Assembly: GCA_025963715.1 (NCBI GenBank)
Contig: JAOQAG010000017.1
Location: forward strand, 62,001 to 126,000
Direction of reading: 5' to 3'
Source: Bacteroidota bacterium
Lineage (GTDB): Bacteria; Bacteroidota; Bacteroidia; 2-12-FULL-35-15
DNA: 64,000 nucleotides
Both the position numbers and the translations under genes were made by a program. Positions 1 through 64,000 of this stretch are shown here, one piece after another (the first letter of the stretch is position 1; every line of letters begins with the position of its first letter). Under the pieces are notes generated by a model. That model ran no database searches and was not told the origin of the DNA. It worked only from the letters and a program-made list of their open reading frames with translations.

Positions 1-645
1 TCTACGCGATTTTATTATGCGTTAGAAGCAATTGAAAAATTGGAAAAAGCGAATGGATTAGGTGATATGATGCATCGTAGAATTATTGCATTTCTTAATG
101 CAGTCCTACTTGAGGATGCTAGAGAAAACATTAAAGACTTCAACGAATTCAATAATAATAACACGAATTTGTTTGATACAATTTTTGTTAAAAATTTGAA
201 AGCTGCTATTTCGAGTAATTATAATGAGCAATTAACTTTTTCCAAGTGGATGATTTCTTGCCCTATTTTTTTAAGCTATATAAATTTGTCTAATGATCTT
301 TCTAATTCACTTTTAGCTTTTTGTTCAAGTTTACAAGAAAATAGATTAACTAAAAATTCTATTTATGATTTGCTGAATATTGTAAAAGTGACTAAAGCTA
401 TAAGTAGTCGTGGGCCAAAGCCGGATGTAGTAGTGACAAAGAGCGCTTTTGATCCTATTATTCAATCTATGCAAGCGAATAATATGCCATTTGAATTATT
501 TAGAAAAAACCCTAGCAAAAAGGTTTCAAGAGAAAATAATAAAATCATAAAAGAATACATAAATAAGATGTTTAATGAGGTTTGGGATTCAAGTAAAATT
601 TGGAACTTAAGAAAGTACATTGAATCAAAGGATATAAAATGGTAG
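1..645 (+). CDS. 3' part of an unrecognised gene upstream of rdrB-like gene (possibly RdrA C-terminus)
   Basis: The reading frame is open from the first base of the window to a TAG at 643-645, so this is the C-terminal ~214 residues of a longer protein; a TTG at 40 is only an internal codon. The visible part looks helical and hydrophilic, with no catalytic motif I recognise and a basic tail (FRKNPSKKVSRENNK). It overlaps the next gene by 7 bases, which suggests translational coupling. Because RADAR systems place the ATPase gene rdrA directly before rdrB, this could be the end of RdrA, but that is inference from position only; no P-loop lies inside the window. Base composition is A+T-rich like the rest of the island. 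Confidence 0.6.
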   Translation, partial: STRFYYALEAIEKLEKANGLGDMMHRRIIAFLNAVLLEDARENIKDFNEFNNNNTNLFDTIFVKNLKAAISSNYNEQLTFSKWMISCPIFLSYINLSNDLSNSLLAFCSSLQENRLTKNSIYDLLNIVKVTKAISSRGPKPDVVVTKSAFDPIIQSMQANNMPFELFRKNPSKKVSRENNKIIKEYINKMFNEVWDSSKIWNLRKYIESKDIKW

Positions 646-3023
646 ATGATTCCACTTTTGTTCATTTGCTTTCAGATAATAAATCCTTGGCTTATTACTC
701 TGAGGGTAAAACTCCTACGCTGGAGAGGATTAAGAGCCACTTATTTTTGTTAGTAAGGTCACAAAAAACTGCAATTCCAGACCATTACTATTTATTAAAA
801 CAAGAAGAGGAATTTAAAGATATAAAGAGCATTAAGGATCTTCTGTTAGATGGTTTGTCAGTCCTTTCCAAAAAAAATCTTGATATTAAAGAAAATCAAA
901 TTTTTGTATATGAATCCGAATTTGGTAATTGGCAGAGACTGATAACTTTCATTCCCCCACTTATTTTACAAAGTGTCAAACTTCATAATCATGCTCCTAT
1001 TAACGACACTACAATAGCATCAATAAATAGCTATTGGCGAGAATATTTAAAGCCAAATTGTCTAAGAACTGCACTTCCATATCCTAATATAGCTCTTGTT
1101 GAAGATTTAATACAAGAAGGCCCGGGATTACGTGATTTACATATTCATTTGAATGGATCTGCTGAAACGGATATTGTTTGGCAAGATTTCTTAAGAAAGC
1201 CTAGCATGGTTTATAAGCATTTAAAGAAAGGCTTTTTAGATCCAAAAATTTTAGAACAATTTGAGCAAGAATCTCACTTATTAAATCCGCATAAATTTTA
1301 TAATCTGTTATTACTTGCTAGAAAAATTCGTCAATTGTTTTACAATTTAATTTTCGAAATTGATGATCAAGAAATCAAGATTAGTTCATTAGACGCTTTG
1401 TTGCAAAAGATCGTATTTACTTCACATTTTCAAGACGGCTATCAAAACTTTAAGCATCCTTTTCAAAAATTACTCCCTGAAGATAAAGATTTAGAAAAAG
1501 GAAACGATTTACCTGCAGAAGCTTTGATGTATGCTTTAGTATTAAGAGAACTAAAAAGGGATGATGCTGAAATTATCGCACCTTTATTTCATTTTTACTT
1601 ATTAATTAAAGGGTTATCAAACCGACTTCTTGTTCATCAGGTTCATCAATATGGTTTCGAACAGTTTCAAAGACATACTTCAAATACACTTCGAAATCAA
1701 AGCGAAATAACTTATCACCAGAGATTTTTTCAAATTCATGGAAATAAATTAAGGAATATTTCGCTTTTAGAAGGACGGTTCTCTCCCAAACAAAGTCATG
1801 TAGAAAATGTAGTGTTATTAAATGCAATTAATAAAGGTTGGGGTGTATTTGAAAAGAAAATTGCCGGAGAAGGAGGAAAACCGACTCTTAAATTAGTTGC
1901 TCATTTTATTAAAAAAAAGGAGGATGATAAAAGTGAATGGATTCGGCATCGGAATTTTAGAGTTGATTTGAATAAAAGGGCAAAAGTATTAACTATTCTG
2001 GTAAAGAGAAAGAAATGGAAAAGCCTAATTGTTGGTGTTGATGCTGCGGCTAATGAGTTAGATACTCCCCCAGAAGTTTTTGCCCCTGTTTTTAGAATGT
2101 TGCGTAAAAAAGAGGCATTTAGGCATTTTACTTATCATGTAGGAGAAGATTTTTTTCATATTATAAGTGGATTGAGAGCAATCTATGAGGCAATTGAGTT
2201 TGCCCACCTAGGAGAAAAGGATCGAATTGGACATGCAACTGCCGCTGGGATTAATAGTAAATTATGGCTGAAATCAATTGGCAAGAAAATGTTTATTAAA
2301 AAAGGCGAGTGGTTGGATAATTTGATCTTTACTAGACATTTGATTAATAAGCTGGATATTGATGAATTTAAACTGTCATTGGAAAAAATTGAAGGTCAAG
2401 CGAGAAAGTATTTTAAAGAAATTTATTCAAAGGATCTGGTTTTCGAAGATTATGAAAGTTCATGGCTTTATAGGAAGTATTGCCCTATTCTGGCGTTTAG
2501 CAATAATTATAATGAAGCGAGAATGAGCTCTGTTTTTAATTTTGAGGAATGGTATAACGTACAAGAGATAAAAACAAATATTGGTGCGTCTGAATTATTA
2601 AAGGTATATCATCTGAAAAGTATTAGAAATAGGTATAATGAAATAATTGAAATAAAAACGAATGAAATATTTGGCGCTAAGGCATTAACTATATTACAAT
2701 TAAAGCTACTTGAATTTATTGCTTCAAAAAGTATTGTAATAGAAACATTACCGACAAGCAACGTAAGAATAAGTCACTACAAAGACTATTCAGAATATCA
2801 TTTATTCGAATGGAAAAAATGGAAAGATATGAATAAAAAAATTCCAGACATTGTTGTGGGTTCGGATGATACAGGGATTTTTGCAACTAATATTTTTAAC
2901 GAGTATATTCACATTTATAGTCAGTTAGTTTCTGGGTCTAAGCAAATAACCTCTACTGAGGCGGTTAAGTATTTAAAAGAACTTAATGACAATGGTGGAG
3001 ATTTTCAATTCATAAACGAATGA
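639..3023 (+). CDS. rdrB: RdrB-like divergent adenosine deaminase (RADAR defence)
   Basis: A 794-residue protein with the scattered metal-site motifs of the adenosine deaminase superfamily: DLHIHLNG with H168 and H170, HVGEDF with H500 followed by RIGHATAAG, and VGSDDTGIFATNIFNEY with D743-D744. Ordinary adenosine deaminases are ~330-350 residues; here the first and second motifs are >300 residues apart, as expected for the large RdrB subunit that forms shells with the RdrA ATPase and deaminates adenosine nucleotides during phage infection. The assignment to RdrB rests on size, motifs and location next to McrBC, not on a search. ATG at 639 overlaps the preceding gene. All presumed metal ligands are present, so the enzyme is probably active. 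An alternative is another large ADA-like defence deaminase. Confidence 0.72.
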   Translation: MVDDSTFVHLLSDNKSLAYYSEGKTPTLERIKSHLFLLVRSQKTAIPDHYYLLKQEEEFKDIKSIKDLLLDGLSVLSKKNLDIKENQIFVYESEFGNWQRLITFIPPLILQSVKLHNHAPINDTTIASINSYWREYLKPNCLRTALPYPNIALVEDLIQEGPGLRDLHIHLNGSAETDIVWQDFLRKPSMVYKHLKKGFLDPKILEQFEQESHLLNPHKFYNLLLLARKIRQLFYNLIFEIDDQEIKISSLDALLQKIVFTSHFQDGYQNFKHPFQKLLPEDKDLEKGNDLPAEALMYALVLRELKRDDAEIIAPLFHFYLLIKGLSNRLLVHQVHQYGFEQFQRHTSNTLRNQSEITYHQRFFQIHGNKLRNISLLEGRFSPKQSHVENVVLLNAINKGWGVFEKKIAGEGGKPTLKLVAHFIKKKEDDKSEWIRHRNFRVDLNKRAKVLTILVKRKKWKSLIVGVDAAANELDTPPEVFAPVFRMLRKKEAFRHFTYHVGEDFFHIISGLRAIYEAIEFAHLGEKDRIGHATAAGINSKLWLKSIGKKMFIKKGEWLDNLIFTRHLINKLDIDEFKLSLEKIEGQARKYFKEIYSKDLVFEDYESSWLYRKYCPILAFSNNYNEARMSSVFNFEEWYNVQEIKTNIGASELLKVYHLKSIRNRYNEIIEIKTNEIFGAKALTILQLKLLEFIASKSIVIETLPTSNVRISHYKDYSEYHLFEWKKWKDMNKKIPDIVVGSDDTGIFATNIFNEYIHIYSQLVSGSKQITSTEAVKYLKELNDNGGDFQFINE

Positions 3024-3109
3024 GGATGTTAATTTATGATTTTTTTAATAATTCATTAAAAAATGAGTAAATTCATATTCATAATTACATAGATTAATTT
3101 AAGGAAATT

Positions 3110-5174
3110 ATGGACCAAATAAAAGGGACGACATATTAAAAGCGATTAGCGAAATTGACTCTAATCCTGAGCTAAAGAAAGGAAGAGCTTCAACTACTTA
3201 TGATTTAGCATACAACGGTAATTTATACCCACCCAAGCTAGTTATAAGTATTGCTAATCGTTATGCTACAGGTAAGAAACTGGGCCCCGATGAATTTGCC
3301 GGAGGTGAAAATACCCAAGCATTTAAGGTGCTCAAAAAATTTGACTTTGAAATAGTTAAAAAAATGAATAAAAATGATAAACATTTAGATTTTTTTCCAA
3401 TTATTCAAAAGTTTATTGTACAAGCAAAAACCGATAATTTGCAAAAAAAGGGGGGGCCTACAACATACTTGGATTTAGATTTCAAGGTTAGCTTTGGCAT
3501 TGGGAATTCTGCGAAAGTGCCTTGGATTACCTTCTTGAAAAGTCCTAATACTGTTAGCGATGGGATCTATCCAGTATATTTATACTATAAAGCTGAAAAT
3601 TTATTGATTTTGGCTTATGGTGTAAGTGAAACAGATACTCCGAATCATGTTTGGCCTGAACAGGCAAAATATGAAACGGTTAAGCATTGGTTTAAAAAAA
3701 TGAAAATCATGAGCCCGTTAGATACGGTTCTTCATTTGTTAAGTCGGTTTATCATTTGAATAATGAACTTGATCCAGAAATTATTCAAGAAGATTTGGAT
3801 GAGATCATTAATGAGTACTCAAAGATTGATTTTGGCCCTGAAAAAGAGGTGAATGAACCAAAAGTGGAGTACCAAGCAAAGCGCTATTGGTTGATAGCTC
3901 CAGGAGAAGGTGCTTATTTGTGAGATGAATTTTATTCTAAAGGAATAGTGGGGATCGGTTGGGCTAAGATTGGAGATTTGTCAAAATATTCTAATAGGGA
4001 AGAAGTTAGGGCTGATTTACTACACTTTTATCCTGATGGGAGTAAAAGTCAAAGTAATAATTCATTATGCTTGTGGCAATTTTCACATGAAATGAAAAGT
4101 GGTGATATTGTAATCGCGAAAAGAGGTACGAGTGAGTATGTTGGCTATGGAATAGTTACCAGTGGTTATTATAGGGATGAAGCAAGAGCCGATTCTAAGC
4201 ACTTGAGAAAAGTTGATTGGAAAAAGAGAGGAGCGTGGGAAGAAACGGTTATGGATAGGACGGTTATGAAGACTCTAACCGACATTACAAAATATCCGGA
4301 GTACGTAGATAGACTCAAACGAGTAATAGGCATTGAGCAGGCTGCCACTGTTGATGTTCAAAAAATAGAATATTACTGGTTAAATGCAAATCCTAAATAT
4401 TGGAAAATTGATGATTTTCAGGTGGGGGATGAGCAATCCTACACAACCCATAATGAAAAAGGAAATATTCAAAATAGCCTTGAGTATAAAAAGAATATAA
4501 TATTACAAGGACCTCCTGGCGTAGGAAAAACCTTTATGGCTAAACGGTTAGCTTATTTAGCGATGGAATCTAAGGATAGTACTAAAATTGAAATGATCCA
4601 ATTTCACCAAAGTTATTCGTACGAAGATTTTATTCAAGGATACAGGCCTAAAGATGATGGTGGTTTTCGTTTAGACAATGGAGTTTTTTATAGATTTTGT
4701 AGACGTGCCCAAGCTGACCCAGAGAACAAGTACTTCTTTATTATTGACGAAATTAATAGAGGGAATCTAAGTAAGATATTCGGTGAATTAATGCTTCTAA
4801 TCGAAGCAGATAAAAGAGGGGCTGAAAATGCTGTAGTCCTTACTTATTCGCAATCTAATGAAAACAAATTCTATATTCCCAATAACGTTTATATTATAGG
4901 AACAATGAATACCGCAGATCGCTCTTTGGCTTCTGTTGACTACGCTTTGAGAAGACGTTTTGCGTTTATTAACGTAGCCCCAAGTTTTAACGAAAAGTTT
5001 AAAAAAGAACTTTTAGATAAAGGTGTAGATGAAGGTATAATTGATCAAATAGTTCTAAAGATGGAAAGCTTAAACAGTGAAATTAGTAAGGATCTGAGTT
5101 TAGGCAAAGGCTTTAGGGTAGGACATAGTTATTTTTGTAATGTACCAAAAGGAACGGGCGATACATTATGGTAA
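3110..5174 (+). pseudogene. mcrB: decayed mcrB (GTPase subunit of McrBC restriction system)
   Basis: Three consecutive open pieces together spell one McrB-like protein. An N-terminal winged-helix-like part (from ATG 3110) is followed by a DUF3578/MrcB_N DNA-binding part (around 3430-3620, GNSAKVPWITFLKSP, GIYPVYLYYK), an EVE-like part (3880-4250, WLIAPGEGAYL..DEFYSKGIVGIGWAKIG) and an AAA+ GTPase (GPPGVGKT near 4510, FFIIDEINRGN near 4740, MNTADRS near 4905, RRRFAF). The gene is broken: a frameshift at the A-run 3121-3124, another near 3714-3716, an in-frame TGA at 3921-3923 where homologues have Trp, and a stop at 5172-5174 that removes the C-terminal ~40-60 residues. The two frameshifts sit in homopolymers and could be assembly errors; the TGA and C-terminal loss are harder to explain that way. 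Full-length McrB is not made as the sequence stands. Confidence 0.8.
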
Positions 5175-5179
5175 GCTAG

Positions 5180-6217
5180 TTGAAAATCCCTATTCAAAAT
5201 ATTTATTATCTGCTATGCTATGCATGGAATAAACTCGATGAAGGCGAAAGAGTGAATGTCTCTTCATCTGACTATGAGAATTCTATTGAGCTATATGCTC
5301 GTGTAATACTTAACGGTTGCAAACATTTGTTTAAAAAAGGGTTAGAATATAATTATGTTAATAGAACATATGAATATACAGGTGTTAAAGGGAAAATTGA
5401 TTTTAAAGCTTCATTGACCAAAAATTTATTTAAGCAAGGCAGAGCAATTTGTCAATTTGATGAATATGAGGTTGACATTTTACAAAATCAAATTCTAAAA
5501 GCGACTTTAAAGAGATTGCTTAAAACAAATTCTATTGACGTTAAATTAAAGAGAGAACTTTGGATATATTATTTAAAATTTTCACGTGTAGATGATTTAG
5601 ATGTGCAAATATTTCATTTTTCACAGGTTAGGATTCACAGAAATAATCAATTTTATGGATTTCTTTTATCAATATGTCAATTAATTATTGAAAACACTGC
5701 TTTAGATGAGGACTCAGGGACCTATCAGTTTAAAGACTTCATTGATAATGATAAAAAAATGGCTTCTTTATTTGAGAATTTTATTCGTAATTTTTATCGG
5801 AAAGAACAAGAAATATATCATGTAAGACGAGAAGATATTAGTTGGGACGCTTTTCCAATTGGCGATAGTAAGGGTTCGCTTCTTCCTAAAATGCAAACTG
5901 ATATTACGCTTGAATCCCAAAATCGAAAAATAATCATCGAAACAAAGTTCTATGGAAGTGCTTTAAATACAAGATTTGATACTGAAAAATATATTTCTAG
6001 CCATCTATACCAGTTATATTCATATTTACGGAATCTTGAAGCAAAAGAAGATCATTCTCAAAATATAAACACGGAGGGTATTCTCTTATATCCAACTGTT
6101 GGATATGATTTAAACGAGTCTTATTGGATGGGAACACATAAAATAACTGTTAAAACTATTAATCTAATGTCTGACTGGAAATCTATTCATGAGTCGCTCA
6201 TTGGAATTCTTAATTGA
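5180..6217 (+). CDS. mcrC: McrC-like endonuclease subunit of McrBC
   Basis: A 345-residue McrC family protein. The opening KIPIQNIYYLLCYAWNKLDE is the family's typical N-terminus, and the PD-(D/E)xK nuclease core is visible as D241 (TDITLES) with E254-T-K256 (IIIETKFYG). McrC associates with McrB GTPase hexamers and cuts DNA with modified cytosines. The start must be TTG at 5180, because an in-frame TAG lies immediately before it at 5177; family members normally begin ATG at this point. It follows the truncated mcrB by 5 bases. The reading frame itself is undamaged although its partner is broken, so it may be recently orphaned or depend on an McrB elsewhere. Confidence 0.85.
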   Translation: MKIPIQNIYYLLCYAWNKLDEGERVNVSSSDYENSIELYARVILNGCKHLFKKGLEYNYVNRTYEYTGVKGKIDFKASLTKNLFKQGRAICQFDEYEVDILQNQILKATLKRLLKTNSIDVKLKRELWIYYLKFSRVDDLDVQIFHFSQVRIHRNNQFYGFLLSICQLIIENTALDEDSGTYQFKDFIDNDKKMASLFENFIRNFYRKEQEIYHVRREDISWDAFPIGDSKGSLLPKMQTDITLESQNRKIIIETKFYGSALNTRFDTEKYISSHLYQLYSYLRNLEAKEDHSQNINTEGILLYPTVGYDLNESYWMGTHKITVKTINLMSDWKSIHESLIGILN

Positions 6218-6218
6218 T

Positions 6219-6344
6219 TTAATTTTTTAAGTTCTCTTGTATTTTTAAATTGTTTTTTTTGATGTCATATTTCGATTTTTCAATATAATATCCTAAAACT
6301 CCTAATACAATTACTGGAACTATCCAATCACTCTTTTTAGTTTG
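6219..6344 (-). pseudogene. headless fragment of a small membrane protein at the island edge
   Basis: On the minus strand 41 codons are open up to a TAA at 6219-6221. They encode a hydrophobic stretch (WIVPVIVLGVLGYY) followed by a Lys/Asn-rich tail (YDIKKNNLKIQENLKN). No ATG, GTG or TTG start lies in the frame, which is closed by a stop at 6345-6347, only 11 bases from the mnmE stop codon. It therefore looks like the C-terminus of a gene whose 5' part was lost at the junction with mnmE. This is a weak feature resting on composition and placement. Confidence 0.35.
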
Positions 6345-6357
6345 TTACACTGAAGAA

Positions 6358-7758
6358 CTACTTTCCGATACAAAACCTTGAAAAAATATTCGCCAGCAAA
6401 TCGTCACTCGAAATTTCTCCCGTGATTTCTCCGAGGTGATGTAATGCAGTACGAATATCCATCGCCAGAAAATCACCGGTAACATTCATATTCAATCCAT
6501 CCAGTACTTTTATTAATGCCACGTTGGTATGGCGCAACGCTTCCACATGGCGGGCGTTGGTAACAATGGTTTCGGTAACATTTACCGTACGGTTATCAAA
6601 TAAATGTACCAGGTGTTTCTTTAACAGATCAATGCCCTGGTTTTCCTTTGCAGAAACAAACAACATATCCTTAAACCCTTCAAACTCGCGATAGGTATAA
6701 GCCATATCCTCTTTGTCAATTTTATTGGCAACCAATATCAATTGCGAATTGTGCAAATGCGGTTGAATATCTTTTACGATCTGCGTTAATTCATTCGGCG
6801 TAATCTCATGCACATCAAATAAATAAATGGCAATGGACGAAAGTTTGATCTGCTCGTATGTTTTTTCTACACCGATCGATTCAATTATATCATTGGTTTC
6901 GCGGATTCCTGCTGTATCAATGATCCGGAACAACACGCCGTCAATGTTCAATTCATCTTCAATTACATCGCGCGTAGTGCCCGGTATGTCCGATACTATG
7001 GCGCGGTCTTCTTCCAGCAATACATTCAATAAGGTCGATTTTCCAGCGTTCGGTTTCCCGACGATGGCCACCGGGATCCCATTCTTAATTACATTTCCAA
7101 CTTCAAACGAATCGATCAAACGCTGCACGATCCGCTGAATGGTGCTCACTAAATTTTTGAGATCGCTCCTGTCCGCAAACTCCACATCCTCCTCCGCAAA
7201 ATCCAATTCGAGCTCAATTAAAGAAGCAAAGTCAATTAAATTCTGACGCAGGGTTTTGATCTGGTTGGAAAATCCGCCCCGCATCTGCTGCATCGCCACC
7301 TGGTGCGAAGTGGCCGAGTTCGACGAGATCAGATCGGCAACCGCTTCCGCCTGGCTCAGGTCCAGCTTTCCGTTTAAAAAAGCACGCAATGTAAATTCAC
7401 CCTGGTTAGCCATCCGCGCCCCCTTTTTCAAAAACAGCTGGATCACCTGCTGCTGAATAAAACCGGAACCGTGGCAGGAAATTTCTACTGTATTTTCACT
7501 GGTGTAGGAGTGGGGTGCTTTAAAAAGACTTACCAATACTTCATCCAGGATAATATCTTCATCGTGGATCACACCAAAATGTATGGTATGCGAATCCTTA
7601 TCGTTCAGTGTTTTCTTTTTTAGATTTTTAGTCGCAAAAACGCTTTCGCAGATGCTGATCGCTGCCGGTCCCGACAAACGGATCACGCCAATGGCGCCAA
7701 TCCCCTGCGGAGTGGCAAGGGCAACAATGGTATCGTTAGACAAGGTCTGCAGGTTCAC
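6358..7758 (-). CDS. mnmE: tRNA modification GTPase MnmE
   Basis: A 466-residue MnmE/TrmE. The N-terminal formyl-tetrahydrofolate-binding domain covers about residues 1-120. The G domain has G1 GKPNAGKST (234-242), G2/potassium loop DIPGTTRD (257-264), DTAG (281-284) and NKID (about 346-349). It ends with the conserved C-[IVL]-G-K motif carrying the catalytic Cys463. With MnmG it adds the (carboxymethyl)aminomethyl group to U34 of several tRNAs in the cytoplasm. Length is normal. Its 3' end faces the A+T-rich defence island; in other bacteria the last codons of this gene are an integrase target, and here they still encode an intact FCIGK end. Confidence 0.97.
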   Translation of the reverse strand: MNLQTLSNDTIVALATPQGIGAIGVIRLSGPAAISICESVFATKNLKKKTLNDKDSHTIHFGVIHDEDIILDEVLVSLFKAPHSYTSENTVEISCHGSGFIQQQVIQLFLKKGARMANQGEFTLRAFLNGKLDLSQAEAVADLISSNSATSHQVAMQQMRGGFSNQIKTLRQNLIDFASLIELELDFAEEDVEFADRSDLKNLVSTIQRIVQRLIDSFEVGNVIKNGIPVAIVGKPNAGKSTLLNVLLEEDRAIVSDIPGTTRDVIEDELNIDGVLFRIIDTAGIRETNDIIESIGVEKTYEQIKLSSIAIYLFDVHEITPNELTQIVKDIQPHLHNSQLILVANKIDKEDMAYTYREFEGFKDMLFVSAKENQGIDLLKKHLVHLFDNRTVNVTETIVTNARHVEALRHTNVALIKVLDGLNMNVTGDFLAMDIRTALHHLGEITGEISSDDLLANIFSRFCIGK

Positions 7759-7969
7759 GCGTAGAGATTTAAATGTTTTTAAGCGGTAAAAATCGGATCA
7801 AAAATAAGCAATTAAAGCGTACAGCCTATAAATCCTCAAAACAATGCAGTGGCACTGCTTTTTACCGCCTTTTTATGTTTTTTTTCAAAAAAAATATTAC
7901 TGTTGCAGGCCTGTGAATAACCTTGTGGAAAAACGAGTGTAATTTAGTTTTTCTCTTAGTAAAATGTAC

Positions 7970-7977
7970 TACGTTTG
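7970..7977 (+). promoter_or_regulatory. Bacteroidota-type -7 box (TACGTTTG)
   Basis: TACGTTTG fits the TAnnTTTG -7 consensus of the Bacteroidota primary sigma factor and lies 36 bases before the ATG at 8014. No clear TTTG -33 box is seen. Confidence 0.5.
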
Positions 7978-8013
7978 CAGCAATCTACAACACAAACCAA
8001 TCAAAAAAAATCG

Positions 8014-9765
8014 ATGAAAAAAATTATTACTCTCTTCTTATTGTTATTGTTAGCAGCTACGGGTACTGTATTCTCACAGGCGGGCCCCGAGATCCTGCAT
8101 TATCGTTTCGACAGTACGGGTACAACTGTACGCAACCTGGCAAGTGCGCCACCTGCTGGTGCAAGCACTGCAAACATAATGGGCGGCATCACGCAAGGCG
8201 CTGCCGGGCAATGCGGCGGTGCTTTGATCGGTTCCGGTAATTCATCCAGCACCGATTACCTTAATACCGGTTTTACTACCAATCTTTCGGGCCCCTGGAC
8301 CATTTCCGTGTGGACCTCCAACATTACTGCTTCCGCCACCTTATTTTACATTTTCGGTGATCTCAATGCCGGTTCTTTCCGTTGTTTTACAAATGGTGTT
8401 GCCGGGGCTAACAACTGGATCCTGCGCGGTCCTTTTACAGATGTGTATGTAAATGGCGGTGCTACAGTAGCTCCTCACATCACTACTTTTGTGTATGATG
8501 ATGTTGCCGGAAATATTTATGGGTATCTTGATGGCGTGCTGGTAGCTACCGTACCGCAAACTCCTATCACAATTACCGGTCCCGGCCCTTTTAAAGTAAT
8601 GGGTTACTCTGCCAATGTAGGGTCGCCTGCCGGTGGATTGCTGGATGAGTTCCGCATGTACAGCCGTGCATTAACTGCAGCTGAAGTCGCGGATCTTCAC
8701 TTTACAACCCATACCAGCGCTTCACTTACGGCCTGCGATACCTATACCGATAACCGCGGACGGATGTTTAATGTTGCCGGTACGTATGTTGATACAGTGA
8801 CATCGTCACTCGGTTGCGATAGCCTTGTGGACCTAACACTTACGCTCCACAACAGCTCCGCAGGAAGTGTTACCACCACCGAATGTGATTCGTATACAGC
8901 TGCCGACGGTGCAGTGTATACCACTTCCGGAACGTACAGCGCTGTTGTTCCCAATGCAGTTGGATGCGATAGCACGATCAGCATCAACCTTACAGTTATA
9001 AATTCTTCAGGCAGCACCATCAGCCCGGTAACCTGTAACAGTTATACGGCTGTGGATGGTACCACCTATACTACTTCTGGTGCATACAGCGCCATTGTGG
9101 CCAATGCAGCCGGTTGCGACAGTATTATTACCATTAATTTAACTATTAATACTCCTTCCTCCAGCACCATTTCTGCTACCGGGTGCGGTGGAAGCTACAC
9201 GGCCCCGGACGGAGCTGTATACATATCTTCCGGCACCGAAACAGCTATCATTCCTAATTATACCGGTTGCGACAGTACCATTACCATCAATTTAACCATC
9301 ATCTCGGTAGATACTTCGGTAACCGTAAACCTGCCGGTAATCACTGCCAATGAAGCAGGAGCTACTTATCAGTGGATTGATTGCGGAACCAGCCTGCCGA
9401 TAGCAGGAGAAACCAACCAAAGCTTTACAGCGGCAGCAAACGGCGATTACGCTGTAGTGGTAACCATGGGAACCTGCTCCGGTACCAGTATCTGCGTAAG
9501 TGTTATGAATACAGGCGTAGCACAGGCTGCAGCCGATAACATTGTAAACATTTATCCAAATCCAACCAATGGTAGTTTTAGCATCCAAACGGGCGCTGTT
9601 GCGAATCTGCTGGTTGTGACCGATTTACTGGGTAGAACCGTTACACAGATCAAACCGGTAACGACACGCACAGTGATAGATCTGACAGGCGAAAAGAATG
9701 GTGTTTATTTTGTAAAGATCATTACTGAAAAAGGAACAAAAACAATGAAAATAGTGAAACAATAA
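8014..9765 (+). CDS. secreted LamG-domain protein with Cys repeats and T9SS sorting domain
   Basis: A 583-residue exported surface protein. Residues 1-21 are a signal peptide (MKKIITLFLLLLLAATGTVFS); the ATG at 8014 is chosen because the upstream in-frame start at 7975 would overlap the -7 box and bury the signal peptide. Residues ~25-215 resemble a LamG/concanavalin-like jelly roll. Then come four ~50-residue repeats of the form C-x-SYT-x2-DG-x2-YTTSG ... GCDS-x-I-x-INLT. The last ~70 residues (NIYPNPTNGSFSI ... KNGVYFVKI ... KTMKIVKQ) are a type A T9SS C-terminal sorting domain, which directs export and surface attachment in this phylum. Ligand unknown. A terminator hairpin follows. Confidence 0.85.
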   Translation: MKKIITLFLLLLLAATGTVFSQAGPEILHYRFDSTGTTVRNLASAPPAGASTANIMGGITQGAAGQCGGALIGSGNSSSTDYLNTGFTTNLSGPWTISVWTSNITASATLFYIFGDLNAGSFRCFTNGVAGANNWILRGPFTDVYVNGGATVAPHITTFVYDDVAGNIYGYLDGVLVATVPQTPITITGPGPFKVMGYSANVGSPAGGLLDEFRMYSRALTAAEVADLHFTTHTSASLTACDTYTDNRGRMFNVAGTYVDTVTSSLGCDSLVDLTLTLHNSSAGSVTTTECDSYTAADGAVYTTSGTYSAVVPNAVGCDSTISINLTVINSSGSTISPVTCNSYTAVDGTTYTTSGAYSAIVANAAGCDSIITINLTINTPSSSTISATGCGGSYTAPDGAVYISSGTETAIIPNYTGCDSTITINLTIISVDTSVTVNLPVITANEAGATYQWIDCGTSLPIAGETNQSFTAAANGDYAVVVTMGTCSGTSICVSVMNTGVAQAAADNIVNIYPNPTNGSFSIQTGAVANLLVVTDLLGRTVTQIKPVTTRTVIDLTGEKNGVYFVKIITEKGTKTMKIVKQ

Positions 9766-9785
9766 ATACAACTCACCATTTAAGA

Positions 9786-9815
9786 ACGGCAACAACTAAT
9801 GTTGCCGTTTTTTTT
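9786..9815 (+). terminator. rho-independent terminator
   Basis: The arms cggcaac (9787-9793) and gttgccg (9801-9807) form a stem with a 7-base loop and run into eight T residues (9808-9815). It lies 20 bases after the T9SS protein stop. Confidence 0.8.
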
Positions 9816-9826
9816 GTTCAAAATCG

Positions 9827-9834
9827 TACTTTTG
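9827..9834 (+). promoter_or_regulatory. -7 box (TACTTTTG) upstream of sucD
   Basis: TACTTTTG fits TAnnTTTG. A TTG at 9802-9804 is 22 bases upstream, within the usual -33/-7 spacing, though it overlaps the terminator stem. The leader would be about 120 bases and contains a dispersed repeat (9931-9957) ending just before the ATG. Confidence 0.5.
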
Positions 9835-9958
9835 CAACGCATTATTGGCAATTGTGGACAAAAAAACTTGTTAAAACCACCTTAAACTTCTACTTTAGCG
9901 TTCGCAAAAAAACGTACTGAATCTAATAATTTAACATCCAATATCTAACATCTAACTT

Positions 9959-10879
9959 ATGAGTGTATTAGTAAATAAACAATCAAGGATCATCGTACAG
10001 GGCTTTACCGGTACAGAAGGTACATTCCATGCCGGACAAATGATCGAGTACGGAACCAATGTGGTGGGAGGAGTTACTCCGGGTAAAGGCGGTTCAACGC
10101 ATTTGGATAAGCCGGTTTTTAATACCGTAAAAGATGCGGTTGAAAAAGCTGGTGCCGATACATCCATTATTTTTGTGCCTCCTGCATTTGCTGCAGATGC
10201 TATTATGGAAGCTGCCGAAGCAGGTATCAAAGTAATTATCTGTATCACCGAAGGCATTCCTGTTAAGGACATGATCGCGGTAAAAGAATATTTAAAAGGA
10301 AGTAATTCCCGCCTGATCGGGCCTAATTGTCCGGGTGTGATCTCCGCCGAAGAAGCAAAAGTGGGTATCATGCCGGGTTTTGTATTCAAAAAAGGAAGCG
10401 TGGGGATTGTTTCCAAATCAGGAACATTAACCTATGAAGCATCTGACCAAACTGTTAAAGCCGGTCTGGGAATTACTACTGCTATTGGTATTGGCGGTGA
10501 CCCGATCATCGGGACCACTACAAAACAAGCAGTTGAATTATTGATGAACGACGAAGAAACACACGGGATTATCATGATCGGTGAGATTGGTGGAAACCTG
10601 GAAGCAGATGCAGCGCGCTGGATCAAAGCCGACGGAAACCGCAAACCTGTAGTTGGTTTTATTGCAGGTGAAACTGCTCCGAAAGGACGTACCATGGGCC
10701 ATGCGGGTGCTATCGTTGGTGGCGATGACGACACGGCAGAAGCAAAGAAGAAGATCATGCGTGAATGCGGAATTATTGTAGTTGATTCCCCGGCAGAGAT
10801 CGGTAAAGCAATGGCAAAAGCACTGGCTGATGAAGTTCGCCAGGCAAGCCCTCATCATCATGCAAACAGAGTGGATTAA
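9959..10879 (+). CDS. sucD: succinyl-CoA ligase (ADP-forming) alpha subunit
   Basis: A 306-residue SucD. The N-terminal CoA-binding Rossmann domain has GFTGTEGTFHA (~15-25) and GVTPGKGG. The ligase domain has GPNCPG (121-126) and the phosphohistidine loop GRTMGHAGAIVGG with H248. It acts in the TCA cycle, making ATP/GTP from succinyl-CoA with SucC. sucC is not next to it here, as is common in this phylum. The C-terminus has a short His-rich tail (SPHHHANRVD) beyond the usual end at around residue 290, probably without function. A strong terminator follows. Confidence 0.95.
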   Translation: MSVLVNKQSRIIVQGFTGTEGTFHAGQMIEYGTNVVGGVTPGKGGSTHLDKPVFNTVKDAVEKAGADTSIIFVPPAFAADAIMEAAEAGIKVIICITEGIPVKDMIAVKEYLKGSNSRLIGPNCPGVISAEEAKVGIMPGFVFKKGSVGIVSKSGTLTYEASDQTVKAGLGITTAIGIGGDPIIGTTTKQAVELLMNDEETHGIIMIGEIGGNLEADAARWIKADGNRKPVVGFIAGETAPKGRTMGHAGAIVGGDDDTAEAKKKIMRECGIIVVDSPAEIGKAMAKALADEVRQASPHHHANRVD

Positions 10880-10903
10880 TTTTTTGATCAAAATAAATAT
10901 CAG

Positions 10904-10929
10904 CGCCCGGTACATCACCGGGCGTTTTT
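10904..10929 (+). terminator. rho-independent terminator of sucD
   Basis: The arms cgcccggt (10904-10911) and accgggcg (10917-10924) pair perfectly around a 5-base loop and are followed by TTTTT (10925-10929). Confidence 0.88.
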
Positions 10930-10979
10930 GTATTGTAATTTTTTTGCATGCGTTTTTTAGTTACGCCCGGCAAACACCC

Positions 10980-11085
10980 CGCCTTCGCATTCTTTGCGCC
11001 TTTGCGAGAAAAAAAATAGCAAACAAACCAAACCCGGTACATACCCAGCCTCCGCGTTCTCTGCGTCTCTGCGAGAAAAAAAGTA
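10980..11085. repeat. two direct copies of a 'ctctgcgtctttgcgag' intergenic repeat
   Basis: Two similar units, ccttcgcattctttgcgcct + ttgcgag (10980-11007) and cctccgcgttctctgcgtct + ctgcgag (11048-11075), each followed by a run of A, stand about 70 bases apart in the sucD-11177 gap. Related text recurs at 45458-45475, 47500-47545 and 47615-47640. Confidence 0.65.
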
Positions 11086-11176
11086 AAGCACGCCTGCGAA
11101 CAACACAGGAAAAAATCAACCAATCTTTACTCCCTTGCCCGAAATTCCGTTATCTTAGTTCGATAAATTTCCACAC

Positions 11177-11995
11177 ATGAAAGCTAAACTCTTTATTACA
11201 CTACCCGTTATTTTTTGTTCCTCCTTTGCTTTTGCACAGGACACTATTTATAAAACCGATGGAAATGCTATCCTGGTAAAGGTATTGGAAGTAGGCCCGG
11301 CATCAGTAAAATTTCGTTTTGTGGATGCCAGCTCCGTATTAACGATTCCTAAAAAGGAGATCATTGCTATTGGCTACCAGGGCGGAGGCAGGGAGTTATA
11401 TGGTATCGCGCCTCCTAAAAGACAACAAGCTGAAATCCCGGCAGAAATAGAAGCACCACGCGTGATGTTGAAAAATATCATTGCACTGAATTGTTTCGAT
11501 GTGGCTTTTGCCAACTTATCTGTTTCATACGAACGCATTTTGAACTCAGGAAAGATTTCATTCAAAATTCCTTTATCCATCGGCCTCGACGGAAGACCGA
11601 ATACTACCCAATATTCCACCAATTTCGGAAATACAATGTTTTTACAAAACCGCATCTATAGCGGCGGATTGGAATTAAATGTTTATCCGTTCGGGCAGAC
11701 ACGCAGCACTTTTTATGTAGGGATTTCGGGACAAGTAGGACAATTTCATTACTACAGGGATATACACGATAGCCTTGCCAGCTCCGGTTATGGCTATTAC
11801 CCGGTTACCGGGCATGAAAAATTTATTGGTACACATTATTCAGGAATGGTACACATTGGCGGTTACATTGGTGTTTCCGAAAACTTTTTGATCGGTGCCA
11901 AACTGGCGATCGGGTATAAAAAAGAAGAAACCGTTTTCGAAGATTACACACAATTCAGGGCACAGCTGGATCTCAACCTGGCATATCGTTTCTAA
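11177..11995 (+). CDS. exported protein, probable outer-membrane beta-barrel, unknown function
   Basis: A 272-residue protein with a cleavable signal peptide (MKAKLFITLPVIFCSSFAFAQ). Residues 21-80 start QDTIYKTDGNAILVKVLEVG and match in pattern the start of the exported protein at 37128 (QDTIYKNDGTVIYAKIMEVG), so this is a shared small beta-rich domain. From about residue 95 the chain alternates polar and hydrophobic residues with many Gly/Tyr and ends AQLDLNLAYRF; an aromatic last residue is typical of outer-membrane beta-barrels. I recognise no enzyme motif. No neighbour indicates a function. Confidence 0.7.
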   Translation: MKAKLFITLPVIFCSSFAFAQDTIYKTDGNAILVKVLEVGPASVKFRFVDASSVLTIPKKEIIAIGYQGGGRELYGIAPPKRQQAEIPAEIEAPRVMLKNIIALNCFDVAFANLSVSYERILNSGKISFKIPLSIGLDGRPNTTQYSTNFGNTMFLQNRIYSGGLELNVYPFGQTRSTFYVGISGQVGQFHYYRDIHDSLASSGYGYYPVTGHEKFIGTHYSGMVHIGGYIGVSENFLIGAKLAIGYKKEETVFEDYTQFRAQLDLNLAYRF

Positions 11996-12099
11996 GGCAA
12001 TTTTACCACTAAGGCACTGAGGACACAACGATTTTTCCAAAAGAATTGATCTTTGTGTTTTACTTTTTTATTTTTTGTCTATTGTTCTTTTCTTTTTTT

Positions 12100-12140
12100 T
12101 ATTGTCTATTGTCTATTGTCTATTGTCTATTGTCTATTGT
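12100..12140. repeat. 7-bp tandem repeat (tattgtc)n
   Basis: About six head-to-tail copies of tattgtc, with degenerate copies on both sides (12070-12090, 12141-12165), in the 278-base gap before fabG. The rest of this gap has one 'taccactaaggcactgagg' dispersed repeat at 12003-12022 and no gene. Confidence 0.85.
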
Positions 12141-12230
12141 TTTTATATTGTCCATTGTCTACTGCTTTTTGCCTATTATTTTTCCCTTTTTTTAACACCT
12201 TGCACCCTTCCTTCTCTACTATTTTTTAAT

Positions 12231-12238
12231 TATCTTTG
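12231..12238 (+). promoter_or_regulatory. -7 box (TATCTTTG) upstream of fabG
   Basis: TATCTTTG fits TAnnTTTG and lies 35 bases before the fabG ATG. No well-spaced -33 box is seen. Confidence 0.5.
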
Positions 12239-12273
12239 AAACTCTTTAAACCATTTAATCTAAATAAGAATTT

Positions 12274-13020
12274 ATGAAATTATTAGAAGGAAAAGTGGCG
12301 CTCATTACCGGTGCATCCCGTGGGATTGGCCGTGGGATCGCATTAAAATTTGCCGAGCAGGGTGCCAATGTTGCATTTACCTATTTATCATCGGTAGAAA
12401 AAGGGGAAGCACTTGCAAAAGAGCTGGAAGCGTATGGAATAAAAGCAAAAGGATACCGCTCGGATGCATCTGATTTTAAAGCAGCCGATGAATTGGTAAC
12501 TGCAGTGGTTGCTGATTTTGGCACTGTGGATATCCTCGTAAACAATGCCGGTATTACCCGCGATACCTTGCTGATGCGCATGAGCGAACAACAATGGGAT
12601 GAAGTAATAAATGCCAATTTAAAATCGGTGTTCAACCTTACAAAAGCAGTTCAGAAACCAATGCTGAAACAACGCAAAGGTTCCATCATCAATATGAGTT
12701 CCGTTGTGGGTGTAAAAGGCAATGCCGGACAATCCAATTATGCCGCGTCAAAAGCGGGGATCATTGGCTTTACAAAATCGGTTGCGCTTGAATTGGGTTC
12801 CCGCAATATCCGCAGCAATGCAATTGCACCGGGTTTTATTGAAACTGAAATGACCGACGTACTGGACCCGAAAGTGGTACAGGGCTGGAGAGATAATATT
12901 CCATTGAAACGTGGCGGTTCTGTGGAAGATATTGCAAATGCTACCGTGTTTTTAGCATCCGACATGAGCGCTTACATTACCGGGCAAACACTGAATGTGT
13001 GCGGTGGAATGCTAACGTAA
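12274..13020 (+). CDS. fabG: 3-oxoacyl-ACP reductase FabG
   Basis: A 248-residue classical short-chain dehydrogenase. The NADP-binding TGASRGIG lies at 12-19, NNAG at 90-93, and the catalytic residues are Ser143 (NMSSVVG), Tyr156 and Lys160 (YAASK). Length and the closing GQTLNVCGGM are typical of FabG, which reduces 3-ketoacyl-ACP in fatty-acid elongation. It is not beside other fab genes, so a related SDR function cannot be excluded, but sequence features favour FabG. Confidence 0.9.
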   Translation: MKLLEGKVALITGASRGIGRGIALKFAEQGANVAFTYLSSVEKGEALAKELEAYGIKAKGYRSDASDFKAADELVTAVVADFGTVDILVNNAGITRDTLLMRMSEQQWDEVINANLKSVFNLTKAVQKPMLKQRKGSIINMSSVVGVKGNAGQSNYAASKAGIIGFTKSVALELGSRNIRSNAIAPGFIETEMTDVLDPKVVQGWRDNIPLKRGGSVEDIANATVFLASDMSAYITGQTLNVCGGMLT

Positions 13021-13059
13021 ATTCAAACGAATAACTAATTTAAACGAATAACGAATCTG
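13020..13059 (+). repeat. left inverted repeat flanking the GxxExxY gene
   Basis: The block attcaaacgaataac (13021-13035) followed by taaacgaataacgaatctg (13041-13059) is the reverse complement, with a 17-base internal duplication, of 13541-13563 on the other side of the gene. Confidence 0.75.
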
Positions 13060-13114
13060 TGTGAGAGCTGTGTAAAAGAAGTACTGTTGGTGATATTAGA
13101 ATGTGAGATTGTGT

Positions 13115-13510
13115 ATGAATGAGGTGAAAAGAAATGATTTATTATATCCTGAATTAAGTTTTCAAATTGTTGGATGTGCATTTGAAGTGCATAATAAAAT
13201 GGGCTTTGGATTTAAAGAAGCAATTTATCAAAAAGCTCTTTCTCTTGCTTTTAAAGAGAAAGGGCTTTCTTATAAAGAACAGGTTCTATTTGAAATCAAG
13301 TTTAAAGAACATGTTTTAGGGAAAAGATTTTTTGATTTTATCGTTGATGATAAAATCGTTGTGGAAATAAAAAGAGACGATAAATTCTCAAAAGCAAACA
13401 TTGATCAGACGATTGAATATTTAAGGATTTCGGGCTTAAAGTTAGCGTTATTGATCAATTTTGGTAGAGAAGGCGTACTTTCTAAAAGATTGATTAAATT
13501 AACGAAATAA
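13115..13510 (+). CDS. GxxExxY family protein (PD-(D/E)xK-like fold)
   Basis: A ~131-residue protein of the GxxExxY family: the signature is present as G-FK-E-AI-Y, followed by KALSLAFKEKGLSYKEQ and a nuclease-like FFDFIVDDKIVVEIKR core in which D and ExK are arranged as in PD-(D/E)xK folds. The biological role of the family is not established. ATG 13115 is preferred; a GTG at 13103 would add four residues. It lies alone between fabG and the VWA gene and is bracketed by inverted copies of an 'aaacgaataacgaatctg' repeat. The gene is more A+T-rich than its neighbours. Together these suggest it arrived as a unit, which is inference. Confidence 0.85.
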   Translation: MNEVKRNDLLYPELSFQIVGCAFEVHNKMGFGFKEAIYQKALSLAFKEKGLSYKEQVLFEIKFKEHVLGKRFFDFIVDDKIVVEIKRDDKFSKANIDQTIEYLRISGLKLALLINFGREGVLSKRLIKLTK

Positions 13511-13540
13511 AAAAAGAAGCTGTATTATCGATTTAACACC

Positions 13541-13563
13541 CAGATTCGTTATTCGTTTGAATT
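13541..13563 (-). repeat. right inverted repeat flanking the GxxExxY gene
   Basis: The reverse complement of this block reads aattcaaacgaataac then gaatctg, matching the left flank at 13020-13059. Further 'ttcgttattcg' units continue to 13620. Confidence 0.75.
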
Positions 13564-13622
13564 CGATATTCGTTGGTGTTATCCACAGGTTCGTTATTCG
13601 TTTAAAATTCGTAATTCGCTGA

Positions 13623-15698
13623 ATGAATATAGTATTTGAATACCCTTCCTGGTTTATCTTATTCTGCTTACTCGCAGGAGCTGCATACGCTTTTTTATTA
13701 TACCGTAAAGACAAAAAGCTTTCTGAAGTTGCAACATGGATCATTCGAACCATGGCTGTGTTCCGCTTTTTAGCCGTTACATTATTAGCATTACTTTTAT
13801 TATCGCCGCTGTTAAAAACAATTAACCGCGAAGTGGAAAAGCCCGTGATCATTGTGGCGCAGGATAACTCCGAATCGCTTATCGCAGGAAAAGATTCTGC
13901 ATTTTATAAAAAAGAATACAAAGAAAAATTACAAAAGCTGATGGATCAGCTGGGCGATAAATATGAAGTACGCGCTTATTCATTTGCCGACAATGTGAAA
14001 GAATTAAGCAGTGCCGATTCACTTACTTTCAAAGGAAAACAAACTGATATTTCTTCCCTGTTCGATGAAATTGAAACGCGTTACAGCAACCGCAATGTTG
14101 GCGCTGTAATTTTAGCAAGCGACGGATTATACAACAAAGGCGCAAATCCTGTTTATACTTCCTCTAAAATAAAAGTGCCGGTATACACCATCGCGTTAGG
14201 CGATACCACTATTAAAAAAGACATTATCCTTTCGAAAGTGGATCACAACCGTGTAGCCTATCTTGGAAATCAATTTCCATTGGAAGTGGTGGTGGATGCA
14301 AAACAGTTAAAAGGCAAAACGTCGGCATTGACCATTACCAAAGGAAATACAAGCTTGTTCTCACAAACTATTAATTTTAATTCGGATGCTTATACTACTA
14401 CCGTTCCTGTATTGCTGGATGCAAAAGAGGTGGGCCTGCAGCATTACAAAGTAAAATTATCTGCCCTTCCGGAAGAGGTAAGCACTGCAAATAATGCGCA
14501 GAATCTTTTCATAGATGTGCTGGATGCACGTCAAAAGATCCTGATCCTGGCGGATGCGCCCAACCCGGATGTAGCGGCAATTAAAGAAGCGCTGGAAGCC
14601 AATCTGAATTACGAAGTAGAAAGTTATACGATCGATAATTTTGACAAGCCCATTCAAAAATACAACCTCGTAATCCTGCATCAATTACCGGGAGTAAGGA
14701 GCACTGCCTCAAAGATTTTAGCAGAAATCACTGCTGCCGAAATTCCTGTATGGTCGTTTTCAGGAGCAAACGCGATATTAAAAAACGATTTAACGCTTGC
14801 ATCGGCGTCGCCGCGTACCAACGAGTCGGAGCCGGTATTGGAAGCCAACTTTCCCTTGTTTACCATCAGTGACCAACTGCGTCAGGCCGTTAAAGATTTT
14901 CCTGCTGTGCTTTGTCCGTTTGGAAGCGCTACTGCCGATAATAACAGCAATGTATTGTTTTATCAGCGCATTGGAGTGGTGGATACCAAAACACCAATGA
15001 TGCTGTTCAGCTCCATTGGTACTGCTAAAACAGCCATTTTTACCGGTGAAGGCATCTGGAGATGGCGCCTGCAGGATTTTGCGGCGCATGGCAATCACGA
15101 TCTGTTTAACGAGTTTGTTTCAAAAACAGTGCAATACCTTTCTGTGAAAGTGGATAAGAGTTTTTTCAGGATCATTACCAAAAATAATTTCCTGGAAAAT
15201 GAACCGATCGAAATGGAAGGCGAAGTGTACAACGATAGTTACGAGCTGATCAATACGCCGGAAGTAAGTATTGTTTTTACAAACGCTGACAATAAAAAGT
15301 TTGATTATACATTCAGCAAAACTTCCAATGCCTATCGCCTCAATTCGGGAATGCTGCCGGTAGGCGAATATAAATACGATGCAAAAGTAAAAGTAGGGGA
15401 GAAGGTATACACGCAACACGGAGAATTCAGCATAAGCGCGCTGCAGGTGGAACTTACCAATACAACAGCAGATCATCAGTTACTATTCAATCTTGCTCAA
15501 AAGCACAATGGCGAAATGGTGAACGTGAATGACATGGAAAAATTATCCGAAAAATTAAATGCCCGTGAGGATATTAAAACCGTATCGTATTCAGAAAAAA
15601 AATTAACGGATGTGATCAATCTGAAATGGATCTTTTTTATTGTGCTGGCGCTGATCAGTATGGAGTGGTTTATGCGGAAACGCAACGGAGCTTATTAG
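13623..15698 (+). CDS. membrane-anchored VWA-domain protein
   Basis: A 691-residue protein. Two N-terminal membrane segments lie at about 8-27 and 40-63, and one C-terminal segment at about 672-687 (LKWIFFIVLALISMEWFM). A von Willebrand A-like domain begins VIIVAQDNSES, where D81-x-S83-x-S85 is a MIDAS motif, and contains AVILASDGLYNKGANP. The rest is a large periplasmic beta-rich region. The layout resembles BatA/BatB-type and related Bacteroidota membrane proteins; the exact role is unknown. A gene of this length is normally found alone. The ATG at 13623 directly follows the repeat block. Confidence 0.75.
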   Translation: MNIVFEYPSWFILFCLLAGAAYAFLLYRKDKKLSEVATWIIRTMAVFRFLAVTLLALLLLSPLLKTINREVEKPVIIVAQDNSESLIAGKDSAFYKKEYKEKLQKLMDQLGDKYEVRAYSFADNVKELSSADSLTFKGKQTDISSLFDEIETRYSNRNVGAVILASDGLYNKGANPVYTSSKIKVPVYTIALGDTTIKKDIILSKVDHNRVAYLGNQFPLEVVVDAKQLKGKTSALTITKGNTSLFSQTINFNSDAYTTTVPVLLDAKEVGLQHYKVKLSALPEEVSTANNAQNLFIDVLDARQKILILADAPNPDVAAIKEALEANLNYEVESYTIDNFDKPIQKYNLVILHQLPGVRSTASKILAEITAAEIPVWSFSGANAILKNDLTLASASPRTNESEPVLEANFPLFTISDQLRQAVKDFPAVLCPFGSATADNNSNVLFYQRIGVVDTKTPMMLFSSIGTAKTAIFTGEGIWRWRLQDFAAHGNHDLFNEFVSKTVQYLSVKVDKSFFRIITKNNFLENEPIEMEGEVYNDSYELINTPEVSIVFTNADNKKFDYTFSKTSNAYRLNSGMLPVGEYKYDAKVKVGEKVYTQHGEFSISALQVELTNTTADHQLLFNLAQKHNGEMVNVNDMEKLSEKLNAREDIKTVSYSEKKLTDVINLKWIFFIVLALISMEWFMRKRNGAY

Positions 15699-15826
15699 TA
15701 TGTAGTTGTTAGTATTTAGTCGTTAGACGGTTTATGAATAAACTAAATGCAATAAAAATTGAACAGTAGCACAACCATAAATTTTAAATAAACTTAGTGG
15801 CCTTAGTGCCTAAGTGGTAAAAACGA

Positions 15827-17626
15827 ATGCTTAAACAAAATAAATACAGCCTTTACTCCATAGCATTTATTTTTGCTTTCATTTTCGCTACATCCTTTTA
15901 TTTCGGACTTTGGAAAAAAAACAGGATCACGCTGGATGCCCCCAGTTATTACACGTATTTACCGGCAGTATTTATTTACGGCGATCTGCATTTAAATTAC
16001 ATCGACAAGGATCCCGGATTTTTTAAAGACAAGATCTGGTATTACAAAATTGAAAACAATGCAAAGCTCATCAAGCATCCGATGGGGATCAGTGTGGCAT
16101 TGTCGCCTTTTTTCCTGATCGGGCATCTCGCAGCAAAAATCACAGGTGGCGCGCAGGATGGTTATTCCATGTCTTATCAGAATGCTGTGAGCTTAGGCGT
16201 ACTCATCTATTTATTCATTGGCTTGTATTATTTAAGAAAGCTGCTGCTGCAATTTTTCTCCGATAAAATCACGGCCATTACATTGATTGCCACCGTGATC
16301 GGTACCAACTTGTTGTGGTATTCCAGCTTCGAAGGATTAATGCCGCATGCCATTTCTTTTTCCTGCTGGTGTGTGTGCATGTATGCTTTTTTTCAATGGC
16401 TGAAAACCGGCATCCGGAAATATATTTTCGCCTTTGGGATTGTATTCGGGCTGATTGTGCTGATTCGTCCGTTCTCACTGGTGGGGATTTTATACTTTTT
16501 AATTTACGGGATCATCTCGACTGGCGGCATAAAAAACTTTTTTGAGTTTGTAAAACCGCAATTTAAAAATGTGATCATCGCTGCTGTAATGAGTATGTTG
16601 ATTGTTTCATTGCAATTTTTTTACTGGAAATATGCTACCGGAAAATGGATCTACGATGTGTACATCGATGAACATTTTTTATTTGACAGTCCGCAGATTT
16701 TTCCCTTTTTATTTAGTTTCCGCAAAGGCGTATTTGTGTACACACCCATTTTAATTTTTGCAGTAATTGGCTTGATCCGCCTGTTCAAAACAAACCGCGC
16801 CATCTTTTACGGAACAGTGATTACGCTTGCCCTTACGATCTATATCCTGTCTTCATGGTGGGCCTGGAGCTATGGTATTTGCTGGGGAATGCGCCCTATG
16901 ATCGATTATTATTCGCTGTTAAGCATTCCGCTTGCCGCCGGTTTTGCATTTGTATTTTCACGTAAAAAAATAGCATTACTTGCTTCTACAGTGATCGTGC
17001 TATTGATCGCATTAAATTTATTTCAAACCTGGCAATATAAAAACGGGTTGATCCATTACGATGACATGACGGAGGAAGCTTATTTCAAAGGCTTTTTTCA
17101 AACAGAGATCAGCCCCGGATGGCAGGACCTGCTTCGGCCTTACGATTGGGACAGACGCATAAAAGGCTTGCCGCAGGTGGATTATTCCAAAGAATATTTT
17201 TTCAATAATTTCGGAAAATACACAGTGTCGTTACGCGGATTTAATCAGCAATACGCTGCAATAAATCCCAAAGCGCAGAATGCCGTTGCCGCTTATACAA
17301 AAAATATCATCCCGGTATCGTTGTTTACGATCCAGCCGATCCGGGGCGATACCGTATGCATCCGCGCCGTTAACGGTAATTTTCTTTCGGTAAATGCACT
17401 GTACGAAAATGCATTGTTGGCAACGTCCATCATTCCCGGCGCTTCCGAAAAGTTTATCATCAGCTTTGTTCGTGACAACGATAATAAAATTACATTGCAG
17501 GCACTGAATGGAAATTATGTTTCCACCGGCGATGCTTTCCCGAATATCCTGAGTGCATCGGCAACAACTGTTTCGCCGAAAGAAACATTCCGCTTGTTTG
17601 TAAACGAACAAATCGCGCAACAATAA
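15827..17626 (+). CDS. multi-spanning GT39-like glycosyltransferase with fascin-like C-terminal domain
   Basis: A 599-residue protein. About ten hydrophobic segments fill residues 10-410; the first extracytoplasmic loop includes RITLDAPSYYTYLPA, where an acidic residue after the first membrane segment is typical of lipid-linked-sugar transferases (GT39/ArnT/PMT type). From about residue 465 to the end lies a non-membrane part with repeated patterns NGNFLSVNAL..ALLATS..PGASEKFIISF and NGNYVSTG....ILSASATTVSPKETFRLFV. This looks like a fascin/actin-crosslinking-type beta-trefoil. The donor and acceptor are unknown. The next gene starts 2 bases after the stop, so they probably form one operon acting on a lipid-linked glycan. 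Confidence 0.75.
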   Translation: MLKQNKYSLYSIAFIFAFIFATSFYFGLWKKNRITLDAPSYYTYLPAVFIYGDLHLNYIDKDPGFFKDKIWYYKIENNAKLIKHPMGISVALSPFFLIGHLAAKITGGAQDGYSMSYQNAVSLGVLIYLFIGLYYLRKLLLQFFSDKITAITLIATVIGTNLLWYSSFEGLMPHAISFSCWCVCMYAFFQWLKTGIRKYIFAFGIVFGLIVLIRPFSLVGILYFLIYGIISTGGIKNFFEFVKPQFKNVIIAAVMSMLIVSLQFFYWKYATGKWIYDVYIDEHFLFDSPQIFPFLFSFRKGVFVYTPILIFAVIGLIRLFKTNRAIFYGTVITLALTIYILSSWWAWSYGICWGMRPMIDYYSLLSIPLAAGFAFVFSRKKIALLASTVIVLLIALNLFQTWQYKNGLIHYDDMTEEAYFKGFFQTEISPGWQDLLRPYDWDRRIKGLPQVDYSKEYFFNNFGKYTVSLRGFNQQYAAINPKAQNAVAAYTKNIIPVSLFTIQPIRGDTVCIRAVNGNFLSVNALYENALLATSIIPGASEKFIISFVRDNDNKITLQALNGNYVSTGDAFPNILSASATTVSPKETFRLFVNEQIAQQ

Positions 17627-17628
17627 AT

Positions 17629-19044
17629 ATGAACAGAAAGGTCAACTATTTCGATAAACTGGCTGCCAGTCGCGTAAAACAGCGGAAGGCAAAAGGATAT
17701 TACTGGAATGACATAACCCGCTACTGCGATTATTTTATTCATGAAGAATTATCTGTGCTGGAAATTGGCTGCGGAACCGGTGAGTTACTGCACGATATAA
17801 AAGCAAAGCGCAAAGTGGGAATTGATTTTAGCGAAGGAATGATTGCGCAGGCAAAACAACAATTCCCGGAGCTGGAATTAAAAGTGATGGCAGCAGAAAA
17901 TCTGCAGTTCGATGAAAAATTCGATCTCATTATTTTATCCAACCTGATCGGTTACCTCGATGACATCCAGGATGTATTTACGCAGCTGCACAAAGTGTGT
18001 CATCCCCACACAAAAATCATCATTACGTATTATAATTTTTTGTGGGAACCGGTATTGAAATTCGGTGAGATGATCGGTTACAAAACAAAAACACCGGCGC
18101 AAAACTGGCTCAGCTTATCGGAAATAAACAGCCTGCTGGCATTGTCGGGTTTTCAAACCTACCGCAATTCGCGGCGCATGATCTTCCCGGTGTACATTCC
18201 GCTGCTTTCGGAATTATTTAACAATGTGCTGGCAAAATTCCCATTGTTCCGGATCCTGAGTATCAACAATTTTACATTTGCAAAACCGGCGCAGGAAAAA
18301 AAGACAGAGGAATACAAAAAGCAATACAGCGTTTCCGTGATCATTCCGGCACGCAATGAAAGCGGCAACATCGAAAATGCCATCCTGCGGCTTCCCGCGA
18401 TGGGAAAACACACCGAAATTATTTTTGTGGAAAGCAATTCCACCGACGATACCTGGCAGCAGATCCAACAGCTGCAGCAAAAATACAGTACCACGCACGA
18501 CATAAAAATTGTACAGGTGCAGGAAGCCGGTAAAAGCAAAGCCGTGCGCAAAGGTTTTGAAATAGCGGCTGGAGAAATCCTGATGATCCTGGATGCCGAT
18601 CTGACCGTGCCGCCGGAAGATCTGCCTAAATTTTACGATGCCATTGCGTCGGGGAAAGGCGATTTTATTAATGGATCGCGGCTGGTATACCAAATGGATA
18701 AAAAAGCCATGCGTACGATCAACCTGGTTGGAAATAAATTTTTTAGTATGGCTTTTACCTGGCTGCTCGACCAGCGTTTTAAAGACACGCTTTGCGGAAC
18801 AAAAGTTATTTTTAAAACAGATTATGAACGTCTTGTGCTCAATCGTAAATTCTTCGGTGATTTTGATCCCTTCGGCGATTTTGATTTGCTGTTCGGTGCA
18901 CACAAATTAAACCTTTGCATTGTTGAATTGCCGATCCATTACAAGGAACGCACTTACGGCACCACCAACATTTCCCGTTTCCGGCACGGATTGATCTTGC
19001 TTCGTATGTGCTTTTTTGCAGCACGGAAGATCAAATTTAAGTAA
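17629..19044 (+). CDS. fused SAM methyltransferase - family 2 glycosyltransferase
   Basis: A 471-residue two-domain protein. Residues ~35-200 form a class I methyltransferase: VLEIGCGTGELL (SAM motif I), VGIDFSEGMI, and LIILSNLIGYLDD. Residues ~230-460 form a GT2 domain of the dolichyl-phosphate-mannose-synthase type: SVIIPARNESGNI, FVESNSTDDTW, LDADLTVPPEDL (DxD) and a C-terminal GTKVIFK..Y. The start ATG follows the preceding stop by two bases. Presumably it makes the polyprenyl-phosphate sugar used by, or acts on the product of, the upstream membrane transferase; this is inference from the operon. Confidence 0.85.
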   Translation: MNRKVNYFDKLAASRVKQRKAKGYYWNDITRYCDYFIHEELSVLEIGCGTGELLHDIKAKRKVGIDFSEGMIAQAKQQFPELELKVMAAENLQFDEKFDLIILSNLIGYLDDIQDVFTQLHKVCHPHTKIIITYYNFLWEPVLKFGEMIGYKTKTPAQNWLSLSEINSLLALSGFQTYRNSRRMIFPVYIPLLSELFNNVLAKFPLFRILSINNFTFAKPAQEKKTEEYKKQYSVSVIIPARNESGNIENAILRLPAMGKHTEIIFVESNSTDDTWQQIQQLQQKYSTTHDIKIVQVQEAGKSKAVRKGFEIAAGEILMILDADLTVPPEDLPKFYDAIASGKGDFINGSRLVYQMDKKAMRTINLVGNKFFSMAFTWLLDQRFKDTLCGTKVIFKTDYERLVLNRKFFGDFDPFGDFDLLFGAHKLNLCIVELPIHYKERTYGTTNISRFRHGLILLRMCFFAARKIKFK

Positions 19045-19794
19045 ATATCAGTTCAAAGTTTAAAGTTCAAAAGTTTAAAGTTTGCTGTCCGCAGATGCCC
19101 CGTGTTGCTCCTTCGGAGCGTTTTACCACGAAGGCACTGAGAAAGCACTAAGAAGGAAAAAGAAGGAAAGAGTTTTTGCTGTGTGGCTCCTTCGGAGCGT
19201 TTTTACCACGAAGGCGCGAAGACGCAAAAGGGAAAAATAAAAGACCGATATTTTTATATTGGAGGTTGGTCACACGCATTATAGAAAGTGCATGCAAGCA
19301 GAAAAAATTGATCCCGATAGCTATCGGGATTAAACTCTGAGCTCCTTTTATTTGTGTGACCAATATCAAATAAAACAACTACCCCTTTTCTTTTGCGTCT
19401 TCGCGCCTTCGTGGTAAAGAAATGATCGCGCAGCGATCCATACAGCAAAACTTTAAACTTTTGAACTTTAAACTTTGAACTTTTTTATTCGTGTGACCAA
19501 TGTCAAATGAAGTTACGATTCCATTTACTTTTCTTTGCGCCTTCGTGGTAAAGGAATGATCGCGCAAGCGATCCCCATAGCCAACTTTAAACTTCAGTTC
19601 TTTTATTTCTCTTTTCTTCTTAGTGCCTTAGTGGTAAGAAAAAACACTCCGAAGGAGTACACCCGGCAAACTTTGAACCCTTTATCTTCTTTTTTCCGCG
19701 ATTCATCTAATTTTCATCCATTTTTCTTTTTTAGAACCTTGTTATAAATAGATTATTTACTTATTTTTATAGAATACTCAAACACAAAAAGTTT
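19045..19794. repeat. 750-base intergenic mosaic of dispersed repeats
   Basis: No gene is seen. The gap contains heptamer arrays of the 'ttcaaagtttaaag' type (19051-19098 forward, 19442-19483 and 19580-19600 reverse). It also has 'taccacgaaggcactgag' blocks (19129-19153, 19203-19227, reverse copies near 19395-19425, 19533-19553, 19618-19642). Two copies of 'gtgtgaccaat-tcaaat' stand near 19361 and 19491. A 20-base palindrome is listed separately. Short open frames in it are low-complexity and not credible genes. Confidence 0.8.
19311..19330. repeat. perfect 20-bp palindrome
   Basis: atcccgatagctatcgggat is its own reverse complement. It lies within the repeat-rich gap before ilvE. Confidence 0.95.
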
Positions 19795-20865
19795 ATGGTA
19801 ACAACCGAGCCTATTTCTATTAAAGTTCAAAAAACGACAAACAGCCGTATCAATGAACTTGATTACAATCACATTACTTTCGGAAAATTATTTGCAGATC
19901 ACATGTTCATGTCCGATTATGAGAACGGCACCTGGAACGATTCGAAAATAATCCCTTACGGCCCTGTGCTAATGAGTCCTTCCACATCCGCATTGCACTA
20001 CGGACAGGCAATTTTTGAAGGAATGAAAGCCTACAAAAATGATAAAGGCGAAGTAGCATTGTTCCGCCCGTTGGAAAATCACAAACGCATTAATATTTCT
20101 GCAGAACGTATGGCAATGCCAACTATTCCGGAAGAAATTTTTATGCAGGGATTAAAACAACTGATCGCTATGGATAAAGACTGGGTGCCGGATACAGAAG
20201 GAGCCTCACTTTATATCCGCCCGTTCATTGTAGGTACAGATGAATTCATCGGCGTAAAGCCATCCGATAATTACCGTTTTTACATCATCACTTCTCCTGC
20301 CGGAAAATATTACAACGAGCCGGTGAAAGTATTGGTGGAAACCAATTACATCCGTGCTGTAGAAGGCGGTGTAGGGTATGTGAAAGCATCCGGAAATTAC
20401 GGACGTTCTTTATTTCCTACAAAATTAGCGCAACAACGCGGTTATCAGCAAATCATCTGGACGGATGCACGCAATCACCGTTACCTGGAAGAATCCGGAA
20501 CTATGAATTTAATGATCGTGATCGATGATGTGTTGATCACACCACCGGTTGGCGATACGATCCTTGCCGGGATTACCCGCGATAGTGTATTAACATTGGC
20601 CCGCGACTGGAAAATGAAAGTACAGGAACGTAAAATCAGCATTGATGAAGTATTGGATGCGCACAAACGCGGTACGCTGGAAGAAGCTTTCGGTACGGGA
20701 ACTGCAGCTACCATCGCTGATATTTCCACCATTGGTTTTGAAGGAAAAGATTACGTGTTGCCTCCGGTAGCCGGACGAATTTTCTCGAACCGTGTATCAC
20801 AGGAATTAGATAATATCCGCAAAGGAAAATCAGAAGATAAACACAACTGGATGTACAAGATTTAG
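19795..20865 (+). CDS. ilvE: branched-chain amino acid aminotransferase
   Basis: A 356-residue fold-type IV PLP enzyme of the class II (eukaryote-like) BCAT type. It has SALHYGQAIFEGMKAYK near 65-81, the Schiff-base Lys197 in GYVKASGNYGRSL, LEESGTMNLM (phosphate loop) and GTGTAA near the C-terminus. It transfers the amino group between glutamate and leucine, isoleucine or valine in the cytoplasm. It is a single-gene unit with a terminator directly downstream; the long repeat-filled upstream gap shows no recognisable promoter. Confidence 0.95.
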   Translation: MVTTEPISIKVQKTTNSRINELDYNHITFGKLFADHMFMSDYENGTWNDSKIIPYGPVLMSPSTSALHYGQAIFEGMKAYKNDKGEVALFRPLENHKRINISAERMAMPTIPEEIFMQGLKQLIAMDKDWVPDTEGASLYIRPFIVGTDEFIGVKPSDNYRFYIITSPAGKYYNEPVKVLVETNYIRAVEGGVGYVKASGNYGRSLFPTKLAQQRGYQQIIWTDARNHRYLEESGTMNLMIVIDDVLITPPVGDTILAGITRDSVLTLARDWKMKVQERKISIDEVLDAHKRGTLEEAFGTGTAATIADISTIGFEGKDYVLPPVAGRIFSNRVSQELDNIRKGKSEDKHNWMYKI

Positions 20866-20898
20866 TTAAAAATAATTGAAATTGGTTAACCGATAAAG

Positions 20899-20933
20899 AG
20901 CCTTCTCAGATAATTAATGGGAAGGCTTTTTTT
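20899..20933 (+). terminator. rho-independent terminator of ilvE
   Basis: The arms agccttc (20899-20905) and gaaggct (20921-20927) are joined by a 15-base loop and followed by a T-tract to 20933. Confidence 0.7.
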
Positions 20934-20936
20934 ATA

Positions 20937-21131
20937 CCTCACCCCTTCATCCCCTCTCCACAAGAGAGGGGGCTATACCCGAACTGTGTTGACAGGCTAA
21001 GTTTGGGATGACAGGCAAAAAAATCATACTCCGCACAACACAAGAAATAAACAGGTTAGTAATTGGTATTTAGTAAAAACACGGCTTACACACAGCCCCC
21101 TCTCTTGTGGAGAGGGGATGAAGGGGTGAGG
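20937..21131. repeat. element with perfect 38-bp terminal inverted repeats
   Basis: Bases 20937-20974 and 21094-21131 are exact reverse complements over 38 bases, separated by 119 bases with no gene. Each arm contains its own small palindrome ccctctccacaagagaggg. A single related arm is at 26056-26095. The element sits between the ilvE terminator and the end of the J-domain gene. Confidence 0.9.
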
Positions 21132-21161
21132 TCTACACACAGATTAGTATATTAGTACAAA

Positions 21162-21752
21162 TTAGTATTTAGTAGTAGATCTCCTGAAAATTTTTCCCAT
21201 CATATTCTTTTTTCCCATGATCCCTTTCCAGCCTTCGCGAACAAGAATAACCCCGCTGATGCTGATGACAATGAACGGAAACGGCCAGTAACCCTTAAAT
21301 GTTCCCCAGAGAGTAACAATAATAATGATAAGCCCCACTACCAGTCCTGAAGTAAAAAACAGGTTATACGCAACGGGTGATTGCCGGTAATGGCGTTCAT
21401 CGCTGGATTCGCGGTAAATATCGCGTTTCAGGTTGCTCCATTCGTAATACAAATTATTAAGATTGCCATTGGAATACGAATCGTTTTTTATAGAAGAACC
21501 GTAATACCGTTTTTTTTGTTCCGCTTCCGCTTTTGTGGCATCGGCATAATTTAATTGAGCATCGTGCAGGTAGCGCTTGCGTTCGTCGGTAAGCACCTCG
21601 TACGCCTCACTTACCACGGCAAACACTTCATTGGCTTTGGGCGAATTGTTCACATCCGGATGCACCAGCTTCGCTTTATTTCTGTAAGCGCGCTTGATGT
21701 CCTCCAAACCGGCATTGCGTGGAACTTCTAATATTTTGTAAAAATCATACAT
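21162..21752 (-). CDS. membrane-anchored J-domain protein
   Basis: A 196-residue protein whose first ~65 residues are a J domain (DFYKILEV, HPD at 31-33, EAYEVLTDERKR), the part that stimulates the DnaK ATPase. There is no Gly/Phe linker or zinc domain, so it is not DnaJ itself. Residues ~70-125 are charged, and two membrane segments follow at about 128-148 and 153-172. It probably recruits DnaK to the inner face of the membrane; the client is unknown. It stands alone on this strand. Confidence 0.88.
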   Translation of the reverse strand: MYDFYKILEVPRNAGLEDIKRAYRNKAKLVHPDVNNSPKANEVFAVVSEAYEVLTDERKRYLHDAQLNYADATKAEAEQKKRYYGSSIKNDSYSNGNLNNLYYEWSNLKRDIYRESSDERHYRQSPVAYNLFFTSGLVVGLIIIIVTLWGTFKGYWPFPFIVISISGVILVREGWKGIMGKKNMMGKIFRRSTTKY

Positions 21753-21803
21753 TCTTTAAATCCTAATGCTAATATCTAAATTCTAAACGTGAAATCCTAT
21801 ATG

Positions 21804-21963
21804 AATTAGGATTAAGGAATTGGGATTAAGGAATAGTAAAAAGTAAATCCTAATTCTCAACACTAACTCCTTTCCATATTATTCATTTTGCAGGTGCGGG
21901 TTCCAATTTTCAAACCAATTTCAACCAATTCCTTAATCCTAATTCCCAATTCCTAAATCCTAT
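21804..21963. repeat. imperfect inverted repeat of 'aattaggattaaggaat' units
   Basis: Units at 21804-21834 (forward) are matched by their reverse complement at 21928-21963, flanking ~95 bases. Another copy of the word lies at 23766-23800. No gene lies in the 21753-22012 gap. Confidence 0.7.
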
Positions 21964-22012
21964 TTATGGAATTAGCAGATGGAACACGTCTTATCTCAAA
22001 AAGGAGGAATTT

Positions 22013-23083
22013 ATGAGATTTTTACCCGCAATCACTCTTATACTATTGACGGTTTTTGCCCTGCAACCGTTGCATGCACAAAAAATAGTCGACCTGGGCA
22101 CCGTAACCGTTACAGCCGAACGGAAAGTGGATACGGTGTTCGGAACATGGAAATTCAGCGTGGCCGATTATGAATTTTACGACGATAAGCTGGTATTGCT
22201 GGCGTTTACCAAAAACATGTCGAAATCCAAAGTGGTGCTGGTGGATGCATCTCAACACATCCTTTCCGAGTTTGAATTGCCGGATGTGGCCCAGAAATTA
22301 TTCAAGGACTACATGGGTTATATCAATGCCGTATGCGAAACCAATGTGTACCGGATCAAAATAAAAGACAATACGATCGGCCTGGCATCCTTGCCTGTCG
22401 GCGATTTTAACGCGAAGATCGTTCCCTGCATCGACACCATCGGGCACGATATTTATTTTTGCAACTACAGTAAGGATTATCCCGAATTTACCTATTACGC
22501 TTACAATACTGCCGACAGTACCGTGCATCCCTTTAAAACCGTGACCGATCAGGAGGAGTTAAAGGAATACAACATGGAATATTACTTTTTGAAACCAAAA
22601 CAACGCCTGGAAGCGATGAAGCTGGCGGATGAATACCATGTGGACAAGCATCGCGTGGCTGCGATCATGAGTGGTGTTACCAGCAGTATTTTTTATACGC
22701 CTTTATACGCGCCTTTGTTTGTGATCAACGATACTGTTTGTGTGTTTGATCATTACAACGATGCTATTTTAACCTACAATGTAAAACACGAGCGTTTGGA
22801 TTCGGTGAGCATCGATTACAATCATCCTAAAAACTGGCGGGAATGGAAACACGAAGTGATCGTGGATAAGCTCAACCACAAAGCATATGCGTTGTATCAG
22901 AAAAACGGTTTTTATTATTTAAAACACATTGATATGAAAACCGGGAAAATTATCGGAACATTCAAACTTACCAACCAGTATGTGGAAAAGATCAAGATCA
23001 AAGATGATTATGTGTATTACATTTACCGGCCGTTTGAATCGCTGCAGGAACAGTTTGTTTATAAAGAGTTAATAAGAAATTAA
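22013..23083 (+). CDS. exported protein of unknown function, possible beta-propeller
   Basis: A 356-residue protein with a signal peptide (MRFLPAITLILLTVFALQPLHAQ), so periplasmic or surface-located. The mature part carries many short 'F-x-D-x-L-V-L-L', 'YYAYNTADSTV', 'ILTYNVKHERLDSV' and 'YYLKHIDMKTGKIIGTFKL' segments, the look of a beta-propeller or similar beta-sheet repeat. No catalytic motif is recognised. An 'aaggaggaat' sequence upstream of the ATG (about 22001-22010) is one of the few Shine-Dalgarno-like sites in the window. It has no operon partner; a redox gene follows after 58 bases. Confidence 0.65.
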   Translation: MRFLPAITLILLTVFALQPLHAQKIVDLGTVTVTAERKVDTVFGTWKFSVADYEFYDDKLVLLAFTKNMSKSKVVLVDASQHILSEFELPDVAQKLFKDYMGYINAVCETNVYRIKIKDNTIGLASLPVGDFNAKIVPCIDTIGHDIYFCNYSKDYPEFTYYAYNTADSTVHPFKTVTDQEELKEYNMEYYFLKPKQRLEAMKLADEYHVDKHRVAAIMSGVTSSIFYTPLYAPLFVINDTVCVFDHYNDAILTYNVKHERLDSVSIDYNHPKNWREWKHEVIVDKLNHKAYALYQKNGFYYLKHIDMKTGKIIGTFKLTNQYVEKIKIKDDYVYYIYRPFESLQEQFVYKELIRN

Positions 23084-23141
23084 TTGATTTTTGATTTGAT
23101 TTTTGTAGATTTATAATGCTTAAACTTAAAAACAAATCAAA

Positions 23142-23765
23142 ATGAAAAAGACAATTGTTTTCGCTTCTGCTGCCGTATTGTTTTTACTGGCCGCGGTTGC
23201 ATTTACCCCGGCGGTAAATCCCGAGCTTGAAATAGGAAAGCCGTTGCCAAACGCGGATACAAAAATGATGGATGTAAGCGGTAAAGAAGTGTCGCTTACG
23301 GATGTAAAAGGTGAGAACGGACTGTTGGTCATGTTTTCCTGCAATACCTGCCCGTATGTAAAATTAAGCCAAAGCCGTGTAAAAGAGCTGGGCGAATTTA
23401 CCAAACAGAATAAAGTAGGGATGATCCTTGTGAACTCAAATGAAGCACAGCGTTCCGACGATGATTCATTTGAAGCCATGAAACAATATGCAAAAGACCA
23501 GGGCTACACATTCAGTTACGTGGTGGATAAAAACTCCGTATTGGCAAATGCCTTCGGGGCAACCCGCACACCGCATTGCTTTTTATTTGATAAAACCGGT
23601 AAGCTGGTGTATCGTGGTGCTATTGATGATAATATCAAAGATCCGAACGATGCAAAAGAACATTATCTGAAAGATGCAATTACTGCAATTGCTACCGGAA
23701 AACCTGTTAAAACAAACTCCACCAAATCGGTTGGATGCAGTATTAAAAGGGTGGAAGAGCAGTAG
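23142..23765 (+). CDS. exported thioredoxin-like (AhpC/TSA-type redoxin) protein
   Basis: A 207-residue protein with an N-terminal hydrophobic signal (MKKTIVFASAAVLFLLAAVAF) and a redoxin domain from about residue 30 (IGKPLPNADTKMMDVSGKEVSL). The motif CNTCPY at about 66-71 has the CxxC spacing but differs from thioredoxin's CGPC; it is followed by KLSQSRVKELGE. ATRTPHCFLFD is the cis-Pro region, with an extra Cys. It is likely a periplasmic thiol protein; the substrate is not evident. It is close to, but not in operon with, the SCO/TlpA pair. Confidence 0.8.
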   Translation: MKKTIVFASAAVLFLLAAVAFTPAVNPELEIGKPLPNADTKMMDVSGKEVSLTDVKGENGLLVMFSCNTCPYVKLSQSRVKELGEFTKQNKVGMILVNSNEAQRSDDDSFEAMKQYAKDQGYTFSYVVDKNSVLANAFGATRTPHCFLFDKTGKLVYRGAIDDNIKDPNDAKEHYLKDAITAIATGKPVKTNSTKSVGCSIKRVEEQ

Positions 23766-24626
23766 GGATTTTGGATTAAAGAATTAAGGAATAAGGATTA
23801 AACCGGTTGTGTGAGCAGCCGGTTTTTTTTATTTGCTGCGTGCCAATATCTCTTTCATCATTATTCGGAGCTGTCATCCCGTGCCTGACACGGGATCTCA
23901 TGAATGTTTGCAATACTTTGTTTGATGGGAATGCAGATTTGCTATGATCATTAAGATTAAAAAGATAGCTGTGTTTACTTTGTGTTCGAAACTCATTTAT
24001 GAGATTTTGCATTAAAATGTAGTTTTTATTTATGCCTTTTACTTTTTGAAGGCAAAAAGTAAGAAAAATCTTTTCTGCCTGTAAGGTAATTTTTCCTTCC
24101 GCTGACGCTGCAGGAAAACCGCGGTTAATTTCGCGCATGCGGTTGATCGCTTCGTAGCTATGATTTTTCTGGCGCTTATTCCCGCTATTACTGAACAGGC
24201 CGAAAGAGTCTGCAGAATGAGTATTCTATTGTTTTTTAAAATTGGCAGCAGCATGTTTGAGAAGCGGAGCACGATTTTAATCTATCCGATCCGAAGGGAG
24301 TAAGAAAAGTAAATTCAGAAGGGCGCGGTGGCCGGAACAAGTAGCGGGGACGAGTCGGATGGTGCGTGGTCCGCCGCGGCGGATTGTTCTTGTCCCGCAG
24401 GTGCGGGATTGTTTCTTTTTGTTTCAAGACAAAAAGAAAAGAGGATGAAATAAAACAGCATTCGATTTTATACTTCTAAAGATTCAAACAAAAACCTGCA
24501 TTTTTCTAATGCAGACTATTTAAGATAAGAAAGGATAGCTGTGTGTTGTTATTCGTTTAGCACCTCCTAAGAAGCAACCTGCAACACATAGAAAACACAC
24601 AGCATCTAAAGACTAACTACTAAAGA
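23766..24626. other. 861-base intergenic region with several repeats, no gene
   Basis: It holds an 'attaaagaattaaggaataagg' repeat (23773-23799), a gtcatcccg(tgcctgaca)cgggatc palindrome (23873-23899), a large structured block (24041-24439) and 'actaactactaaagactaatt' words (24603-24633). The minus-strand open frames of 63-120 codons here have no family features and overlap the hairpins, so they are not called. Confidence 0.7.
24041..24439. repeat. ~400-bp structured block bounded by hairpins
   Basis: The left edge is the hairpin actttttg-aagg-caaaaagt (24041-24060). The right edge is a stem of 11 bp, 24412-24422 with 24429-24439. Internal small hairpins include ccgccgcggcgg (about 24371-24382) and tcccgcaggtgcggga (about 24393-24408). 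It is clearly more G+C-rich than the surrounding gap. It looks like an interspersed element or a structured RNA rather than a gene. Confidence 0.5.
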
Positions 24627-25319
24627 CTAATTACTCTCTTTATAGTGATATTCTTTCAGCAACAATCCAATATCCTTGATCAGCTGCTCCACATCCGTTG
24701 AATCCGTACCGTCGTAATAACCACGGATCCGTTTGTCCTTATCGATCAGTGCAAAATTTTGTGTATGAATAAAATCATCCGGGCCACCGTTGCCCTGCTG
24801 TGCATCCAGGAAATAACCCGAACGTGCCACTTCATACAATTGTTTTTTATCACCGGTCACAAACATCCATTGTTTGCTGTCGGCATTATGCTTTTGCGCG
24901 TATGCTTTTAAAAGCGGTACCGAATCCACTTCCGGGTCAACGGTATGCGACAGGAATTTTACTTCCGGATTTCCTTTGTATGTATCATAAATATGTTCCA
25001 TTTTGGTGCTCATCACCGGGCAAATGCTGTGGCAGGTGGTAAAAAAGAAATCCGTTACATATATGCTTCCTTCCAGGTCCTTTTGTGTGATCGTTTTCCC
25101 GTCCTGGTCAATAAAGCTAAAATCCTGCACCGTGTGATAGGTCGTGTCTGTTTTTCCTTTATTTGCTTCGTACGACATCGGCCCGAAGATCGCCAGGTAG
25201 CGGATCGGTTTTTTATTGTCATGAATAAAAAAGGCATAAGTTAAAAATCCCGCTGCGATAACTAACAGCGATAAATTGATGAGCGTTGTTCTGCTTTTTT
25301 TGTTGGAAGGTGTAAGCAT
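24627..25319 (-). CDS. SCO1/SenC family copper-binding protein
   Basis: A 230-residue protein starting at the ATG at 25319. A longer frame to 25406 would overlap the upstream tlpA-like gene and delay the membrane anchor. A single N-terminal membrane segment lies at about 12-31. The thioredoxin-fold domain carries the copper site C96-x3-C100 (FFTTCHSICP) and H185 (DDFIHTQNF). SCO proteins deliver copper to, or reduce, the CuA site of cytochrome oxidase on the outer face of the inner membrane. It lies 22 bases after the TlpA-like gene, so the two are likely co-transcribed. Confidence 0.92.
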   Translation of the reverse strand: MLTPSNKKSRTTLINLSLLVIAAGFLTYAFFIHDNKKPIRYLAIFGPMSYEANKGKTDTTYHTVQDFSFIDQDGKTITQKDLEGSIYVTDFFFTTCHSICPVMSTKMEHIYDTYKGNPEVKFLSHTVDPEVDSVPLLKAYAQKHNADSKQWMFVTGDKKQLYEVARSGYFLDAQQGNGGPDDFIHTQNFALIDKDKRIRGYYDGTDSTDVEQLIKDIGLLLKEYHYKESN

Positions 25320-25341
25320 CTTGATTTTATTTTTGCATCTG

Positions 25342-25827
25342 TTACGGCATTTGCTCCACCGTGCTGATCTCTTTTTGAAGAACAGCATACGTGAGCTTTT
25401 GCTCATAAAAATTCCGGTATTTCTTTTTGTTATTTACGATCAGTGTAGCGGGTATGGAGCCCGTCCATTTATCCGAAACTTTTGGAATAAAATAATTTCC
25501 GTTGGTTTCGTCCAGTAAAAAAACGTCGGAGCGGATGTGCTTTTTTGCAACAAAAGGAAGCACTTTTTCATCGCGGTCTTCTTTAAAATCCAGCGTGATC
25601 AGTAATACTTTTACTTTTTGCGTGCCGTATACTTTTGTAATGCTGTCAAAATCCGGTAATTCCTTTACGCAGGGCGCACACCAGGTAGCCCAAAAATTAA
25701 CGATATAGGTGGTGTCCGAATTATTATTCAGCCGCCGTTCCAGATCTTTGATCTTTATAACACTTATATTCTGCGAAAACACAAAGGATACAGAAAACGC
25801 AAACAGCAATGCAAAACAGTACTTCAT
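25342..25827 (-). CDS. TlpA-like periplasmic thioredoxin
   Basis: A 161-residue protein starting at the ATG at 25827, which gives a proper signal peptide (MKYCFALLFAFSVSFVFSQ). The thioredoxin domain has the active site WATWCAPC (C50, C53), FDSITKVYG, and the cis-Pro region GSIPATLIVNN. It would keep periplasmic thiols reduced, a role compatible with supporting the SCO copper protein directly downstream. The upstream in-frame ATG at 25854 lies in an 'attacgaattacgaatgg' repeat and is not preferred. Confidence 0.88.
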   Translation of the reverse strand: MKYCFALLFAFSVSFVFSQNISVIKIKDLERRLNNNSDTTYIVNFWATWCAPCVKELPDFDSITKVYGTQKVKVLLITLDFKEDRDEKVLPFVAKKHIRSDVFLLDETNGNYFIPKVSDKWTGSIPATLIVNNKKKYRNFYEQKLTYAVLQKEISTVEQMP

Positions 25828-26145
25828 GAAATTACGAATTACGAATGGATACAAATTTACGAATCATCGCGGATACTGCGTGTAAAATATGGATTTGAGT
25901 GATAAATATTCGGCGAAGCTAACATCCGGACATGATTCGGAATCTGTCCATTAAAACTGGTGTGGGTTGGATTCTGCTAATATTTATGAGATCCCGCAAC
26001 ACGTGCGGGATGACAGTATAAAGAAAAATTGTATTTCATATTAAACACAGCTCGGGGTATCGCCCCCTCTCTTGCGGAGAGGGGTGAAGGGCTGAGGTCT
26101 GCGTACAGCAAACTTTGAATTTTGAACTTTAAACTTTGAACTACT
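25828..26145. repeat. 318-base gap holding three repeat types
   Basis: No gene is seen. An 'acgaattacgaat' block lies at 25830-25862, a gtcatcccgc/gcgggat palindrome at 25987-26014, a single 'cccctctcttgcggagagggg' arm at 26061-26081, and a heptamer array 'acagcaaactttgaattttg...' at 26104-26144. Confidence 0.75.
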
Positions 26146-27075
26146 TTATAATTCCACGCCAATCACTAAAATATCATCCGTTTGTTCTGCATTATTTTTC
26201 CATTCGTTAAAAGCCCGCTCCAGTTCTTTACTCTGCGTGTTCATCGAATGTTTGCTGGTTTTTTCAAGCAGTTGCTTGAATTTTTTTGTCATGAATTTTT
26301 TATTCGAACTTCCCCCAAACTGATCCGCAAAGCCATCGCTGCAAAGGTACAGCTTATCGCCCGCAGCGTAATCAAAAGAAATGTTGCTGTAGCTGCGGTC
26401 GCTCTCCAGGTAAAGCCCGCCAATCGGGTAACGCGAGCCTTTTAGTTCCTTCAGCGTATTGTTCCTCACAAGATAAAGCGGACGGAAGGCGCCTGCAAAC
26501 TCTATTTTTTGCTGATCAGGATCAATGCAGCACAGCGCAATGTCCATCCCATCATGGTGTTTGTCCTCATCCTGGTAATCCATCGAATACGCAAATGCTT
26601 TTTTTAATTTATGGTTAAGCCGTTGCAGGATCAGGGATGTATTGCTTTGCTGTTCCTCAATGATGATCTGGTTAAGCAGACTAATGCCGAGTACCGACAT
26701 GAAGGCGCCGGGAATTCCGTGCCCGGTGCAATCCGCTACTGCAATGATGATCTTATTGTCGAGTTTGGTAAACCAGTAAAAATCGCCGCTCACAATATCC
26801 TTTGGTTTAAATAATAAAAACGATTCGGGAAACAAGCGGTACAGATGTTTTTCTTTCAACATCATGGCTTCCTGGATGCGTTTGGCGTATACAATGCTGT
26901 CGTTCAGCTCGGTGTTTACATCAGCAACAGTCTCCGTTTTTTTTAAAGAAAATTCAGGACGGATGTCCGGTGCTTTTTTTGTAGTTCTGAAACCGAAGAT
27001 GCCGGATACCGTTTCGGAAAAAAAAGAGAAAGGCGTTCTGGTAATGTCTTTTTTGATATATAAAGTTTGTGTCAT
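26146..27075 (-). CDS. SpoIIE-type PP2C serine phosphatase
   Basis: A 309-residue protein. Residues ~50-75 (ELNDSIVYAKRIQEAMM) are the short linker helix seen before SpoIIE domains in this phylum. The phosphatase domain follows: FKPKDIVSGDFYWF, ADCTGHGIPGAFMSVLG and CSDGFADQFGG carry the metal-binding Asp residues; it ends DDILVIGVEL. It is cytoplasmic, with no transmembrane segment. Relatives are usually fused to sensory domains; here the sensor part is absent, so it may act with a separate partner, for example on an anti-sigma antagonist. No such partner is adjacent. Confidence 0.88.
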   Translation of the reverse strand: MTQTLYIKKDITRTPFSFFSETVSGIFGFRTTKKAPDIRPEFSLKKTETVADVNTELNDSIVYAKRIQEAMMLKEKHLYRLFPESFLLFKPKDIVSGDFYWFTKLDNKIIIAVADCTGHGIPGAFMSVLGISLLNQIIIEEQQSNTSLILQRLNHKLKKAFAYSMDYQDEDKHHDGMDIALCCIDPDQQKIEFAGAFRPLYLVRNNTLKELKGSRYPIGGLYLESDRSYSNISFDYAAGDKLYLCSDGFADQFGGSSNKKFMTKKFKQLLEKTSKHSMNTQSKELERAFNEWKNNAEQTDDILVIGVEL

Positions 27076-27216
27076 AAGTTGCGTTTAGTAACACAAGATT
27101 AACAGAACTCTGCAACCATAATGTTTACAGTAAATAAACAAATTGTTAAACTAGAGCAGAAGGGCTTGGGATGGCATTAGCAGCGCTTTTTTTTCGATGA
27201 ATGTGCATTATTTTTG

Positions 27217-27328
27217 CCACAGATTCACAGATTTTTTTACCAGGGAAGGATTACACAGATAAAAATCGCAACGCGGTTTTATAATTCAGTGCAATTTGTA
27301 CTTATTTTTTTAATCTGTGAATCTGTGG
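27217..27328. repeat. 112-bp inverted-repeat element, copy 1
   Basis: The ends ccacagattcacagatt (27217-27233) and aatctgtgaatctgtgg (27312-27328) are perfect 17-bp inverted repeats. A second copy with the same ends and similar interior (attacacagat..atcgcaa) is at 32523-32627. It lies in a gap (27076-27394) without a gene, followed by a heptamer array at 27341-27390. Confidence 0.88.
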
Positions 27329-27340
27329 TTCACACACACA

Positions 27341-27390
27341 GCATCTGCATACAGCAAACTTTGAACTTTGAACTTTGAATTTTGAACTTG
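27341..27390. repeat. heptamer array 'gaacttt' with conserved flank
   Basis: The flank gcatctgcatacagcaaac (27341-27359) is followed by about four units of (t)gaacttt. The same flank and array occur reverse-complemented at 42383-42431, with other versions at 19051-19098, 26101-26144 and 40874-40903. Confidence 0.8.
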
Positions 27391-27394
27391 TTTT

Positions 27395-27910
27395 TTATTG
27401 ATTCGCGCTTAGCGCTTTGTGATGTTTCCGTTTTCTCGTCGTTTTTTTACTGAAATTATCCGACAATACACTAATGTTGCCATCCGCTTCCAAAACGGCT
27501 AAGTTCACGTCCGAAATATTTTCCACGCCGTGTTCCCGGATAGAAGCATTCAGCTCTTCCAGCGTGATCTTTTGTTTCTTCATATTTTCCATGATGATCT
27601 GGCCTTCATACACCAGCATCACCGATTGGCCTTCAAGGAAATTTTCCACCGGCTTAAAACGATAGATCAGCAGGCGTAAAGCTGCATTGAGTGCAAATAA
27701 TGTCGCGGCAGCAACCAATCCGCCCTGCAAACTTGTACTATTGCCTACCATGGCGTTTTGCACGGAATTGCTGATCAGTAAAATAAAAACAAGGTCGATG
27801 ACCGAAAGCTGCGAAAGCTCCTTTTTTCCAAAGATCCGGATAAATGCCACAATGGCGAGATACACGATCGCAGAACGCATAACAATGGATAGAATATCGG
27901 TCATAAACAT
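27395..27910 (-). CDS. DUF421 (YetF-like) membrane protein
   Basis: A 171-residue protein with three N-terminal membrane segments in about residues 5-85 and a cytoplasmic DUF421/YetF C-terminal domain (LVYEGQIIMENMKKQKITLEELNASIREHGV, DVNLAVLEADGNISVL). Family function is not firmly established. The C-terminus is strongly basic (KKTTRKRKHHK). It is a single gene; a TATCTTTG -7 box lies 18 bases upstream of its ATG on this strand. Confidence 0.88.
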   Translation of the reverse strand: MFMTDILSIVMRSAIVYLAIVAFIRIFGKKELSQLSVIDLVFILLISNSVQNAMVGNSTSLQGGLVAAATLFALNAALRLLIYRFKPVENFLEGQSVMLVYEGQIIMENMKKQKITLEELNASIREHGVENISDVNLAVLEADGNISVLSDNFSKKTTRKRKHHKALSANQ

Positions 27911-27927
27911 AGATTTTATTAGTAATT

Positions 27928-27935
27928 CAAAGATA
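27928..27935 (-). promoter_or_regulatory. -7 box (TATCTTTG) for the DUF421 gene
   Basis: On the minus strand this reads TATCTTTG, matching TAnnTTTG, 17 bases before the start codon. No -33 box is evident. Confidence 0.45.
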
Positions 27936-28025
27936 TTTAATAATTCCAGCCTTTATCGCCTAAAAAAGTGTTTTTATAGATTTTTTTCATAATTTTAACA
28001 TCGAAATATTAATTATAGATGCTTT

Positions 28026-28460
28026 ATGGCTGGAGGATTTGTTGAAGAATATAAGATTATTTCTCCTGCTATCAGTACAGCAGGTGTTTACTACTTCACA
28101 ACGGATAGCGATGTTAATTACGAGGTGCGTTTTGGGCGCAGGCAGGACAATATTCTGCATGCTACCATTGTATTTGGCGTTACCAACGACGAATATGAAG
28201 GGGAGGAGTACACTGTAACCAATAAAGGCGAGTTATACCGCGTAATGACCACGATTGTAAAAGTGGTGAAAATGTTTATGGCCGAACATCCCAAAATGAT
28301 TGCCTACGAATTTACCGGCCTTGCAAAGGAAGATGAAGCCGAAGACAAACTTACTTCCCGCATCAACCTGTACAAACGCTATTTACCCCGCATTTTTGAA
28401 GGCGACTGGAAATTTGATTATTCCCGCGGCAATACCATCATTGTTACACGACACAGGTAG
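28026..28460 (+). CDS. hypothetical protein, unrecognised
   Basis: A 144-residue soluble protein without signal or membrane segment. It contains VNYEVRFGRRQDNILHATIVFGV, then EGEEYTVTNKGELYRVMTTIVKVVKMFMAEHPKM and SRINLYKRYLPRIF, alternating strands and helices of a compact alpha/beta domain. I do not recognise the family with certainty. The coding frame has the codon preference of its neighbours, so it is a real gene. It diverges from the DUF421 gene. Confidence 0.65.
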   Translation: MAGGFVEEYKIISPAISTAGVYYFTTDSDVNYEVRFGRRQDNILHATIVFGVTNDEYEGEEYTVTNKGELYRVMTTIVKVVKMFMAEHPKMIAYEFTGLAKEDEAEDKLTSRINLYKRYLPRIFEGDWKFDYSRGNTIIVTRHR

Positions 28461-28558
28461 GAAGGGGATTATAAATTATAAATGTTGAATTATAAATTAT
28501 CCGGTCACGCTGAGCCTGTGTTTCGCAGTGTGCAAAATATATTTATTACCAGAAACGT

Positions 28559-29017
28559 ATGAAGGCATTTTTTCTGATTATATTCCTGTTTACAATTCAG
28601 CTTTTGTATTCACAGGATACAACCGTAACATGGCTTAACAATATTGACACCACCGCATTTCAGCTGCACTACAACAAAAAAGCAATCCCAAAAGAACTGT
28701 ACCCGCTAATAAAAATTGATAAAGCAAAAGACATTGCAAGTGCGGACGGACTTTACCAAGCGGGCTGTGTTGGCAGCGGATTACCCCGCAGGCGACTAAA
28801 CTGGATAGCCAAGGATACTAATAATCATTGGGTTTTAAGTATTTCGCACGGTGGTTACTCTAGCGGTACGGAATATTACTTTATCGACAGAAGTAAGGGA
28901 ACGCTAAATGTAAATTGTTTTACATTTTACGGGTCAACAAATTTTAATGATTTAAGCTTTGGGTCGACTATTCCATTACTGAAAGCCCGCAAGTTTTACC
29001 GGAAAGTCCAGCATTAA
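28559..29017 (+). CDS. small exported protein of unknown function
   Basis: A 152-residue protein with a signal peptide (MKAFFLIIFLFTIQLLYSQ). The mature part contains two Cys (AGCVGSG and NVNCFTF), a GGYSSGTEYYFIDRS segment and a basic end. No family is recognised. A 98-base gap upstream contains palindromic and 'ataaattataaatg' repeat words; a bidirectional terminator follows. Confidence 0.6.
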   Translation: MKAFFLIIFLFTIQLLYSQDTTVTWLNNIDTTAFQLHYNKKAIPKELYPLIKIDKAKDIASADGLYQAGCVGSGLPRRRLNWIAKDTNNHWVLSISHGGYSSGTEYYFIDRSKGTLNVNCFTFYGSTNFNDLSFGSTIPLLKARKFYRKVQH

Positions 29018-29050
29018 TGAGGTGGTTATTTCCTGCAAATAAAATATCAT

Positions 29051-29087
29051 AAAAAATCCCGGAGACAATCGTCATCCGGGATTTTTT
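29051..29087. terminator. bidirectional terminator between converging genes
   Basis: The arms aaaaaatcccgga (29051-29063) and tccgggatttttt (29075-29087) pair over 13 bases around an 11-base loop. The A/T runs on both sides allow termination in both directions, serving the genes ending at 29017 and 29126. Confidence 0.85.
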
Positions 29088-29125
29088 ATGTTTGGTATTT
29101 ATAATTTATAATTCAGCATTCATAA

Positions 29126-30559
29126 TTATTTTTTAGCGGCTGCTTTTTCTTTTTCCAGTGCGTCAATCACACCTTCCAGCTGATCGCTGTCAATGCGTTT
29201 TGCACGGATGATCTTATTCTCATCCAGTAAATAGATTACCGGCGTGCTGTAAATATCGTAGATCTTTTTTGTGACGGCGCGCTTGTAATCATCCAGTTCC
29301 TGCACGTTGGTCCAGTTGAGTTTGTAGTCACGGATAAATTTTTTCCAGTCCTCCGGTTTATCTTCCGTTTCAATCGCATACACTTGTACGCCTTTTGCTT
29401 TCAGCTTACTGTTATACACTTCCAATAGTTTCGGGATCTCTTTTTTACAATGTCCGCAGCCATGATCCCAGAATACCACAACGGTATATTTTGCTTTTAT
29501 ATCATACAGCGAAATATATTTTCCGGTTGAATCCGGCATCTTGATGGCCGGTGCTTTTTTACCGAGCAATAAAGGTTTTAACTCCGCACCGCGTTTTGTG
29601 ATCTTGTATTGTTGTGTGGAATCCACCCAAAAAGCCTGTTTGGTTACATAATACTGATCCACCATGTGCACAAACACCGCATCCATGCCCATGATCTTCG
29701 AGCTTTCGTAAGTGTATGTCAGCCAGTACACCAGGTATTTAAATACTTCCTGGTTCGGCCGCGATTTCCCGATCAGGTAATCAGCAGAAACGGAAATAGA
29801 GTCGGGGATCTGCGGCGTTAGCTTATCCATGTATTGTTTGATCTTGTTATGAAAGATCGGGCTGCGCAGCAAGCGATCATCCGTAAGATCAAAATTATCG
29901 AAAAAGTGGGCTTTGTAATAATGGTAAGCAAAGGTCGTGTCCTTTTTACCGTTTGGCAGGATCGGCGCTTCCGGAATTACCGGCTCTTCCATTGCTTTGA
30001 ACAATTTTGCAACAAACGTTTTCGGATTGTTTTTGATAAAATTGTCTTTGTACTCTTTTACTTCTTTGTCAATCGCAGCTGTTTTATCCTGCACAATCTT
30101 CGCCGAATCTTTATTGGTATCTTTTAATCGTCTGTAAGCATTTTGTAGTGGCAGGATTTGTTTTTGTTTGTCGGCCATAAAATTCTGATATTCATAAAAG
30201 AATTTATTTTCGTCCGAGCCTTTTACTTTCATGGATTTAATAAAATCAGCCGTATCTGTTTCTATGGTAAAGTTCTGACCTTCGTCCATCACAAAATCAA
30301 AATATTTGTTTTTGCCCGGCGGTACAAACAGGTAAATTCCCTGCGGCCATTTTTCGGTTCCTTTAAAGATCACTTCGCCTTTATCGTCCACTTTTGCCGA
30401 ATCCATAATGTACTGCTTATCGCCGTAATAACGGGCCAGTTGACAGGTTGTAGCAGGTTTTAAGCCTTTTGCCGTAATTTTTATGTTGTATCCGTCGGTG
30501 CCTCCTGCAAGCAGCGCAGTGGTAAGTGCTGAAAATGTGAGCGTAAGAAGGTGTTTCAT
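29126..30559 (-). CDS. exported DUF4369/thioredoxin-domain protein (TlpA family)
   Basis: A 477-residue protein with a signal peptide at 1-20. An N-terminal DUF4369-like beta domain (about 22-115: ITAKGLKPATTCQLARYYGDKQYIMDSAKVDDKGEVIF split by strands) is followed by a long helical DUF5106-like region (about 120-330). A C-terminal thioredoxin domain has VVFWDHGCGHCKKEIP (CxxC) and STPVIYLLD (cis-Pro). This architecture is common and specific to Bacteroidota periplasmic thiol-disulfide proteins. The 8-Lys/Ala C-terminus is unremarkable. The next gene upstream on this strand is 31 bases away and probably co-transcribed. Confidence 0.88.
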   Translation of the reverse strand: MKHLLTLTFSALTTALLAGGTDGYNIKITAKGLKPATTCQLARYYGDKQYIMDSAKVDDKGEVIFKGTEKWPQGIYLFVPPGKNKYFDFVMDEGQNFTIETDTADFIKSMKVKGSDENKFFYEYQNFMADKQKQILPLQNAYRRLKDTNKDSAKIVQDKTAAIDKEVKEYKDNFIKNNPKTFVAKLFKAMEEPVIPEAPILPNGKKDTTFAYHYYKAHFFDNFDLTDDRLLRSPIFHNKIKQYMDKLTPQIPDSISVSADYLIGKSRPNQEVFKYLVYWLTYTYESSKIMGMDAVFVHMVDQYYVTKQAFWVDSTQQYKITKRGAELKPLLLGKKAPAIKMPDSTGKYISLYDIKAKYTVVVFWDHGCGHCKKEIPKLLEVYNSKLKAKGVQVYAIETEDKPEDWKKFIRDYKLNWTNVQELDDYKRAVTKKIYDIYSTPVIYLLDENKIIRAKRIDSDQLEGVIDALEKEKAAAKK

Positions 30560-30590
30560 ATAATTTCTGTTATAGTGTGGTGTTTAAGTG

Positions 30591-31223
30591 TTATTTTTTT
30601 GGAACAACAGGTTGCGTTTTTGTAGCTTCCCTGTTTACAAATTCCATTTCGGCTGAAACAATGATCTGTTTTTCCGCAATTTTTACGCCACAATTTAAAG
30701 GATGTGCATAAACTGTTTTGGTGGTGTTATCCGGCATCGGGAAAATAAATTCGGTGCCAATGGTTAAGGGGCCTTCAAATGTAAACGGGGTTTCAAAATA
30801 TTGCGCCAGATCCACGTCCCACAAATGCCGTAATGTTCCTAAAAACATAATGTTGAGTGGAAATTTAGCATCCGTGATCTCCACGTAAATAAGATTGGTG
30901 GTAGGTTCGTAGCAAACTTCTGCGTTGCCGGTTACGTGCATCAGGTAAGTATATTTAGAGATAGTAACCTTTACATCGGTCACAAAATCCACCCGGCCGG
31001 GATGAATATTGAATTGCGGGTTAACAAGCGCCCATTCATAAGTACCATCCACAAACATAAACGAATAAGAGGCTGTGCCCTTGATATCTCCAAGCGCCTT
31101 GAACATTTTATTGAGCACCGATTCCCGGATGGTGATCGTAAGGTCTTGGTTCTGAGCATTCGTGCGGTATACGAATGAAAGCCAGAGCAGCGCAATAATA
31201 AATAAGACGTGTGGTTTTTTCAT
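30591..31223 (-). CDS. exported protein of unknown function, beta-rich
   Basis: A 210-residue protein with a signal peptide (MKKPHVLFIIALLWLSFVYRTNAQ). The mature part begins LTITIRESVLNKMFKALGDIKG and continues with long alternating strands (GRVDFVTDVKVTISKYTYLMHVTGNAEVCY), suggestive of a lipid-binding/TULIP-like or DUF1439-like fold, but I cannot assign it. It is followed by the DUF4369/thioredoxin gene, so the two may act in the same periplasmic process. Confidence 0.6.
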   Translation of the reverse strand: MKKPHVLFIIALLWLSFVYRTNAQNQDLTITIRESVLNKMFKALGDIKGTASYSFMFVDGTYEWALVNPQFNIHPGRVDFVTDVKVTISKYTYLMHVTGNAEVCYEPTTNLIYVEITDAKFPLNIMFLGTLRHLWDVDLAQYFETPFTFEGPLTIGTEFIFPMPDNTTKTVYAHPLNCGVKIAEKQIIVSAEMEFVNREATKTQPVVPKK

Positions 31224-31327
31224 ATAAAATTAAACGTTCAAAAATAACATTTAAAGATAATCATTGGTCTTAAAAAAGGATAAATAACCGTTTATGTAAA
31301 AAATGGGGTGCGTTAAACTTTTTTACT

Positions 31328-31335
31328 TAATTTTG
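31328..31335 (+). promoter_or_regulatory. -7 box (TAATTTTG)
   Basis: TAATTTTG fits TAnnTTTG, 51 bases before the ATG at 31387. Confidence 0.4.
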
Positions 31336-31386
31336 GTCAGAGAATAAAAAATCAAGTAATTAATTATTAACCCCAAAAATATAGAA

Positions 31387-32415
31387 ATGAAAAAAATCTA
31401 CATTCTTGCCATTAGCTTTCTAATGTTATCTGCCCTGAAATCCAATGCACAGGATACATTGGTGTACGAAAGCTTCAATTTTCAGTCTTTTTATGACAAT
31501 ATGATAACAGATGTTGTACCGCCTCCGGGAACACTGCCCTTAAGTGATCCAAGCAATGCTTTATGGTATAGCTATGACAAGGACGGTTTAAATGACGGTT
31601 CAGGTGCAGGCCGTGATGGCGGCTGGTTTGCTGTTCAGCCATTTTCGGATGTAGATACAACCAATAACGTAGCGATCGGTGCAAATTCCTGGTTTGATAG
31701 CCCGGCATTGGCTGAAAATTACCTGATCACTCCTGTTTTTAATTTAGGAGCGCATGACACCTTGTTCTGGAAATCGGCACCAAGCCAAACACCGCGTTAC
31801 CTGGATGGTTACCAGGTACAAATTTCTACTACAACCAACGATGACTTGTCATTTAATACAACTTTATTTACAGCAGCTGAAATGACTTCTTTGGGTTCTG
31901 ATACAACTTTCAGCACCTTTGGATTCTCTACCGGGTTTGTTCATGGTCAGGATGGTACTTACATTGATATAGCGACTACCACTGCACCAATTTTGCATAC
32001 AGGCCAGTTACGCCCGTTCTCCGTGCCTTTGGATGCATATGCTAATCAATCTGTATTTATTGCATTTTATCACCGTACATTTGATGATAACATGATCTCT
32101 ATTGATGATTTTATGATCCGTGGACAGCACGCACCATTGGGAATCACTGAAAACAGCAACGAGTTAGGCTTAAATGTATTCCCGAATCCTGCTACTGATA
32201 TGTCGCAGGTAAATTACAATTTGGCTGCAGAATCAGCGGTTGTAATCACTGTTTACGATATTACCGGTAAAGTAATAGCTTCCGAAAACAAAGGAACACA
32301 AGCAACCGGCCGTCATTTTTCAATGATCAACACTGCTAACCTGGCAAAAGGTTTTTACACGGTGAGTGTACAAACTGCTACAGGCCGCAGCACTGTAAAA
32401 TTAATGGTGAACTAA
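31387..32415 (+). CDS. secreted choice-of-anchor J-like protein with T9SS sorting domain
   Basis: A 342-residue protein. The signal peptide is MKKIYILAISFLMLSALKSNAQ. The mature part is a cleaved-adhesin/choice-of-anchor J-like beta sandwich: ESFNFQSF at the start, ANSWFDSPALAENYLITPVFNLG in the middle and FIAFYHRTFDDNMISIDDFMIRG near 240. The last ~75 residues (LNVFPNPATDMSQVNY ... LAKGFYTVSVQTATGRSTVKLMVN) are a type A T9SS sorting domain. It is expected on the cell surface or in the medium, perhaps in adhesion. Single-gene unit with a strong terminator. Confidence 0.85.
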   Translation: MKKIYILAISFLMLSALKSNAQDTLVYESFNFQSFYDNMITDVVPPPGTLPLSDPSNALWYSYDKDGLNDGSGAGRDGGWFAVQPFSDVDTTNNVAIGANSWFDSPALAENYLITPVFNLGAHDTLFWKSAPSQTPRYLDGYQVQISTTTNDDLSFNTTLFTAAEMTSLGSDTTFSTFGFSTGFVHGQDGTYIDIATTTAPILHTGQLRPFSVPLDAYANQSVFIAFYHRTFDDNMISIDDFMIRGQHAPLGITENSNELGLNVFPNPATDMSQVNYNLAAESAVVITVYDITGKVIASENKGTQATGRHFSMINTANLAKGFYTVSVQTATGRSTVKLMVN

Positions 32416-32436
32416 TCACAAGCATAGCATTTAATA

Positions 32437-32471
32437 AAAAAGCCTCCGTACGTTATGTACGGAGGCTTTTT
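32437..32471 (+). terminator. rho-independent terminator
   Basis: The arms aaaaagcctccgtac and gtacggaggcttttt are perfectly complementary over 15 bases around the loop gttat, ending in a T run. Confidence 0.92.
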
Positions 32472-32522
32472 ATTGAATATGAAATGAGCAGGATCCCCGA
32501 AGCTGAATTCCCATCCTGTTTG

Positions 32523-32627
32523 CCACAGATTCATAGATTTTTTGCTCAAAAAATTATTACACAGATGAATCGCAAAGCGATTTTGATCGGTGTACTATTT
32601 ACAATGTTCAAATCTGTGAATCTGTGG
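32523..32627. repeat. 105-bp inverted-repeat element, copy 2
   Basis: The ends ccacagattcatagatt (32523-32539) and aatctgtgaatctgtgg (32611-32627) pair with one mismatch. The interior shares 'attacacagat' and 'atcgcaa' with copy 1 at 27217-27328. It ends close to the 3' end of prfC. Confidence 0.88.
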
Positions 32628-32644
32628 CTTTGTTCTACGCTTCC

Positions 32645-34234
32645 TTAATCTTCCTTGAATTCGGAAATAAAATGGAATTTAATATCCGGGTTTTTTTCCT
32701 CTGCCATTTGCAGCGCCCAGGCCGATTCTGCTAAAAATACCGGGCGACTTTCTTTGTCCATCGCCATGTGATGCGCTTTCTCAAAAATAAATTCTTCCAA
32801 CTTCTTCTTGTCCTTGCTGCTGATCCAGCAGGCTTTGTACAGCGAGATCATTTCGTAATTACAGGAAGCAGAATATTCGCTTTTTAAGCGGTGCTGGATC
32901 ACCTCAAATTGCAGGGCGCCCACCGTTCCTAATACCTTGCGGTTGTCGGTGCGCTTGGTAAAAAGCTGCGCAACTCCTTCGTCAGTAAGCTGTTCTAGCC
33001 CCTTCGCTAGCTGTTTGGTTTTTAAAGGATCTTTGTTGACTACATATTTGAACAATTCCGGCGAAAATTGCGGAATGCCTTTAAAATTCATTTTTTCGCC
33101 TTCGGTAAGTGTATCGCCGATCTTAAAATTATTGGAATCATACAAGCCGATAATATCACCGGGAAATGCTTCATCCACCACACTTTTATCCTGCGCCATA
33201 AAAGCGGTTGGATTGGAGAATTTCATACTGCGGTTTTCGCGCACATGAAAATAATTGGTATTGCGCTCGAACTTACCGGAAACAATGCGTAAAAAGGCAA
33301 TGCGGTCGCGGTGCTTCGGATCCAGGTTGGCGTGGATCTTAAAAATAAAGCCGCTGAAATTTTTATCGTCCGGTTTTACCTCGCGGGTATCCGTTGTTCT
33401 GCCTCGTGGCGATGGTGCGATCTGGATGAAACAATCCAGCAGCTCGCGCACACCAAAATTGTTGACCGCGCTACCGAAAAATACCGGCGAAACCATGGCT
33501 TCATTGTATTCTTCCACATCAAATACCGGATAACCGGCTTCCAGCAATTCCACATCGTTGCGCAGGGTATTGGCGTAATCTTCCCCGATGATCTTATCCA
33601 GCGTGCCATCATTCAGATCTTTGATCTCGATGGAATTTTCCATGGTTTGTTTCTCGCCGGAATTAAAAACGGTCAGGCTTTTTTCATATAAATTGTAAAC
33701 GCCTTTAAATGTTTTCCCCATGCTGATCGGCCAGCTTAAAGGGCGCAGATCAATGCGTAATTCTTTTTCAATTTCTTCCAGCAGATCAAAGGGATCTTTT
33801 CCCTCGCGGTCCAGCTTATTGATAAAAACAATCACCGGTGTGTTGCGCATGCGGCATACTTCCAGCAATTTGCGGGTTTGCGGCTCCACACCTTTGGCAC
33901 AGTCGATGAGCATTACCACGCTATCCACAGCTGTAAGCGTGCGGTAGGTATCTTCTGCAAAATCCTCGTGGCCGGGCGTATCCAGCAGGTTGATCTTAAT
34001 TCCTTTGTACTCAAATCCCATTACAGAAGTGGCAACGGAAATTCCCCGCTGCCGCTCGATTTCCATAAAATCGGAAGTGGTGTGCTTTTTAATTTTATTT
34101 GATTTTACAGCGCCAGCTGTCTGGATGGCACCGCCGAAAAGCAATAATTTTTCAGTAAGGGTGGTTTTACCGGCATCGGGGTGCGCAATGATCCCGAAGC
34201 TTCTGCGGCGTTCTGTTTCTTCTTTGATTGTCAT
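32645..34234 (-). CDS. prfC: peptide chain release factor 3
   Basis: A 529-residue translational GTPase of the RF3 type. It has G1 AHPDAGKTT (17-25), the switch region RGISVATSVM, G3 DTPGHEDF, G4 NKLD and the RF3-typical DLRPLSWPISMGKTFKGVYN-like stretch split after PISMG. It recycles RF1/RF2 from the ribosome after termination. Length equals the family norm, and start context and frame are unambiguous. It is preceded by rplS on the same strand but separated by a terminator, so it probably has its own promoter. Confidence 0.96.
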   Translation of the reverse strand: MTIKEETERRRSFGIIAHPDAGKTTLTEKLLLFGGAIQTAGAVKSNKIKKHTTSDFMEIERQRGISVATSVMGFEYKGIKINLLDTPGHEDFAEDTYRTLTAVDSVVMLIDCAKGVEPQTRKLLEVCRMRNTPVIVFINKLDREGKDPFDLLEEIEKELRIDLRPLSWPISMGKTFKGVYNLYEKSLTVFNSGEKQTMENSIEIKDLNDGTLDKIIGEDYANTLRNDVELLEAGYPVFDVEEYNEAMVSPVFFGSAVNNFGVRELLDCFIQIAPSPRGRTTDTREVKPDDKNFSGFIFKIHANLDPKHRDRIAFLRIVSGKFERNTNYFHVRENRSMKFSNPTAFMAQDKSVVDEAFPGDIIGLYDSNNFKIGDTLTEGEKMNFKGIPQFSPELFKYVVNKDPLKTKQLAKGLEQLTDEGVAQLFTKRTDNRKVLGTVGALQFEVIQHRLKSEYSASCNYEMISLYKACWISSKDKKKLEEFIFEKAHHMAMDKESRPVFLAESAWALQMAEEKNPDIKFHFISEFKED

Positions 34235-34292
34235 GATTTGTTTTACTGTTTCTTCCGGATCAGGGAATTACCGGTTTCAATTATTCAAATAA

Positions 34293-34326
34293 AAAAACCC
34301 CTTCCGTGGAAACGGAAAGGGGTTTT
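34293..34326 (-). terminator. rho-independent terminator of rplS
   Basis: On the minus strand a stem of aaaacccc-t-ttccgt and acggaaggggtttt (one bulged base) is followed by a T run. It lies 18 bases after the rplS stop. Confidence 0.82.
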
Positions 34327-34343
34327 GAAATAATGTGATCCAA

Positions 34344-34694
34344 TTATTGTTTCTTTTCAGCGATACGTGCTGCTTTACCTGTTAATCCACGTAAGTAGAA
34401 TAAACGAGCTCTGCGTACAACACCTACTTTATTTAATTCTACTTTATCGATGTAAGGTGAATTTACAGGAAATACACGTTCTACACCAATACCGTTGCTC
34501 ATTTTACGAACTGTAAAAGATTCGGTAAGGCCAGCGCCTTTGCGTTGAATAACAACACCCTGGTATTGCTGAACACGTTCTTTTTCACCTTCTTTAATTT
34601 TATAATGAACAGTAACAGTATCACCTGCTTTAAATTTGGGGTGGTTTGCTTTTGCTCCGAATTGCTCTTCTACGAATTGTATTAAATTGCTCAT
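34344..34694 (-). CDS. rplS: 50S ribosomal protein L19
   Basis: A 116-residue L19 with the family features [48 protein letters not shown] and [19 protein letters not shown]. It sits at the 30S-50S interface. It has its own well-formed promoter upstream and a terminator downstream. trmD, usually directly before it, is 1 kb away beyond an opposed gene. Confidence 0.97.
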
Positions 34695-34744
34695 AACTCT
34701 TTGTTTTATAATGTATTAACTGTATTCTTTTCCTAAAAGGACTG

Positions 34745-34778
34745 CAAATATAGTTTATTTTTCTAAATCGAAAACAAA
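34745..34778 (-). promoter_or_regulatory. Bacteroidota promoter of rplS (TTTG - 22 - TATATTTG)
   Basis: Minus strand: TATATTTG (34745-34752) fits the -7 box and TTTG (34775-34778) the -33 box with 22 bases between; the ATG is 50 bases downstream. Confidence 0.68.
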
Positions 34779-34856
34779 TCTTCAAAAATATTTCCGTGTT
34801 TTTTATGCTAAATGCAACCAAATGCAATTTTAATGCGCCTTTGAGGTTATAAAGAT

Positions 34857-35621
34857 ATGCTTTTTTGCAAAAACTACTCCATTTCCGTTCCCGAACCCTG
34901 TCACGAAAAGTGGGAGAATATGCATGCCGCTGCCGGTGGCCGCTTTTGCGATTCCTGTGAGGAAAATGTAGTGGATTTTACCGGGATGAATGAAAAAGAG
35001 ATCATTCTGTATTTCAGGAATAAAAAACATACGGGCTGCGGTAGGTTTGAAGTCAGCCAGGTGGGGAAAAATTACGTGGTGAACCCGCAAATTAAATTGC
35101 AGCTTCATCAGCGTTTTTTCAGCTATTTGTTTACATTTTTTGTTTCGAATGCAATTGTGGATAAAGTCGCAGCACAAACCGATACGACAACAATTGTTCA
35201 GCCCGATACGATTGCTCAACTGGCAGGAAATGATTCAGCGTTGCTTGCAAAAGATTCGCTGATGATAGCACAGGCGGACACTACCGGTTGTGTTGAGGAT
35301 TCCGCAAGCATTGCCATGGAATTAAAAGCGGAATTCCCGGAAACGTTATCTGTTTCCGAACCTTATATTGTAACTGTAACAACGGTTAGTGGGGGCTTTT
35401 ATTGGGATCCACCGGCTAATCCGGATCCTACTTTCCTCGATTTTTTTAAAGTTAAATTTCGTGATTCACTGGCAGTATTGAAGAAAACGGTGGGAATTAT
35501 AAAAGAAGAGCAAATTCCAACAAACCCTGAAACTCCCGAAAAACCTGCTAAAAAAGATACTACCATTGTAAGCGCCGTGCTACCGGATGAGCTAAAACGC
35601 AAAGGAGATAAGAGAGCGTAG
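34857..35621 (+). CDS. membrane protein with Bacteroidota CxxC/PCHxxW N-terminal motif
   Basis: A 254-residue protein. The first ~70 residues carry SVPEPCHEKWENM, GRFCDSCEENVVDFTGM and CGRFEV (C15, C31, C34, C61), a cysteine-containing cytoplasmic motif found at the N-terminus of many Bacteroidota membrane proteins, probably metal- or redox-related. A membrane segment lies at about 87-104. The remaining ~150 residues are an extracytoplasmic region rich in Asp, Thr and Pro (TNPETPEKPAKK) with VTVTTVSGGFYWDPP. Function unknown. It lies between trmD and rplS in the opposite direction. Confidence 0.7.
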   Translation: MLFCKNYSISVPEPCHEKWENMHAAAGGRFCDSCEENVVDFTGMNEKEIILYFRNKKHTGCGRFEVSQVGKNYVVNPQIKLQLHQRFFSYLFTFFVSNAIVDKVAAQTDTTTIVQPDTIAQLAGNDSALLAKDSLMIAQADTTGCVEDSASIAMELKAEFPETLSVSEPYIVTVTTVSGGFYWDPPANPDPTFLDFFKVKFRDSLAVLKKTVGIIKEEQIPTNPETPEKPAKKDTTIVSAVLPDELKRKGDKRA

Positions 35622-35688
35622 TTTTTAACAATCCAACATACAACTCACACACAGGTCTTGATTCTTGTGTCTTGCCTCTTTCTACACC

Positions 35689-35724
35689 TGGTCTAACATC
35701 CAATATCTAACAATCCAACATCTT
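35689..35724. repeat. 'ctaacatccaatatctaac' dispersed repeat
   Basis: It is the same word as at 9931-9957 (ending at the sucD start codon) and 41017-41054. It lies between the stop of 34857-35621 and the trmD stop. Confidence 0.7.
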
Positions 35725-35726
35725 AT

Positions 35727-36401
35727 TTACTCTAACAAATCCGGCCTGCGCTGCTGCGTGCGTTCAATGCTTTGCTCGTGCCGCCAGTTTTCTATCTTTT
35801 CGGCATGACCGGATAAAAGGATCTCCGGAACTTTCCAACCGTTAAATTCGGCAGGCCGCGTATACACCGGAGGCGCCAGTAAATTATCCTGGAAAGAATC
35901 GGTGAGGGCAGAGGTTTCATCCGAAATAGCGCCGGGAATAATGCGGATCACACTGTCGCAAATCACGGCAGCTGCCAGCTCACCGCCGGAAAGCACATAA
36001 TCGCCAATTGAAATTTCGCGGGTGATAAAATGATCGCGGACACGCTGATCTACGCCTTTATAATGGCCGCACAGAATAATGATATTTTTTAAGGTAGAAA
36101 GATGATTGCTTGTTTTTTGATTGAGGGTTTCTCCATCTGGCGAAGTATAAATGATCTCGTCGTAATTGCGCTCCGCTTTCAAAGCATTGATGCAATTAGC
36201 GATCGGCTCGATGCTCATGACCATTCCGGCGCCACCGCCAAATGCATAATCATCCACGCTTTTTTGTTTGTGAGTGGAGTAATCCCGCAGGTTAATAAGG
36301 TTGACCTCTACCAATCCTTTATCGATGGCACGTTTTAAAATGCTGTGCTGAAAAGGGCTTTCCAGCAATTGTGGCAATACGGTGATGATATCTATTCGCA
36401 T
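35727..36401 (-). CDS. trmD: tRNA (guanine37-N1)-methyltransferase TrmD
   Basis: A 224-residue SPOUT methyltransferase. [11 protein letters not shown] opens the chain; [40 protein letters not shown] and the trefoil-knot SAM site follow; [15 protein letters not shown] and the C-terminal R-R-P-DLL end are typical. It makes m1G37, preventing +1 frameshifts. The transcript may be leaderless: a TACCTTTG box ends four bases before the ATG. Confidence 0.96.
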
Positions 36402-36405
36402 GGCG

Positions 36406-36413
36406 CAAAGGTA
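36406..36413 (-). promoter_or_regulatory. -7 box (TACCTTTG) immediately upstream of trmD
   Basis: Minus strand TACCTTTG, TAnnTTTG type, only 4 bases from the start codon, which would place the transcript start at or next to the ATG. No TTTG -33 box is visible at the expected distance. Confidence 0.45.
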
Positions 36414-36485
36414 ATATAATGTGCTGATGTGCAGATTACTGATGTGCAGATTTTCTGTGCGGGTGCTTTGCGCAGATTTACTTGC

Positions 36486-36983
36486 TTACAGCTTTTTTAC
36501 GAATTTTACTTCCGTGATTTCAAATCCTAATCGTTTGTGCGCAGCAATACTGACTTCGTTCCATGACCAGGTAGCGGATTGCAAGTGTTTGCAGTTTTTT
36601 TCCCTGAACCATGTTTCCAATTTGTTATAAAGTGCGAATCCTGCGCCAAGTTTTCTGCATTTCTCTGCTACAAACCAGTCTTCCACAACTCCAATGGGAT
36701 TCAGCACAAGATCCTCGTCGGTGCTTACTCTGCCGATGATGAAGCCAATTGTTATTTCTTTGCTTTTTGCAAGAAAAATAGCGGTAGTGCCTTCTGCTAT
36801 CTCCAGTTCCAGCCCGGCAATGTAACGCCGGTAAATGGCTTCTGTATCCTGTTCTTTTTCTACTTCCTGCACCAATGGCGATGCTCCGGCTTTAAAATAA
36901 TCATGTTGCAGGCTTAGCAAAAGGCGAAGCAGCTCCGGCTGATCGGAAGATTGATACTTGTAAAGTGTTGTTTCCATTTGCAT
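36486..36983 (-). CDS. GNAT family N-acetyltransferase
   Basis: About 165 residues from the ATG at 36983; a frame extension to 37067 lacks similarity to the fold. Features of GNAT are TAIFLAKSKEITIGFIIGRV (strands 2-4), VVEDWFVAEKCRKLGAGFALYNKLETWFRE (acetyl-CoA loop, here RKLGAG in place of the usual Q/RxxGxG/A), and WNEVSIAAHKRLGFE. The acceptor substrate is unknown. Between it and trmD lie tandem 'ctgatgtgcagatt' words. Confidence 0.82.
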   Translation of the reverse strand: MQMETTLYKYQSSDQPELLRLLLSLQHDYFKAGASPLVQEVEKEQDTEAIYRRYIAGLELEIAEGTTAIFLAKSKEITIGFIIGRVSTDEDLVLNPIGVVEDWFVAEKCRKLGAGFALYNKLETWFREKNCKHLQSATWSWNEVSIAAHKRLGFEITEVKFVKKL

Positions 36984-37127
36984 TGTTTGTGAAAATTTTC
37001 TTATTCGATCTTTATGCAATAAGTAAGCAGTTTCTGTGATCCGGTTGGTGGCATTTCCGAAATCCATCTGTATTTATTTTATATATTTAGTGCGGACAAA
37101 CGAAACAAAAAACAAACCATTAATCCT

Positions 37128-37895
37128 ATGAATCACTCTTTCTCTCTCCGTACAAGTGTGTTGCTTTTGCTGATGTTATGTGTGCAATCTATAAAAGCGC
37201 AGGATACTATCTATAAAAATGACGGAACCGTTATTTATGCAAAAATAATGGAAGTAGGTACCAATGCGATCAGCTTTAAAAAAACAAACAATCCCGACGG
37301 GCCTACTTTTATTGAGAATAAAACAGACATTTCGCTGATCAAATACCGGAACGGGGAGCAGCAGGAATTTGTAAAGGTGCCTGATCCTGGTATTGAGCAG
37401 CAAAAAGTGCAACAGGAACAAAAACAGTCGGAGTTGAAAAGTACAACGCTGAATAATCCGGTAAACGCTAACCCGCCGAATGATGCTTTGAAGAACGGGC
37501 CGGTAAGTGAACATTATCACATAGAGGAACTGAACGGCAGGTACACGATCAACGGACAGAAATTAGGAAAAAAATCGCTGGACAGGCAATTGGCAAAATC
37601 AAAAAATCCGGCGGTGCGGGCCAGCTTAAAAACAGCAAAGGCATTTAAGATCAGCCAGAAAATTATCGGGCTCACATCCTACGCAACCACGGCAGGCGGA
37701 GGTGTAACCTCCATCGCTACTGTTTCACAATTTGTAACCGCATATCAAACAAAAACATTATCGCCAAAATATTATATGAATGCAGGCCTGAGCTTGCTGG
37801 GTACCATGGCTTTGCCGATCACTTCGGGTTACCTGAAAAAATTCAGGGATAAAGCGTATGATAAAACAATTGATCTGTATAATGTAACCAATTAA
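37128..37895 (+). CDS. exported protein sharing an N-terminal domain with the 11177 gene
   Basis: A 255-residue protein with a signal peptide (ending VQSIKA). The first mature residues (QDTIYKNDGTVIYAKIMEVG, then DISLIKYRNGEQQEF) match the pattern of the exported protein at 11177-11995. The middle is Gln/Lys/Asn-rich and probably flexible (EQQKVQQEQKQSE). The C-terminal ~110 residues contain two possible membrane-associated segments (SYATTAGGGVTSIATVSQF; AGLSLLGTMALPITSGYL). No family name is recognised. It may be an envelope-associated protein. Confidence 0.6.
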   Translation: MNHSFSLRTSVLLLLMLCVQSIKAQDTIYKNDGTVIYAKIMEVGTNAISFKKTNNPDGPTFIENKTDISLIKYRNGEQQEFVKVPDPGIEQQKVQQEQKQSELKSTTLNNPVNANPPNDALKNGPVSEHYHIEELNGRYTINGQKLGKKSLDRQLAKSKNPAVRASLKTAKAFKISQKIIGLTSYATTAGGGVTSIATVSQFVTAYQTKTLSPKYYMNAGLSLLGTMALPITSGYLKKFRDKAYDKTIDLYNVTN

Positions 37896-37970
37896 AGTAT
37901 CAGGTAGTTAGTATCAAGTACTGATGCACTACTTATTTTTACAATCCTTTCTTTAAAAAAAATTATTCCG

Positions 37971-37978
37971 TAAGTTTG
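37971..37978 (+). promoter_or_regulatory. -7 box (TAAGTTTG) of the biotin operon
   Basis: TAAGTTTG fits TAnnTTTG and lies 29 bases before the bioB ATG. It overlaps ttgtgaacc (37975-37983), which resembles a half-site of a BirA operator; the second half is not clear. Confidence 0.5.
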
Positions 37979-38007
37979 TGAACCTTAAAATCTAAACCAA
38001 AGCATAT

Positions 38008-39012
38008 ATGACAGCCATCAGACATAACTGGACCGTAGACGAAATTTTAGAAGTATATAATTCACCATTATTGGATTTGGTGTACCGCGCACAAACCATT
38101 CACCGCGAATTTAACGAAGCAAACGAAGTACAGGTAAGCTCGCTTTTATCGATCAAAACCGGCGGATGTGCCGAAGATTGCAGCTATTGCCCGCAGGCAG
38201 CGCGTTACAATACAGGTATTGAAGTGCATAAATTAATGAGCGTATCGCAGGTAAGTGAAGCGGCGGATAAAGCTAAAGCAGGCGGAGCATCCCGTTTGTG
38301 TATGGGTGCCGCATGGCGCGAAGTACGGGATAACAGTGATTTCGATCGCGTGCTGGAAATGGTAAAAACGGTGAATGCAAAAGGAATGGAAGTGTGCTGC
38401 ACATTGGGAATGCTTACCGAAAGCCAGGCTCAAAAGCTTGCTGACGCCGGTTTGTATGCCTACAATCACAACCTGGATACATCAGAAGAAACGTATAAAA
38501 AAATTATTACCACGCGTACGTACGATGATCGTTTGGATACGATCAAAAATGTGCGCAAGGCAAAAGTATCGGTATGTTCGGGCGGAATTATCGGCTTGGG
38601 TGAAACCACCGAAGACCGTGTGAAAATGCTGCAGACATTATCATCCATGGAAGTGCACCCGGAGTCGGTGCCAATTAACGCACTGGTTCCTGTAAAAGGT
38701 ACGCCGCTGCAGGATCAGCCGCTGGTTCCTATCTGGGACATGGTACGTATGATCGCAACAACCCGCATTGTGATCCCTGAAACGGTAGTGCGTTTATCCG
38801 CCGGAAGAACGCAAATGAGTTTGGAAGGGCAAGCCTTGTGTTTCCTTGCCGGTGCCAATTCTATTTTTGCCGGAGATAAGTTACTGACCACGCCAAATCC
38901 TGATTTTAATACGGATATGGAAATGTTTAATTTGTTCGGGTTGAATCCGCGTAAAGCGTTTAAAGATTCAAAACAACCGGAAGTAAAACAAAAAGAAGTT
39001 GCGTCGGTTTAA
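38008..39012 (+). CDS. bioB: biotin synthase
   Basis: A 334-residue radical-SAM enzyme. The [4Fe-4S] cysteines are C54, C58 and C61 in [12 protein letters not shown]; further conserved parts are [31 protein letters not shown] and VRLSAGR, which include ligands of the [2Fe-2S] cluster. It inserts sulfur into dethiobiotin. First gene of bioB-bioF(-bioD); the stop overlaps bioF by 14 bases. Confidence 0.97.
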
Positions 39013-40156
39013 TCATTTCGCAGAACAATTTTTATCAGAGGCTCTGGAAAGAAGAACAGAGCAGAATGCCTTACGCAAGCTGGTTGTAAACGACCAGCTT
39101 GTTGATTTTTGCAGCAACGACTATCTTGGTTTTGCACGTTCGCCGGAACTGGCTGCTGCAATTAAAAAAGAATTATCGGACTTGCCAACGCAATTATCCG
39201 GTTCTACCGGATCGCGTTTGCTGGCGGGGAATACCGCTTACGCAGAAACGCTGGAAAAAAAAATTGCTGCTTTTCACGATGCAGAAGCGGGTTTGATCTA
39301 CAATTCGGGATACGATGCCAATGTAGGTTTGTTTTCGGCACTCGGACAAAAAAATGCCACCATTATTTACGATGAATTGATCCATGCTTCCGTGCATGAC
39401 GGCATTCGCATGTCGCAGGCAAATTCCTACATGTTTAAGCACAACGATCTGTTTCATCTCGAAGAGCGTTTAAAAATCGCGGAAGGAACCTGTTACGTAG
39501 CGATTGAAAGCATTTATTCCATGGATGGCGATACCGCTTTGTTGCCGGAGATAGCAGCGCTTTGTAAAAGATACAATGCGGCACTGATCGTGGATGAAGC
39601 GCATGCTACCGGTGTTACTGTGAATGATGGAAAAGGATTGGTACAGCAGCTCGGCATGGAAACAGAGGTGTTTGCACGCGTACATACGTTCGGAAAAGGA
39701 TTGGGCTGCCATGGTGCAATTGTATTGGGATCTGAATTACTCCGTGATTATTTAATTAATTTTTCCCGGGCATTTATTTATACCACGGCATTACCCGTAC
39801 ACAGCCTTGTTGCGATTCAGCAGGCGTATCAGCTTTTGCAAAAAAGCGAAGCGAAAATTACCGCTTTACAATCCCTGATAACGTTGTTTAAAGCCAAAGC
39901 AGCCGAAAATCCAGCTATTCAATTAATTGAGAGTAACAGTCCCATCCAATGCATTGTGATCCCGGGTAATGGAGAAGTAAAAAAGATCGCTTCGAAATTG
40001 CAGGAAGAAGGTTTGGATGTTCGCCCGATCCTGAGCCCTACCGTGCAAAAAGGAAAGGAACGCCTGCGGATCTGCATTCACCTGTTTAACAGGGAAAACG
40101 ACATTAATCGGTTAATAGAATCGGTTGGTGGTCACTTACAAACAATTAATAGTTAA
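38999..40156 (+). CDS. bioF: 8-amino-7-oxononanoate synthase
   Basis: A 385-residue alpha-oxoamine synthase: [10 protein letters not shown] at 37-46, [21 protein letters not shown], and the PLP Lys233 in [12 protein letters not shown]. It joins pimeloyl-ACP/CoA with alanine. The start is TTG at 38999, overlapping the end of bioB by 14 bases, consistent with translational coupling; no ATG is available near the N-terminus in frame. Confidence 0.95.
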
Positions 40157-40231
40157 AAACTGCCAGCTCCATTTTGTGTGTAAGTAACTAAATTGTTATA
40201 TTTTCGTTGAAAACAAATGTAAAATCACTTT

Positions 40232-40864
40232 ATGAGAAAAATATTTGTTACCGGAATCGGAACTGACGTTGGAAAAACGGTTGTTTCTTCGGTACTTGTA
40301 GAAGCACTGAAAGCCGACTACTGGAAGCCTGTACAAACGGGAAGCTTTTTTTCTACAGATACTGCCAAAGTTCAGAAATGGGTTACCAACAGCGAAAGTA
40401 AATTCCATCCGGAAGGTTACCTGCTCAAACAATATATGTCGCCGCACGCTGCTGCCGAACTGGAAGATATAGAAATTAGACTAGCCGATTGCAGATTGCC
40501 GGAGACCAACAATACACTTATCATTGAAGGCGCAGGCGGATTAATGGTGCCGCTGAACCGTACGGAATTTATGATCGACATGATCGAAAAATTTGATGCG
40601 GAAGTGGTCCTGGTGATCCAGAATTATTTAGGCAGCATTAACCACACGCTTTTATCCATTGATGCATTAAAACACCGCAAATTAAATATCCTGGGTGTTG
40701 TATTCAATGGCCCGCCACACCAGCTTTCGCAGGATATTATTATGGATTACTGCGGATTAAAAGTGCTTGGCCGCATCAATAAAGAAAAAGACCTGACACA
40801 GGATGTGATCTCATCGTACGCAAAGGAATTTGAGTATTTGAAAGACCTGGTATCTACTAACTAA
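40232..40864 (+). CDS. bioD: dethiobiotin synthetase
   Basis: A 210-residue P-loop enzyme: FVTGIGTDVGKT (residues 5-16) is the Walker A, WKPVQTGS carries the catalytic Lys, and IIEGAGGLMVPLN is the conserved ligand loop. It closes the ureido ring of dethiobiotin with ATP and CO2. It lies 75 bases after bioF and is likely in the same transcript. Confidence 0.95.
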   Translation: MRKIFVTGIGTDVGKTVVSSVLVEALKADYWKPVQTGSFFSTDTAKVQKWVTNSESKFHPEGYLLKQYMSPHAAAELEDIEIRLADCRLPETNNTLIIEGAGGLMVPLNRTEFMIDMIEKFDAEVVLVIQNYLGSINHTLLSIDALKHRKLNILGVVFNGPPHQLSQDIIMDYCGLKVLGRINKEKDLTQDVISSYAKEFEYLKDLVSTN

Positions 40865-41105
40865 TCCATACGAAAGTTCAAAGTTTGCTATGCGCAGATG
40901 CTACTTTTGCTAAAAACGGAGACCCATTACACTCGGTGTTGTCATCCCGGGCTTGACCCGGGATCTGCCAATTAGAAGCAAGAGTTTATAAAAATAAACA
41001 TCTGGTTCATCTCACACAGTCTAACATCCAACATCTAATATCCAACATCTTCCTATTTAAATCTGCTGAAAATGTATAATTTTAACCACGATTATACAGC
41101 GGACT
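40865..41105. repeat. repeat cluster inside the biotin locus (bioD-bioA gap)
   Basis: Three different words are placed in 241 bases: a heptamer-type block with 'gcgcagatgc' (40874-40903), a perfect atcccggg-cttga-cccgggat palindrome (40944-40964) and the 'ctaacatccaacatc' word (41017-41054). No promoter is recognised for bioA. Confidence 0.75.
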
Positions 41106-42383
41106 ATGACATTACAGGAAAGAGATAAAAAAGTGGTGTGGCATCCATTCACACAAATTAAAGTGGCGCCCTTGCCGATAGCTATTGTGCGTGGCGAAGG
41201 CGCGTATTTTTTTGATGACCAGGGAAAGCGCTACATCGATGGAATAGCCAGCTGGTGGGTAAATGTGCACGGGCACAGTCATCCGTATTTAGCCAAAAAA
41301 ATTTCAGAACAATTAAGCGTACTCGAGCATGCTATTTTTTCGGGTTTTACACACGAACCGGCTGTGGAGCTTGCGGAGCGTTTATTAAAACGCTTACCGG
41401 GCAATCAGTCAAAAATATTTTATTCAGATAACGGTTCTACTTCCGTGGAAGTGGCCCTGAAAATGGCATTCCAGTACTGGAGCAATTTGGAGATCCCGAA
41501 AACAAAAGTGATTGCATTTGAAAACGGTTATCACGGTGATACGTTTGGCGGAATGAGCGTGGGTGCACGCAATGCGTTTAACATGCCTTTCTCTAAATTA
41601 TTATTTGATGTGATCCATATTCCGGTTCCGGTAAAAGGGAAAGAAGAAGAGAGTGTGAGCGCGCTAAAAAATGCTTTGCTACACGATGATGTGGCATCGT
41701 TCATATTTGAGCCGCTGGTGCAGGGCGCAGGAGGAATGGTCATGTATTCTGCGGAGGTGTTGGATCAGCTGATCAGCATGTGCCGTGCTAAAAAAGTGAT
41801 CACGATTGCCGATGAGGTAATGACGGGCTTTGGCCGTACCGGAAAGTTTTTTGCTGCGGATCATTTGCAGCACAAGCCTGATATTATCTGCATGAGCAAA
41901 GGATTAACGGGTGGTGTAATGCCGCTGGGAGCTACCAGCTGCGCACAATTTATTTACGATGCTTTTTTGAGCGATGATAAAATGAAAACGTTTTTTCACG
42001 GACATTCTTACACGGCCAATACAACAGCTTGTTCGGCCGCGCTGGCGAGCATGGATCTGTTTGATAAGCCGGAAGCATTTGAAAATATCAAACGGATAGA
42101 AGCAAAACATACTGCATTTTTGCAGGAAATAAAATCGCACAAAGCGTTGATAGATGTGCGGCAACTGGGAACTATTTTAGCATTTGAGATCAAGACGCCG
42201 GAGCATACCAATTATTTAAATTCGCTGGCGGAATACATTTCCGAATTTTTTGTGGAACGCGGGATCATCCTGCGGCCATTGGGAAATATCATGTATATTT
42301 TGCCGCCGTATTGCATTTCTGATCAGGATCTGGATTATATGTATAGTGTAGTGGAACTGTTTTTGAATGAACAGGGGGAATAG
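41106..42383 (+). CDS. bioA: adenosylmethionine-8-amino-7-oxononanoate aminotransferase
   Basis: A 425-residue class III aminotransferase with the BioA-type start VWHPFTQ (13-17), DGIASWWVNVHGH, SDNGSTSVEVALKMA, GYHGDTFGGMSV, IADEVMTGFGRTG and the PLP Lys265 in CMSKGLTGG. It makes 7,8-diaminononanoate using SAM as amino donor. Same direction as bioBFD, separated by repeat DNA, so it may be transcribed separately. Confidence 0.95.
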   Translation: MTLQERDKKVVWHPFTQIKVAPLPIAIVRGEGAYFFDDQGKRYIDGIASWWVNVHGHSHPYLAKKISEQLSVLEHAIFSGFTHEPAVELAERLLKRLPGNQSKIFYSDNGSTSVEVALKMAFQYWSNLEIPKTKVIAFENGYHGDTFGGMSVGARNAFNMPFSKLLFDVIHIPVPVKGKEEESVSALKNALLHDDVASFIFEPLVQGAGGMVMYSAEVLDQLISMCRAKKVITIADEVMTGFGRTGKFFAADHLQHKPDIICMSKGLTGGVMPLGATSCAQFIYDAFLSDDKMKTFFHGHSYTANTTACSAALASMDLFDKPEAFENIKRIEAKHTAFLQEIKSHKALIDVRQLGTILAFEIKTPEHTNYLNSLAEYISEFFVERGIILRPLGNIMYILPPYCISDQDLDYMYSVVELFLNEQGE

Positions 42384-42660
42384 TTCAAAGTTTAAAGTTC
42401 AAAAGTTTAAAGTTTGCTGTATGCAGATGCTGTGGCTAAATCAGAAGAATAACCTCACTTTATGCTGTCATCCCGGGCCTGACCCGGGATCTGTTAATTT
42501 GAAAGATAATGCTGATTTGCGTAAATGTAAAATGGATTTTTTAATTAATTATTTTCAAAACAAGTAACACGTTACACCTTATGTTTTCTTTTGTGCCTTA
42601 TGTGGTGAACGGGGCGGGGGATATGTTGATTAAAAAACAAATTTAATTTTTGAAAATCAG
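42384..42660. repeat. repeat cluster downstream of bioA
   Basis: It contains a heptamer array with 'gctgtatgcagatgctgtgg' (42383-42432), a tcccgggcctgacccggga palindrome (42471-42489) and a 'cacgttacaccttatg' word (42569-42606). No gene. Confidence 0.75.
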
Positions 42661-43242
42661 ATGGCATCCATCACTTCACTTTTAGGCGAGATAAAAAGCT
42701 GCAGCGTTTGCGAAAAGTACCTGGAATTTGGTGTAAACCCAATTATTGCAGCAAGTACCAAAAGTAAAATTATTATCGTCGGGCAGGCACCGGGCCGCAT
42801 TGTACACAACACAGGCATTCCCTGGAACGACAAAAGCGGCGATAATTTGCGGAACTGGCTGGGAATCGATAAAATTACATTTTATAATCCCGATAAAATC
42901 GCGCTCATGCCAATGGGTTTTTGTTATCCCGGAAAAGGCAAAACCGGCGACCTGCCGCCACGGCCCGAATGCGCTCCTTTGTGGCATTCGAAATTACTGA
43001 AGCTGATGCCCGGTGTACAGCTTATTATTCTTGTAGGGCAATACGCACAAAATTATTATCTTGGTAACAATGCACAAAATACGCTGACAGAAACGGTTCA
43101 TCAGTTTAAATCTTATTTGCCTGCTTATTTTCCGCTGCCGCATCCGTCGCCACGCAACAATATCTGGCAGGCAAAAAACGAATGGTTTGGTAAAGAAGTG
43201 TTGCCGGTGCTTAAAACAAAAGTGCAGGAGATTTTAAAATGA
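42661..43242 (+). CDS. uracil-DNA glycosylase family protein
   Basis: A 193-residue protein of the UDG superfamily. GQAPGRIVHNTGIPWNDKSG at 41-60 corresponds to the active-site GQDPY/GEAPG-type loop, ILVGQYAQ to the strand before the uracil pocket, and HPSPRNN at 161-167 to the HPSPLS DNA-intercalation motif. C14 and C17 near the N-terminus could be half of the Fe-S site of family 4/5 enzymes, but the other two Cys are not clearly present. It probably removes a damaged base; substrate range is uncertain. Confidence 0.82.
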   Translation: MASITSLLGEIKSCSVCEKYLEFGVNPIIAASTKSKIIIVGQAPGRIVHNTGIPWNDKSGDNLRNWLGIDKITFYNPDKIALMPMGFCYPGKGKTGDLPPRPECAPLWHSKLLKLMPGVQLIILVGQYAQNYYLGNNAQNTLTETVHQFKSYLPAYFPLPHPSPRNNIWQAKNEWFGKEVLPVLKTKVQEILK

Positions 43243-43614
43243 AAACATTTTTTGATTAGTATTTCGACGGAACATTTTTCGAATAAATTTGAATGAGTAT
43301 CCGGAACTTTGCACCATAAAAAGAATTTACTTTAAGAACGTCATTGCGAGGGCTTTTCGCCCGAAGCAATCTCATTCTAGATTATATACTGGTGTGAGAT
43401 TGCTTCGGGCGAAAAGCCCTGTGCCACCGCTAAAGCTATGGCGACACGCGGTCGCAATGACGCGTTGATTAAAAATTTCCCAATAAAAACAAAATGGACT
43501 TGGTATAAACTTTCCGGCTTCATTTAAATTTGTTTACAGGTCGATCAGTAAATTAGTACTTTAGTAATTCAAACACAGTTTCGTAAATTCGTATTCATTC
43601 GTTATCCGTACCGT
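43243..43614. other. 372-base gap with a large hairpin repeat
   Basis: No gene. The main content is the inverted-repeat element at 43339-43462; the remainder contains 'ttcgtaaattcgtattcattcg' words (43580-43602). Confidence 0.7.
43339..43462. repeat. long palindromic 'cgtcattgcga...gcaatctca' element, copy 1
   Basis: The inner arms 43349-43374 and 43395-43420 are perfect 26-bp inverted repeats around a 20-base loop. The outer arms cgtcattgcg (43339-43348) and cgcaatgacg (43453-43462) pair too, with an extra ~32-base insertion (43421-43452) on the right. A related element is at 48605-48691. Confidence 0.92.
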
Positions 43615-44322
43615 ATGTTTAAATCAAAGAGAGAACTCGTTTACATTATCCTTGCCGGATTATTTATAACCAACGCCATTGTTGCCGAGCTGATCGGTAG
43701 TAAGATCATCCAGATCGGGCCATTTGTAATGAGCATCGGGATCATTCCCTGGCCAATCGTATTTTTAACCACGGATATCATCAACGAACATTTTGGGAAA
43801 GCAGGTGTAAGAAAGCTTTCAATGATCACTGCTTCCCTGATCGCGTATGCATTTATTATTTTGTTTTTGGCAATTAAAATTCCTGCCGCTATTGGCATTT
43901 CAACGGTAACCGATGCGCAATTTTATGCCGTATTCGGGCAAAGCCTTTGGATCATTGTTGCCAGCCTGATTGCATTTATACTTTCCCAGTTGATCGATGT
44001 TTCTATTTTTTGGATGCTGCGCGATAAAACCGGCAGCAAAATGATCTGGCTCAGAAGCACCGGTTCTACTGTGATTTCCCAACTGATCGATACGTTTGTA
44101 GTGCTTGGGATCGCGTTTTGGTTGCCAGGCAAAATGACAACCGCGGTGTTCCTGAATGCTGCATTAACAGGTTATACATTCAAATTACTGATCGCTGTGG
44201 TGCTCACGCCGCTGATTTACGTGGGGCATAACCTGATCGAAAAATATTTAGGCGATGAGGAATCGCGCGAGATCATTAAGGAAGCGGCGGAAGAATCATT
44301 GCATCACAAAGTGGAGGAATAG
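43615..44322 (+). CDS. yhhQ: queuosine precursor transporter (YhhQ/QPTR family)
   Basis: A 235-residue membrane protein with about six hydrophobic segments. Family motifs include NAIVAELIGSKIIQIG, IIPWPIVFLTTDIINEHFGK, and SQLIDVSIFW ... STVISQLIDTFVVLGIAFW. The family imports queuosine precursors such as preQ0/preQ1 or queuine. It is followed 2 bases later by a lipoprotein gene. The acidic C-terminal tail is unremarkable. Confidence 0.92.
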   Translation: MFKSKRELVYIILAGLFITNAIVAELIGSKIIQIGPFVMSIGIIPWPIVFLTTDIINEHFGKAGVRKLSMITASLIAYAFIILFLAIKIPAAIGISTVTDAQFYAVFGQSLWIIVASLIAFILSQLIDVSIFWMLRDKTGSKMIWLRSTGSTVISQLIDTFVVLGIAFWLPGKMTTAVFLNAALTGYTFKLLIAVVLTPLIYVGHNLIEKYLGDEESREIIKEAAEESLHHKVEE

Positions 44323-44324
44323 AA

Positions 44325-45395
44325 ATGATGCGGGTACAAACGATCTGTTTTCTGGCATTTGTTTTTTTTGCTGCAGCCTGTGGTAATCAATCTGCGCCGG
44401 TTTCCAACGCCGCTGTGGCGGATACTTCCACACAAGCTGTAAAAAAAGACAGTGCAAAATATCCTTCTGCAGAAGAGCTGGATGCTGAATACCAACGCAT
44501 CCCAAAGGCAATCGGCTTTGACCTGTTCAAAAAAAGAATGGTAAGTTTGGAGGAACCGTTCAGTCCAGACTCCGCATTAAAAGCGCTTTTCCCCGGGCAG
44601 TATTATCAATTTCCATCACCGTATGATGATAATCAGCCGATCAGCATTGAAGAATGGTCGTGTCCAACCTGTACCCAAAAAGAATTTACCGGTTGGTACG
44701 AAGAAGAAACGGTACTTTTTCCTTTGAAAGACAGCAATGAAACCCGTTACAAAGACACGCTTTTGTTTACGGATGATAATGGAAACCGGAATGTGCTGAT
44801 GTCGTTTTCCACTACGGAATTTGCACAAGATCTTATTCTTTGCGGGCGTTTTACCTGCGCCAATTTTGGCCTGGCCTTGTTTACCGAAGAAAATAAAAAA
44901 TGGAATCTAAAAACGTTTTCGCCTGCTTTGGGTTGTTACGGAAGTTTTCAAATGATCCCGTCGATCATGTTATTAAAATTTGGTAAAAATAATTACGGCT
45001 GTTACTTCGATAATACCAATGGTGGCGCCGGTGGTCCGTTTTACAGCGATTCGTATGCCTTTGGGATCGTGAACGGACAATTTAAAATGATCCTGGAGCG
45101 GGTAGGAACGGGCCGGATCGCGAATGGAAAATCGGAATGGAAATCCGATTTTATAATTCCACAGCGAACAAGTGCTTTTTCCGATCTGGAAGTGGTTACC
45201 GCCGGTGATTATTATTCCAAGAAAAGCTTTGATGAAGCGGAAGATGATACTGCCAATACGCCCGGTGCCATTAAGGATGCGATCCGTTCAAACGAGCATT
45301 TTGATTTTAAGATCGTCAGTCATTATGCTTTTGAAAACGGAAAATATGTTTTTAAAAGCCAGGATCTGTCGATGGCGCCATCGGCAAACAAATGA
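44325..45395 (+). CDS. lipoprotein of unknown function
   Basis: A 356-residue protein with a lipoprotein signal (FLAFVFFAAAC, lipobox Cys19 followed by GN), then a Ser/Ala/Thr-rich linker. The mature part has several Cys (CPTCTQ, CGRFTCANFG, GCYGSF, GCYFDN) and strand-rich repeats resembling a beta-propeller or integrin-like repeat. Its start is 2 bases after yhhQ, so the two are probably co-transcribed, but no functional link is evident. Confidence 0.7.
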   Translation: MMRVQTICFLAFVFFAAACGNQSAPVSNAAVADTSTQAVKKDSAKYPSAEELDAEYQRIPKAIGFDLFKKRMVSLEEPFSPDSALKALFPGQYYQFPSPYDDNQPISIEEWSCPTCTQKEFTGWYEEETVLFPLKDSNETRYKDTLLFTDDNGNRNVLMSFSTTEFAQDLILCGRFTCANFGLALFTEENKKWNLKTFSPALGCYGSFQMIPSIMLLKFGKNNYGCYFDNTNGGAGGPFYSDSYAFGIVNGQFKMILERVGTGRIANGKSEWKSDFIIPQRTSAFSDLEVVTAGDYYSKKSFDEAEDDTANTPGAIKDAIRSNEHFDFKIVSHYAFENGKYVFKSQDLSMAPSANK

Positions 45396-45519
45396 TAAGC
45401 AGATTTTACCACTAAGGCACTCAGAACACTAAGGTTTTTGTAACAATAAAAATACTTTTGCGCTCTCTGCGGTAAAACGTACGCAGTCTAAAGACTTGAT
45501 ACTTAATACCTGATACTTT

Positions 45520-46107
45520 TCAATATTCTTTCAACAATCGTTCAATATTCTCAATCTGTGCATTGATCTCTTTTTGCTGTTTCGCGATCGTTCTTTTTCG
45601 TGTATAAAACCAGTTAAAAGCAATCCAGGCAAGCGTAATCGCGTAAGTACAAACCCCAAAAGTAAGATCGCGCTGCGCAAATTCATACATGTATAAAATG
45701 ATCCCAATCGTCAGTAAAATAAAATAAAGTGTAATTCCTTTCGTCTGGATCATGCGCTGCGTATTGCGGAAACGGATCAGCTGCTGCAGGTAATCTGTAT
45801 TGCTAAGCGTGAGATCGCTTTGTTTCAAAAGCAATTGCACCAGTTTGCTGTTAAAAATAATTCCCATAATGATCGCGATCAGCGTAAGGATAATTCCAAT
45901 CCGTGTGGTCCATTGCTGGAATTGATAATGCCATCCCAGCAAGGCAATGAATATAAATGTGCCGCAAAGGAGCAAGCCGCCGCCAACGTTTTTCAGCAGC
46001 ATTTTTTTACGGGCTTTTTGTACCTGCAGCAAAATTTCAGCTGCATCGGGCAGATTTTTTTCTTCCGTTTTCTGCCACAGGTTTTTTATGTCGTCAAAGT
46101 TTTGCAT
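45520..46107 (-). CDS. four-helix membrane protein downstream of an ECF sigma factor (possible anti-sigma)
   Basis: A 195-residue protein: an N-terminal soluble ~35-residue part (DIKNLWQKTEEKNLP), four membrane segments at about 43-62, 68-88, 124-143 and 150-168, and a charged C-terminal coiled-coil-like tail. The gene overlaps the sigma factor gene by 14 bases. Overlap with an ECF sigma gene is the usual position of an anti-sigma factor, so that role is inferred; I see no zinc-anti-sigma (HxxxCxxC) motif. Confidence 0.65.
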   Translation of the reverse strand: MQNFDDIKNLWQKTEEKNLPDAAEILLQVQKARKKMLLKNVGGGLLLCGTFIFIALLGWHYQFQQWTTRIGIILTLIAIIMGIIFNSKLVQLLLKQSDLTLSNTDYLQQLIRFRNTQRMIQTKGITLYFILLTIGIILYMYEFAQRDLTFGVCTYAITLAWIAFNWFYTRKRTIAKQQKEINAQIENIERLLKEY

Positions 46108-46588
46108 AGTCGTTGAATCGTTCTGTTAATGTTTGTTTAATGCGGTGGATCTTCACCCGTAAATTCCCTTCCGAAATCCCTGTAATGCCTGCTATTTCTT
46201 TTTGAGGAAGATCTTCCAGCACCAGCGAAATGATCAATCGTTCGGTTTCTTCCAGCGTAGCAATGCATTTGTACAATACTTCGATCTGCTCCGTTAAATG
46301 TTCCTCTTTTTTATCTTCGATCTGGAAGGGAAATTTCTCGACTTCGCTCGAAATGACAATGTTTGTCATTTTTGAGGAACGTTCGATCTGACGAAGGCAA
46401 ATGTTGGAAGCGATCCGGAAGATCCAGGTGCCGATCGCCGCTTCATTTCTGAACGTATCGAGCTTTTGCCAGACCTGTATAAATGTTTCCTGCGTCAGAT
46501 CTTTTGCCCAGTCCTTATCATTGACATAACCCATGCACAACCGAAAGATCTTCGGGCTGAACGTACGGTAAATTTCTTCAAACTCCAT
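46094..46588 (-). CDS. ECF-type RNA polymerase sigma factor
   Basis: A 164-residue sigma-70 family protein with only regions 2 and 4. Region 2 is FEEIYRTFSPKIFRLCMGYV..DLTQETFIQVW, plus the helix TWIFRIASNICL. Region 4 is LEETERLIISLVLEDLPQKEIA with the HTH GISEGNLRVKIHRIK. It would direct polymerase to a specific stress or envelope regulon. It sits between a hydrolase gene (5 bases away) and a membrane protein gene (overlap). Confidence 0.93.
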   Translation of the reverse strand: MEFEEIYRTFSPKIFRLCMGYVNDKDWAKDLTQETFIQVWQKLDTFRNEAAIGTWIFRIASNICLRQIERSSKMTNIVISSEVEKFPFQIEDKKEEHLTEQIEVLYKCIATLEETERLIISLVLEDLPQKEIAGITGISEGNLRVKIHRIKQTLTERFNDYAKL

Positions 46589-46593
46589 TTCTC

Positions 46594-47430
46594 TTAGTTA
46601 AGGAATTGATCCAATTGTTTAAAATAAAAAGCGGTGTCATCATACATTACAAAGTGCAATCCTTTATCGGCATACTGCAGGCTGGCCTTTTTCAAATTTT
46701 TATATTGTTCGGCAATTACAGGTTTCATCCCGGAAAAAGCGCTTTCCAATAAGATCAGTGACGGACATTTGATCGTTGAAATCGTTTCTCTTAAATCCGT
46801 GTTTAAAAACTGGCAATAAATTTCTGCCATCGTTTTGCGGTCTGATTTTACCGACCATTGGATCGCTTGTTCCAAATGTACAGTATCTGTCATTAAAGAA
46901 GGCATGCTTTGTTTTTGCATCGCATAAAATTGTTTGTCGTCCATCGCTTGAAAGCGCGTTACATACGGCGAGCAATCCGGATTTTTATTCGCTGCAAAAG
47001 CCGGGTTTTGAAGTGCGCCCAGGCAAGGCAATGCATCTACTACAATTATTTTAGAAATTAAAGTTGGATAATCAGCTGCTAACAACAAAGCCATTCCGCC
47101 ACCAATGCTGTGGCCGAGAATGATCGGTTTTGCAATTTTATTTTCTGTAATGTAACGCGCAATTTCGGTTTCCCAGTTTTTGTAGCTGTTGGTATTATCA
47201 GCTGCAACACCTGCAAAACCATGGAAGGTAAGCGTGTAACATTTATAATCCTTTTTATAACGTTCTACGGTTTCGTTCCATACTTCGCCGGAACAGGAAA
47301 GCCCCGGAATTAAAATAATGTTTTTAGTGCCTTCGCCGGTAATTTTTACATCAAATGGAAAAGCAGTTTGTGCAATGGTATTCATGCAAATACTGCTGAA
47401 TACGAAGAGGGATAAGATTAATTTTTTCAT
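46594..47430 (-). CDS. exported alpha/beta hydrolase
   Basis: A 278-residue protein with a signal peptide (MKKLILSLFVFSSICMNTIAQ). The alpha/beta-hydrolase fold shows ILIPGLSCSGEVW (oxyanion region), the nucleophile elbow ILGHSIGGGMALLLA with Ser in GHSIGG, and a C-terminal GLHFVMYDD His. Periplasmic esterase or lipase activity is plausible; substrate unknown. First gene of the hydrolase-sigma-membrane protein operon. Confidence 0.88.
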   Translation of the reverse strand: MKKLILSLFVFSSICMNTIAQTAFPFDVKITGEGTKNIILIPGLSCSGEVWNETVERYKKDYKCYTLTFHGFAGVAADNTNSYKNWETEIARYITENKIAKPIILGHSIGGGMALLLAADYPTLISKIIVVDALPCLGALQNPAFAANKNPDCSPYVTRFQAMDDKQFYAMQKQSMPSLMTDTVHLEQAIQWSVKSDRKTMAEIYCQFLNTDLRETISTIKCPSLILLESAFSGMKPVIAEQYKNLKKASLQYADKGLHFVMYDDTAFYFKQLDQFLN

Positions 47431-47666
47431 AATTTTTTTGTGATTGTTTATCCTTTTGATACCGGGAAATTCAAAATGTTACAAAAAAAAAGAAAAAAGT
47501 TCAGTTAACCGCAAAGGACGCGGAGAAGGCGCAGAGGACGCACAGGTTTTATGCCTGGCCTTATGTGTTTCTTTGTGTCTTATGTGGTAGAAAAATGAGG
47601 AGCTTCTTTTTTTTCTTTGCGCCTTTGCGGGAAAAAACACCGCGAGAAATAGAAACACTGGAAGGA
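47431..47666. repeat. intergenic repeat words
   Basis: The gap holds 'ccgcaaaggacgcggagaaggcgcagagg' (47509-47537), 'ctttgtgtcttatgtggtag' (47571-47590) and 'tttgcgcctttgcggg' (47617-47632) words shared with other gaps. No gene. Confidence 0.65.
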
Positions 47667-48545
47667 TTACCTGACTTTAAATACCATCAACTCTGTACGA
47701 CAGTTAATCAAATATATTTTTACTTGCTCCTCCCGGGTTACAGCCTTATTAAGTTCAGTATCAGGAATCAAAAGCTGTGATTCGCCATAGCCTTTTGCAA
47801 CAATCCTACCCGGAGCAATCTTCGCTTCTGTAAAATAATAAAGGCAGGAGCTTGCTCTGGACTCGGATAATTTTTTGTTAGCATTCGTAGAACCCCATGA
47901 ACCGGTATAAACTCCCAATTCTACCATAAGTTCCGGATGCGACGATAAAAATTGCCCCACTATTTTCAATGAATCCGCATTTAGGATCTGGCCATTATTC
48001 ATGTTATATATTATTTCCGGGATCTTAATAATATCGCCCACTTCAAAATCTTTATCCTGCATGGTTTTTACATGCCGCGGCGAAGGCATTCCTAAATTAT
48101 GACAAAACAAGAACAATGCTTCATCGCCTTTTTCGGACAAGCCGCCAAAGTTGGCTGTGGAATATTGCGGAGCCGAATAAATTTGCTGGCAGTTAAAACA
48201 AATATTCACATACGCCACCGGTTTATTGGCAGCATCGTAAAACACAAATGCATGATGCGGAAAAAAACAACCCGATTCTCCTTCACGGAAAGTGGACTTA
48301 TCATTCAAGATCATCAGCAGTGTATCTGCTTGTGCCGGGCTCAGTTTGTATTTAACCGAATCCACATTTTTTATCAGCTTTTTTGTTTTCGGATCAATTA
48401 CCGATTCATCATATTCCATTTTACCGTCAAACTCTTTATTAAAAGTATAACCGATCACTTTCACATATTTTTTTGATGGAAATACATTATGAGTTTGTGC
48501 AACAACCAGCTGCGTGCAGAAACAAAAAAAGAAGAAAATTCTCAT
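47667..48545 (-). CDS. OmpA-like domain protein
   Basis: A 292-residue exported protein (signal MRIFFFFCFCTQLVVAQ). The first ~150 residues are of unknown fold with paired Cys (SGCFF, NICFNCQQ). The C-terminal ~110 residues (GQILNADSLKIVGQFLSSHP ... SESRASSCLYYFTEAKIAPGRIVAKGYGESQLLIPD) are an OmpA/MotB peptidoglycan-binding domain. The protein probably links the outer membrane or periplasm to the cell wall. The last residues match a hypothetical tail outside the domain. Confidence 0.85.
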   Translation of the reverse strand: MRIFFFFCFCTQLVVAQTHNVFPSKKYVKVIGYTFNKEFDGKMEYDESVIDPKTKKLIKNVDSVKYKLSPAQADTLLMILNDKSTFREGESGCFFPHHAFVFYDAANKPVAYVNICFNCQQIYSAPQYSTANFGGLSEKGDEALFLFCHNLGMPSPRHVKTMQDKDFEVGDIIKIPEIIYNMNNGQILNADSLKIVGQFLSSHPELMVELGVYTGSWGSTNANKKLSESRASSCLYYFTEAKIAPGRIVAKGYGESQLLIPDTELNKAVTREEQVKIYLINCRTELMVFKVR

Positions 48546-48707
48546 GCTGTTTTTATTTTAATGAAATCGGATGTAACTATTATGAAACTAAATTATTTTA
48601 AGAACGTCATTGCGATCCGCCCTTTGGCGGAGAAGCAATCTCATTCAAGTATACACACTGGCATGAGATTGCTTCGTTCCTCGCAATGACGAAGTATTTA
48701 ACATTCT
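48546..48707. repeat. gap with palindromic 'cgtcattgcga' element, copy 2 (48605-48691)
   Basis: cgtcattgcga (48605-48615) pairs with tcgcaatgacg (48681-48691). Inside, agaagcaatctcat pairs with atgagattgcttc, and a small tccgccctttggcgg hairpin sits on the left arm. It is the same family as 43339-43462 but with a different insert. Confidence 0.85.
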
Positions 48708-49394
48708 CTATTTATTAAAAAATAATTTCAATTCCCCCGCTAAGCGTTCCACATCCACTTTCTCGATCGGGTGCTGCGTTTCCGGCAACACCATAAAATT
48801 TGCATTTTTCAATTGGCGGTACATATCAATCGTTTCTTCCAGTGTAACCATCGTGTCCTTGTCGCCAATACCGATCATTACCGGTTGCCCGATGCCTGCA
48901 TAATCTGCTAATTGTAATGGATTATTAGTTCCCAAACTAATCATCATCTCTGCCGTTTTACTCAATACGATTTTCCAATCGTTCGGCTGATGGCGCTTTT
49001 CCAGTGTTGCTGCAAAAGCCGGAATCTTCACCACGATCTTTTCCGCATCCAGCATTTTTATTTCCTTCGCAGCAATTTCCGGTGTCCACAAAAATTTAGT
49101 GGCAAGTGTAAATACATTTTTTATTCTCTCCGGGTAATGTTTTGCTAAATACAAAGCCACGTATCCGCCCATGCTGTAGCCGAAAATAGAGACTTGCCCC
49201 AAATTATTTTTTTGCAAATAATTCAATACATCCTGCGCAAATATTTCCATCGAAAAAACATCCTGCATCGCTTCGCCGCCATGGCCGCTAAAATTAAGAT
49301 TATGGATGATGAAATCAGTTTTTAATTTCTCTCCCAATGGCTGGAGCTGGTCTTTTGCTCCGATGGCGCCGTGCAGTAATAGTACGTGCTGCAT
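48708..49394 (-). CDS. alpha/beta hydrolase
   Basis: A 228-residue cytoplasmic alpha/beta-hydrolase: VLLHGAIGAKDQL at the start, nucleophile elbow FGYSMGGYVALYLA with Ser101, IGIGDKDTMV (Asp region) and QHPIEKVD with the catalytic His. Substrate unknown. Starts 2 bases after the M23 peptidase gene stop, so the two form an operon. Confidence 0.88.
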   Translation of the reverse strand: MQHVLLLHGAIGAKDQLQPLGEKLKTDFIIHNLNFSGHGGEAMQDVFSMEIFAQDVLNYLQKNNLGQVSIFGYSMGGYVALYLAKHYPERIKNVFTLATKFLWTPEIAAKEIKMLDAEKIVVKIPAFAATLEKRHQPNDWKIVLSKTAEMMISLGTNNPLQLADYAGIGQPVMIGIGDKDTMVTLEETIDMYRQLKNANFMVLPETQHPIEKVDVERLAGELKLFFNK

Positions 49395-49396
49395 GT

Positions 49397-51133
49397 TTAT
49401 CTTTTAAAAGTAAATGTATAAGTTGCCGTGTTCGCTTTGTCGTCCGTTACATCAATGCTGAATGTGTGTGTGCCCGGTGCTGTTTGCTCATCAAATGTAT
49501 AATACAATAAATTTTGTTTGAATTCGTATTCGCACAACACCCATTTTCCATCAATACTGCCGCGGTATTTCCGGATGCCCGATAAATTATCAGTAGCAAT
49601 GATCCCAATCGTTTTTGCTTTGCTCAGGTCGGTGGTTTTACCCGGAATAATTTTGAATGCCGCTTTTAATTTCGGTGCAATCGTATCGATCCCGATCGTA
49701 AAATGCCCGAACGATTTTGCCTGTGTGCTTACAAAACCATCATTATATGATCCGCCTTCGTAACTGCGTTTTCCTTTATCGTTGATGGAAATAATACAGG
49801 CTTTATTCTGTAAATTCTCCGGGAGATGAATTGCTTTAATGCTCAATAAATAGGCTTTTTGCACCGCTACTTCATCGTTCATGATCTCGTACAGCGGCGA
49901 GTAGGTTCCTTTCACCGAACCATCTGCAAAATAACGAAAATACACATCATCGTACAGCGCATTTTCCGGGATCACGATCCGAAGATCCGCCTGCGAAATT
50001 TTATTTTCTTTGGTACAATCAAACTCCAGTGCCGAATCTCCTTTCGTTATATAACGCGTTGCATCAACAGACCTTGTGCTGCCTTTTACTTTCAGCATCA
50101 TTTCGCTGCTGTTGCCCGCAAAATCCCTTACAATATAACGGATCCAGTGAACGGAATCATCCTCAAAATGCAGCACGCCATTATTGATCACGTTCTTGTA
50201 AATTCCCAGTTGATTGTTTTTTGACACAAAACATTTCTGAATTTTATCGCCGTGTTTTTGTTTTTCCGCATAATCAATGTGCGCATTCACATAGCGCGCA
50301 TTTTCAAAACTGAATTTTTCCAGCTCGTGATAATACACCCGCTTGCCGCCCGATTGCAGCTCGATCGAAAAAACGCCGTTCTGTCCCTGGTTACCATTTT
50401 CAGTATCGTAGGTTTCAATTCCAAAGCCAATATCGCCGTTTACAACGATCGTGTCCGCTTTGTTTAAAATGTAATAATGTCCTTTTAAAAATGCCGGTTT
50501 TATTTTTTTTACCGCATCCTTGCCATTCACTCTTCCATTGTGATTGATCGGGTAAATCGCAATCTCCGTGATCTTGGGTTTTACCGTGTCCGGAATTTTA
50601 TATCCGAAATAATACGGGTTAATTGGTTTTTCCGTAGCGGTCTCCCGGATCTCAAAATGCAGGTGCGGCCCTTCCGATCCGCCCGTGTTTCCGGATAAAG
50701 CAATCAATTGCCCTTTTGTTACCGGCAGCACATCTGCGCTCAGCAACGTATCCACTTCAAAAGACTGCAATACATATTGTGCTTTTTTCAGGAACGCAGC
50801 AATAGCCCCGTCAAAGCGCTGTAAATGCCCGTAAACACTCGTGTAGCCGTTAGGATGCGTAATGTAAAGCGCATTACCGTAACCATACGGCGAAATTTTG
50901 ATCCTGGAAATATAGCCATCTGCCGCAGCATACACCCGCATGCCTTCCTTACCATTAGTTTTAATATCAAAGCCTGCATGAAAATGATTCGGCCGGATCT
51001 CCCCGAAATTACCCGCCAGTTCAATGCTGGTATCGATCGGCGACCGGAAATAATCAGTCGGATAATTGGTTTGCGCAAAAGCCCTTGCGGAAAAAAAGGT
51101 AAAAAAGAAGAGTAGTGGCAATCGTTTCTGCAT
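49397..51133 (-). CDS. exported M23 family metallopeptidase
   Basis: A 578-residue protein starting at the ATG at 51133, which gives a normal signal peptide (MQKRLPLLFFFTFFSARAFA); a longer frame to 51169 would use repeat DNA as code. The zinc peptidase domain covers residues ~25-180, with ligands H52 and D56 (HFHAGFD) and H167-x-H169 (GPHLHFEIR), also YGNALYITHPNGYTSVYGHL. The remaining ~390 residues are beta-rich, ending in an Ig-like DDKANTATYTFTFKR. It likely cleaves peptidoglycan or another cell-wall peptide. Confidence 0.9.
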   Translation of the reverse strand: MQKRLPLLFFFTFFSARAFAQTNYPTDYFRSPIDTSIELAGNFGEIRPNHFHAGFDIKTNGKEGMRVYAAADGYISRIKISPYGYGNALYITHPNGYTSVYGHLQRFDGAIAAFLKKAQYVLQSFEVDTLLSADVLPVTKGQLIALSGNTGGSEGPHLHFEIRETATEKPINPYYFGYKIPDTVKPKITEIAIYPINHNGRVNGKDAVKKIKPAFLKGHYYILNKADTIVVNGDIGFGIETYDTENGNQGQNGVFSIELQSGGKRVYYHELEKFSFENARYVNAHIDYAEKQKHGDKIQKCFVSKNNQLGIYKNVINNGVLHFEDDSVHWIRYIVRDFAGNSSEMMLKVKGSTRSVDATRYITKGDSALEFDCTKENKISQADLRIVIPENALYDDVYFRYFADGSVKGTYSPLYEIMNDEVAVQKAYLLSIKAIHLPENLQNKACIISINDKGKRSYEGGSYNDGFVSTQAKSFGHFTIGIDTIAPKLKAAFKIIPGKTTDLSKAKTIGIIATDNLSGIRKYRGSIDGKWVLCEYEFKQNLLYYTFDEQTAPGTHTFSIDVTDDKANTATYTFTFKR

Positions 51134-51757
51134 TTGCCAAAGATAGGTTTTTACCACTGATTTTACCACTAAGGTTTTTTACCACTAAGGCACTAAGAAC
51201 ACTAAGGAAGGGCACAAGCATTATTTTCTTTTAACTATCATAAACACAAAGTAACACGCTTCGCCTTATGTTCCCTTTGTGTCTTATGTGGTTCAAAACG
51301 GACTGGCATACGCGCACAGCAATATGCTTCGCCTTATGTTTCCTTTGTGTCTTATGTGGTTAAAATTTTTAGTTTTTGGCAAGTAGTTAAACACAAAGTA
51401 ACACGCTTCGCCTTATGTTCCCTTTGTGCCTTATGTGGTAGAAAGAAAATGAGATTCCGTAAGGAATCCACACATAGTAGCACCTGGAAAATTAAAATGT
51501 CACCAGGCAGAGCCTGGCGCCTACGTGTATTCCGTAAAAAATCCAGACACAGCAACACGCCTCGTCTTTTGATCCTTTTGTTTTCTTTTGTGGTTCAAAA
51601 ACGGGGAAGCATAACAATCCTCCTTTTTTCTAAGTACCCTTAGTGCCTTAGTGGTAAAATCCGCCTTAGCGTGGAACAACGTAAAGATTTATTTTGAGAT
51701 TACCGTTTTGATGATTATATTTGTAAAAAATGAAATAAAGTACATTAATAATTGATT
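51134..51757. repeat. 624-base gap of tandem and dispersed repeats
   Basis: Three copies of 'aacacgcttcgccttatgtt' + 'ccctttgtgtcttatgtgg' stand at 51253-51291, 51324-51359 and 51401-51438. 'taccactaaggcactaagaacactaagg' words lie at 51157-51210 and (reverse) 51622-51660. No credible gene; the short open frames simply read through the repeats. Confidence 0.8.
51693..51723 (+). promoter_or_regulatory. promoter TTTG - 19 - TATATTTG upstream of the coiled-coil gene
   Basis: TTTG (51693-51696) and TATATTTG (51716-51723) are separated by 19 bases, the best-spaced Bacteroidota-type promoter in the window; the ATG is 34 bases downstream. Confidence 0.7.
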
Positions 51758-52042
51758 ATGAACGATTTAACTCCAATAATTACCGATCTGAAAGGCAAAA
51801 TCGAAACGCTGGTAAAATTACACCAGCAATTAAAGCAGGACAATGATAAATTGTCAGCCGAAAATGCCGGATTATTGAAAACAGTGGAAGAGCAGAAGGC
51901 GACCATCGGATCATTGGAAAAAAACAACCAGGAATTAGTTCAGAACAAAAACGAAGAGCAGAACATTATAATTACAGATACGAAACTTAAAATTAACGAG
52001 CTTGTGCAGGAAATAGATGATTGCATTGCTCTTTTGAAGTAA
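51758..52042 (+). CDS. short coiled-coil protein, ZapB-like
   Basis: A 94-residue protein that is one continuous heptad coiled coil (LVKLHQQLKQDNDKLSAENAGLLKTVEEQ, split at the register) without membrane segments. It is directly followed by zapA. In proteobacteria, ZapB is a small coiled-coil partner of ZapA at the FtsZ ring, so a similar role is inferred from shape and position. ATG 51758 is preferred over TTG 51752. Confidence 0.78.
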   Translation: MNDLTPIITDLKGKIETLVKLHQQLKQDNDKLSAENAGLLKTVEEQKATIGSLEKNNQELVQNKNEEQNIIITDTKLKINELVQEIDDCIALLK

Positions 52043-52116
52043 AATTAACAGTTTAAAGTTTTCGGTTTTCAGTTTAGCTAAAGAAAACACGAAAACTAAA
52101 AACCCGAAACTATAAT

Positions 52117-52410
52117 ATGGCTGAGGTATCGTTAAAAATTGTCATTGCAGGCCGCACTTATCCGCTTACGATTAAGCAGGAGGATGAGGAAGCTGTAATA
52201 AATGCAGCGAAAATGATTAATGATAAAGTGAAAGAGTTTGAGGTCAATTATTCCGTTCGCGATAAGCAGGATTTGCTTGCTATGAGCGCACTTAACTTAT
52301 TGGCAACTCAACAAAACGCACCTAAAAAGCCGTCCGGGCAGGACGAGCTCAACCAGTTGGATCTATTTGTTTCAGACTACCTTCAAAAAGAGAACAATCC
52401 TACTACGTAG
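52117..52410 (+). CDS. zapA: cell division protein ZapA
   Basis: A 97-residue ZapA family protein: VSLKIVIAGRTYPLTIKQEDEEAV is the beta-alpha head, INDKVKEFEVNYSVRDKQDLLAMSALNLL the long helix. It bundles FtsZ filaments at midcell. It lies between the coiled-coil gene and rny, an order I associate with this phylum. Confidence 0.92.
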   Translation: MAEVSLKIVIAGRTYPLTIKQEDEEAVINAAKMINDKVKEFEVNYSVRDKQDLLAMSALNLLATQQNAPKKPSGQDELNQLDLFVSDYLQKENNPTT

Positions 52411-52549
52411 TTTACAGTTTTTTAACAATCCATTGTAAACAACATTTTCCTTCCGGCTGATCGCTTTGCATTCAAAAGCATAATTTGGCATTGTAAAAAC
52501 CAAATGTTGCTGAATTTTATATATATAATTTAAATTTTTCAAACCACTT

Positions 52550-54097
52550 ATGAGCACAAACATACTATTGATACTAGCGGCAGTTATAATCGGCATTGTC
52601 CTGGGAGCACTGATCGCCTATTTAATGATCAAAAAAGCAAACGAATCAAAAGCAACCAATATCCTGAAAGAAGCGGAAGCAGAGGCGGAAGTCATTAAAA
52701 AAGAAAAAATCCTGCAGGCAAAAGAAAAATTTCTTCAATTAAAAGCAGAACACGAAAAATCCATCAACGAAAAAAACAATGCGGTTCAAACGGCTGAAAA
52801 CCGTATCAAACAAAAAGAACAGACACTTTCCCAGAAACAGGAGCAGGTGCAACGCAAAGATGCCGAGCTGGATACCGTTCGCCAAAACTTAACACACCAA
52901 TTGGAAGTGGTAACGGCAAAACAACAGGAAGTGGAAAAATTCCACCGCAAGCAAGTGGAGCAGCTGGAAACATTGAGCGGTTTATCTGCCGAAGATGCAA
53001 AAGCACAATTGGTGGAAAGCTTAAAAGCAGAAGCAAAAACCGATGCACTTTCTCACATCAAGGACATTGTAGAAGAAGCAAAGATCAACGCCAACAAAGA
53101 AGCGAAAAAGATCGTGATCCAAACCATTCAGCGCGTTGCTACTGAACACGCGATTGAAAATTCCGTTTCCATTTTTAACATCGAGAACGACGAGATCAAA
53201 GGACGCATCATCGGTCGTGAAGGCCGTAACATCCGTGCGCTGGAAGCAGCAACGGGAATCGAGATCATTGTGGATGATACCCCGGAAGCAATCATCCTTT
53301 CCGGTTTTGATCCTGTAAGAAGAGAGATCGCGCGTTTATCGCTGCACCAATTGGTAACAGACGGCCGTATTCACCCTGCCCGCATCGAGGAAGTAGTGGA
53401 AAAAGTAAAAAAACAAATTGAAGAAGAGATCATCGAGATCGGAAAACGTACTACCATTGATTTAGGAATTCACGGATTACACCCGGAATTGATCCGCATG
53501 GTGGGCCGTATGAAATACCGTTCCTCTTACGGACAAAATTTATTGCAACACTCCCGTGAAGTTGCCAACCTGTGTGCTACAATGGCAGCGGAATTGGGCT
53601 TGAATGTGAAAATGGCAAAACGTGCCGGATTGTTACACGATATCGGTAAAGTGCCGGACGATCAGCCGGAAGTTCCACATGCTATTTTAGGAATGCAATT
53701 GGCAGAAAAATACAAGGAAAAACCGGAAGTTTGCAACGCTATCGGAGCCCATCACGATGAGATCGAAATGACGACATTATTGTCGCCGATCGTTCAGGTA
53801 TGTGATGCCATCAGCGGTGCGCGCCCTGGTGCCCGCCGCGAAGTTGTTGAACAATACATCAAGCGTTTGAAAGATCTGGAAGCATTGGCATTGTCGTATC
53901 CCGGCGTTGAAAAAACGTATGCGATCCAGGCGGGCCGTGAGTTGCGCGTGATCGTTTCCAGCGATAAAGTAACCGATAAAGATTCGGAAACATTATCCTT
54001 CGATATTTCACAACGCATCCAAACGGAAATGACGTATCCCGGACAGGTAAAAGTGACCGTGATCCGCGAAACACGTGCCGTAAATTATGCTAAATAG
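52550..54097 (+). CDS. rny: ribonuclease Y
   Basis: A 515-residue membrane-tethered endoribonuclease. The N-terminal membrane helix is at about 5-28, and an Ala/Glu/Lys/Gln-rich coiled coil runs from ~30 to ~150. A KH domain contains [17 protein letters not shown] (about 220-236), and the HD domain has H353-D354 in [10 protein letters not shown]. It starts decay of many mRNAs at the inner membrane. Length is normal for the family. Confidence 0.97.
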
Positions 54098-54165
54098 TCT
54101 GTAGTAATTAGTCGTTAGTGATTAGACTGTGTGCGATATAGTTTTTAGTATTTTAAAAAAGTATT

Positions 54166-55008
54166 TTGAGTAGAAATAGAATTGTAATAGAACCCGGCAC
54201 TGCCGACAGTAACTATTGGAAAGACCTCTGGAATTACCGGGGGCTTTTCTACTTTTTAGCCTGGCGTGATATTTTGGTTCGTTACAAACAAACCGTAATT
54301 GGTGTGTTGTGGAGCGTATTACGCCCTTTACTTACCGTGATGGTGATGGCATTCATCGGTTGGCTGTTCAATTCCGCCACACCGGATAATGTCCCGCGTT
54401 TGTTGCTGGTTTCCGCAGCTACATTGCCGTGGCAGTTTTTTTCCAATTCATTTAGCGATGCAAGTAATTCGCTTTTGGCAAATTCCAATTTATTGACAAA
54501 AGTGTATTTCCCGCGCCTGATAGTGCCTGCAAGTACTGTGATCGTTTGCCTGATCGATTTCGCCATTTCATTTGTGATCCTGATCGGCATCATGGTGTAT
54601 TACCAATACATGCCCGATCTCAAAATATTAATGCTGCCCTTGTTTTTATTGCTTGCGCTGATCACGTCCATCGGCACCGGCTTGTACATCGCAGCGCTTA
54701 ACGTAAAGTACCGCGATTTCCGCATCATTGTTCCCTTCATTGTACAATTCGGCTTGTATGTATCGCCCATTGCGTTCAGCAGCTCGCAAATCTACAACAG
54801 TGACCGCATTCCGCAATTTGCAAAATACCTGTACTCGATGAACCCGATGGTAAGCGTGATCGACGGTTTCCGCTGGAGTATTTTACGCGGTACCACACCG
54901 ATTTACATGCCCGGCTTTTTATTATCGGCGGGTATCAGCCTGCTTTTTTTAATCATTGGTGTACGGTATTTCCGTAAAATGGAAAAAACATTTGCCGATG
55001 TTATTTAA
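54166..55008 (+). CDS. wzm: ABC-2 type polysaccharide export permease (Wzm-like)
   Basis: A 280-residue membrane protein with about six membrane segments and the polysaccharide-exporter pattern FLAWRDILVRYKQTVIGVLWSVLRPLLTVMVM. The gene starts with TTG at 54166 (no earlier ATG in frame). It is followed 6 bases later by its ATPase. Together they would carry an undecaprenyl-linked O-polysaccharide or similar glycan across the inner membrane. Confidence 0.92.
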   Translation: MSRNRIVIEPGTADSNYWKDLWNYRGLFYFLAWRDILVRYKQTVIGVLWSVLRPLLTVMVMAFIGWLFNSATPDNVPRLLLVSAATLPWQFFSNSFSDASNSLLANSNLLTKVYFPRLIVPASTVIVCLIDFAISFVILIGIMVYYQYMPDLKILMLPLFLLLALITSIGTGLYIAALNVKYRDFRIIVPFIVQFGLYVSPIAFSSSQIYNSDRIPQFAKYLYSMNPMVSVIDGFRWSILRGTTPIYMPGFLLSAGISLLFLIIGVRYFRKMEKTFADVI

Positions 55009-55014
55009 ACAATC

Positions 55015-56289
55015 ATGAGCAACACGATCATAAAAGTTGAAAATCTAAGCAAAAGCTATATTCTGAAACATCAGAATACGGAGAATTATACCGCTTTGCG
55101 TGATGTGATCACTAATAAAGCAAAATCGATTTTCAATTCATCCGCAAAAACGCCTTCCGCTACAAGTGAGGAATTCTGGGCGTTGCGCGATCTTTCATTT
55201 GATGTGGAACAAGGCGATCGTGTGGGAATTATCGGGCGGAACGGAGCCGGAAAATCAACATTATTAAAGATCTTGAGCCGCATTGTAGCGCCTACAAAAG
55301 GCCGCATTACCATTGATGGCCGCGTAGCCAGCCTGTTGGAAGTGGGTACCGGTTTTCACCCCGAATTAAGCGGGCGCGAAAATATTTACCTGAACGGTTC
55401 CATTTTAGGAATGAACAAAGCAGAGATCACGCGTAAATTTGACGAGATTGTTACGTTTGCAGAAGTAGAGCGTTTTTTGGATACGCCTGTAAAAAGATAT
55501 TCCTCCGGAATGTACGTCCGCCTTGCCTTTGCAGTTGCAGCACATTTGGAGCCGGAGATCTTAATTGTGGACGAAGTGTTAGCCGTAGGCGATGCCGAAT
55601 TCCAGAAAAAATGTTTGGGGAAAATGCAGGATATTTCCGGTGAAGGCCGCACGGTTTTGTTTGTAAGCCATAACATGGCCGCTATTTCTTCGCTGTGCAA
55701 CAAAGCCATTGTTCTTGAAAAAGGAACGCTGTTTGAAAACGGTCCGACCGATAAAATTATTAACTCTTATTTACATCGCGGCGAGCGGAATACAGGCGAA
55801 ACCCGTGATGATTCGCCTGCAGCACCAAATGCAAAGCTAAAGATCAGAAGTGTAAAGGTTTTAAATGAGAATCGGAATTCGGTTTCGGAATTGAATAATG
55901 CGAACAAAGGATTTATTGAAATTGGCTTTGAAGTATTGCAGGAAGGCCGCGGTTACGACGTAAGTTTTGTGCTGAATCATGCACAATACGGACCTATTTT
56001 TACCAGTTGCCTGAAAGATGTGGACACCGAAAAAAACGATGGCCGCATTTGGAAAAAAGGAAATTACACGTTTGTGATTGAGTTACCAATGGACATGCTG
56101 CGCGAAGGCGATTACATGATGACGGTTGGCAGCGCCATCCCGAAAATGGAAGTGCTGGACCATTTTAAATACGAAACACAATTTTTTATTTTTGATTCAG
56201 TGAGTCCGGTTGCAAAAACCACGGAAGGCCGCGGTGGCGCCGTGCTACCGATATTGGGCTGGGAAGAACATAATTTCACAAACAGTTAA
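55015..56289 (+). CDS. wzt: ABC exporter ATPase with glycan-binding tail (Wzt-like)
   Basis: A 424-residue ATPase: Walker A GRNGAGKST (74-82), signature YSSGMYVRLAFA (162-173), Walker B EILIVDEVLAVGD (181-193) and H-loop SHN. Residues ~275-420 form an extra beta-sandwich domain of the Wzt C-terminal type, which in characterised O-antigen exporters binds the chain end of the glycan. This suggests the polymer is finished before export and checked by this domain. Confidence 0.93.
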   Translation: MSNTIIKVENLSKSYILKHQNTENYTALRDVITNKAKSIFNSSAKTPSATSEEFWALRDLSFDVEQGDRVGIIGRNGAGKSTLLKILSRIVAPTKGRITIDGRVASLLEVGTGFHPELSGRENIYLNGSILGMNKAEITRKFDEIVTFAEVERFLDTPVKRYSSGMYVRLAFAVAAHLEPEILIVDEVLAVGDAEFQKKCLGKMQDISGEGRTVLFVSHNMAAISSLCNKAIVLEKGTLFENGPTDKIINSYLHRGERNTGETRDDSPAAPNAKLKIRSVKVLNENRNSVSELNNANKGFIEIGFEVLQEGRGYDVSFVLNHAQYGPIFTSCLKDVDTEKNDGRIWKKGNYTFVIELPMDMLREGDYMMTVGSAIPKMEVLDHFKYETQFFIFDSVSPVAKTTEGRGGAVLPILGWEEHNFTNS

Positions 56290-56313
56290 ATCGCATTATA
56301 AAATCATATCTGC

Positions 56314-57525
56314 ATGGATTTGCTTCGATTGCCGGTTTCACTTTCAAGAAGAATTTTTAAACGCCTGGGTTACACGCTTTCCAAAGACGCGAAAACCATT
56401 ATTATTCAAAATTATTTTAATACATCTCACAAAAAAACTGCGCTGCTTTCCTACATCCGTTTTGTTTTTGAAAAAGGATACGTACACGATGAGCGCCATA
56501 CCAACCGTTACACCACGTTTATCATCGCGGAAGCGCTGAACAGGCTGGGTTACAATGTAGATATTATCAATTACAGCGATCATTTCAGCGGCGACATCAA
56601 TAAATATGACTTAGTATTTGGCTTGGGGAATTCATTGGAATACGCACTACAATTTCGCGAAAGCAAAAAAACAAAAGTGATTGCGTTTGGTACCGGCTGT
56701 AACCCGTTTTTTTCCAATGTGATCACGATCAACCGCATTGTGGATTTTTATAAACGCAGCAATAAATTATTACTTTCCTCATCGCGTTACATTAAGGAAG
56801 ATCAGCCGCTACAGCACGAAATAGCCGATTGGATCATTTTGCACGGCGGCACGTTTGCACGAACAACGTATCGTCCGGACAATATCAGCTCCATCCACGC
56901 GCCGGTTTTTATAAAAAAAGCGGTAATGCGTACGGATGAAGAATGGAAGACGGCGAAACAAAATTACATCTGGTTTGGCAGTGATGGCGCCATTCACAAA
57001 GGGTTGGATCTGGTGATCGAGGCATTTGCAAAAACACCGGATCGCCATTTATACATCTGCGGAAATTTAGACAGTGAAAAAGAATTTATGGATTATTACA
57101 ATCCTGTAATTAGCTCGCATCCGAATATTACCTACCAGGGATTTGTAAATCTTGATTCGGATCTGTTCCGGGAAATCATACGTAAATGCGCATTTGTGAT
57201 CTTTCCGAGCGCTTCGGAAGGCAATTCAGCCGGGGTAATCACGTGTATGGCCAATGGGGGAATGATCCCGGTGGTGACCAAAAATGCGGATGTGGATCTG
57301 AATGGTTTTGGTGTATTGATCAATGATTTTACAGTGGATGCCGTTTCGGATTCCATCAAACGATCGCAGGCATTATCGCTGGAAGAATTAAAAATGCACA
57401 GCGAAAAAATCATCGCGGAAACGCATCATCTGAATTCTTTCGATTTTTTTAAAACCGATTTTAAACAAAAGCTGGAAGAAGCTTTAAAAGCAATTTCTTG
57501 CTTTAAAGGCAATTCTTTGCTTTAA
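56314..57525 (+). CDS. glycosyltransferase, family 4-like
   Basis: A 403-residue GT-B-type protein. The C-terminal half has NYIWFGSDGAIHKGLDLVIEAF, GNLDSEKEF and FPSASEGNSAGVITCMANGGMIPVV, the nucleotide-sugar-binding pattern of GT4. The N-terminal half is less clear. Its last codons are built from a 19-bp tandem repeat (57481-57537) and read ALKAISCFKGNSLL, so the C-terminus is extended by slippage. Linkage unknown. Third gene of the cluster, 24 bases after wzt. Confidence 0.85.
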   Translation: MDLLRLPVSLSRRIFKRLGYTLSKDAKTIIIQNYFNTSHKKTALLSYIRFVFEKGYVHDERHTNRYTTFIIAEALNRLGYNVDIINYSDHFSGDINKYDLVFGLGNSLEYALQFRESKKTKVIAFGTGCNPFFSNVITINRIVDFYKRSNKLLLSSSRYIKEDQPLQHEIADWIILHGGTFARTTYRPDNISSIHAPVFIKKAVMRTDEEWKTAKQNYIWFGSDGAIHKGLDLVIEAFAKTPDRHLYICGNLDSEKEFMDYYNPVISSHPNITYQGFVNLDSDLFREIIRKCAFVIFPSASEGNSAGVITCMANGGMIPVVTKNADVDLNGFGVLINDFTVDAVSDSIKRSQALSLEELKMHSEKIIAETHHLNSFDFFKTDFKQKLEEALKAISCFKGNSLL

Positions 57526-57537
57526 AAGCAATTTCTT
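57481..57537 (+). repeat. three tandem 19-bp copies across a gene end
   Basis: gctttaaaagcaatttctt (57481-57499), a variant with two changes (57500-57518), then the first again (57519-57537). The array covers the last 14 codons and stop of the glycosyltransferase and reaches the next ATG at 57540. Because 19 is not a multiple of 3, the three copies are read in different frames. Confidence 0.95.
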
Positions 57538-57539
57538 AA

Positions 57540-58697
57540 ATGCTGAACAGTATAAAACGCATCCTTTTAAACGGTACCGGATTTGTTTTGAAAAAAATAG
57601 CTCTGGAACGGATCAACACTGCAAAAAGCAACAGGATTGTTCTGCTCAAGCCCGATGCAATTGGTGATTACATCATCGTACGGAATTTAATGAATTATTA
57701 CATTCAGCATCCTTCCAATAAAAACATGGAATTTTACCTCATCGCCAGCAGCAAGCTCAAAACGCTGATCGATGCGACAGACAAAGATCTATACAAAGAG
57801 ATCCTGTATTTAGATAACAGCATTACATCAAAATTCAAAAATCTCTACCGCTTTTATTTCCGGATTCACAGATTAAAAAGCAAACGGATCTTGTTCCCGG
57901 TTTATTCGCCAACGCATGAGATGGATGAGCTGGTGATGATGACGGGCGCGCCCGAAAAGCTTGGAATTAAAGGCGATTGGGTAAACAAGCCGGAAGGTAC
58001 ATCGCCGAAAGGAAAAGTTAAATACACATTATTAGTGGATGTGGATGCGATCCATGGATCGAAATTCAATCACGAATTTTCGAAAATGAAATTGTTTTTT
58101 GAAGCGGTTTTGGACGAAAAAATTCCGATTTCAAAACCTGCTTTGCCCGCAACAATTGTTAAAACAAAATTCAACAGGATCGTGATCTGCCCCGGTTCTG
58201 CAGGCGCTTACAAGATCTGGAGTCCTGAAAATTATGCCGCATTGGTTGATCTTTTAAAAGCGCAGCATCCGCAATTCAGCATTGATATTATTTGCGGTCC
58301 GGGGGAAGAATATCTGGGAGAAAAAATAAAAGCACAGACGGATAATTTCAAACAATTATTGAATGTAAAAAACATCAGTGTGTTGTGTGCTGAACTGGAA
58401 AAATGCGATCTCGTAATTTCCAACGATTCGGCGCCGATACACATTGCAGCAGCGCTGGATGTATATTCGGTGTGTATTTTCAACGGAAGCCGGTACGCAC
58501 GTTTTGTTCCTTATCCTGCTGAAATTACAGATAGATCATTGGCTGTTTTACCGCCGCAGGTGCAGGAAAAAATGGAGAATGGAAATCCGGAATACATGGA
58601 GTATCTTTACAGGAACTTAACGGGGGAAAACATCAATTCGATTGGTGTGGAAGAGGTTTTGAAAACAGTAAACAACGTTTTATTAAAAATTGCCTGA
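57540..58697 (+). CDS. glycosyltransferase family 9 (heptosyltransferase-like)
   Basis: A 385-residue GT9 protein: RIVLLKPDAIGDYIIVRNLM at the N-terminus, CPGSAGAYKIWSPENYAALVDLL, IICGPGEEYLG and DLVISNDSAPIHIAAALDVYSVCIFNGS, the ADP-heptose-binding type. It overlaps the next gene by one base (TGATG). Sugar and acceptor are unknown; heptosyl transfer to a lipid A-core or O-chain is the usual family role. Confidence 0.9.
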   Translation: MLNSIKRILLNGTGFVLKKIALERINTAKSNRIVLLKPDAIGDYIIVRNLMNYYIQHPSNKNMEFYLIASSKLKTLIDATDKDLYKEILYLDNSITSKFKNLYRFYFRIHRLKSKRILFPVYSPTHEMDELVMMTGAPEKLGIKGDWVNKPEGTSPKGKVKYTLLVDVDAIHGSKFNHEFSKMKLFFEAVLDEKIPISKPALPATIVKTKFNRIVICPGSAGAYKIWSPENYAALVDLLKAQHPQFSIDIICGPGEEYLGEKIKAQTDNFKQLLNVKNISVLCAELEKCDLVISNDSAPIHIAAALDVYSVCIFNGSRYARFVPYPAEITDRSLAVLPPQVQEKMENGNPEYMEYLYRNLTGENINSIGVEEVLKTVNNVLLKIA

Positions 58698-59458
58698 TGC
58701 CGAAAGTATCCATCATAACGATCAATTACAATGATGCCGCGGGTTTGGAAAAAACCATCCGCTCGGTGATCGCTCAGACATATACGGATCTGGAGTTTGT
58801 AGTGATCGATGGCGGTTCCACCGATGGCAGCGTGGATGTGATCAAAAAATACGCCGACAAGATCACATTTTGGGTTTCGGAAAAAGACAAGGGCATTTTT
58901 AACGCACAAAATAAAGGAATTGAAAAAGCCAGCGGAGAGTATTGTCTGTTCTTGAATTCCGGCGATTTTTTGGTAAATGAAAATGTACTGAAAAATGCAT
59001 TTTCCTATAACTATTCGACCGCCATTATTTACGGCGATATGCAGATTGATGTTGGGAACAACCAGATCGTACATGGAAAAATGCCGGAAAAGATCAGCTT
59101 TTACCAGATGTATTCAGATACGCTGTGGCACCCGGTTTCATTCATCAAACGCGAATTATTCACAAAATTCGGCAATTACGATGAAACATTCAAAATGGTA
59201 GCGGATTATGATTTTTTCTTTCGTGCCATTATCATGAATAACGTTTCCACACAGCACATTCCCCTTGAAATTTCCGTGTACAACGTAAACGGATTCAGTT
59301 CCAAGTCCGAATTTAAAAGCATCGAAAAAGCAGAACGGCTGGCGGTTTTGAATAAATATCTGCCACCGGCGATCGTTGCTTATTTAACGGAGAATATAAA
59401 GATTAAAGATGCAGGCAAAAAAACGATTTATCAACGCATTATCAACCGGTTAAAATAA
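58697..59458 (+). CDS. family 2 glycosyltransferase
   Basis: A 253-residue GT-A enzyme: VSIITINYNDAAGLEKTIRSV, VIDGGSTDGS, and LNSGDFL, where NSGD replaces the usual DxD as the metal motif, as in the WcaA-like group. No membrane segment. Overlaps both neighbours by one base (TGATG before, TAATG after), so translation is coupled. Confidence 0.9.
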   Translation: MPKVSIITINYNDAAGLEKTIRSVIAQTYTDLEFVVIDGGSTDGSVDVIKKYADKITFWVSEKDKGIFNAQNKGIEKASGEYCLFLNSGDFLVNENVLKNAFSYNYSTAIIYGDMQIDVGNNQIVHGKMPEKISFYQMYSDTLWHPVSFIKRELFTKFGNYDETFKMVADYDFFFRAIIMNNVSTQHIPLEISVYNVNGFSSKSEFKSIEKAERLAVLNKYLPPAIVAYLTENIKIKDAGKKTIYQRIINRLK

Positions 59459-60300
59459 TGGAAAACAACCTGCAGCCTGCCGTTTCAGTGATTGTACCGT
59501 GTTACAATTATGGCGCGTTTTTAAGCGAGTGCCTTGATAGTATTTTGGCACAGACTTTTACAAACTGGGAGTGTATCATTGCGGATAATTGTTCGACCGA
59601 CAATACAAAGGAAATTGCGGAAAAATACCTGCAGAAAGATCCCCGCTTTAAATACATTTATTGCGAGGTAAAAGGCGTTTCGGCGGCACGGAACAAAGCC
59701 ATTGCAAATAGCAGCGGAAAATACATTTTGCCGGTGGATGCGGATGACAGGATCGGGGCAGGTTATCTGCAAAAAGCCGTTCCGGTTTTAGAGGGAAAAA
59801 ACAATGTGAGGATTGTGTATTGCCAGGCGGAATTGTTCGGGCATGTTTCCGGAAAGTGGAATTTGCCGGAATATAACCTTGAAAAAATGCTGAAACAGAA
59901 TATTATTTTTTGTTCAGGTTTATACCGTCGCAGGGATTTTGATCAGGCAAAAGGCTATAACGAAGCATTTTTGCAGGGATTTGAGGATTGGGATTTTTGG
60001 CTGAGCTTGTTGGAAAATGGAGGAGATGTATACAGGATCAACGAGGTATTGTTTTATTACCGCATCCGTAAAACATCGCGGAACAACTCGCTGGATATGG
60101 AAAAGCAAAAAATATTGCGAAGGATGGTATATGAAAATCACAAACAATTATATGCGCGTTCATTGAACGTTAGCGATGTGATTTTTGAAAATTACCAGAA
60201 CGAAACCAGTTACAATTCCATTGCTGCATCCATGGATTACAGGATCGGGAAGCTGTTGCTAAGCCCGCTCCGCATGATAAAACGAATTTTTGGAAAATAA
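59458..60300 (+). CDS. family 2 glycosyltransferase
   Basis: A 280-residue GT-A enzyme: VSVIVPCYNYGAFLSECLDSIL, IADNCSTDNT, LPVDADDRIG (the DxD-type motif DADD) and GFEDWDFWLSLL, the typical ED-x-D acceptor loop. Basic C-terminus (MIKRIFGK). Translationally coupled to the previous gene and 3 bases before the next. Confidence 0.9.
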   Translation: MENNLQPAVSVIVPCYNYGAFLSECLDSILAQTFTNWECIIADNCSTDNTKEIAEKYLQKDPRFKYIYCEVKGVSAARNKAIANSSGKYILPVDADDRIGAGYLQKAVPVLEGKNNVRIVYCQAELFGHVSGKWNLPEYNLEKMLKQNIIFCSGLYRRRDFDQAKGYNEAFLQGFEDWDFWLSLLENGGDVYRINEVLFYYRIRKTSRNNSLDMEKQKILRRMVYENHKQLYARSLNVSDVIFENYQNETSYNSIAASMDYRIGKLLLSPLRMIKRIFGK

Positions 60301-60303
60301 AAA

Positions 60304-61176
60304 ATGAGATCAGTTTGTTTATACAGCAGTTATTTCGAAAAGCCGGTAATTCCTTACTACATCAGGTTTTACCTCGAAAACCTGTTGCCTCATTTTTCCG
60401 AAATGATCCTGCTTACCAATGAAAAAGCACTGGATGAAGAATCGCTCACTTATTTAAAGTACAAGAATATCAGGCTGATGTATGTGAAAAATGAAGGCTG
60501 GGATTTCGGCATGTGGTACAAAGGTTTGAAGCAGATCGATGTAACAGCTTACGATCGCATTGGTCTGATCAATGATTCCTGCGTTTTATTTACGTCGGCG
60601 CAACCGTTTTTCGACTGGCTGGACATCAATGAGCTGGATTATTGCGGGATGCTGGATTCCAACGCCATTGCCTATCACATTCAATCGTATTTTGTGATCA
60701 TCAATAAAAATGCAATTGCAACTGCTGTCGATTATTTTAACAAACACGGGGTAATTACCGATCTGAAAAAAACGATCCGGACGTATGAGATCGGGCTGAG
60801 TCAGCACATGATCAATAAAGGATTTAAAGCGGGCGCGCTGCATTCCACTAAATTATACACCGGCGAGTTTAGCCCCACCTATTACATGCCCGAAGAACTG
60901 ATCCGGAATGGCTTGCCGCTGATCAAGAAAAAAATTGTTTCCTGTTCGTTCCGCAACGATGAGCAGCTAAATTTAATGCGGATGAAATACAAAATGGATC
61001 CGCGTTATTATATTAAGCTGATCCGTGCAAAATATAAAGATGACGCCACGTTGATCGATTTAAAGCAAATAGAGCCGAAGCGTAATTTGAATTTTCACTG
61101 GTGCATGCTCAAATACAATATCCGCTTTTTCTTTTTTCAGATCTTTCGCAAATTTAAATTCTTAAAGTCCGCATGA
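60304..61176 (+). CDS. rhamnan-synthesis RgpF-like glycosyltransferase
   Basis: A 290-residue protein of the RgpF/rhamnan-synthesis-F type: NEGWDFGMWYKGLKQID, IGLINDSCVLF, GFKAGALHSTKL. In characterised systems relatives act in rhamnose-containing polymer synthesis; here the sugar cannot be told. The C-terminus is strongly basic and aromatic (NIRFFFFQIFRKFKFLKS), possibly membrane-associated. Overlaps the next gene by 4 bases. Confidence 0.82.
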   Translation: MRSVCLYSSYFEKPVIPYYIRFYLENLLPHFSEMILLTNEKALDEESLTYLKYKNIRLMYVKNEGWDFGMWYKGLKQIDVTAYDRIGLINDSCVLFTSAQPFFDWLDINELDYCGMLDSNAIAYHIQSYFVIINKNAIATAVDYFNKHGVITDLKKTIRTYEIGLSQHMINKGFKAGALHSTKLYTGEFSPTYYMPEELIRNGLPLIKKKIVSCSFRNDEQLNLMRMKYKMDPRYYIKLIRAKYKDDATLIDLKQIEPKRNLNFHWCMLKYNIRFFFFQIFRKFKFLKSA

Positions 61177-62186
61177 GTTCACTGGTAAGCATTTGCATTC
61201 CTACGTACAACGGCGAACAGTATTTGAAAGAATGCCTGGATACCGTGCTGGCACAAACCTACACAAATCTCGAAATTATTGTAGTGGACGATTGCTCGAA
61301 AGATGCTACGGCTGCGATCATTGAAGAATATATTCGGAAAGATAAGCGCATAAAACTGTACCGCAATCCCGAAAATTTAGGATTGGTTGGCAATTGGAAT
61401 AAATGCCTGGAGCTCGCTCAGGGCGAATGGATCAAGTTTATTTTCCAGGACGATTTGGTAAAGCCTGATTGCATTGAAAAACAAATAAATGGGGCGAACG
61501 GACATTCATTTGTGGTTTGCGATCGTGAATTTATTTTCGATGATAAAGTTCCGGAAGCCATCAAAGCCTATTACAACGGGCCATTGCTGGCATTGAAAAA
61601 AATGATCAGCACAGGTAAAAATATATTTATTACCGCAGCGGAAATTTCCAATTACGCTGCCGCGAACATTTCACTGAATTTTATCGGGGAACCGACCGCT
61701 GTCTTATTTAAAAAAGAAGCCGTAAAAAAATACGGAATTTTTAATGCCGACCTGTCGCAGATCTGCGACCTGGAATACTGGCTGCGGATCGCTACGGCGG
61801 AAGGCCTGGTATACATCCCGGAAGAGCTGGTCAGCTTTCGCATTCATGCAAGTTCTACCACTTCGCAAAATGTAATTTCCAATACCAAATTCAAACCGCG
61901 CTACATCGATGTGATCCTGCTGGCACATGAATTTTTGCATGGAAATGAATTTGAAACGTTCCGCAATTCCATCAGCTTTTCGCAAAAGAAAAAGATCGGT
62001 TTTTTTATTACCTCGCGCATGATCGAAGCAAAAAAAGCATTTGAGAAAGATCCTTCTTTCGACCCGCAATTTTTTAACAATCTGTTTGTGAAATATCCTG
62101 CTTTAAAGCCGTATTATCGCCCTTCATTCGCGGCAAAATTAGTATATTGCACAGTGATGTTAAGAAGAAAATTGAGAAAGCTTTAA
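61173..62186 (+). CDS. family 2 glycosyltransferase
   Basis: A 337-residue GT-A enzyme: VSICIPTYNGEQYLKECLDTVL, VVDDCSKDAT, ENLGLVGNWNKCLELAQGEW, FIFQDDLVKPD (metal motif QDD) and CDLEYWLRIA. The long C-terminal ~120 residues are helical and basic. It begins within the end of the previous gene (ATGA overlap) and is 13 bases before the next. Confidence 0.9.
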   Translation: MSSLVSICIPTYNGEQYLKECLDTVLAQTYTNLEIIVVDDCSKDATAAIIEEYIRKDKRIKLYRNPENLGLVGNWNKCLELAQGEWIKFIFQDDLVKPDCIEKQINGANGHSFVVCDREFIFDDKVPEAIKAYYNGPLLALKKMISTGKNIFITAAEISNYAAANISLNFIGEPTAVLFKKEAVKKYGIFNADLSQICDLEYWLRIATAEGLVYIPEELVSFRIHASSTTSQNVISNTKFKPRYIDVILLAHEFLHGNEFETFRNSISFSQKKKIGFFITSRMIEAKKAFEKDPSFDPQFFNNLFVKYPALKPYYRPSFAAKLVYCTVMLRRKLRKL

Positions 62187-62199
62187 CCCATTTTTTGCA

Positions 62200-63123
62200 A
62201 TGCCCGATATTTCAGTAGTCATCGTTAATTACAATGTAAAACAGCTGCTGCTGGATTGTTTGAATACGATATGTACTCATATTCCTGACGGTTTGGTTAT
62301 TGAAATAATTGTGGTGGATAATAATTCTTCTGACGACAGTGTTACTGCTGTTACCGGTGCATTTCCGAAGGTAATCGTGATCGCTAATCAATTTAATGCA
62401 GGTTTTTCGGGTGCCAATAATCAGGGAATGAACATCGCAAGAGGAAAGTTCATTTTTCTCCTAAATCCAGATACAGAAATTGTTGGAAATGCAATTGCAC
62501 AATTATACAATTACATGTTAAGGGAACCGTCCTGTGTCATTGTTGCACCGCAATTATTAAATTCCGATCATTCTATTCAGTTATCCGTATGGAAAAATCA
62601 CAGTGTGAGCGATTTAGTAATAGAAACATTTTTTTTGCACAAAATGATAAATACACTGCATTATCTGCCACCCAAGCTTAACACAACGTTTGAAGCAAAA
62701 ACATTTTCAGGCGCTGCATTGTTTTTTAGGAAAGAATTAGTTGGAGAAATGGGAATGTTGGACGAACATTTATTCTGGATGGAAGATGTTGATTTTTGTT
62801 TGCGTGCGCAGAAATACGGGAAATTAATGTATTTGCATTCCGCACAGGTGTTGCACCATAGCGGGCAAAGCCACAAGAAAAATTACAACATTGTGATCTC
62901 CAATCAACTGCTCAGCAAATTGAAATTTTATAAAAAACATTTTTCCATTTTTAATGTCCTCATCGCAAATCTCAGCTGCTTCATTTTTATCATTTCCAGG
63001 CTGATTGTTTTTTCACTATTATCTCCATTCAGAGAACGCTTTCATTTGAAAGCAAAAGCGTACTTTTATACACTCAAACGCTTTTTTAAGTATTTGTTTT
63101 TTAACGAGAAGCGGATCGTATAA
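62200..63123 (+). CDS. family 2 glycosyltransferase, rhamnosyltransferase-like, with membrane segment
   Basis: A 307-residue protein of the GT2 group with an N-terminal ISVVIVNYNVKQLLLDC, VVDNNSSDDS, NAGFSGANNQGM, LLNPDTE (metal motif) and WMEDVDFCLRAQKYG, then a hydrophobic segment at about 255-275 (LIANLSCFIFIISRLIVFSLL). This matches the rhamnosyl/galactofuranosyl-type GT2 branch. Product linkage unknown. Confidence 0.88.
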   Translation: MPDISVVIVNYNVKQLLLDCLNTICTHIPDGLVIEIIVVDNNSSDDSVTAVTGAFPKVIVIANQFNAGFSGANNQGMNIARGKFIFLLNPDTEIVGNAIAQLYNYMLREPSCVIVAPQLLNSDHSIQLSVWKNHSVSDLVIETFFLHKMINTLHYLPPKLNTTFEAKTFSGAALFFRKELVGEMGMLDEHLFWMEDVDFCLRAQKYGKLMYLHSAQVLHHSGQSHKKNYNIVISNQLLSKLKFYKKHFSIFNVLIANLSCFIFIISRLIVFSLLSPFRERFHLKAKAYFYTLKRFFKYLFFNEKRIV

Positions 63124-63132
63124 CAGATCATT

Positions 63133-64000
63133 ATGAAAATTTTAATTCTTTCGGATATAAATTCTGCCCATACCCAAAAATGGACGGTGGCATTGGCTCA
63201 GAAAGGACTGGAAATTGCAATTTTTAGCCTGACAGCACCGGAATCAGATTGGTATTTGGAGCATGGGATCATGCTTTTCGGATCTAAAAGGCAACAAGCC
63301 AACTCCAGTTCCAAGCTCGGTTATTTAAAATCTGTACCGGCTTTAAAATCTGCCATTGCTTCGTATCAGCCACAGGTCGTACATGCACATTATGCAACCA
63401 GTTACGGATTATTAGGTGCATTAACCGGCTTTCATCCTTTTGTAATTTCAGCATGGGGAAGCGATGTGATGGAGTTCCCACATAAAAATTTTATTAATAA
63501 AAAAATATTAAAATATAATTTCAAAAAAGCTGATGCGATTCTTGCAACCAGCCAGGTCCTGGTAGACGAGATAGGACATTTCAGTGCAAAAAAAGTATTC
63601 AAAATTCCTTTCGGCATCGACATCAATTTTTTCAAGCCCGCGGCAGCTGTTAACCCGCTTTTTCCGGAAGGAACGGTAGTGATCGGTACTGTAAAATCGC
63701 TGGAAAGCATTTATGGAACAGACATTTTAATTGCCGCCTTTAAAAAAATAAGAGACAAGTATCCTGATAAAAAAATCAAGTTATTGGTCGTTGGCGGAGG
63801 AAGCAAAGAGCAGGAATACAAAGCGTTGACTACATCGTTAAATCTCGATCAGGATGTTGTTTTTACAGGGAAAGTTAAATACGAAAATGTGCTCAATTAT
63901 CACAATATGATTGATATATTTGTAAATGTTTCACGGAACGAAAGCTTTGGTGTGGCAGTATTGGAAGCCGCCGCCTGCGAAAAGGTAGTGATCGCATCCA
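63133..64000 (+). CDS. glycosyltransferase family 4, incomplete at the window edge
   Basis: The frame opens at ATG 63133 and is still open at the last base, giving the first 289 residues. MKILILSDINSAHTQKWTVALA is a GT4-type start. A central AWGSDVMEFP and IPFGIDINFF precede VVGGGSKEQEY and the C-terminal site NESFGVAVLEAAACEKVVIAS, the E-x7-E pattern. It continues the polysaccharide cluster beyond the window. Confidence 0.88.
   Translation, partial: MKILILSDINSAHTQKWTVALAQKGLEIAIFSLTAPESDWYLEHGIMLFGSKRQQANSSSKLGYLKSVPALKSAIASYQPQVVHAHYATSYGLLGALTGFHPFVISAWGSDVMEFPHKNFINKKILKYNFKKADAILATSQVLVDEIGHFSAKKVFKIPFGIDINFFKPAAAVNPLFPEGTVVIGTVKSLESIYGTDILIAAFKKIRDKYPDKKIKLLVVGGGSKEQEYKALTTSLNLDQDVVFTGKVKYENVLNYHNMIDIFVNVSRNESFGVAVLEAAACEKVVIAS

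Follow-up and report, generated by a model that had tools for sequence, protein, structure and literature searches.

The mnmE joint and the defence genes beside it

The analysed window was a stretch of 64,000 nucleotides (C7:62001-126000) from a genome of 4.91 Mb in 51 contigs. Positions 1-6357 formed the right-hand end of an A+T-rich defence island that covered 42.7 kb in total (C7:25691-68357). Namely, the window opened with the 3' part of rdrA (1-645, plus strand; an 897-aa ORF starting at C7:59952), followed by rdrB (639-3023, plus strand) encoding the RADAR adenosine deaminase-like subunit, a separate ORF with a match to the MrcB_N domain (3328-3759, plus strand), a gene for a McrB-like AAA_5 GTPase/ATPase whose N-terminal part resembled PADLOC PDC-S02 (3948-5174, plus strand), and an mcrC-like gene with a PF10117 match (5180-6217, plus strand). 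The MrcB_N ORF and the McrB-like AAA gene were in different frames and 188 bases apart. A spacer of 140 bp (6218-6357) separated the mcrC-like gene from mnmE (6358-7758, minus strand), a host gene with Pfam matches to TrmE_N and MnmE_helical, and the 3' end of mnmE was the presumed attachment site. As the preliminary description of this DNA had read it, the protein ended in FCIGK-stop (in full, FSRFCIGK-stop), with the final codons TTT TGT ATC GGA AAG TAG. These 18 bp (6358-6375, minus strand; C7:68358-68375) made up the mnmE-side copy of an att-like repeat with an exact 13-bp core at 6361-6373.

The spacer held an open frame of 41 codons on the minus strand (6222-6344), with a stop at 6219-6221, an in-frame TAA at 6345-6347 and no ATG, GTG or TTG within it. 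It had been taken for the tail of a truncated membrane-protein gene and a scar of integration. The frame was indeed present, but 778 of 3000 simulated spacers (26%; first-order Markov, 140 bp) contained one of equal or greater length, and no convincing homologue was found in 395 genomes. The best matches, with E about 0.001 per genome, fell in membrane segments of full-length proteins that seemed unrelated. Thus, the frame was no longer than expected by chance and a truncated gene at the joint was not supported.

The far edge of the island

A second copy of the mnmE end, which the preliminary description had predicted for the other side of the block, was found outside the window at C7:25673-25690. 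It was a direct copy, identical to the mnmE-end 18-mer at 15 of 18 positions, 13 of them consecutive. Namely, the 13-mer CTTTCCGATACAA (window 6361-6373), whose reverse complement TTGTATCGGAAAG forms the final coding bases of mnmE, had an identical copy, equally oriented, at C7:25676-25688. Judged by eye, the far copy started 15 bases past the stop of a chromosomal beta-barrel gene of 785 aa. Its stop position read CAA, one transition from TAA, and its position 2 was G, as in the far copies of three relatives (G018, G026, G035) and in a matching end from G021. Position 2 may therefore come from the element, in which case the far copy would, on its chromosomal side, be one mutation away from a normal mnmE end.

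A repeat of this kind could be coincidental if the block had grown by accretion and homologous exchange beside mnmE, without att recombination. The three mismatches in 18 were compatible with coincidence, as was the recurrence on the contig of other 13-mers from around the mnmE end, mostly A+T-rich ones. However, CTTTCCGATACAA differed from those in covering the last codons and in its orientation and place, and the 15/18 match was unique at that quality in C7:1-68357, where it had no inverted counterpart. In 300 shuffles of the 18-mer, matches of this quality arose 0.05 times per 68 kb, and the chance of one in the kilobase around the left composition breakpoint was 0.0003, a rough value from one hit in 3000 shuffles. 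The place, orientation and core of the repeat thus spoke against coincidence, as did these chances.

Base composition was segmented by a two-breakpoint likelihood over C7:1-126000 that made no use of the repeats. The resulting segments had GC contents of 0.406 (left), 0.328 (block) and 0.415 (right). The right breakpoint, C7:68390 (68290-68530 within 3 lnL), corresponded to window position 6390 and was within 30 bp of the repeat. In the window, GC content per kilobase was 0.296-0.360 over positions 1-6000 against 0.444-0.493 over 7001-9000, so the A+T-rich RADAR/McrBC block did stop at the end of mnmE, as had been claimed from the sequence. The left breakpoint, C7:25190 (25030-25430 within 3 lnL), was about 490 bp outside the repeat, and the far repeat fell outside that 3-lnL range. 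The block therefore had a direct repeat of the target end at both borders, the far copy being degenerate, and a composition unlike that of its flanks.

Two other features were seen near this edge. A GC-rich inverted repeat, GTCATCCCGC...GCGGGATGACAG, was located at C7:25750-25880, within the island and close to its far end. To the left of the island, at C7:18397-21480 and in neighbouring genes, there was a further type I restriction-type gene set with host-like GC content.

Cargo and recombinases

Among 28 ORFs of at least 70 aa counted in the island, 23 were scanned, 21 of them against Pfam and two more against PADLOC only. The cargo included a type I restriction-modification system (an N6-methylase/specificity fusion and a ResIII/EcoEI_R_C subunit), a T5orf172 protein corresponding to PADLOC PDC-S57, AbiEi and AbiEii, a nucleotidyltransferase-HEPN protein, and a cluster with best PADLOC matches to mad5, mad6, mad7 and mad8, accompanied by a methylase and a PP2C phosphatase. 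The methylase of this mad-like cluster matched a type II methylase best, with mad2 also significant. The RdrA/RdrB and McrBC-like genes also lay between the repeats. With the type I system, PDC-S57, AbiEi/AbiEii, the mad5-8-like cluster, RdrA/RdrB and the McrBC-like genes, the block was a defence island of 42.7 kb that contained several systems and had att-like repeats on both sides. One of its proteins (925 aa, L010:13204-15981) combined N6-methylase, type I specificity and histidine-kinase-type ATPase (HATPase) matches. Its 291-aa partner (L010:15974-16849; the pair at C7:33204-36849) looked receiver-like by eye and had no match in Pfam or PHROGs.

A PF00589 profile search of the genome gave matches at three places, C1, C22 and C8 (239 aa), and no tyrosine integrase on C7. 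The C1 and C22 proteins were Xer-like by size and tree position. No serine recombinase was detected in the genome (PF00239, E 0.001), and tblastn with the integrases of relatives recovered no remnant in C7:1-70000, the best match having E 0.096. Since its contig carried no integrase and the genome no serine recombinase, the island appeared to be integrase-less at present. Thus, the suggested search of the left flank yielded the attachment repeat, but no integrase was found there or elsewhere on C7.

Ends of mnmE in relatives

DNA downstream of mnmE was sampled from 36 relatives, of which 33 belonged to the genus and three to other families (downstream DNA was lacking for G024 and G030, and mnmE was not matched in G007 and G008). 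The 18-mer pattern TTYTGTATYGGNAARTRR was searched in 481,304 bases from 37 loci, including the source genome. Four exact and three one-mismatch copies were direct, and neither the inverted orientation nor two reversed-pattern controls gave any in either class. At two mismatches there were seven direct hits, the far copy of the window's island among them, against nine inverted ones and four and zero in the controls, so that such hits carried little weight alone. Because of this, and of its three mismatches, the far repeat by itself was modest evidence.

Second direct copies were present in seven relatives, at distances from mnmE of 12.1 kb (G016), 6.7 kb (G015), 6.5 kb (G027), 2.6 kb (G013), 2.1 kb (G026), 1.9 kb (G035) and 1.8 kb (G018). 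A second sample of 78 named Bacteroidota loci (684,375 bases), picked by MnmE similarity and searched with a slightly looser pattern, overlapped the relatives' genomes in at least one case and, judging by end sequences, in several. It contained five exact direct copies (L061, L092, L118 and two in L106) and three with one mismatch, compared with no exact and one one-mismatch inverted copy, and zero and one, and zero and zero, in the controls. Upstream of mnmE, in 672,859 bases from 74 of the 78 loci, there were no exact copies and one one-mismatch copy in each orientation. In L106 (Flavobacteriaceae bacterium PRS1), the two additional exact-pattern copies were 1.8 and 5.2 kb downstream of mnmE, with ordinary-looking genes between.

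Positive signs of occupation were observed at 12 of the 32 genus loci with downstream DNA, a lower bound for the number occupied: an integrase in G006, G015, G025, G027 and G032, an end sequence in G021, and a repeat in G000, G013, G016, G018, G026 and G035. The proteins of the window's island were nearly absent at mnmE in the relatives, with two weak matches. Thus, the island genes were not shared at this place by all relatives, and the mnmE end was repeated at the other side of the block; neither of these results went against the early reading of the site.

No empty site for the window's island was found through its flanking beta-barrel gene in these draft assemblies, where the gene was matched in four of 35 other genus genomes and never on the contig of mnmE. 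A left-flank DUF4268 gene (153 aa) had a 68.6% identical match 10.5 kb after mnmE in G029. No other left-flank protein matched at that locus, and we therefore drew no inference from it.

Integrases next to mnmE

Six mnmE-adjacent integrases were used as tblastn queries (E 1e-5) against 113 loci. They matched at 24 places, each in a different locus, and every match started 86-1901 nt past mnmE on its strand; these included a broken copy (G013), a fragment (L115), a Xer-like protein (L107) and a genome that entered the count twice (L047 = G025). No integrase was found upstream of mnmE in 673 kb from 74 loci. Since the queries themselves were taken from the mnmE-adjacent position, this absence elsewhere was the informative part. 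In a tree of 41 rows, 19 of the 20 mnmE-adjacent rows formed one clade (98/92). L107 grouped with Xer proteins, and the 21 other rows were outside the clade, four of them next to it (L100, G013, L115, L047 and a second weak match of L186 were left out, and the C8 protein of the source genome did not match the profile used here). The integrase of G027 had Arm-DNA-bind_5, Phage_int_SAM_5 and Phage_integrase domains. tRNAs were present in three of the 12 loci scanned.

Growth of the block by accretion was in keeping with the lack of an integrase on C7 and of an empty site for this island, but other elements had integrated at the same codons in relatives. Taking this together with the place of the repeat, we consider accretion with a coincidental repeat improbable.

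By profile (E 0.1), integrases were present in the elements of G015, G027 and L061 and in pieces in G013, whereas none was found in the elements of G000, G016, G018, G026, G035, L092, L106 and L118. The element of G013 looked like a deletion derivative of the G015/G027 type since its mnmE-side end was common to both and it kept pieces of their integrase. These pieces were about 90-540 nt after mnmE (L146), as if the element had been caught while losing its integrase.

The window's island might similarly have carried an integrase of its own beside mnmE, and a deletion that removed it might have left the 140-bp spacer. The integrases of relatives were at the mnmE side, where the window's island had none and G013 retained a broken copy, and this was as expected from such a loss. 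On the other hand, C7:1-70000 contained no remnant, the open frame in the spacer was within chance, and several other elements at the site were without an integrase while their ends were clean and conserved. We regard loss of a resident integrase as a serious possibility, although one that falls short of an even chance.

Integrase-less cassettes

Some of the integrase-less elements in relatives were cassettes of 1.3-2.1 kb, each with a single defence or toxin-antitoxin-like system. The cargo of G035 and G018 was one AAA/DUF4143 gene (91% identical between them; that of G035 was the PADLOC candidate PDC-S01), that of L118 was a Fic protein (PADLOC SoFic), and that of G026 was HipBA, assigned by eye and by likeness to the HipA of G016. 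A larger element of 12.1 kb in G016 encoded two Schlafen-type helicases and NA37 and HipA-like proteins.

The ends of these cassettes were conserved. The mnmE-side end of G035 matched those of G026, G021 and G018, and its far end matched those of G018 and G026 despite the different cargo of G026; G021 had a far end like that of G035 on another contig. Moreover, a 171-aa gene past the far repeat of the G035 cassette directly followed mnmE in G017 (73% identical) and G003 (86% identical), and four genes past the far repeat of G018 directly followed mnmE in G002, with 88-97% identity. Thus, the G035 and G018 cassettes have empty-site counterparts. In G026, the DNA past the far repeat resembled the mnmE-side end of the integrase-bearing elements of G032 (92/110 aligned bases) and G006 (88/110).

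Such cassettes suggested another origin for the window's island, namely that it never had an integrase of its own and that one of the same specificity was supplied by another element, acting in trans or, through tandem accretion, in cis. The conserved ends of the integrase-less cassettes and their two empty sites pointed in this direction, as did the G026 cassette, which was followed in tandem by an end resembling those of integrase-bearing elements. However, the ends of the window's island had no clear likeness to integrase-bearing elements. Their best match to other mnmE elements was 25 nt long (E 0.001), and a motif common near the integrases of the clade, TTATTTGTTG, had a single occurrence close to the island's far end and none at its mnmE end. 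Movement by a foreign integrase is therefore a tentative reading, which we would not call probable.

Phage-like elements at the same site

In a tblastn search of phage records, 431 records matched at E 1e-5 and two were examined; a further 80 loci came from scanned viral contigs. Of these 82, the 48 with better or fuller matches were scanned for the 18-mer. It was present, with at most one mismatch, in 18 of the 48, always on the strand of the integrase, and it lay 167-278 bp before the integrase in 17 cases and 845 bp before it in one. One pair was especially informative. L227 and L226 were 98.7% identical over 6358 bp, and the match started exactly at the 18-mer; to the left of it, L227 encoded the C-terminus of MnmE ending in FCIGK-stop and L226 did not. 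The PHROGs matches of L226 included tail proteins, a reverse transcriptase, an integrase, a helicase and a primase/helicase. Accordingly, L226 and L227 are the unintegrated and integrated forms of one phage-like element and part exactly at the 18-mer, so a phage-like element uses the mnmE site in Bacteroidota. In L226, the reverse transcriptase was near large tail genes, possibly as part of a diversity-generating retroelement, and the 18-mer was attP-like.

Origin of the island

We think it quite probable that the A+T-rich block is a 42.7-kb defence island that was inserted at the mnmE 3' end through site-specific recombination and now lacks an integrase. A tyrosine integrase of the Bacteroidota clade, targeting the FCIGK-stop codons, would have joined the attP core to attB in mnmE. 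The frame of mnmE would have been kept and the second copy of the gene end left at the far edge. The island would then either have lost its own integrase or have been moved by that of a phage or small mobile element using the same site. Integration was made credible by the relatives, with their seven second copies, integrases of one clade, two empty sites and the L226/L227 pair; with good probability, the island in the window is thus an insertion at the mnmE end. As for its present state, the best reading is an integrase-less island that is decayed or dependent on other elements.

The early proposal of an integration site at mnmE was in this way upheld by the far repeat and by the repeats, integrases, empty sites and phage pair of relatives, except for the supposed gene scar and for the SGI1-type element as such. 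The latter was not supported: no integrase was found on C7, and none of the SGI1 backbone genes (intGI, xis, tra, mps) was seen among the 23 island ORFs in a general Pfam and/or PADLOC scan.

More broadly, the mnmE end of Bacteroidota may be a shared dock. One old clade of tyrosine integrases would serve it on phages and small mobile elements, integrase-less defence cassettes (HipBA, an AAA-DUF4143 candidate system, SoFic-like Fic) would be enabled by their ends to move with the integrases of others, and the 43-kb island would be a large passenger. We rate this wider model at only slightly less than an even chance.

Relation to known elements

The choice of target had a precedent. In Gammaproteobacteria, the trmE/mnmE 3' end is a hotspot for SGI1-related elements with 18-bp att sites and tandem arrays (PMC9035990), which bears out the remark that this gene end is an SGI1-type target in proteobacteria. 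The Bacteroidota case shared with these elements the target, the 18-bp att repeat, tandem arrays and restriction genes in the cargo. It differed in phylum and in that neither an integrase nor an SGI1 backbone gene was seen in the window's island, and the Bacteroidota mnmE integrases were Arm-DNA-bind_5/Phage_int_SAM_5 proteins.

A defence island of about 30 kb in trmE of Shewanella, MGItrmE, encodes an excisionase and a MobI-like protein and excises (PMC12016545). The window's island similarly carried defence systems, over 43 kb rather than about 30 kb, but neither an excisionase nor a MobI-like protein was found in it. Elements that keep attL and attR after losing their integration and transfer genes are termed CIMEs (PMC5704250). 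The window's island resembled these in having att-like repeats on both sides and no recognised integrase, with tandem accretion in a relative; unlike a CIME so defined, it had one degenerate repeat and no known integrase-bearing ancestor. A review (PMC11389934) describes helper-dependent 'hitcher' elements, including CALINs and MITEs. The integrase-less cassettes of relatives, with their conserved ends, would likewise need the recombinase of another element, but their target was one chromosomal gene end and not attC sites or transposon ends as described there for CALINs and MITEs. The literature searched, which covered few subscription journals and is thus weak evidence of absence, gave no report of mnmE islands in Bacteroidota. 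In our view, the integrase-less defence cassettes were the more novel part of these results.

The same few codons of mnmE thus serve a second phylum, which has its own integrase clade for them along with a phage, small elements and cargo of defence genes. If the cassettes do ride on the integrases of others, the spread of single defence systems, and likewise the growth of defence islands at a single place, would have a concrete, testable route. The 18-mer can be used by annotators as a marker to find such cassettes. The start of a further HipBA cassette with the same mnmE-type end was seen at L176:1486-3085 (G035:C26), on a contig other than that of mnmE, and it perhaps marks either an additional mnmE-end copy or a secondary site.
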